From Clostridiales bacterium (lineage in GTDB: Bacteria > Bacillota > Clostridia > Lachnospirales > Lachnospiraceae): 32,478 nucleotides of DNA. Below the pieces are notes generated by a model. The model did no database searches. It worked only from the letters and a program-made list of their open reading frames with translations, and was not told the origin of the DNA. The DNA is taken from assembly GCA_012519195.1 (NCBI GenBank), contig JAAYQP010000087.1:1-32478 (forward strand), given 5' to 3'. A program made the position numbers and the translations under genes. Every line of letters begins with the position of its first letter. Position 1 is the stretch's first letter. Shown piece after piece: positions 1 to 32,478 of this stretch.

Positions 1-890
1 GCTACTGCAGTAGCAGCCAATGCATTATATATCATATGTTCACCGGGTAAGGGGATATTGACATCAAATTCATTTTGACCGATATGAATCTTGCAGCTAC
101 TACCAAATAAACCTTTGCTAATCACATCTGTAGCAAAGAAATCATTGGTCGTATTCATTCCAAATCTAAGAGGCTTTCTGCCCTTAACTACTTCAAGGGT
201 CGAAAGCATATCATCATCCCCATTGATACATGCAATACCATCTACCTTCATATGATTAAAAATTTCAGACTTAGCCTTTAGGATTCCCTGTCTGGAACCT
301 AAGTTCTCCAAATGGCATTGCCCGATATTTGTAATCACACAGATGTCTGGTTTTGCAATTTCACTGAGCCGGTCCATCTCACCAAACTGATTGATCCCCA
401 TCTCGAGTACTGCTATTTCATGATGATCTCTGATTTTTAATACCGTTAGCGGTAAGCCTATTTCGTTATTAAAATTGCCTTCCGTTTTTAATACAGAATA
501 TCCTTGCTTTAGTACGCTACTTACAAATTCCTTGGTACTGGTCTTACCAACACTACCGGTAATACCAACCACCTTGATATCTAATTGCATGCGGTACCAT
601 TTTGCAATAAGTTTTAGAGCAAGCAAACTATTTTCCACTAAAATATAAGGTCCTTTAGGAGCGGAAGGTGCTTTTTCACAGATAACAGCCAAGGCACCTT
701 TGGCATATACTTCATCGATATAATCATGGCCGTCTACTCGTTCTCCGACCGTTGCGATAAAGATATCATCCTGACCTACCTGCCGAGAATCTAAATAGAC
801 TCCGGCTGCTTCCTTGGTACTAAATTCTTCGCCCCCAATCAGCCGCCCATTACAAGCATTGGCAATTGCTGATAATGTCATATTTCTCAT
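1..890 (-). CDS. murF: UDP-N-acetylmuramoyl-tripeptide--D-alanyl-D-alanine ligase (MurF), C-terminus cut by window edge
   Basis: Minus-strand reading from ATG at 890: MRNMTLSAIANACNGRLIGGEEF...DSRQVGQDDIFIA..., with VVGITGSVGKTSTKEF (Mur ligase P-loop) and EMGINQFGEMDRLSEIAKPDICVITNIGQCHLENLGS. Not in the ORF track because it is open at the window edge. Adjacent to ddl. Confidence 0.95.
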   Translation of the reverse strand, partial: MRNMTLSAIANACNGRLIGGEEFSTKEAAGVYLDSRQVGQDDIFIATVGERVDGHDYIDEVYAKGALAVICEKAPSAPKGPYILVENSLLALKLIAKWYRMQLDIKVVGITGSVGKTSTKEFVSSVLKQGYSVLKTEGNFNNEIGLPLTVLKIRDHHEIAVLEMGINQFGEMDRLSEIAKPDICVITNIGQCHLENLGSRQGILKAKSEIFNHMKVDGIACINGDDDMLSTLEVVKGRKPLRFGMNTTNDFFATDVISKGLFGSSCKIHIGQNEFDVNIPLPGEHMIYNALAATAV

Positions 891-967
891 TCTTATCCTC
901 CCAATAATCGAGTATGACAAGGTTATTTGTCTACTGATTTTGTTTCATTTATTTAATCTGATTTCAA

Positions 968-1996
968 TTATCGATATTTATTTAATGAGATCTCTATAAT
1001 CTTTTCACACAAGGCCTCAAAATCCATACCGATTGCCTGTGCCTCCTGAGGAAGAAGAGAGGTCGGGGTCATTCCAGGGAGGGTATTGGCTTCTAGGCAG
1101 TAGATTTCATTGTTTTCGCTAAGCATAAAATCCATTCTAGCATAGGTTTTCAGACGCAAAGCTACAAATACATCCTCTGCAATTTTCTTCATCTTGGTTG
1201 CAATATCATCCGGTATATTAGCTGGGCAAGTCTCAATTGCACTACCCGCTTGGTATTTGTTCTTATAATCATAGAAACCTTCAAGGGGAGCGATTTCTAT
1301 TACCGGTAAGGCCTTACCTTCTATGACACCTACGGAAAATTCTCTTCCTTTAATATATTCCTCAATAATTACTTCATTACCGTATGCAAATCCGTTGGCA
1401 AGGGCAACCTCCATATCTTGACTTGTTCTGGCGATCGAAACGCCTACACTAGAACCTCCATTGCAGACTTTAACAACACAGGGATAGGTATTCCAGGTAA
1501 AATCCTCCCCTTTTTTAACATAGATTCCAGCAGGGGTAGGTATCTTATAAAATGCAAAAATCTCCTTAGAAATCGCTTTGTCCATAGCGATTGCACTACT
1601 AGCAAAATCAGTGCCAGTATACTTGATTCCCATTAGATCAAAGGCAGCTTGAACCTTACCATCTTCTCCGTTCTCTCCATGCAATGCCATGAAAACAATA
1701 TCTGCTTTGGAGCAGATCTCAATTACATTTGGTCCAAAGAAACGTTCCGGGTTTTCTTTTCTTAAGGCTTTTATCTGCTCAATATCTGGATTCTCTTCTT
1801 TAATGCCACCGATATTGGCAGCCCAATCCTTCTCTGTTTCAAAAATATCGGCCAAAGGGCCTTCATATCCCAGGTAAACATCCAATAAAATTACCTGATG
1901 AGATTTCTTTTTTAGGGCCTTGTAAATCATAGTACCAGTAATTAAGGATACATCTCTTTCGGCACTTAATCCTCCTGCTAACACAACGATTTTCAT
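968..1996 (-). CDS. ddl: D-alanine--D-alanine ligase
   Basis: ATP-grasp family motifs: VVLAGGLSAERDVSL, MALHGENGEDGKVQ, GTDFASSAIAMDK, IIEEYIKGREFSVGV, ARMDFML...EANTLPGMTPTSLLP. Adjacent to murF. Confidence 0.96.
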   Translation of the reverse strand: MKIVVLAGGLSAERDVSLITGTMIYKALKKKSHQVILLDVYLGYEGPLADIFETEKDWAANIGGIKEENPDIEQIKALRKENPERFFGPNVIEICSKADIVFMALHGENGEDGKVQAAFDLMGIKYTGTDFASSAIAMDKAISKEIFAFYKIPTPAGIYVKKGEDFTWNTYPCVVKVCNGGSSVGVSIARTSQDMEVALANGFAYGNEVIIEEYIKGREFSVGVIEGKALPVIEIAPLEGFYDYKNKYQAGSAIETCPANIPDDIATKMKKIAEDVFVALRLKTYARMDFMLSENNEIYCLEANTLPGMTPTSLLPQEAQAIGMDFEALCEKIIEISLNKYR

Positions 1997-2298
1997 ACTT
2001 CTTCCTCGCTTTCAAGTTGTTCTTACATTTCCTTTTCAATCCGATCATACCGGCTTTATTTTTTGATTTGTATATCTTGTATATATAATTATGATGTCTT
2101 ACTAGTTTTGCAATTAACTATTATTAATATTGTTGGTACTTTTTAATTCTTCATAAGTATAACGCAAAGATTAATACAAGTAAAGTTGTAAAGAAAGCTT
2201 CTGACCCGTGATTCTTAAAATAATTTTTGGAAAAGTGCAGATAGAGGAATACAATAAAATGTTTAAACAGACAATATTATTGAATGGAGGTGATTTGT

Positions 2299-2514
2299 TT
2301 GGATCCAATCGGACCGATTCCATCAATTCCACCAGTATCGATGTTTGGTAACTATGCATTTGCACCGGGAGTTTTTCCAACGGATAAGGATGGTGATGAT
2401 TTTCTGGCATCCCTTGACTCTGATACTAGAGATTATGTAATTAAGCATACGGACCAGTTCAGATCCAAGGAAGACATTATCGAATGTATTAATCGATTAC
2501 ATGGACAAAGATGA
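2299..2514 (+). CDS. small conserved-type hypothetical protein (about 71 aa)
   Basis: The track starts at ATG 2284, but that ATG overlaps a strong SD (GGAGGTGA, 2286-2293). An in-frame TTG at 2299 with 5-nt spacing is the more plausible start. Followed by a hairpin. Confidence 0.65.
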   Translation: MDPIGPIPSIPPVSMFGNYAFAPGVFPTDKDGDDFLASLDSDTRDYVIKHTDQFRSKEDIIECINRLHGQR

Positions 2515-2518
2515 CCAT

Positions 2519-2560
2519 AATTACCACGAATGCAGTTGATGCAGGAGTGGTAATTTTCTT
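2519..2560 (+). terminator. putative intrinsic terminator after the small ORF
   Basis: AATTACCAC (2519-2527) / GTGGTAATT (2547-2555) perfect 9-bp arms followed by TTCTTAT. Confidence 0.6.
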
Positions 2561-2661
2561 ATGGTTCCTTGATTCTACTGTCTATTTTTATTATAATAAT
2601 CAATATTTGCAAAATACTTATTACATTCTATTATCATAGCTTGAAAGAGGTGATAATTCCT

Positions 2662-2892
2662 ATGAGAGAAGTAAAGTTCAAAATGGAGCGGCAAGGTTTG
2701 GTTAAAGCTGGTGACCTGGTTGAGATAATGGAGAGACCAGGGCCGACGAGCTATTCCTACATAATTGAACCTGCAGTTGCTATGTCTGGTTGCATCCCTT
2801 TAAATGATCCCATTAAATCTAGAAAGGGTATCGTTAAGGAGCTACAGCATACGGACCGTGGTTATTATGTAATTGTAGAATTTGATGAATAA
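2662..2892 (+). CDS. small hypothetical protein (76 aa)
   Basis: Internal ATG at 2662 preceded by AAGAGGTGA (SD); MREVKFKMERQGLVKAGDLVEIMERPGPTSYSY... The track start at 2569 has no SD and a low-complexity hydrophobic N-terminus. Confidence 0.65.
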   Translation: MREVKFKMERQGLVKAGDLVEIMERPGPTSYSYIIEPAVAMSGCIPLNDPIKSRKGIVKELQHTDRGYYVIVEFDE

Positions 2893-2993
2893 GAGCAGAA
2901 CGATGTATTTTAATCGATAAAAAGTCTAGATAAGACTTAAAAAGATTACATAATCAGTGAAATTATATTTTAAATGAAATCATATTTTTCTGG

Positions 2994-3094
2994 TTTTCTT
3001 AGTAAGATTTCTGAAGCTATGTGAGTCATAGTTATTATGCTGAACGAATGATGAGGATAAAAGACTGCCTAGCACAGAAATCTTACTAGGAGAA
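2994..3094. other. long-range inverted repeat, possible structured RNA or mobile remnant
   Basis: TTTTCTTAGTAAGATTTCTG (2994-3013) pairs with CAGAAATCTTACTAGGAGAA (3075-3094): 18 Watson-Crick + 2 G.U. Inner AGCTATG/CATAGTT hairpin. Confidence 0.5.
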
Positions 3095-3108
3095 CTGCTT
3101 CTTATTAT

Positions 3109-3279
3109 CTAATTATTACTTCCTCTTTTATTGGTTCTTCTTTTTTCGTGCTTACTTTCGTGAACACCGATAATTTGTCCATTAATAATTCCCACATCGG
3201 CATTATCTTTGGGCTGCATTCTTCTTAATTCAGGATTGCTTTTTTCCCTGTCTTTCATTCTGTTTTTATTATTATCCAT
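3109..3279 (-). CDS. possible small basic/charged protein (56 aa)
   Basis: Complete ORF below the track size cutoff: MDNNKNRMKDREKSNPELRRMQPKDNADVGIINGQIIGVHESKHEKRRTNKRGSNN*. Only a weak SD-like GAAAGGGAAG upstream. Confidence 0.4.
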   Translation of the reverse strand: MDNNKNRMKDREKSNPELRRMQPKDNADVGIINGQIIGVHESKHEKRRTNKRGSNN

Positions 3280-3603
3280 ATAACTTCCCTTTCTACATTA
3301 TTATTACTACAGTATCTAAGATGATTCTTGTATCAATTATTATCCTCAAAAAAATACAAACTATGAAATATCAAGTAAGAAATCCTTGCCCTTATTGCCA
3401 TGATTCATTTCCTTCTGATGAATTTGTTAAAAAATATCATAAAAATGACAATTTATTTATTAAAAAATAACATTGTATTTTTCATTAAAAATAGTAGAAT
3501 TGACATCTGATGCACCTATTTCTTAGTACGGAATTTTAATAAGAAAAGAAGGATATACAATGCATGCATTGTCATTATTTAACATGAATAATAGGAGAAC
3601 TAT

Positions 3604-4983
3604 ATGAAAATCAAGCAGGCAGGTACCAGTAGCATAACGGAAGGAGTAATCTGGAAACAAATATTAATCTTCTTCTTCCCCTTACTGCTGGGTAATTTTT
3701 TTCAGCAGCTTTATAACACAGCGGATGCTGTAGTCGTAGGACGTTTTGTAGGCAAGGAAGCCTTATCTGCGGTGGGTGGAGCCACTGGTACTCTGATTAA
3801 CCTTTTGGTTGGTTTCTTTGTAGGAGTTTCTACCGGTGCAACGGTAACTATCTCACAATATTATGGTGCCAAGAACAAAGAAGAGGTCAGTAAAGCAGTA
3901 CATACCTCTATTGCCCTAGCCATCCTCGCTGGGGTGATTATGATGATGATCGGTTTCTTCGGAGCTCCTGCAGCATTACGGAGGATGGGAACACCGGAGG
4001 AAATTATTCCGGATGCATTAACCTATATACGAATCTATTTTGCTGGTATGATCGCCAATCTTATCTACAATTTGGGAGCGGGTATTTTAAGGGCGATTGG
4101 TGATTCAAAAAGGCCCTTGTATTATTTAATAGTAAGTTGTCTGGTAAATATTATACTGGATGTCTTGTTTGTTACCCAATTTCATTGGGGTGTTATGGGC
4201 GTTGCATTAGCAACCGTCATATCTCAAATTTGCAGTGCTATCCTCGTGTGTCTCACCTTAATTAGGACTCAGGATTGCTATAAGCTGGAGCTTAAGAAAA
4301 TTCACCTAAATAAATGGATCCTATATAGAATTATTAGGATTGGTCTACCGATTGGATTACAATCCACCATGTATTCCTTTTCAAATATCATTATACAGTC
4401 TAGTGTAAACCGATTTGGTACAGATGCGATTGCAGCTTGGACTGCCTTTGGTAAAATCGACGGTATTTTTTGGATGACCTTAAGTTCCTTTGGTATAGCG
4501 GTAACTACCTTTGTTGGACAGAATATTGGGGCAGGTAAATTTGATCGAGTTAAAAAAGGAATCCGAATCTGTTTCCTTATGGCTGTATCCGTTACGGTGA
4601 TTATGAGTATTACATTGTATACTGGCGGCAATATTTTTTATCGGGTGTTTACCAAGGACCCTTCCGTTATTAAAATTGGATTGGTAATGATTCATTATAT
4701 CGTACCGGCGCTGATTACCTATGTACCGATCGAAATTCTATCCGGTTCCTTAAGAGGAATGGGAAGTGCCTTTATCCCTATGCTAATCACAAGCTTGGGA
4801 GTCTGCTTGCTAAGAATTGTATGGATATTTACTACACTACCTATTTGGCCAAATATTCGTACTGTAATATTAAGTTATCCAATTTCATGGACAACAACTT
4901 CGATCTTATTTATTCTTTATTTTATCTATTTCATGAAAAAGAATAAAACCTCGCTTAATACAAGTGCAAAATTTTATGAATGA
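3604..4983 (+). CDS. MATE family efflux transporter
   Basis: 459 aa, multi-TM; PLLLGNFFQQLYNTADAVVVGRFVGKEALSAVGGATG and FVGQNIGAGKFDRVKKG are typical of MATE proteins. SD AGGAG just upstream. Confidence 0.93.
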   Translation: MKIKQAGTSSITEGVIWKQILIFFFPLLLGNFFQQLYNTADAVVVGRFVGKEALSAVGGATGTLINLLVGFFVGVSTGATVTISQYYGAKNKEEVSKAVHTSIALAILAGVIMMMIGFFGAPAALRRMGTPEEIIPDALTYIRIYFAGMIANLIYNLGAGILRAIGDSKRPLYYLIVSCLVNIILDVLFVTQFHWGVMGVALATVISQICSAILVCLTLIRTQDCYKLELKKIHLNKWILYRIIRIGLPIGLQSTMYSFSNIIIQSSVNRFGTDAIAAWTAFGKIDGIFWMTLSSFGIAVTTFVGQNIGAGKFDRVKKGIRICFLMAVSVTVIMSITLYTGGNIFYRVFTKDPSVIKIGLVMIHYIVPALITYVPIEILSGSLRGMGSAFIPMLITSLGVCLLRIVWIFTTLPIWPNIRTVILSYPISWTTTSILFILYFIYFMKKNKTSLNTSAKFYE

Positions 4984-5126
4984 TGAATATCCAGTATAGA
5001 AAAAGTCAACAATTAAATTGATTGAGCCTGGATGATCAAGTTCAGAAACTTTATTTTAATTTCATTTTTAGAATTACCGAAATATGGTATAATGTATGGT
5101 ACAAGATTAATCAAGGAGGTTATAAC

Positions 5127-5687
5127 ATGGCATTAAAGAAAGAAAATGTAATGACAAATGATTTTCTACATTCCGCATATGGTGGAGAAAGTATGGCGCA
5201 TATGCGTTATCTAACTTGGGCAACCATGGCTGAAAAAGAGGGCTTTAAAAATATTGCAAAACTCTTTGAAGCGATTGCTTATGCAGAACAGGTTCATGCA
5301 AATAACCATTATAAAGAAATTGCAGGTAATGCAGATGACTATACGGTTACTGCTGGTGCTGTGTTTGGTACTTCTACAACAGTAGACAATTTACAGGGTG
5401 CTATTAATGGAGAATTGCATGAAGTGGATCAAATGTATCCGGTATATCTCAACGCTGCGCAGCTCCAGGGTGAGAAGGGAGCTGAAAGATCCTTCCACTA
5501 TGCGCTGGAAGCGGAAAAAATCCATGCAGATTTATTCCAGCAGGCACAGAATGCGGCTAAGGAAGGCAAGGATATGGAACTGAAATCCGTATATATCTGC
5601 CCAATTTGTGGACATACGGTATTGGATGAAGCTCCAGATAAATGCCCGGTTTGCGGTGCTAAGAAAGAGTTATATAAGAAATTTTAA
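5127..5687 (+). CDS. rubrerythrin
   Basis: ATG 5127 after AAGGAGGT; ferritin-like diiron N-terminus (GGESMAHMRY...AYAEQVHANNH) and C-terminal rubredoxin-like CPICGHTVLDEAPDKCPVCGAKK. The upstream extension to 5022 is not supported. Confidence 0.95.
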   Translation: MALKKENVMTNDFLHSAYGGESMAHMRYLTWATMAEKEGFKNIAKLFEAIAYAEQVHANNHYKEIAGNADDYTVTAGAVFGTSTTVDNLQGAINGELHEVDQMYPVYLNAAQLQGEKGAERSFHYALEAEKIHADLFQQAQNAAKEGKDMELKSVYICPICGHTVLDEAPDKCPVCGAKKELYKKF

Positions 5688-5761
5688 TTCTTTATGAATA
5701 AGCTAGATTAAGTAAATATTTTACTAGAATTACAAGGTAGCTATGAATGCAAAATAGATAA

Positions 5762-5832
5762 GGGTATGCAGATATAACCGCGTATAAACACACAAAGTGT
5801 TGGGTTATCTGTATACCCATTTCTTTTTTTAT
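5762..5832 (+). terminator. intrinsic terminator after rubrerythrin
   Basis: GGGTATGCAGATATAACC ... GGGTTATCTGTATACCC followed by ATTTCTTTTTTTATT. Confidence 0.75.
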
Positions 5833-5975
5833 TCTTAAAATTATAAGACAATAGTAGAATAGATAATTAAATAACTTACAAATCTATATAACTAAATTAT
5901 TATGCTGAAATAAGGGACACATGATAGAATTTAAATCTTAAAGAGTTCAAATAGAGTGAAAACAGGACTTAAAAC

Positions 5976-6003
5976 TTGACTTTATTTATATTTAATTTAT
6001 AAT
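5976..6003 (+). promoter_or_regulatory. putative sigma-A promoter for the L25/Ctc gene
   Basis: TTGACT (5976-5981), 16-nt spacer, TATAAT (5998-6003). Confidence 0.45.
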
Positions 6004-6318
6004 AGTAAATAAGATTTGCTAAAAAAGTCATGATGAAATTTAATTTGTGTATTAAATGCGATAAGATACGACAAATTTTTCATCAATTTAAAGTCTATTT
6101 TTATATCATAATTAGGACAACATGCGAATCTAGATTCTCTTAATTCATATTCAAAAATATCAACATGATTAAGGAATAAGTTTAGGCAAACTTATGAATA
6201 CATGATGATCAAATTTTTAGGACAAGTTTTTTGAATATATCGTTTTCAAAAGGCAGTGTGGTTGATTTTTTGAATACAGAATTAATAATATAAATTAATA
6301 TAAGGAGGCTGAAATTGC

Positions 6319-6918
6319 ATGGCTGAAGCAGCAACTTTAAAGATTAATGTTCGCAAAAACGTAAGTAAAGCGGAAAACAAAAAGTTAAGAAAAGATGGTT
6401 ATTTAATAGGAAATATTTCAAGGAAAGGTATGGATTCTGTAGCGATTGCAGTTAAAAAGGATGAGTTTAGAAAAGCAATAAAAACATATGGTAGGAATGC
6501 AGTGTTAAGTTTGGTGAGTGATGATAATACAACCTATAGTGCAATGGTAAAAGAGGTTTTTGTATCACCACCTGCATATGATTATTCCCACGTGGTTTTT
6601 CAACAGGTGTCCTTAACAGAAGAGGTTAAAGCTGAGGTTGCGATTAAGTTTATCGGAACAGAATTCTTAGAAGCAAAACGCTTGATCATTAATCGAATCA
6701 TGGATACCTTCCTGGTTAAAGGGTTACCTCAGAATATACCAGATGAGATTGAGATCGATGTATCAAAGCTTGGAGGCGGAAGTACCTTGACCGTTGGGGA
6801 TGTTAATCTTCCAGAAGGTATTACAACTGAATTAGAAGCAAATCAAATGATTCTATCTATAAATGAAGCAAAAGTTCAGGTAGAGGAAACTGAGGAAGTT
6901 GAGTCTGAAATTGCATAG
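6319..6918 (+). CDS. 50S ribosomal protein L25 / general stress protein Ctc
   Basis: Two-domain L25/TL5/Ctc-type sequence: LRKDGYLIGNIS...VAIAVKKDEFRKAIKTYG...; C-terminal beta domain with ...LPQNIPDEIEIDVSKL..LTVGDVNLPEGI. SD AAGGAGG upstream. Confidence 0.92.
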   Translation: MAEAATLKINVRKNVSKAENKKLRKDGYLIGNISRKGMDSVAIAVKKDEFRKAIKTYGRNAVLSLVSDDNTTYSAMVKEVFVSPPAYDYSHVVFQQVSLTEEVKAEVAIKFIGTEFLEAKRLIINRIMDTFLVKGLPQNIPDEIEIDVSKLGGGSTLTVGDVNLPEGITTELEANQMILSINEAKVQVEETEEVESEIA

Positions 6919-6943
6919 GTAAATCATTGAATATTATAGAGAA

Positions 6944-6997
6944 GCATAAAGCCGTAGGAAACTCTTAGGAAAGAGCGATCCTGCGGCTTTTTTATGC
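6944..6997 (+). terminator. intrinsic terminator after L25
   Basis: GCATAAAGCCGTAGGA ... TCCTGCGGCTTTTTTATGC, stem with T-tract. Confidence 0.8.
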
Positions 6998-7113
6998 AAT
7001 TCGGGTGTTTTCAAGCGAAACTCTTTCTTGTGGATACAAATCGAGCATTTATAAAAACCCTCTATTTTACTAATCTAAGTGGAGATTATAAGCTGATAAG
7101 ATCTTCTTATAAT

Positions 7114-7128
7114 TGATAATTATTCTCA
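7114..7128. promoter_or_regulatory. Fur-box-like site
   Basis: TGATAATTATTCTCA matches 13/14 defined positions of the 7-1-7 Fur consensus TGATAATNATTATCA. Confidence 0.3.
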
Positions 7129-7210
7129 ATTATTACCTTGACAATTGCAGGAAATATGAGTGACAAGAAGAAATAATTCGAAACATATATTGCTATTATA
7201 TTTAAGAAGT

Positions 7211-7255
7211 ATGGAAGAATACTGACTTTTCACCCTCAGTATTCTTCCATTTTGT
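7211..7255. terminator. perfect 15-bp hairpin, terminator-like, with no obvious upstream gene
   Basis: ATGGAAGAATACTGA (7211-7225) / TCAGTATTCTTCCAT (7236-7250) followed by TTTGTGTTT. Confidence 0.5.
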
Positions 7256-7374
7256 GTTTCTATGAAGAATTTTATCTATCATTATTTCATTAAAATCACC
7301 CTCAGGGTGATTACAAAAACAGGAAATTGTAATATATTATGAATATTATAATGATATTAGGGTCGGAGGATGCT

Positions 7375-9159
7375 ATGAAAAAAATAATAAAACAATTTCC
7401 CTGTCTAATCTTTGTAGTAACATTTTTTATTGCAACATTATTTCCTTCTACAATTTCAGCAGATAAAACGGATCAACTTGTTATGAATACTCGTTACCTT
7501 GCGATGATAAATAAACCTGCCGTTGTGCTACTTGAAACCGTGTATACGGCGGATCTTGTTTTGTACGAGTTTTCTTTCACCAGTGAATTTGAAGAGGATA
7601 TAACGAATGCCATCTATGCCATGATTCAGGATGGTACGATTGCAAGTGATGAAACCTCCATGTATTCTGCTATGGTACAGTTGATGATTGAAAATATGGC
7701 ATACTATGCATTTAATACAGGAAATATCTATACGGAAACTTCAAGTATATCCGGCTACGGAACTGGTTTTTTTGTAACACCGGATGGATACCTTGTAACC
7801 AATGCCCATGTGGTGAGTACCAACGAGGAAGAATTAGCTTATAATTTTGTAATGACCGCCCTAAAGGACTATGCAATTGAAGGAGCCAACAGTTTTGACG
7901 CAGAGATGCGCACCCTTGGCTATATTATGACCGACGAAGAATATCAGGGTATTCTATATGCCTTTTATGATCTCTTATCCTGGAACATAGAGATAAATAA
8001 TCTCAATACTAGTTTTTATTGTTATATGGGAAATGTTACTCCAGGAAGCGATGTTAGTGCAAAGGGCTATGGGCTAGACCTACGTAAAATGGGAGAGCCG
8101 ATTCCTGGAAAAGATGTGGCAATTTTAAAATTAGATAAGACGAATGTTCCTACGGTTACTTTAGGAGATGATAGTAAGCTTAGAACCGGAGATAATGTCT
8201 ATGCTATGGGATACCCGGCAGTAGCTACTCTGGATGGGGTTTTTAATGTCAGTCAGGCTATCCAGGAACCGACTTTAACCAGTGGTATTATAAGTGCCCG
8301 CAAGGAAATGTCCGGCGGATGGAATATCCTTCAAACCGATGCAGACATCCATGGTGGGAATTCCGGAGGGCCATTATTTAATGAGGATGGAGAAGTAATT
8401 GGTATCAATACCTTCGGTATGCTGAACTGGGAAACTGGTACAGATGCATCGGGAATGAATTTTGCGGTTCCCATTAGTATAGTGCGTCAGTTTTTAAATG
8501 AAATTAATGTTACCCCTACGGAGAGCCAGTTTACAACACAGTTTAAGAAAGCAATAGCACTCTTTCAAAAGGAAAATTATCATGAAGCTCTAGAAATTTT
8601 AAGAGGTATTAATGAGACGAATCCGGGGCATCCGGTGGTAACGGAATTGTTGGCTGAAACCCGTACCCTAGCCGATCAACAACCGAAGATAACGGAGATT
8701 GAAGAAAAGGAAGGGAAGAGTGAAACCTCTGAAAATACGGAGCAGGTGGATGCGAATGGGAAGAATACGATAACGAAAGCAGATCAAGATAAGGATACCA
8801 AATCACTCTTTGGAAAGGGAGTAAGAATTGGTTTGCCGAATCTCTGGATTCTAATCATTGTAGCTGTTGTAGTTATTTTACTCGGTGCAATTATCTTGGT
8901 AATTATTCTTAAAAAAGGGAAGTCGAAGAAAGCAAGTAACTCCTATGTGGCTCCTACGCCAATTCAGGGAGCCCTAACAGACAATATCATTGTTTGTAAA
9001 AATTGCGGCAAGGCATTACCAGAGGGTGCAAAATTCTGCAGTACTTGTGGTTACTCCTTTACGCAACCGCAGATACCGGAAATCTGTCAAAACTGTAAGC
9101 AACCGCTTGCACCCGACGATCAATTTTGTAGTAGCTGTGGTACAAGAGTAAAAGAATAA
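7375..9159 (+). CDS. membrane-anchored trypsin-like (HtrA/DegP-type) serine protease with TPR-like segment, TM helix and two C-terminal zinc ribbons
   Basis: ATG 7375 after TCGGAGGA, signal/anchor MKKIIKQFPCLIFVVTFFIATLF; catalytic motifs VTNAHVV, DVAILKL, GGNSGGPLF; TM LWILIIVAVVVILLGAIILVIIL; C-terminal CKNCGKALPEGAKFCSTCG and CQNCKQPLAPDDQFCSSCG. Confidence 0.9.
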   Translation: MKKIIKQFPCLIFVVTFFIATLFPSTISADKTDQLVMNTRYLAMINKPAVVLLETVYTADLVLYEFSFTSEFEEDITNAIYAMIQDGTIASDETSMYSAMVQLMIENMAYYAFNTGNIYTETSSISGYGTGFFVTPDGYLVTNAHVVSTNEEELAYNFVMTALKDYAIEGANSFDAEMRTLGYIMTDEEYQGILYAFYDLLSWNIEINNLNTSFYCYMGNVTPGSDVSAKGYGLDLRKMGEPIPGKDVAILKLDKTNVPTVTLGDDSKLRTGDNVYAMGYPAVATLDGVFNVSQAIQEPTLTSGIISARKEMSGGWNILQTDADIHGGNSGGPLFNEDGEVIGINTFGMLNWETGTDASGMNFAVPISIVRQFLNEINVTPTESQFTTQFKKAIALFQKENYHEALEILRGINETNPGHPVVTELLAETRTLADQQPKITEIEEKEGKSETSENTEQVDANGKNTITKADQDKDTKSLFGKGVRIGLPNLWILIIVAVVVILLGAIILVIILKKGKSKKASNSYVAPTPIQGALTDNIIVCKNCGKALPEGAKFCSTCGYSFTQPQIPEICQNCKQPLAPDDQFCSSCGTRVKE

Positions 9160-9193
9160 TTTTATAGGTATGTTATCCTTTCTTACTTTGATT

Positions 9194-9224
9194 GGGCGAT
9201 CCGTTTTTTTTCTGCGGACCGCCC
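9194..9224. terminator. possible terminator hairpin after the protease gene
   Basis: GGGCGATCCG / CGGACCGCCC with T-rich loop; no clean U-tract afterwards. Confidence 0.4.
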
Positions 9225-9425
9225 TTATACATTTTGGGGTTTATAAATTTTTAATTTTCAAATAATATAATTATATGCTAGAATATGTTTGGTCTAGGGA
9301 AATGAATTTGGAACCTATAGAAAACTAGTATCGTCTATCCTATGAATATCTTTTATCTTACATGGAAAACCAAACACTATCGTAAGATATATGTCTCTCA
9401 AAAAACTACTAGGAGTGAGAACAAG

Positions 9426-10487
9426 ATGAAAAACAAAATGAAGAATTTGATTTTACTATGGAGCTTATTAATCGCAAGTTTCTTATTAACTGGATGTTCT
9501 AAGAAAACCATATCGATCGGTGAGATGAATATTGACTTTACAAATATTCAGATTACCGATGGTACCACTGGCAATCATGTGGCATTGGACCAGGAGCAAT
9601 CACAAGAGTTCTATATGGGGATCAAGGATACCAAGTTTGTTCAGGGTGAAGCAGCAAAGGAGCTGATAGGATGGAGTTATTCCATCGTATTTTTAAAGGA
9701 TGAAGAGGTTAGTCAAGAATTACATGTGAATGCGGACGATACAATGATCTATGATGGATACATTTACAAGGCGAAGAATCCTGTTTTCAATCTATCCTAC
9801 TTAGACTCAATCTTTCATTTCACCTTTGAGGCAACCGTAATCGGCACAGATCATGGTTTATTAATAACTCCGGATCAGGATAGTGCAGAGGCAAAATCCT
9901 CCGATAAGATCTCGGTCGCAATCGCTGAAACTGCTGTTATCAATGATATGGAGGGGAATGAAATCAGCCAAGAGCAGCTGAAAGTAGGTGATCGAATTAA
10001 AATCACCTATAACGGTACCATTGCAGAATCCTATCCCGCACAGATTACTGCTTTCAGTATTGAGCTAATCCAAGAAAACCATCTAATTTCAGGATATATC
10101 TCCTTAATAGACACCATATACTCTATGGATAGCGGTTTGAATAATGATATCTCCTTGATTGTGATCGATACCACAAAATGGGTTGATATAACGGAGGATG
10201 ACAAGAAGATCGTTTTAACTACAATTAGTGAAATGTATGGTAAGGAAGTATTCGATGAGACCTATGATGGACTGGTTGAAGCTGGTTTGATTGACGAGGA
10301 AGAACTTACATTTATAGAAGGTATCTTAATTGAAATTACAGAAATGAACTATGATAAGGAAAAGCAAACCATTACCTGTGCCCTTAAAAAATGGCGGAGT
10401 GGAATTGGTGCTATAGGAGCAGATGCTGTCGCTGAATTTGATGGTTCCGAATGGACTGTTGAAACAGACAATATGTGGATTAGCTAA
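9426..10487 (+). CDS. hypothetical lipoprotein
   Basis: ATG 9426 after AGGAGTGAG; MKNKMKNLILLWSLLIASFLLTGCSKK has an N-terminal lipobox LLTGC. The track start at 9342 lies upstream of the SD. Confidence 0.8.
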   Translation: MKNKMKNLILLWSLLIASFLLTGCSKKTISIGEMNIDFTNIQITDGTTGNHVALDQEQSQEFYMGIKDTKFVQGEAAKELIGWSYSIVFLKDEEVSQELHVNADDTMIYDGYIYKAKNPVFNLSYLDSIFHFTFEATVIGTDHGLLITPDQDSAEAKSSDKISVAIAETAVINDMEGNEISQEQLKVGDRIKITYNGTIAESYPAQITAFSIELIQENHLISGYISLIDTIYSMDSGLNNDISLIVIDTTKWVDITEDDKKIVLTTISEMYGKEVFDETYDGLVEAGLIDEEELTFIEGILIEITEMNYDKEKQTITCALKKWRSGIGAIGADAVAEFDGSEWTVETDNMWIS

Positions 10488-10604
10488 AATCGAAATCGAC
10501 AACTTATAGAATAGATTAGATCGAAATAAACAACTTGTAGATTAGCTAGAAAAGAAATAAGCAACTTATGGATTAGCTAAGAAGCAGGTAATAGATTAGC
10601 TTAA
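10477..10604. repeat. degenerate tandem repeat (about 30-bp unit) starting at the lipoprotein stop codon
   Basis: Repeated modules GATTAGCTA(A/G)... and (A/C)GAAAT(C/A)(G/A)(A/G)CAACTTATAGAT: gattagctaaaatcgaaatcgacaacttatag / agattagatcgaaataaacaacttgt / agattagctagaaaagaaataagcaacttatg / gattagctaag / tagattagctta. Confidence 0.65.
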
Positions 10605-10640
10605 ATTCATAATTACAAATTGAATAACTTAAAATATGAA

Positions 10641-10690
10641 GGGCTTTGACAAATTAGTGAAAAATCACCTCTTGTCAAAGCCCATTTATT
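10641..10690. terminator. bidirectional intrinsic terminator between convergent genes
   Basis: GGGCTTTGACAA (10641-10652) / TTGTCAAAGCCC (10672-10683), perfect 12 bp, between a + gene and a - gene. Confidence 0.8.
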
Positions 10691-10730
10691 TGAAGCCATT
10701 GATTACTTAAATGAATTATATCTAAATCGG

Positions 10731-11912
10731 TTACACAAGTAGTACCTTCTTCATATAACGTTCCAGCCTGATCTCGAAATCTTTTTGAGAAAATCCAAGC
10801 CGATCAAAGGCCTCCTCCTCCAGTTCCACGTGCTCTTTACCTAATAAGAATTTCCAGGAATAATACTGTGCTATATGAACACTGGCTACTAATTCTGTAT
10901 TAATGATATTGGGATCCAGAGGACGGTGATGATAGAGTGCGGCTTCGATTAGTGAGAACGGTAAGTCCCATTTATTTAGAAGATATCCTCCAACCTCCTG
11001 ATGGGTTATCCCAAGCTTGGCATTTTCAAGTGCTAGTATATCCTGTGACATAAGGCTGTTAGAGCTGAATTGGTTTTGGTAGATTTGTGGATTTGCCCTA
11101 TATAGAGCCATTAATCCTGTATTATGCAATAATCCGGCAAAGAGAGAGGCTTCCGGTGGTTGCTTGTGAAGGAGGGCTTCATAAAGGAATAGCATTATTT
11201 TATTGGTACTGTAAGCCTGCTTCCATAGCAATCCTAAATCACCCTCATCCTGTTCCGGATCATCGGCATTCATAGTCATGGCAGCCCAATGAAGGAAGCA
11301 CTTTAGATTATGCATACCAATATAGAGAGCAGCCTGTTTTACAGAACCAGGCATGGCGCCGTAGATTGCTGAATTTGCAATCTTCATGAGCAAATGAGAT
11401 ATTTTTGGATCCTGTTCGATTTCGGATACTAGGAGTTCTTCATCTTCTTCGTTAATAAGTCTAAGAAACTTCTGGCAATTTTCAGGGGTCTTATATTGGA
11501 GGCTACTGATATTCTTAATGCGTTCCAAGCCTTCTGAATTCAGTGAGGCATGGGTTGCAATGATTTTCTTAATACTCTGCAAGAGGTTCTGGTTGTTCCA
11601 GGGTTTGAGGATATTAAAATCTGCGATATTATGAAGGGAAGCGCGAAACATGGATGCTTCCTCTGCGTATCCGCTAAGGCTGATACGAATTGTATCCGGA
11701 TATTGTTCCTTTACTCTACTCAGAAGTTCATAGCCATCCATAAGCGGCATTTTCATATCACTGATAATTAAGTCAACATCATTCTCTGCCATCAGCTTTA
11801 AAGCATCTAAGCCATTCTCAGCAATTAGAATCTCATAGTCAGTTTCCAGAAATAATCGAGTCATAACCTTTAAAATCTGTGTTTCATCATCAACAATTAA
11901 AATCTTACTCAT
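10731..11912 (-). CDS. response regulator receiver (REC) + HDOD domain protein
   Basis: N-terminal REC: ILIVDDETQILK, DLIISDMKMPLMDGYEL, SGYAEE, LKPW; C-terminal HDOD-type: SEIEQDPKISHLLMKIANSAIYG...AALYIGMHNLKC...FAGLLHNTGLMAL. Confidence 0.88.
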   Translation of the reverse strand: MSKILIVDDETQILKVMTRLFLETDYEILIAENGLDALKLMAENDVDLIISDMKMPLMDGYELLSRVKEQYPDTIRISLSGYAEEASMFRASLHNIADFNILKPWNNQNLLQSIKKIIATHASLNSEGLERIKNISSLQYKTPENCQKFLRLINEEDEELLVSEIEQDPKISHLLMKIANSAIYGAMPGSVKQAALYIGMHNLKCFLHWAAMTMNADDPEQDEGDLGLLWKQAYSTNKIMLFLYEALLHKQPPEASLFAGLLHNTGLMALYRANPQIYQNQFSSNSLMSQDILALENAKLGITHQEVGGYLLNKWDLPFSLIEAALYHHRPLDPNIINTELVASVHIAQYYSWKFLLGKEHVELEEEAFDRLGFSQKDFEIRLERYMKKVLLV

Positions 11913-11953
11913 GCTTTCACCCTTTCTTTGCGGTATATAATTTGGTAATAAGA

Positions 11954-13258
11954 CTAGGTGGATACGACTGGTAATACTACTGTAAATACACTTCCATGTC
12001 CATATTCACTTTTTACATCAATTGAGCCCTTGTGTTTGTTGACTATGATGTCGTAGGAAATGCTAAGGCCTAATCCAGTACCTTTGCCGATTTCTTTCGT
12101 AGTAAAAAAAGGTTCAAAGATTTTCTTAATATTCTCTTTCGTAATTCCTGGTCCGTCATCCGTAAAACGAATAATAATATCCTGTCCAGTTTTTCTTCCT
12201 ATAATCTGAATTCTACCCATATCCTTTCGATTTTGTGATTTGATTGCTTGCGCTGCATTTACCATAAGATTGACAAAGACCTGAGCAATCTGAACACCAT
12301 TACAATATAGTATGATATCATCAGGTATATCGATCTCAACGTTAGCAACATATTTTATCTCATTTTGGCTAATAAGGTATACCTGATGGATTAAATCCAA
12401 TAAATCATAGGAGCTTTTTTCATCATCCTTAACCGATCTGGTGAAAACCCGAAGGGATTTCACGATTTTGGTAACTCTTTGTATCCCATCCTCTGAGTCG
12501 GATAAAATATTCTGAAGCTCGTCCAAGATCCCATGAATCTTAAATTCACGAAACCTTACCATGATCTCAGATGCAATCGGAAAGAAGGGGTCATTTATTT
12601 GGGTATCTAGGTGTTTGCTCAATGTGTCTTCAAGATAACGGAGAAAGTTGGATAATCGAAGGAAGTAATTGCGAAGGAATTCATAATTACTGCTAACATA
12701 GCTCATAGGATTATTAATTTCATGGGCTAGACCTGCAGCTAGTTGACCAACTGCAGCCATCTTCTCAGACTGTAATAATTGGAATTCTGCTTCGGTTAGT
12801 TTCGCATTGATTTCTTTTAACTCTTCATTTTGCTTCTGGGTCACTGCGACGAGTCTCTGTAACTTATTGGAATTGATTTTAGATTCTATAGCAACCTTAA
12901 GTCTGGCCTTAAACTCCATTCCATTGATCGGTTTGGTAATATAATCAAATGCACCTAGTTCAAAGCATTGCTTGTAACTTTGTTCATCGTCTAAGCTTGT
13001 TAACATGATGATCGGCATATTATCATATTGGTCCTCTTCTCGAAACATTTTTAGCAAATCTAGACCTGATATTCTTGGCATTATAATATCCAAGATTAAG
13101 ATATCGATATTATGCTCATCAACAATGGATTTCACTTTATCCGGATTTTTGCAAATAAAAATATCGGTGATGCCTGGGATTTCTTCTAAATAGTGTTGTA
13201 CAATGTTGAGATTCATTTGATTATCATCTACTACAAGTATCTTCATGACTTGCACCAA
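11954..13258 (-). CDS. REC-histidine kinase hybrid (soluble)
   Basis: N-terminal REC (ILVVDDNQMN, DILILDIIMPRISGLDL, DYITKPINGMEFKAR), HisKA H-box GQLAAGLAHEINNPM, HATPase N box VFVNLMVNAAQAI, G1 FTDDGPGI, G2 GKGTGLGLSIS. No TM segments. Confidence 0.92.
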   Translation of the reverse strand: MVQVMKILVVDDNQMNLNIVQHYLEEIPGITDIFICKNPDKVKSIVDEHNIDILILDIIMPRISGLDLLKMFREEDQYDNMPIIMLTSLDDEQSYKQCFELGAFDYITKPINGMEFKARLKVAIESKINSNKLQRLVAVTQKQNEELKEINAKLTEAEFQLLQSEKMAAVGQLAAGLAHEINNPMSYVSSNYEFLRNYFLRLSNFLRYLEDTLSKHLDTQINDPFFPIASEIMVRFREFKIHGILDELQNILSDSEDGIQRVTKIVKSLRVFTRSVKDDEKSSYDLLDLIHQVYLISQNEIKYVANVEIDIPDDIILYCNGVQIAQVFVNLMVNAAQAIKSQNRKDMGRIQIIGRKTGQDIIIRFTDDGPGITKENIKKIFEPFFTTKEIGKGTGLGLSISYDIIVNKHKGSIDVKSEYGHGSVFTVVLPVVST

Positions 13259-13527
13259 GCCTTTCCAGAAGCAAATGTTGATGATTCCGTAGAGATATAT
13301 CGGTTTTATCAGAATGTAAAAAGATAGGATACATGGTGTAATAGAATATATCTTACTTTAATTATATTAGATTATACCATTTTTGTTATTTTATATCAAC
13401 TAATGTTATCTAAAATTATCCTAATAATGTAAAATACTCTATACAATTGTAAAGCCTTGCCATTGTTTCAATTTCATATACAAGATATACATTTTTAAGC
13501 TAAAGTTTGATTGAAAACAATATAATC

Positions 13528-13556
13528 TTGACTAATATATCGCAATATCGTAATAT
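13528..13556 (+). promoter_or_regulatory. putative promoter with overlapping repeat operator upstream of arsR-family gene
   Basis: TTGACT (13528-13533), 17-nt spacer, TAATAT (13551-13556); TAATATAT occurs twice (13533-13540 and 13551-13558), overlapping both elements. Confidence 0.45.
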
Positions 13557-13587
13557 ATGAATATAATGGTAATATAATAGTTGATAT

Positions 13588-13890
13588 ATGGAAGGGATGC
13601 ATTATCACATGAATAAAGATGATACAGAATTAATTGAAATTGCAGAGAGACTAAAGGTTTTAGCACATCCGGTACGCCTGTGCATTGTGAAGGGCTTATT
13701 AGAAAGTGGAGGATGCAATGTAAGCAATATACAATCCTGCCTTGGTGCACCTCAGTCAACGATTTCACAGCATCTACAAAAATTGCGATCCGCCGGAATT
13801 ATTGAAGGGGATCGACAGGGGACGCAGATCCGTTATAAGGTATGTGACACTAAGGTAATCGATATAATACAAGTATTATTTAAGGATTAA
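13588..13890 (+). CDS. ArsR/SmtB-family winged-helix transcriptional regulator
   Basis: LKVLAHPVRLCIVKGLLESGGCNVSNIQSCLGAPQSTISQHLQKLRSAGIIEGDRQGTQIRYKV is a canonical ArsR HTH. Start may instead be ATG 13609. Confidence 0.9.
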   Translation: MEGMHYHMNKDDTELIEIAERLKVLAHPVRLCIVKGLLESGGCNVSNIQSCLGAPQSTISQHLQKLRSAGIIEGDRQGTQIRYKVCDTKVIDIIQVLFKD

Positions 13891-13991
13891 AGGAAAGTAG
13901 TTAAATGTAGTTTGTAATTCTAGCTAGATATTACTGTGTAAAACAAATTTAGATAGGAAAGTAAAAGTAAGCGAATTGGAGTGAGATAAGT

Positions 13992-15785
13992 ATGAGTAAA
14001 AAAGTATTAATTGTAGGAGGGGTTGCAGGAGGGGCGTCTGCAGCAACCAGATTGCGAAGGCTAGATGAAAAGGCACAGATCATCCTGTTTGAAAGGGATG
14101 AATACATTTCCTTTGCCAATTGTGGCCTTCCATATTATATTGGCGAGACCATAAAGGAGCGGGATCATCTGCTGGTTCAGACACCAGAGGCAATGAGGGC
14201 CAGATTTAATATCGATGTTCGGGTTAATAGCGAAGTTATCGAGATTCATACCGAGAATAAGACAGTTACAGTAAACAGTAAGGAGAAGGGGAGATATGAG
14301 GAAAGATATGATTATCTCATTCTTTCTCCTGGAGCGAAGGCGATTCGGCCGAAGATACCGGGGATTCACAGTAATAGGATTCACACCTTAAGAAATATTC
14401 CGGATACCGATCGAATTAAATGTATGGTTGATCGAAGAGGAGTAAATCATGCAGTCGTGATCGGCGGAGGTTTTATCGGGGTCGAGATGGCGGAAAACCT
14501 TAAGGAACGTGGCTTGGACGTTACTCTTGTTGAGGCCGCACCCCACATCCTTGCTCCCTTTGATTCTGATATGGTGGTCATAGCGGAGGAGGAGCTAACC
14601 GACAATGGAGTTGACCTCATATTGGGAGACGGTGTAAAAGCTTTTGAAGAAGTCGGCAACCAGGTGTATGTTACCTTAAATAGTGGTAGGAAGTTAAGTA
14701 CGGATCTTGTGGTCCTCGCCATCGGGGTAACACCGGATACTGGATTTTTAAAGGGTAGCGGGATTGCCTTGGGAGAAAGGGGACACATCTTAGTAAATGA
14801 ACGGATGGAAACCAATATTCCTGGAATCTATGCCGTTGGGGATGCGATATTAGTTCTTGACTATGTAACAAAAGAGCAAACAGCGATCCCATTGGCTGGT
14901 CCTGCCAATAAACAGGGGAGGATAGCAGCGGATAATGTAGCTGGGTTGCACTCAGAATTTAATGGTTCCCAAGGGAGCTCTATATTGAAGATCTTGGGGC
15001 TAACTGCAGCCAGTACCGGAGCCAATGAAAGGACGCTAAAAGCGAGAGGAATTTCCTATCAAAAGGTGATCATTCATCCTGTTTCCCATGCTTCCTACTA
15101 TCCAGGGGCGATGCCCATGACACTGAAACTCTTATTTGATGAAGAGGGGAAGGTACTAGGGGCACAGGGAATTGGCTATGAAGGTGTCGATAAGAGAATT
15201 GATGTAATCGCTACTGTAATACGAATGAATGGCACCGTTTATGACTTGGCGGAACTGGAACTTGCCTATGCTCCACCATTTTCCTCTGCAAAGGATCCGG
15301 TGAACATGGCTGGTTTTGTGGCACAGAATGTGCTTGAGGGCAGAACTCATGTAACCACCTGGGATGAGGTAGAGCAAATGGAGCCGGAAAGCTATACGCT
15401 CCTTGATGTACGGTGTGAAATAGAATACATGAACGGACATATCCAGGGAGCGATCAATATTCCTCTGGATGATTTAAGAGAGCGCCTTGGAGAGCTGGAT
15501 AAGAATAAAATCATAGTGGTATATTGCCAAGTTGGTCTGAGGGGATATCTTGCGGATCGGATCCTATCCCAATATGGTTTTCAGGCTTTGAATGTAACCG
15601 GTGGTTATTTGTCAGCCCAATATCAGAAGCGACTACCACAGACTGAGTTACATGCAGCAGATGTAGGTGGCCGAAATTCTAGAATCGTGATTGACCCAGA
15701 TACTCAGGTAATGAAGGAAGTGGATGGAAATGTTATGTCAGATCCACAGGAGAACAAGACCATGGTGGACTTCAGTGATGAATAA
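13992..15785 (+). CDS. CoA-disulfide reductase-like FAD/NAD oxidoreductase with C-terminal rhodanese domain
   Basis: VLIVGGVAGGASAATRLRRLDE, SFANCGLPYYIG (single redox Cys), ETNIPGIYAVGDA; C-terminal rhodanese ...LLDVRCEIEYMNGHIQGAINIPLDDLRERL...IIVVYCQVGLRGYLADRIL. Confidence 0.93.
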   Translation: MSKKVLIVGGVAGGASAATRLRRLDEKAQIILFERDEYISFANCGLPYYIGETIKERDHLLVQTPEAMRARFNIDVRVNSEVIEIHTENKTVTVNSKEKGRYEERYDYLILSPGAKAIRPKIPGIHSNRIHTLRNIPDTDRIKCMVDRRGVNHAVVIGGGFIGVEMAENLKERGLDVTLVEAAPHILAPFDSDMVVIAEEELTDNGVDLILGDGVKAFEEVGNQVYVTLNSGRKLSTDLVVLAIGVTPDTGFLKGSGIALGERGHILVNERMETNIPGIYAVGDAILVLDYVTKEQTAIPLAGPANKQGRIAADNVAGLHSEFNGSQGSSILKILGLTAASTGANERTLKARGISYQKVIIHPVSHASYYPGAMPMTLKLLFDEEGKVLGAQGIGYEGVDKRIDVIATVIRMNGTVYDLAELELAYAPPFSSAKDPVNMAGFVAQNVLEGRTHVTTWDEVEQMEPESYTLLDVRCEIEYMNGHIQGAINIPLDDLRERLGELDKNKIIVVYCQVGLRGYLADRILSQYGFQALNVTGGYLSAQYQKRLPQTELHAADVGGRNSRIVIDPDTQVMKEVDGNVMSDPQENKTMVDFSDE

Positions 15786-15818
15786 TCTATTTGTCTAATC
15801 GAATTTAATGCACACCAT

Positions 15819-15870
15819 AAGAACCAATCAAAGGAAGGAACAAAACTTCTTTTGCTTGGTTCTTTTTATT
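15819..15870 (+). terminator. intrinsic terminator
   Basis: AAGAACCAA (15819-15827) / TTGGTTCTT (15856-15864), additional inner pairing, followed by TTTATT. Confidence 0.75.
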
Positions 15871-15940
15871 CTACTAGGTTTCATGTTATAATAGGAAAAA
15901 AATGTAAATATTATGGTTTGATATTAAATGGAGGAGAAGG

Positions 15941-17581
15941 ATGCTAAAGGTATTTCTGGTGGAGGATGAGATTGTCGTACGGGAAGGCATTAAGAATAAT
16001 GTCAGTTGGGCAGAGAATGATTTTGTCTTCTGTGGCGAGGCCAGTGACGGGGAACTGGCCTATCCTATGATTCAAAAGATCAGGCCCGATATTGTGATTA
16101 CCGATATACGAATGCCTTTTATGGATGGCCTACAACTGAGCCGGCTTCTGAAGAAGGAGATGCCCTGGATTAAGATTATTATATTAAGCGGTTATGAGGA
16201 ATTTGAATATGCCCAGGAGGCTATTGAAATTGGGATTACCCAGTATCTGCTAAAGCCAATTAGTGGCCTTGAGCTTATGAAATGCATGAGAAATGTTCGG
16301 TCCATCATTTTAAAAGAGCAAGAGGAAAAACTTAATTTAGCAAGATACAAAAAGGAAATGAAAGAATATGAGGAAGATGAAAAAAGGCGTCTGTTTCACG
16401 ACATTATAAACCATAAGGAATCCTTGGTAAATATTTTAGAAAGAGGTAAGGAATTAAATCTCGAATTAAGTGCAATGACCTACAATATTGTCTTATTCAA
16501 GGTGAGTGAAAATAGGAAGGTGGATGGAGCCCCCAATCATCTATCCGAAGTAATGCAGAAATTGGATACCATATTTGAAGAGCAGGAGCAAGTGATCCGT
16601 TTTAATTTATTATTCGATGAGATGGCACTTCTTATCAAAGGAAATAGCGTAGAGGAAGTAAAAAAGATAAGAGATCATTATATCCATAAAATAAAAGAAC
16701 TTCTGGAATCCTATGAAGATATCCGATATTTTGGCGGGATCGGCAATCCGGTCAATCGTCTTGGAGAGTTAAAGCGATCCTTTCAGGAGGCAAGTAGGGC
16801 ATTCGCCTATCGATATATCTGGGATATCAATAAAATTATAGAATACCATCAAATTGCGCTGGAGCAGATTTCTTCAATCCCCTCCAGCGGTCTAAATGCT
16901 ATTAATGTGGTCCAATTAGATCGAAGAAAAGTGGAAACCTTTTTAAAAAGCGGAAGCAAGGAAGATATCCATTATTTTGTTGAGGAATATTTAAATTGCA
17001 TCGGTAAGGATAATCAAAATTCCATCCTATTTCTTCAGTATATCGCTATGGATATGTACTATATTACTGCTGGTTTCTCGGAAGAACTTGGATTTGGAGC
17101 AGAAGCGATAGCTACTCCTTTTCAAAGTGATTCACAGCTTGGAATGCAGGTTGCAACCTTTGCACTTACAAAAAAATATATCGTGAAAATCTTTTATCAA
17201 GTAATGGGTCTTCGGGATGAAATCGCTACAAAGCAGTATTCTGATATCATCCATAAAGCTAAAAAGTACATTAATGAGAATTTTACCAAGGAAGATATCT
17301 CCCTCAATCAAGTCGCATCTGAAGTGTATTTAAGTCCTAGCCATTTTAGCGCTGTATTCAGCCAAAAAACGGGACATACCTTTATCAAATACCTAACCGA
17401 TCTTCGTATGAATAAGGCAAAGGAGTTACTTAAAATTACCGATATGAAAACCTCAGAGATCGCTTATACGGTAGGCTATAAGGATCCCCACTACTTTTCC
17501 TATCTATTTAAGAAGACACAGCATTGCACACCGAGCCAATATCGAAGCAGCAATCAGTGGAGGGAGGTTAGGGAGGGATGA
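15941..17581 (+). CDS. AraC-family two-component response regulator (YesN type)
   Basis: REC domain (VFLVEDEIVVREGI, DIVITDIRMPFMDGLQLS, ILSGYEEFEYAQEAI, LLKPI) and C-terminal AraC HTH (ASEVYLSPSHFSAVFSQKTGHTFIKYLTDLRMNKAKELL...YTVGYKDPHYFSYLFKK). Confidence 0.93.
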   Translation: MLKVFLVEDEIVVREGIKNNVSWAENDFVFCGEASDGELAYPMIQKIRPDIVITDIRMPFMDGLQLSRLLKKEMPWIKIIILSGYEEFEYAQEAIEIGITQYLLKPISGLELMKCMRNVRSIILKEQEEKLNLARYKKEMKEYEEDEKRRLFHDIINHKESLVNILERGKELNLELSAMTYNIVLFKVSENRKVDGAPNHLSEVMQKLDTIFEEQEQVIRFNLLFDEMALLIKGNSVEEVKKIRDHYIHKIKELLESYEDIRYFGGIGNPVNRLGELKRSFQEASRAFAYRYIWDINKIIEYHQIALEQISSIPSSGLNAINVVQLDRRKVETFLKSGSKEDIHYFVEEYLNCIGKDNQNSILFLQYIAMDMYYITAGFSEELGFGAEAIATPFQSDSQLGMQVATFALTKKYIVKIFYQVMGLRDEIATKQYSDIIHKAKKYINENFTKEDISLNQVASEVYLSPSHFSAVFSQKTGHTFIKYLTDLRMNKAKELLKITDMKTSEIAYTVGYKDPHYFSYLFKKTQHCTPSQYRSSNQWREVREG

Positions 17582-19020
17582 AAATAGTTCGACCTAAGCT
17601 TTCTAATCTGAAATTAAATGTAAAGATTCGTCTCTATTTCTTCATAATTGTTCTGGTATTCATTCTTGTTTTCACAATGATATTTACCACCATGCTCAAG
17701 TATAACCGAGAATATAACCAGATTGTACATAGTGCAACAATAGCCAGTGGGTTTTCCATCGATTTTAAGAGCGAATTTGATTACAAAATGTACCGGATTA
17801 TTATTGGAAGTAAACCCTTCTATGAAGAAAATCCCTATGAAGATATTGAGGCGGCTTTAGATATCGCCACTAAACTTCAGAATGCGGCTAGAACGGAAGG
17901 AAACAAAGATCGGGGGGAAGCAATCTATAAATTTCTTGGGAATTTAACCAAGCATGTTCGTAAAATTGAGGAGAATCTAAAGGAGACTGGCCATTATGAT
18001 GAGAATATGACAACCCTGGAAAATGATATCCGGGTGTTAACCTCCCTCATTCAGGATACTTTGCTGGAATATATCTATTACGAAACTCTGGAAATGGAGA
18101 AGGTAAGAGCTGAGATGGAAGTCCAGATGGTAAAAACAATGGAATTTAGTATCCTCATGTTGGTTGTAGTGGTAGTTGGTGCCTTATTTTTCTCTGTAAT
18201 GATTTCAAACAGTATCTCAAAACCAATTAAATCCCTTAGTAGAATAACGAATCAAGTGGCTAAAGGAGACTTATCGGTGCGATCAAATATTACAAAAGGC
18301 GTCGAGGTAAAAATGCTCAGTGATTCTTTGAATATTATGATTGAGAAATTGAGTAACCTTATTGAGACCGTTAAGATCGAGCAAACGAATTTAAGGGAAG
18401 CAGAACTTAAATTGCTGCAGGAGCAGATTAATCCCCATTTTTTATATAATACCTTAGATACAATCACTTGGCTGGCTGAGGCAGGTAAGTCCAAAGAAGT
18501 CGTTGATGTAGTAGGATCCCTTTCTCACTATTTTAGAACATCACTGAGTAAGGGAAAGGATATGGTATCCCTTCGGGAAGAGGAACTACATGTCAGAAGC
18601 TATCTACAGATACAGAGGCTTCGATACGAAGATATTCTGACTTATGAAATTGCTATCGACGAGGAGTTAGGATCCTTTCGAATTCCCAAGATCACATTGC
18701 AACCCCTGGTTGAAAACGCTTTGTACCATGGGATAAAAAATAAGAGGGGCATGGGGAAGATTAGTATTCATGGAAGAATAGAAGAGGACAAGATTATTCT
18801 TACGGTCCGTGATAATGGGGTTGGAATGACGGAGGAAAGATTGCAGCAGGTGATGGAGGGAATTAACAATCGTAGGGAAGAGCATAAGAAAGATTTTTAT
18901 GGACTCTATAATGTCAATGCCCGACTGAATCTGCACTTTGGGCCACAGTATGGGTTAAGCATCAAAAGTACTTATATGGAGGGATCCGAAGTTACCGTCA
19001 CTATCCCTTGTAGTAGATAA
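17578..19020 (+). CDS. sensor histidine kinase (YesM type)
   Basis: 4-nt ATGA overlap with the response regulator; two TM segments, HAMP-like region, LLQEQINPHFLYNTLDTITWLAE (His_kinase family), PLVENALYHGIKNK, VRDNGVGM. Confidence 0.93.
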   Translation: MKIVRPKLSNLKLNVKIRLYFFIIVLVFILVFTMIFTTMLKYNREYNQIVHSATIASGFSIDFKSEFDYKMYRIIIGSKPFYEENPYEDIEAALDIATKLQNAARTEGNKDRGEAIYKFLGNLTKHVRKIEENLKETGHYDENMTTLENDIRVLTSLIQDTLLEYIYYETLEMEKVRAEMEVQMVKTMEFSILMLVVVVVGALFFSVMISNSISKPIKSLSRITNQVAKGDLSVRSNITKGVEVKMLSDSLNIMIEKLSNLIETVKIEQTNLREAELKLLQEQINPHFLYNTLDTITWLAEAGKSKEVVDVVGSLSHYFRTSLSKGKDMVSLREEELHVRSYLQIQRLRYEDILTYEIAIDEELGSFRIPKITLQPLVENALYHGIKNKRGMGKISIHGRIEEDKIILTVRDNGVGMTEERLQQVMEGINNRREEHKKDFYGLYNVNARLNLHFGPQYGLSIKSTYMEGSEVTVTIPCSR

Positions 19021-19230
19021 ATGTATTAGCTATTATCTGCAGGCTTAGTCTAGATTACCATCTCCTTATACTAGATCCCATACAGAATCATAAAATAATG
19101 AACCTAAATCATAAAAAAACAAACTTTTCTTAGAATGATAAAAGACTTGAATTCAATGATAATAAAATAACGAAAAGCAATCAAAAGATATTCTCTTGTA
19201 CGAAAATTAATCTTTTGTGAAAATGTAATT

Positions 19231-19307
19231 GTAACAATTGATAGATATCAGGTAGATCATAATCTATGTCTTGTAGCAATTGATTGATATCTGGTAGATC
19301 AAAATCT
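19231..19307. repeat. 35-bp direct repeat, 42-bp period: candidate regulator-binding sites
   Basis: gtaacaattgatagatatcaggtagatcataatct (19231-19265) and gtagcaattgattgatatctggtagatcaaaatct (19273-19307): 31/35 identical. Confidence 0.75.
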
Positions 19308-19371
19308 TTTACAAGGGAAAAAACGAGAAATCGTAGAAAGGGGTCACTCATAAATTATCGAGGGAGGTTTT

Positions 19372-20448
19372 ATGATGAAAGCATTGAAGAGAGCATTAGC
19401 ATTGTTACTAGCTTCGATCCTCTGTATTTCATTTTGGGGATGCAGTAAACCTGCAGAGGAAACAACCAAGGAGACTAAGAAGGAAACAACAAAAGAAACT
19501 CAAAAAGAGCCGGCAAAGGATGAGAGTCAAGCTAAGACAGAAGAGAATGCAAAGGATGACTTGATCGTTGTTGGATATGCCCAGGTTGGAGCGGAGTCGG
19601 ATTGGAGAACAGCTAATACCGTATCCTTCCAAACAACCTTTGTCGAAGAGAATGGTTATAAATTAATCTTTGATGATGCACAGCAAAAGCAGGAAAATCA
19701 GATTAAAGCGATCCGGAACTTTATTCAACAGGAAGTTGATTATATCGTATTAGCTCCAGTGGTTGAGACTGGATGGGAAACGGTTCTAGGAGAAGCTAAG
19801 GAAGCTGGTATTCCGGTAATACTTTCTGACCGTATGATCGATGTTACCGATGATAGTCTCTATGTTGCCTGGGTTGGTGGTAACTTTATAAAAGAGGGTA
19901 ACGATTGTGTAGATTGGCTTGCTGGTTATTTAAAAGAGCAGGGCAGAGAGAATGAGCAGATCAACATTGTAACTCTACAGGGAACGATTGGATCTTCCGC
20001 ACAGGTAGGACGTACGAAAGGTGTGGAAGAGAAGTTATCAGAGCATCCGAATTGGACGATGCTAGATCGTCAGACTGGTGAATTTACCCAGTCGAAAGGT
20101 CAAGAGGTTATGGAATCCTTCCTGAAATCCTACGACGATATCGACGTAGTAATCGCAGAGAACGATAATATGGCTTTTGGAGCAATCGATGCGATTAAAG
20201 CAGCCGGTTTAGATCCGGGTGAAGATATCATTATCATAGGTTTTGATGCAGTACATGCAGCTTTTGAAGCAATGATTGCAGGAGATATGAACTGCTCGGT
20301 AGAATGTAATCCTTTGCATGGTCCGAGAGTAGCTGAAATCATCCAGAAACTGGAAAGAGGCGAGACCGTAGATAAAATTCAGTATGTGGATGAAGGTGTA
20401 TTCCCGGCAGAAACAGCAGCTGAGCTTATTGCTACTCGTACGTATTAA
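19372..20448 (+). CDS. sugar ABC transporter substrate-binding lipoprotein (YtfQ-like)
   Basis: Lipobox ISFWGCSK; periplasmic-binding signature VVGYAQVGAESDWRTANTVSFQ...DAQQKQENQIKAIRNFIQQEVDYIVLAPVVETGWETVLGEAKEAGIPVILSDR, strongly YtfQ-like. Confidence 0.92.
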   Translation: MMKALKRALALLLASILCISFWGCSKPAEETTKETKKETTKETQKEPAKDESQAKTEENAKDDLIVVGYAQVGAESDWRTANTVSFQTTFVEENGYKLIFDDAQQKQENQIKAIRNFIQQEVDYIVLAPVVETGWETVLGEAKEAGIPVILSDRMIDVTDDSLYVAWVGGNFIKEGNDCVDWLAGYLKEQGRENEQINIVTLQGTIGSSAQVGRTKGVEEKLSEHPNWTMLDRQTGEFTQSKGQEVMESFLKSYDDIDVVIAENDNMAFGAIDAIKAAGLDPGEDIIIIGFDAVHAAFEAMIAGDMNCSVECNPLHGPRVAEIIQKLERGETVDKIQYVDEGVFPAETAAELIATRTY

Positions 20449-20531
20449 AATTATTTTGATATCCTTTCGTGCTAAGAGTCATTAGACCAAATATAGGCTT
20501 AAACTTGTAAGTTAATATGGATAACACAAGA

Positions 20532-20568
20532 GGGTGGGGATGGTGCACAACACAGCCCCATCCTTTTT
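20532..20568 (+). terminator. intercistronic hairpin / attenuator between binding-protein and ATPase genes
   Basis: GGGTGGGG (20532-20539) / CCCCATCC (20556-20563) with one G.U, followed by TTTTT. Confidence 0.6.
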
Positions 20569-20607
20569 ACAAAAGGGAGTTAATGAATAGGAAAGGATGG
20601 ATTCTAA

Positions 20608-22140
20608 TTGAATAAAGAGAAGGAAGTACTTCTTACCATGCGTAATATCGACAAAAGATTTCCTGGAGTTACTGCTCTATCAAAGGTTGATTTTACCTTA
20701 CGAGCAGGAGAAATCCATGCTCTGATGGGGGAAAATGGAGCAGGAAAATCCACTCTGATTAAGGTGCTTACCGGGGTTGAGGAAGCGGATGGGGGAGAAA
20801 TCCATATGCAGGGCATAGAGCATCCGATCCAGAACCGATCTCCGCAGGAAGCCCAGGCAAATGGAATTAGCACGGTGTATCAGGAAATCAATCTTTGCCC
20901 CAACCTTTCTGTTGCTGAGAATATCTTTATCGGAAGAGAGCCAAAGAAATTTGGAAGAGTTGATTGGAAAACGATCAACCGTAAAGCAAAAGAAATTCTA
21001 GATCGATTTCAAATTCATATCGATGTCACAAAGCCTTTGGAAAATTATTCTGTGGCTATTCAGCAAATGGTTGCGATTGCTCGGGCGGTGGATATTTCCT
21101 CTAGAGTTCTTATTCTAGATGAGCCTACCTCCAGCCTGGATGAACAGGAAGTAGAAAAATTATTTAATGTAATGCGCAATTTGAAGGAGCAAGGAATTGG
21201 GATTATTTTTGTAACCCATTTTTTAGAGCAGGTCTATAAGGTCAGTGACCGAATAACGGTTTTAAGAAATGGGACACTTGTGGGAGAGTTTGAAACCAAT
21301 AAATTACCACGGGTGCAGCTAGTTGCTAAGATGATAGGGAAAGAATTTGATGATCTATCGATGATAAAAAACAAGGTTGACTTATCGAAGAATCAAGAGA
21401 AAGCGGGAGTTATTCTGGAAGCGGAACAGCTAGGTAGAACAGGAGCCATTAAACCATTCGATTTAAAGATACGGAAAGGAGAAGTGGTTGGATTATCCGG
21501 ACTACTTGGTTCCGGACGTTCCGAAATGTCTCGGGTAATCTATGGAGCTGAAAGAGCGGATACTGGTGTACTTAAGTGGAAGGGTAAGAAGCTGGTTGTA
21601 AATGTACCTATGGATGCGATGAAAGCAGGAATAACCTATCTTCCAGAAAATCGGATGACCGAAGGAATTATAGCGGACCTATCTGTTCGGGAGAATATCA
21701 TCATCGCCCTTCAGGCTAAACATGGGATCCTCCATCTTATGAGCCGAAAGGAGCAGGAGGAGTTCACTGACCGATACATCGACCTACTTCAAATCAAGAC
21801 ACCGGATCGGGATGTGCCCATAAGTCAGCTCAGTGGTGGAAACCAGCAGAAGGTTATACTAGCCCGTTGGCTTTTGACCAATCCTGAATTTATGATTCTT
21901 GATGAGCCGACCAGAGGTATCGATGTTGGTACCAAGGCTGAGATTCAGAAGCTGGTACTATCCTTAGCAGAGAAGGGAAAATCCATTATCTTTATTTCCT
22001 CAGAAATTGAAGAAATGCTCCGTGTCTGTTCTAGAATGATCATCCTACGAGATGGCAGTAAGGTAGGGGAACTAGATGAGGATAGGTTGACGCAGGAGGA
22101 AATTATGAAAGCAATCGCAGGAGGTGGATATCATGCCTAA
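20608..22140 (+). CDS. sugar ABC transporter ATP-binding protein, two ABC domains (YtfR/RbsA/MglA-like)
   Basis: Walker A GENGAGKSTLIKVL; ILDEPTSSLDEQEV; second domain GLLGSGRSEMSRVIYGAE, QLSGGNQQKVILARWLLTNPEFMILDEPTRGIDVGTK. Confidence 0.95.
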   Translation: MNKEKEVLLTMRNIDKRFPGVTALSKVDFTLRAGEIHALMGENGAGKSTLIKVLTGVEEADGGEIHMQGIEHPIQNRSPQEAQANGISTVYQEINLCPNLSVAENIFIGREPKKFGRVDWKTINRKAKEILDRFQIHIDVTKPLENYSVAIQQMVAIARAVDISSRVLILDEPTSSLDEQEVEKLFNVMRNLKEQGIGIIFVTHFLEQVYKVSDRITVLRNGTLVGEFETNKLPRVQLVAKMIGKEFDDLSMIKNKVDLSKNQEKAGVILEAEQLGRTGAIKPFDLKIRKGEVVGLSGLLGSGRSEMSRVIYGAERADTGVLKWKGKKLVVNVPMDAMKAGITYLPENRMTEGIIADLSVRENIIIALQAKHGILHLMSRKEQEEFTDRYIDLLQIKTPDRDVPISQLSGGNQQKVILARWLLTNPEFMILDEPTRGIDVGTKAEIQKLVLSLAEKGKSIIFISSEIEEMLRVCSRMIILRDGSKVGELDEDRLTQEEIMKAIAGGGYHA

Positions 22141-23194
22141 GTTAAAGACCTTATGGAGGAAGCTCACTGGGTATTCCTTATTCTTCCCTTTAACCTGCTT
22201 GGCAATCGTTTTGATTATAAACTTAATAAAAACCCCCACTTTCTTTCATATATCAATCAATAATGGGGTGCTATATGGTTTTATCATAGATATTCTAAAC
22301 CGATCCAGTGAACTAATTATCCTAGCGGTAGGGATGACCCTAGTTGTAGCTGGGTCCGGTGGAACGGATATCTCCGTGGGTGCAGTTAGTGCGGTGGCAG
22401 GAGCGGTTACCATATTTTCTTTGGTTGGCAGTATGAGCAGTGACATCTATCGGATACCCTATGGGCTTGCGATATTGTTAGGACTTTTGGGAGGAATGGC
22501 CTGCGGAGCCTTTAACGGTTTTCTGGTAGCAAAACTGAGGATACAGCCAATGGTAGCAACTTTGATTCTCTTTACAGCTGGAAGAGGGATCGCTCAGGTT
22601 ATTACCCAAGGATTTATCCTATATGTCAGAAAGGAGCAATTTAAATATCTGGGAAATTTTATTCCAGGTATTCCTGTTCCAACCCCAATCTTTGTAGCTA
22701 TTCTAGTGGTTGCAGTTACCCTGCTGGTACTAAAGAAAACAGCCTTAGGGCTCTATATCCAAACGGTTGGCATTAATGCAAAATCAGCTAGGTTGGTTGG
22801 TTTGAACGCCACCTTGATTATCTTTTTAGTCTATACCTTTAGTGGTCTTTGTGCAGGAATTGCAGGAATGATCATCACCTCAAGGGTATATTCCATCGAT
22901 GCGAATAATGCCGGCCTTAATATGGAGCTGGATGCGATACTAGCCGTAGCAATCGGTGGCAATAGCTTAGGCGGAGGAAAATTCTCACTGGCCGGAAGTA
23001 TTATTGGCGCCATTACCATACAGGCACTTACTACATCCCTATATGCGATGAAGGTTACTGCAGATCAGTTACCGGTATACAAAGCGATAGTAGTTATCTT
23101 CATTGTTATGCTACAATCAGCGGAGTTGAAGAGAATGCTACATTCTATGCTTAATAAGCACTCTATTCGCAAAGCAGGAAGGAAGGTGGCATAA
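22133..23194 (+). CDS. sugar ABC transporter permease (YtfT-like)
   Basis: Multi-TM permease with LAVGMTLVVAGSGGTDISVGAVSAVAGA and LAVAIGGNSLGGGKFSLAGSIIGA. ATG 22133 with SD GGAGGTG; overlaps the upstream stop. Confidence 0.92.
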   Translation: MPKLKTLWRKLTGYSLFFPLTCLAIVLIINLIKTPTFFHISINNGVLYGFIIDILNRSSELIILAVGMTLVVAGSGGTDISVGAVSAVAGAVTIFSLVGSMSSDIYRIPYGLAILLGLLGGMACGAFNGFLVAKLRIQPMVATLILFTAGRGIAQVITQGFILYVRKEQFKYLGNFIPGIPVPTPIFVAILVVAVTLLVLKKTALGLYIQTVGINAKSARLVGLNATLIIFLVYTFSGLCAGIAGMIITSRVYSIDANNAGLNMELDAILAVAIGGNSLGGGKFSLAGSIIGAITIQALTTSLYAMKVTADQLPVYKAIVVIFIVMLQSAELKRMLHSMLNKHSIRKAGRKVA

Positions 23195-24225
23195 TGATAA
23201 GAAAGTTAAGGGATCAACTGGGGGCAAACAACTTTCTGTTATTGATCACTATAGTCCTCTTTATTGCTATGTACATAGCAGGGATCATTGTATACCGGGA
23301 GAATAATTTTGGACGCTTCCAAGTATTTTTAAATCTCTTTATTAGTAATGCTGGATTAATCGTGGCCGCCGTAGGAATGACCATGGTACTAATTACAGGA
23401 GGAATTGACATATCCGTCGGCTCCATGGTTGCCATGACCTGCATGCTACTGGCCTGGATGATGGAGAATAAAAAGATTGGCGCAATCCCGGCAATCATTA
23501 TCGTTCTTTTAATTGGAGTAATATTTGGCTTGGTACAGGGTTTACTAATCGCCTATCTTAAAATTCAGCCATTTATTGTTACATTGGCTGGAATGTTCTT
23601 TGCTAGGGGGATGACCGCAGTAATCAGCACGGATATTATATCCATTAAGAATGAAACCTTTTTAAAGGTGGCAAATGCAAAGATCTATCTTCCCTTTGGT
23701 GGTTATGTCAACAAAAAAGGAGTGATGATCTATCCATACATCTATCCCAGCGTAATTATTGGGATTATCGTTTTAATCATTATATTCTATATCCTAAAGT
23801 TCACAAAATTCGGTCGATCCATCTACGCAGTTGGTGGAAATGAGCAGTCCGCACTACTCATGGGTTTGAATGTGAAACGGACTAAATTAAAGGTATATGT
23901 TCTCAATGGATTTCTAGCTGCACTGGCAGGTTTCGTATTCTGCTTAAATACCAGCGGCGGCTTTGTGGAACAAGCGAAGGGATTTGAGATGGAAGCAATC
24001 GCGGCAGCAGTAATCGGGGGGACCTTACTAACCGGTGGGATAGGTAATGTCTTAGGAAGCCTTTTTGGAGTCTTAATTAAGGGAACGATCGAGACCTTTA
24101 TAACTTTCCAGGGAACCCTATCCTCTTGGTGGACCAAGATTGTAATAGCAGCACTCCTATGCTTCTTCATCATCTTACAAAGTATCCTAGCATCGACAAA
24201 GCATAAGAGGCTAAAAAGTACATAA
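23194..24225 (+). CDS. sugar ABC transporter permease (YjfF-like)
   Basis: Overlaps the upstream stop; multi-TM, AAVGMTMVLITGGIDISVGSMVAM, AVIGGTLLTGGIGNVLGSLFG. Confidence 0.92.
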   Translation: MIRKLRDQLGANNFLLLITIVLFIAMYIAGIIVYRENNFGRFQVFLNLFISNAGLIVAAVGMTMVLITGGIDISVGSMVAMTCMLLAWMMENKKIGAIPAIIIVLLIGVIFGLVQGLLIAYLKIQPFIVTLAGMFFARGMTAVISTDIISIKNETFLKVANAKIYLPFGGYVNKKGVMIYPYIYPSVIIGIIVLIIIFYILKFTKFGRSIYAVGGNEQSALLMGLNVKRTKLKVYVLNGFLAALAGFVFCLNTSGGFVEQAKGFEMEAIAAAVIGGTLLTGGIGNVLGSLFGVLIKGTIETFITFQGTLSSWWTKIVIAALLCFFIILQSILASTKHKRLKST

Positions 24226-24338
24226 GGAAGAAAGATTATTCAATTCTGCAAGCTTATATCGAGCGAAAAAGGTTAAAGAATGTGTTTCATTAATGAGTAT
24301 AAAAAAAGTAAGATAGGTAAAAAAATATCGATAAAAAT

Positions 24339-24382
24339 AAATGTCCATCGCACAGACTTTTCATTGCGACGGACATTTTTTA
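24339..24382 (+). terminator. intrinsic terminator of the sugar transporter operon
   Basis: AAATGTCCATCGCA (24339-24352) / TGCGACGGACATTT (24365-24378) plus TTTT. Confidence 0.8.
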
Positions 24383-24391
24383 TGGTATAAT
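24364..24391 (+). promoter_or_regulatory. putative promoter of the coiled-coil/FtsEX operon
   Basis: TTGCGA (24364-24369), 16-nt spacer, TATAAT (24386-24391). The -35 lies inside the 3' arm of the upstream terminator. Confidence 0.5.
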
Positions 24392-24397
24392 GTTCAC

Positions 24398-24581
24398 GTA
24401 TAAGCAGATTAGCCCAAGGAGGTAAGAGTATTTTCAAGCTCGCTTGAAAAAATACTCTTGCGTGCTTGGGTAAGTGCAACGTGAGCGAGAAAGCTCAGCT
24501 TTCGAGCTCTAATCTGCGAGAGGTTTAGACAGTCTGGTTGCAGATTAGTTCGCACACTACCAACCAATTGGGGGGATTTTT
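24398..24581 (+). ncRNA. structured 5' leader, candidate cis-regulatory RNA
   Basis: P1 GCAGATTAG (24404-24412)/CTAATCTGC (24509-24517); CCCAAG (24413-24418)/CTTGGG (24465-24470); AAGAGTATTTTCAAGC (24424-24439)/GCTTGAAAAAATACTCTT (24442-24459); GAGCGAGAAAGC (24483-24494)/GCTTTCGAGCTC (24498-24509); second GCAGATTAG at 24540-24548 can displace P1. Confidence 0.6.
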
Positions 24582-25712
24582 ATGTTAAATCATAAGCCAT
24601 TACATCTTATAATTCCATTTGCTTTAGCTATATTTGGCGCTTTCATTCTACTGCCAAGCCATGTAACCGGTGAGGTAGCACCTATTACGGAGATGGAAGA
24701 TAAGCTAAAAAACATTTCCGAGGAAGAAAAAGAAGTTCTGGGCAAGCTCTTTACGATAACGCAAAAGATTGAAGAAATGGAATTGGAAGAAGCAAGGATA
24801 ACCGAAGAAATCAACCAATTAATGATAGATATACATAACATAGAACTTAGGATCGAAGAGAAACAGGCAGATTATGACCAGCAGTTAGATATCATGGAAC
24901 AGTTCTTGGTTCTTTATCAACGGGGTGGTCCTGCTTCCTATCTTGAAATTCTACTAAATGCCAATGATCTAACCACCTTTCTGAAAAGTATCAACATGAT
25001 TAAAGACATATCAAAAAATGTGAATGAACTTCTTGAAAGCATAGAAATTGCCAAACAAGTACTGGAAGAAGAGAAATTGAATCTAGAGGAGAGTCTGCTT
25101 GTCCTGGAGCAAAAGAAAGAGGAACTTCAGGAACCGATCCGCAGACAGAAAGAGTTAAAGAAGGAACAGGAAGATTATCTGGCCTCCCTACAGGAGAATA
25201 AGATCTATTATGAACAGCAGCTAAGAAATCTGGAACAGTTGTGGGCGGATAATCAGGTCATATTCTCAGAAATCGTCTATGAAATAAGTAAAATTGTTGG
25301 GGAAGGATATTTTGAGACATCGGATCTTAATCTAACTTTTTCCTTTACCGGTATAAGAGGTCATATCAAAGAGGAGACCTTTAATCAGATGCTTCAAGAA
25401 CGATCCACTCTGCCAGAAACAGTATTCACCTTCCTGCCAGATAAGATATTAATTAAGGTACCAGAAAAGCATCTGGAGCTCAGTGGAAACTTTACCATGG
25501 TGGAAGATAGTACAGTGAATTTTATCGCCGAGGAAGGCACCTTTTATGATATGCCATTAGAGAAATCCTCACTGGAGGAACTGTTCCGGGAGGGACCTCT
25601 GGTAATCAATTTTAAGAAAATGGCGGAAGGAAATGTTATCATCGATTTTTCCGTAACCAAGGTGGAGAGTCAGGAAGGTGCACTAACCTTTGAAATCAAG
25701 CCGATCTTTTAA
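24582..25712 (+). CDS. secreted/membrane-anchored coiled-coil protein, EnvC/PcsB-like N-terminus, no recognisable peptidase domain
   Basis: N-terminal hydrophobic signal; long coiled coil (about aa 35-220) containing EQFLVLYQRGGPASYLEILLNANDLTTFLKSINMIKDI, typical of EnvC/PcsB/CwlO-type coiled-coil regions; directly upstream of ftsE-ftsX-like genes. C-terminal about 130 aa is beta-rich and unassigned. Confidence 0.75.
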   Translation: MLNHKPLHLIIPFALAIFGAFILLPSHVTGEVAPITEMEDKLKNISEEEKEVLGKLFTITQKIEEMELEEARITEEINQLMIDIHNIELRIEEKQADYDQQLDIMEQFLVLYQRGGPASYLEILLNANDLTTFLKSINMIKDISKNVNELLESIEIAKQVLEEEKLNLEESLLVLEQKKEELQEPIRRQKELKKEQEDYLASLQENKIYYEQQLRNLEQLWADNQVIFSEIVYEISKIVGEGYFETSDLNLTFSFTGIRGHIKEETFNQMLQERSTLPETVFTFLPDKILIKVPEKHLELSGNFTMVEDSTVNFIAEEGTFYDMPLEKSSLEELFREGPLVINFKKMAEGNVIIDFSVTKVESQEGALTFEIKPIF

Positions 25713-25764
25713 AGTAATACTCATTTAGCAAGCCATGATTGTATGTGCTGGAATGGAGGAAAAT

Positions 25765-26442
25765 ATGATTGAAGCAAAAGGAGTTTCTCTGCGGTATCCG
25801 GATGGGACCGTAGCATTAAAGGATATTAATTTACATATTAAACCTGGTGAAATGGTCTATATTACAGGGCCCAGTGGCTCGGGAAAGACGAGTTTGTTAA
25901 AACTATTACTTGGAATTGAATTTCCTACCTTTGGTTCTCTTAAGGTTATGGATAAATCCATGGTAAGAAGCAGAAAAGGCAGAATTAATAAGTTAAGAAG
26001 AAGGATTGGACCAGTATTCCAGGAGTTTAAGCTGATTGAGGGAAGAACCGCACTGGAAAATGTTATGATTGGAATGCGGTTTCTTGGAAAATCACCTAGG
26101 AAAATAAAAGAGGAGGCAATCAATGCCTTAAAAAGGGTGGGATTAGAAGAGAAAATTTATTCTAAAGTGGAGAACCTCTCCTGGGGGCAACAGCAGAGAG
26201 TAGCAATCGCCCGTGCAGTAGCAAGAAAGCCGGCATTAATTCTTGCCGATGAGCCTACCGGTAATCTGGATTATGATAATGCAATCAATATTCTGAAGCT
26301 ATTGAATTCCTTTAAGGATAGCAATACAACGGTTATCATTACCACCCATGCAACTCATCTAATTGAGGGGCAGAAGGATGTAACCTATATCCATGTAAAC
26401 AACGGTTCTATTACCGTAGAACGGGAGGAACTCGCGGTATGA
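25765..26442 (+). CDS. FtsE-like ABC transporter ATP-binding protein
   Basis: ATG 25765 after ATGGAGGA; Walker [16 protein letters not shown]-loop [17 protein letters not shown] (FtsE-like), signature [14 protein letters not shown], Walker [14 protein letters not shown]; followed by ftsX. Confidence 0.87.
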
Positions 26443-27332
26443 AAACATTCTTTTATAATATAGGATACTTTATGAAAGAGGCCTGGAGAACCATACGAAT
26501 GAACTTCTTATCGAACTTTTTCTCCATAATAGGAACCGGTTTAATATTATTTCTCTTAGGGTTGGTTACGGTCGGAACGATCATAGGTAATCAATTTATC
26601 ACAAAGCTATCTCAAGAGGCAGAAATAAGTGCTTATTTTGTTGAAGATATGGGTGTGGATGCCGCTAAGGAATTGGTCAGCGAGATCCAAAACATCCAAG
26701 GGGTATGGAATGCGAAACTAATTGATGAGATGCAGGCTTGTGCCATGATGGAAGATATGCTAGGAGAAGAAGCAAAGATTCTGGAGCTATTTGAGGATAA
26801 CCCCTTTAAAGCATTTATTGAGATTAGAATCGATCTGGATGCTATGGAAACGGTACTTTCCCAAGTGGCAAGTCTTGAGGGTATTGACTATGTCCGTGAT
26901 AATCGTGCCGTTTTAAAGCAATTGCAGAGTATTATTAGAGGAGTTGAGGTGGTTGGTTATTTAATAACCCTTGCAGTGGGTATCACTACCTTAATCCTAT
27001 TATCCCATATGATTCGTCAGGGAATTTATAATAATCGAGAGCAGATTAATACTCTTCGCTTACTAGGGGCTCCGGGCAGCTTCATCGGTTTTCCTTATGT
27101 CTTGGTAGGGGTTCTTCTTACCTTGCTAGGCGGTGGATTGGCAATCGCACTGCTAATACTTTTAATCGATGGAGGTTATCCTAAGATTAGTGGAACGATT
27201 CCATTTCTACCTCTGCCGTCACAGACCCTTTTAATTCAACAATCCGCTACTTTAATTGTAACGGTAAGTGTTATATTGGGAGTCCTAGGCAGCTTATTTG
27301 GACTTTCCTCCATAGGGAAGGATAATCGTTAA
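26439..27332 (+). CDS. FtsX-like permease
   Basis: 4-nt overlap with FtsE-like gene; FtsX layout: TM1, extracellular domain (EAEISAYFVEDM...LIDEMQACAMMEDMLGEEAKILELFEDNPFKAFIEIRI), three C-terminal TMs with REQINTLRLLGAPGSFI. Confidence 0.88.
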   Translation: MKTFFYNIGYFMKEAWRTIRMNFLSNFFSIIGTGLILFLLGLVTVGTIIGNQFITKLSQEAEISAYFVEDMGVDAAKELVSEIQNIQGVWNAKLIDEMQACAMMEDMLGEEAKILELFEDNPFKAFIEIRIDLDAMETVLSQVASLEGIDYVRDNRAVLKQLQSIIRGVEVVGYLITLAVGITTLILLSHMIRQGIYNNREQINTLRLLGAPGSFIGFPYVLVGVLLTLLGGGLAIALLILLIDGGYPKISGTIPFLPLPSQTLLIQQSATLIVTVSVILGVLGSLFGLSSIGKDNR

Positions 27333-27470
27333 GAAGAAATATTGAAATATGTGAAGTTAAAAAATATAATTACTAAGCTAGAAAACTTGCTTTTATATAT
27401 GATATTAAACTATTTAGTATAAACAAAAAATTATAAACAATTAAATAGATCGCATAATGGAGGTCAGACA

Positions 27471-28502
27471 ATGTACAGTTTTATGAATGATTACAGTGAG
27501 GGAGCACATGCAAGGGTTTTAGAATTATTAAAGCAATCGAATTTGGAGCAGAATACCGGCTATGGATTAGATGTTCATAGTTTGAAGGCGAAGGAATATA
27601 TCAAGAACAAAATTGGTAGAGAGGATGTGGATATTCATTTTATTCCCGGCGGAACCCAGACGAATCTTCTAGTTATTTCTTCATTCCTGCGTCCTCACCA
27701 ATGTGTTATCTCTGTAGATAGTGGCCATATTAATGTCCATGAGACTGGCGCTGTGGAAGCTACCGGTCATAAGGTGGTTACTGTTCCTGGGGAAGACGGA
27801 AAATTAACTCCAGAAGGAATTGCCAAAGTCTTGGAAGAGCATACCGATGAGCATATGGTTCAACCCAAAATGGTATATATCTCTAATACAACAGAGCTAG
27901 GTACCATTTATACCAAGGCGGAACTTACTGCAATAAGCAACTTCTGTAAGGAGAAGAAGCTTCTATTATTCCTTGATGGCGCAAGACTGGCATCGGCCCT
28001 TACCTGTAAAGCGAATGACCTCACCCTTAATGATATTGCTAGTCTTGTTGATGTATTTTACATCGGTGGAACAAAGAACGGAGCCTTGCTAGGGGAGGCA
28101 CTTGTACTATGTAATGAAAGTATGAAAGAAGACTTCCGCTATCTAATAAAGCATCGAGGAGCCATGTTGGCAAAAGGATTCGTAATGGGAATCCAGTTTG
28201 AAGCTTTGTTTGAAGATAATCTATATTTTGAGCTTGGAAAACATGCAAACCAAATGGCAGAGAAAATAGCAGAAGCTCTACATCAGGGAGGATATTCCTT
28301 CTATGCAACTCCTGGAACGAATCAACTCTTCCCTATCCTATCAAATAAAACCATTGATCAATTGGCAGAGAAATTTATCTTCTCCATACAGGCGAAAGTG
28401 GATTCGGATCATAGTGCAGTGCGATTTGTAACCTCATGGGCAACAAGGGAAGAGAGTGTTGAAGCCTTGATTAAGGAGTTGATACTGTTATCTTCGAAAT
28501 AG
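27471..28502 (+). CDS. threonine aldolase / beta-eliminating lyase family PLP enzyme
   Basis: FMNDYSEGAHARVLELL...NTGYGLD, FIPGGTQTNLLVISSFLRPHQCVI, GHINVHETGAVEATGHKV, LLFLDGARLASAL, DVFYIGGTKNGALLGEALV (PLP lysine). Confidence 0.92.
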   Translation: MYSFMNDYSEGAHARVLELLKQSNLEQNTGYGLDVHSLKAKEYIKNKIGREDVDIHFIPGGTQTNLLVISSFLRPHQCVISVDSGHINVHETGAVEATGHKVVTVPGEDGKLTPEGIAKVLEEHTDEHMVQPKMVYISNTTELGTIYTKAELTAISNFCKEKKLLLFLDGARLASALTCKANDLTLNDIASLVDVFYIGGTKNGALLGEALVLCNESMKEDFRYLIKHRGAMLAKGFVMGIQFEALFEDNLYFELGKHANQMAEKIAEALHQGGYSFYATPGTNQLFPILSNKTIDQLAEKFIFSIQAKVDSDHSAVRFVTSWATREESVEALIKELILLSSK

Positions 28503-28511
28503 GAACATTAG

Positions 28512-28796
28512 ATTGGACTTGGTTTTGTAATACTTCATCAGAATAGGATTGTTAGCGGAGCATCCTCCTATACGGTATACAATAAAGGCATTGAAATTCA
28601 AATTGATACGAAAGAGGAATATCAAAGAAGAGGACTTGCTCTTGTCTGTGCCTCTAAGTTAATACTTGAATGTCTAGATAGAGGGTTATATCCCAGCTGG
28701 GACGCAGCCAACAAAGGATCTGTAGCTTTAGCAGAAAAACTAGGATACCATTTTGATAAGGAGTATGAAACCTATTTGATTAGCGATTTTCGTTAA
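28512..28796 (+). pseudogene. 5'-truncated GNAT-family acetyltransferase remnant
   Basis: Open frame after in-frame TAG (28509-28511): IGLGFVILHQNRIVSGASSYTVYNKGIEIQIDTKEEYQRRGLALVCASKLILECLDRGLYPSWDAANKGSVALAEKLGYHFDKEYETYLISDFR*. GNAT C-terminal pattern (EYQRRGLA, AANKGSVALAEKLGY), no ATG/GTG/TTG start; absent from the ORF track. Confidence 0.75.
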
Positions 28797-28830
28797 GATA
28801 TAGCCAAAGAGTGAAGGGGGGAGTACCTTT

Positions 28831-30021
28831 ATGTTAACAAGGATTAATCAGAAGAATGGCGACCAACTATCGATCCTTGGTTTTGGTTGTATGCGGTTTC
28901 CAACCAAAGGAGGAGGAATTGATGAGGAACGGTCCATAAAAATGATACGATATGCCATCGAGAACGGAGTTAATTACTTTGACACCGCCTATTTTTATCA
29001 TAATGGAAAAAGTGAATCTCTACTGGGGGATGCTCTTACCGGAGGGTACCGAGAACAGGTAAAGATAGCAACAAAACTACCTCCTTTTATGGTAAGTAAA
29101 TTAGATGGAGCCAAGAAAATATTTGCAACCCAGATTGCAAAGTTAAAGACAGATTATATTGATTATTACCTCCTACATATGCTTACTGACAAAGCAACTT
29201 TTGATCGTATGGTGGATATTGGAGTAATTGATTGGCTCGAACAGTTAAAGAGGGAAGGTAAGATACACAATCTTGGCTTTTCCTTTCATGGCAGTAAAAC
29301 CGATTTTGAAGAGATCGTTCAGGCTTATCCTTGGGACTTTTGCCAAATTCAATATAACTATCTGGATGAGAATAACCAGGCAACCAAATCAGGACTGCAA
29401 CTGGCACATTCCTTAGGGATTCCAGTTATTGTGATGGAACCACTGCGCGGCGGTAAGTTGGTGAATAATTTGCCACCTGAAGTAATCAAAGCATTTCAAT
29501 CCTATGATAAGAAGAGAACACCTGCGGAATGGGCACTACGATGGATCTGGAACCATCCGGAAGTAAATGTAATTCTATCTGGAATGAGTGATGAAGCACA
29601 GGTTACAGAGAATATCAAAATTGCTTCAGATGCAGATGCCAATATCCTAACGGAGGAAGAACTAGAAGTATTCGATCAGGTTAAGGCAATTATGCAGGAG
29701 AAGACCAAGATTCCATGTACCAGTTGCGGATATTGCATGCCATGTCCTTATGGTGTCAATATTCCCGGCAGTTTTGCAAGCTATAATGATAAATACCTGC
29801 TAGGATTAAAGCAAAACCGGTGGAAATACATGCAAACCTTAGGTGTACTATCAAAGCAACCCTCCTATGCCTCCATGTGTAAGGAATGTGGTAAATGTGA
29901 GCGGCACTGTCCTCAAAACATAGCAATTCGTGAAGAATTAAAAAATGTTAAGAAAGAAATGGAAGGTCCATTTTTTAAACCAATCGTTCGAATTGCTCGT
30001 AAGATAACAAGAGTAGAATAA
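28831..30021 (+). CDS. aldo/keto reductase with C-terminal 4Fe-4S ferredoxin-type domain
   Basis: AKR motifs GFGCMRFPTKGGG, NYFDTAYFYHNGKSE, DYYLLHML; C-terminal CTSCGYCMPCPYGVNIP and CKECGKCERHCPQNI. Confidence 0.93.
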   Translation: MLTRINQKNGDQLSILGFGCMRFPTKGGGIDEERSIKMIRYAIENGVNYFDTAYFYHNGKSESLLGDALTGGYREQVKIATKLPPFMVSKLDGAKKIFATQIAKLKTDYIDYYLLHMLTDKATFDRMVDIGVIDWLEQLKREGKIHNLGFSFHGSKTDFEEIVQAYPWDFCQIQYNYLDENNQATKSGLQLAHSLGIPVIVMEPLRGGKLVNNLPPEVIKAFQSYDKKRTPAEWALRWIWNHPEVNVILSGMSDEAQVTENIKIASDADANILTEEELEVFDQVKAIMQEKTKIPCTSCGYCMPCPYGVNIPGSFASYNDKYLLGLKQNRWKYMQTLGVLSKQPSYASMCKECGKCERHCPQNIAIREELKNVKKEMEGPFFKPIVRIARKITRVE

Positions 30022-30137
30022 TAAAAGTTGAATTTTTACATACTTTAGAGGAAAAGATTATTGTATGTGCTGTGTGTAAAAATATTATACACATCATCAC
30101 ATAAAAATAATAAAAGAGTGCAGAAATGAGGTATAGA

Positions 30138-30605
30138 ATGAAAAAGATTGTACCCTCCCTATGGTTTGGTGATAATAATTGTGAAGAAGCAATTAATTAT
30201 TATGTCAGCGTATTTCCGAACTCGGAAATATTAAAAATTGAAAAGTATCCAGACGAAAGCTTAGATGAACATTTTAAAGGCATGGCAGGTAAGGTTATTA
30301 CTGCTGAGTTTACATTAAATGGACAAAAGTTTCTTGCACTGGATGGTGGTCCAATCTATCATTTCAATGAGGCAATCTCCATGACCATCGAATGTGAAAA
30401 TCAAGAAGAAATTGATTACTATTGGGAGAAATTATCCCATGTTAAAGAAGCGGAGCAATGTGGATGGGTTAAGGACAAGTTCGGACTCTCCTGGCAGATC
30501 GTTCCCTACAATATGGGAGAGTTATTAAAAACCGATGCCCAAATCCAATTGATGATGAAAATGAAGAAAATAATAATTAAAGATCTAGAAGAGGCAGGCA
30601 GTTAG
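30138..30605 (+). CDS. VOC/PhnB-like (3-demethylubiquinone-9 3-methyltransferase-type) protein
   Basis: ATG 30138 after ATGAGGT; PSLWFGDNNCEEAINYYVSVFPNSEILKIEKYP...GWVKDKFGLSWQIVP. Confidence 0.9.
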   Translation: MKKIVPSLWFGDNNCEEAINYYVSVFPNSEILKIEKYPDESLDEHFKGMAGKVITAEFTLNGQKFLALDGGPIYHFNEAISMTIECENQEEIDYYWEKLSHVKEAEQCGWVKDKFGLSWQIVPYNMGELLKTDAQIQLMMKMKKIIIKDLEEAGS

Positions 30606-30701
30606 AACGAAGAGACTTGAAAATTACCGGAATTAATGCATTAATCTTTATGATTATCGGCTCTGGTTATGCCAACAATCTCTAAATACGGTCCTATGAA
30701 T

Positions 30702-30752
30702 AGAGTCTTTCCATATCCTCATGTTAGAAAAGGATGCGGAAAGACTCTTTTA
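30702..30752. terminator. bidirectional terminator between convergent genes
   Basis: AGAGTCTTTCC (30702-30712) / GGAAAGACTCT (30738-30748) followed by TTTT. Confidence 0.75.
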
Positions 30753-30798
30753 ACATTAATCCATTATTTTAGGATAATTCATTCGTTTTCACTAGCCA

Positions 30799-31332
30799 TT
30801 ACTTTAGCCATTCCTCACGTAAAATATCCATATATACTTCGTCGTAAAACTGTCCTTTTAAATAATAGGATTGCCTTCTCCTTCCAATCTCTTTAAATCC
30901 TACTTTCTTATAGCATTGGATGGCTCTTTCATTGAAGGAGAACACTTTTAACATAATATTATTTAGATTCAGATAATTAAAACCATAATCCAGTAAAAGA
31001 TTTAGTGCTTCCTGGCCATAGCCTTGATTACGATTATCCTCATCTCCGATAAATAATCCCACAATGGCATTTTGCATTACCTGATTAATCTCGTTGAAGC
31101 CACAATTTCCAAGTAAAGTATCATCCTCTAAACGAACGATTGCAAACTGAAAACTGCTAGAACTTTTTTTGATCCATTCCTTTTCATCTTCCAAGGAAAT
31201 TATTCTAGAAGAATTCCCTAATCCATCCGTAGTTGCTAAGTCGTTTAGCCACTTTACATAGGTTTCGGCATCGTCTACGCTCATGGGAGATAGATAGATC
31301 CGGTTACCAACGAGTTTCTTAAAGTATTTCAT
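30799..31332 (-). CDS. GNAT family N-acetyltransferase (RimJ/RimL-like)
   Basis: Start ATG 31332 (MKYFKKLVGNRIYLSPMSVDDAETYVKWLND) after SD GGGGAGG; GLFIGDEDNRNQGYGQEALNLLLDYGFNYLNLNNIMLKVFSFNERAIQCYKKVGFKEIGRRRQSYY. Confidence 0.9.
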   Translation of the reverse strand: MKYFKKLVGNRIYLSPMSVDDAETYVKWLNDLATTDGLGNSSRIISLEDEKEWIKKSSSSFQFAIVRLEDDTLLGNCGFNEINQVMQNAIVGLFIGDEDNRNQGYGQEALNLLLDYGFNYLNLNNIMLKVFSFNERAIQCYKKVGFKEIGRRRQSYYLKGQFYDEVYMDILREEWLK

Positions 31333-31532
31333 AAGCATTCCTCCCCTGAAAATATTACTTAATAAATTATAGTTTTGTATATGGAATTCTCTGAATTGTA
31401 TACCATAAAACACTTTTTGTAAATATTGTTTACAATAAATATGCTAATCTATATATAAATGGGGTTATATGGCATATATTAATATAATGATATTATCATA
31501 TAAAATTTACGTTATTCTAGGGAGGTAACATA

Positions 31533-32384
31533 TTGAAAAGAAAGTTTGCTATTATTGTATTAGGATTATGTTTACTAATGTCTACAACCTTTGTAAGTGC
31601 ATCTACTGCATCTACAGTGAAGGCAACCATATCTAAATTAAAGATATATTTTAATGAGAAAAAGCTGAATGGTAATGTTCTAAGTTATAAAAATGAATAT
31701 TATGTTCCAGTTGATATTCTTAAAGAATATTTAGGATATGAAGTAAGCAAGAATACTAAAACAAACAAACTGACAATTTTAGAAAATGTAAATAAATCTG
31801 AACTTCAGAGCCAAATAAATAAATTAAAAAGTGAAGTTAAAGACCTTAACGAGAAACTGGAGTTGTATAGAGGAGATATCCCAGACGATTCTGCATATAA
31901 GCAAATTGAGGATGTTACGTATACCAATCAAAACAAACATATCTACAATATATATTGGAATAAGGTAACACCTTTTAAGATAAATGAAAAAATCTATGAT
32001 AAAAACATGTATGGTATTTATCTTCCAGGAAGAACCGATTATGGATACTATGATGATGGTGAGAATTATCCGACTATTTATTTTCCTAATAAAAATTTAG
32101 ATTATTCTAAATTTAAATTCTCAATCGGAATAGATGATCTAGCCAAGTCTTATAATTATGCCTATGGTACGAAAATAAAAATAACGGGATATTCATATAT
32201 ATTAGGAAACGATATTTTATTTGATCAATATATAAATAGAAGTTTAGATATTGAAACATTTGAAGTTGATATAAAAGGTTATGATAAAATAGGAATAACT
32301 TTTATTCCATATTATGAAGAAACATTTAGTGAACCGGGAGATTACTTTAGAATATATTATCCTGAATTATTCACGGTGATATAG
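31533..32384 (+). CDS. secreted hypothetical protein with copper-amine-oxidase-N-like (stalk) domain
   Basis: Start codon TTG after AGGGAGGT; signal peptide MKRKFAIIVLGLCLLMSTTFVSA; KIYFNEKKLNGNVLSYKNEYYVPVDILKEYLGYEVSKNTKTNKLTI resembles the stalk domain; short coiled coil; unassigned C-terminus. Confidence 0.65.
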   Translation: MKRKFAIIVLGLCLLMSTTFVSASTASTVKATISKLKIYFNEKKLNGNVLSYKNEYYVPVDILKEYLGYEVSKNTKTNKLTILENVNKSELQSQINKLKSEVKDLNEKLELYRGDIPDDSAYKQIEDVTYTNQNKHIYNIYWNKVTPFKINEKIYDKNMYGIYLPGRTDYGYYDDGENYPTIYFPNKNLDYSKFKFSIGIDDLAKSYNYAYGTKIKITGYSYILGNDILFDQYINRSLDIETFEVDIKGYDKIGITFIPYYEETFSEPGDYFRIYYPELFTVI

Positions 32385-32478
32385 AAAGTATAGTTTCACT
32401 CACCTAAATTCCTTAGCAGTTCATTTTTCGATATTAGTAAAATATTTACACTTAAAAAAGGGTATAAAATCCCTGTAC

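Follow-up and report, generated by a model that had tools for sequence, protein, structure and literature searches.

Does the folded leader in front of an operon encoding a coiled-coil protein, FtsE and FtsX act as a switch for that operon, or does it belong to something of wider occurrence? We considered this question for a window of 32,478 nucleotides, the whole analysed stretch of a contig from a Clostridiales bacterium of the Lachnospiraceae. A sequence-only reading had proposed an undescribed two-state leader RNA specific to this operon, in which the closing helix P1 and an alternative pairing with a second copy of its 5' strand (anti-P1) exclude each other. All words on which it relied (TATAAT, P1, the arms, the tandem GA/GA mismatches and the second GCAGATTAG) were found where it had placed them. 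FtsE and FtsX are the best NCBIfam matches of the operon reading frames, with scores under the cut-offs of these models.

The structured 5' leader directly behind a sigma-A promoter is genuine (Table 1). The 24398 region folds better than all of 200 shuffled sequences (z = -6.3), and compensatory change is extensive. The hairpin-rich leader and the -10 box span positions 24386-24517, with TATAAT at 24386-24391 and the extended TG at 24383-24384 (TGG), as located by inspection, and transcription is predicted to start at about 24398. C24509 is common to P1 and arm 2, so that the two helices are in competition for a single pair. At 24340-24391, the upstream sugar ABC operon has a terminator hairpin that overlaps with the -35 region of the promoter for coiled-coil/ftsEX.

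Table 1. Features of the leader and its operon in the window
Feature	Position	Strand	Basis or remark
Sigma-A promoter	24364..24391	+	Sequence; -35 TTGCGA 24364-24369, 16-nt spacer, extended -10 TGGTATAAT 24383-24391
Conserved left edge of element, GTTCACGTATAA	24392..24403	+	Inter-copy homology starts here
P1 5' strand GCAGATTAG, terminal inverted repeat	24404..24412	+	Sequence; near-invariant across copies
Arm 1 hairpin, about 57-58 nt, tip AGCTCGCT	24413..24469	+	Constant length, hypervariable sequence
Conserved linker GTAAGTGCAACGTGA	24470..24484	+	Conserved among copies
Arm 2, tandem GA/GA internal loop	24485..24508	+	7/8 pairs with two-sided changes
P1 3' strand CTAATCTGC, right edge of inter-copy homology	24509..24517	+	90-97% identical copies part ways directly after
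Second GCAGATTAG (anti-P1)	24540..24548	+	Exact repeat of P1 5' strand
Operon: coiled-coil protein, FtsE, FtsX	24582..27332	+	Open reading frames

The leader is not confined to this locus. BLASTN within the same assembly found four further copies (74-78% identity) in the contexts of obgE, gmk, recG and sbcD. A covariance model built from these five own-genome copies yielded 20 matches in this genome, about 8 of them strong, and matches in 26 of 34 congener genomes. Copy number within the genus ranges from 0 to at least 51 per genome, all per-genome counts being lower bounds obtained by scoring 99 candidates in each. Contigs often break inside copies or arrays, and thus the copy numbers in MAGs are underestimates; many such contig ends were observed in three genomes. 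Strong matches outside the genus come mainly from Mobilisporobacter senegalensis, which has at least 23 copies. Named records with the exact left end are mostly Clostridiales and Lachnospiraceae MAGs and M. senegalensis DSM 26537. Three copies sit in a MAG recorded under the title Anaerolineaceae, where the title or the bin is possibly wrong.

Copies tend to lie behind promoters. The logo anchored at the -10 box reads TTGA(A/C)A at 17 nt and TATGnTATAAT, and the same pattern fronts about 70% of copies; a -35 box with at most two mismatches precedes 51% of copies compared to 15% of shuffled flanks. With genes predicted by a simple ORF caller, 116 of 129 copies are followed by a gene in the same orientation, at a median distance of about 82 nt; in M. 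senegalensis this holds for 14 of 16. Copies without a -10 box often occupy operon-internal sites at the stop codon of the preceding gene, and most of these are in sense too. The downstream genes have diverse and unrelated housekeeping functions (DnaD, ObgE, GalK, Apt, MurI, GreA, TsaC, AsnS, Tig, PlsX, TruA, SbcD, MurG, RecF, Def, Lgt, DnaJ, PyrE, QueA, YhaM) and do not form the coherent set expected for a riboswitch. Across copies, no conserved feature was observed between P1 and the start codon that could serve as an expression platform, nor any conserved terminator after P1.

The fold is conserved to a far greater extent than the sequence of arm 1. In 33 ungapped copies, 35 of 44 pairs have two-sided changes, with none of 500 shuffles as strong; the covariation score reaches 0.516, as compared to 0.180 in shuffled alignments and at most 0.125 in slid controls, and 92.4% of cells are paired. 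In arm 1, two-sided compensatory changes were found in 26 of 27 pairs. P1 is near-invariant within the genus; both strands change together in three copies, and it becomes GGGCAGAG/CTCTGCCC in two other genera, with coordinated change in G140/G055. Leaders of orthologous dnaD genes from four genomes keep the fold via 10-12 compensated pairs with at most 5 broken ones, and the closest dnaD pair has 3 compensated pairs. The commonest form of the linker, ATAAGTGCAACGTGA, is present in 42 of 119 copies. In some copies (e.g. L026, L027, L093) Watson-Crick pairs stand in place of the tandem GA/GA of arm 2, and in three others extra hairpins GGTTCAGC..GCTGAACC replace or adjoin arm 2 in the region of the linker and this arm. 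As judged from the aligned copies, selection acts on the pairing of the element. An additional pairing is possible between CACG (24395-24398) at the left end and CGTG (24480-24483) in the linker; among 114 copies these words read CACG/CGTG (59), CGCG/CGCG (14), CATG/CATG (4) and CAAG/CTTG (1). Since the predicted start at 24398 cuts the CACG word, this pairing may be relevant at the DNA level or in transcripts that begin further upstream.

The repeated unit has the appearance of a MITE. It is non-coding, about 125 nt long, and has inverted-repeat ends GCAGATTAG/CTAATCTGC, which reach about 20 bp in three copies. There are multiple copies with sharp ends: within one genome the bodies are 85-97% identical, the flanks on both sides are non-homologous, and the similarity stops upstream of approximately ATNTYCACGA(A)T and downstream of CTAATCTGC. 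Tandem, truncated and arm-deleted units exist. A second dispersed repeat, starting with GATATAATAnnAGCGTAGTGAGCATATGCAAGCTTGCTTGC and carrying a -10-like start, flanks some copies (L081, L084, L167). The longest candidate target-site duplications, those of L081 and L084, were withdrawn because their flanks are part of another repeat; for window-type copies duplications show a weak excess only, and flush duplications were not demonstrated. An end-based search for an autonomous element led to nothing other than additional copies, remnants and ends of contigs; in 20 further matches to the ends, taken from four genomes in a non-exhaustive search, there was no cognate transposase.

Empty sites are seen between rpmA and obgE. 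In most element-free relatives the rpmA terminator is followed by the conserved promoter GGTTGTATTT...TATAAT; eight genomes without the element keep TTGTATT..TATAAT there, and in three genomes with the element it starts directly behind that -10 box. In one of these eight genomes (G004) the window locus is element-free as well and retains CGACGGAC...TATACT in a similar terminator-promoter stretch CGACGGACTTTATTTATATTATACT. It appears that in the window the element likewise sits behind the -10 box of an older promoter, and this promoter is probably native to the operon and external to the mobile unit. Some orthologous sites (dnaD, recG, secA, obgE) have kept the leader, which could reflect a host function.

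We observe dispersal with unrelated flanks, a fixed position after the -10 box, a sense bias, selection on the pairing, and empty obgE sites, probably joined by an empty window locus in one relative, that keep the promoter. In our view the leader is likely one copy of a MITE-like folded element that is non-coding and dispersed, located behind the -10 box of the older promoter of the operon. Such an element, consisting of P1 and two arms, would have landed directly behind this box in sense orientation, and from this position it would have become the 5' end of the mRNA. It would be moved by a transposase acting in trans, with insertion favoured at active promoters or survival favoured behind them. 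Its effect might be mild and general, such as a structured 5' end slowing mRNA decay, rather than ligand sensing. The orientation of the copies speaks against this reading, since a symmetrical element with terminal inverted repeats should insert both ways; to explain the sense bias, selection or an unusual mechanism would be required.

Bacterial MITEs and transcribed intergenic repeats such as ERIC/IRU, BOX and Correia elements are small, non-coding and dispersed, have inverted-repeat ends and a strong RNA fold, and can enter mRNAs. The window element shares these traits, as likened by description, the sequence comparison being limited to Rfam. Unlike them, it has a hypervariable arm 1 of fixed length, near-invariant ends, a strict position behind the -10 box and a strong sense bias. 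It resembles riboswitch leaders in being a 5' leader after a promoter, with a multi-helix domain and widespread compensatory changes. However, it lacks a coherent gene set, a conserved expression platform and a conserved alternative pairing.

A relative of the element is already present in Rfam. No family reached its gathering score for the window leader in the cmscan search, and microRNA matches were chance matches to long hairpins. However, several copies have Clostridiales-1 (RF01699) as their best relative in the same register, with 31.7-42.2 bits (31.7 for the window, 42.2 for the best of 20 loci), all under the gathering threshold of 48 bits; no RF01699 match above this cut-off was found in the own genome. 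The leader is thus not wholly undescribed. The shared architecture (model positions 1-166) comprises a closing helix followed by AG, a long first arm of about 58 nt with a GCTTGC tip, and a second arm with a purine-rich internal loop; both families are dispersed in Lachnospiraceae. The window element differs in the absence of the middle hairpin of about 50 nt (48-50 model positions are unmatched in the alignments) and of the right end CCTTTTGACCCC..ACATCA. The comparison indicates that it is a diverged, promoter-linked relative of RF01699, homologous in architecture.

RF01699 is typed as sRNA in Rfam; it was listed as 'RNA y, cis-reg n, switch n' from Clostridiales and human gut (PMC2864571), and a literature search found no paper describing it beyond this 2010 listing. 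Of 150 Lachnospiraceae genomes, 64 contain it above the cut-off, frequently in high numbers per genome. In a sample of 50 copies (L203-L252, e.g. from genome G071), its ends are TGAT...ATCA (TGATRCCAGGGTCAAAAGG), and a flush 5-bp duplication follows ...CATCA in 21 copies versus 1.1 in shuffles. Of the genes that follow, 22 share the strand of the copy and 23 lie on the opposite one. Because of these target-site duplications and the unbiased orientation, RF01699 looks like a MITE and behaves as one; the window element differs in its sense placement behind sigma-A promoters.

The strongest competitor of the MITE-like reading, which we regard as possible but unlikely, is a large cis-regulatory regulon, in which a protein or a global signal tunes many housekeeping genes through a class of structured leaders, and dispersal means recruitment rather than selfish movement. 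The sense orientation, the promoter linkage, the conserved linker and the compensatory changes at orthologous dnaD loci agree with it. It does not easily account for the variation in copy number within one genus, near-identical copies at unrelated loci, the absence of a conserved feature from P1 to the start codon, or the MITE-like behaviour of the related family, which has no orientation bias.

Slightly more doubtful is the idea that the folded element installs itself, in one orientation, where the -10/start region of an active promoter is melted, perhaps recognizing its own ends by base pairing, as the covariation of the left-end CACG with the internal CGTG might suggest. If true, it would produce dozens of 5' leaders of the same fold in a genome, which would influence the fate of their mRNAs in a common way.

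That each copy is a gene of a trans-acting small RNA with its own promoter, in line with the annotation of RF01699, is improbable: there is a promoter with a start just before P1, but no conserved terminator follows P1, the copies are close to, and mostly in sense with, the next gene, and in element-free relatives the promoter belongs to the downstream gene.

As for the proposed two-state geometry, both pairings are possible on paper, with close energies (-66.8 kcal/mol for forced P1, -72.4 kcal/mol for forced anti-P1). However, the second GCAGATTAG is exact in just 7 of 109 copies, with 11 more having one mismatch, and anti-P1 was rejected as a conserved switch. Compensatory changes support P1 (in few copies) and the arms. 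Two of the refuting conditions that the sequence-only reading itself had named apply in modified form, namely dispersed copies, here diverged, and the lack of conservation of anti-P1. Most other occurrences of the second GCAGATTAG mark the point where another, partial repeat unit begins; since the family often has tandem and partial units and does not conserve anti-P1, the copy in the window is likely a remnant of a second, truncated unit. An operon-specific riboswitch with mutually exclusive P1 and anti-P1 is thus largely refuted, and we give it hardly any credence in spite of the real promoter and leader, as the element is dispersed (in diverged rather than identical copies), fronts many unrelated genes, and is absent from all 29 orthologous coiled-coil/ftsEX operons examined.

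The MITE-like reading turns a single riboswitch candidate into a genome-wide phenomenon, in which as many as tens of housekeeping genes in a genome share a folded mobile 5' start, and it points to RF01699, an sRNA family in Rfam, as a transposable element. The occurrence of the element in a cultured strain, M. senegalensis DSM 26537, provides a testable case of a mobile element that either aims at promoters or is kept only as a sense 5' leader.
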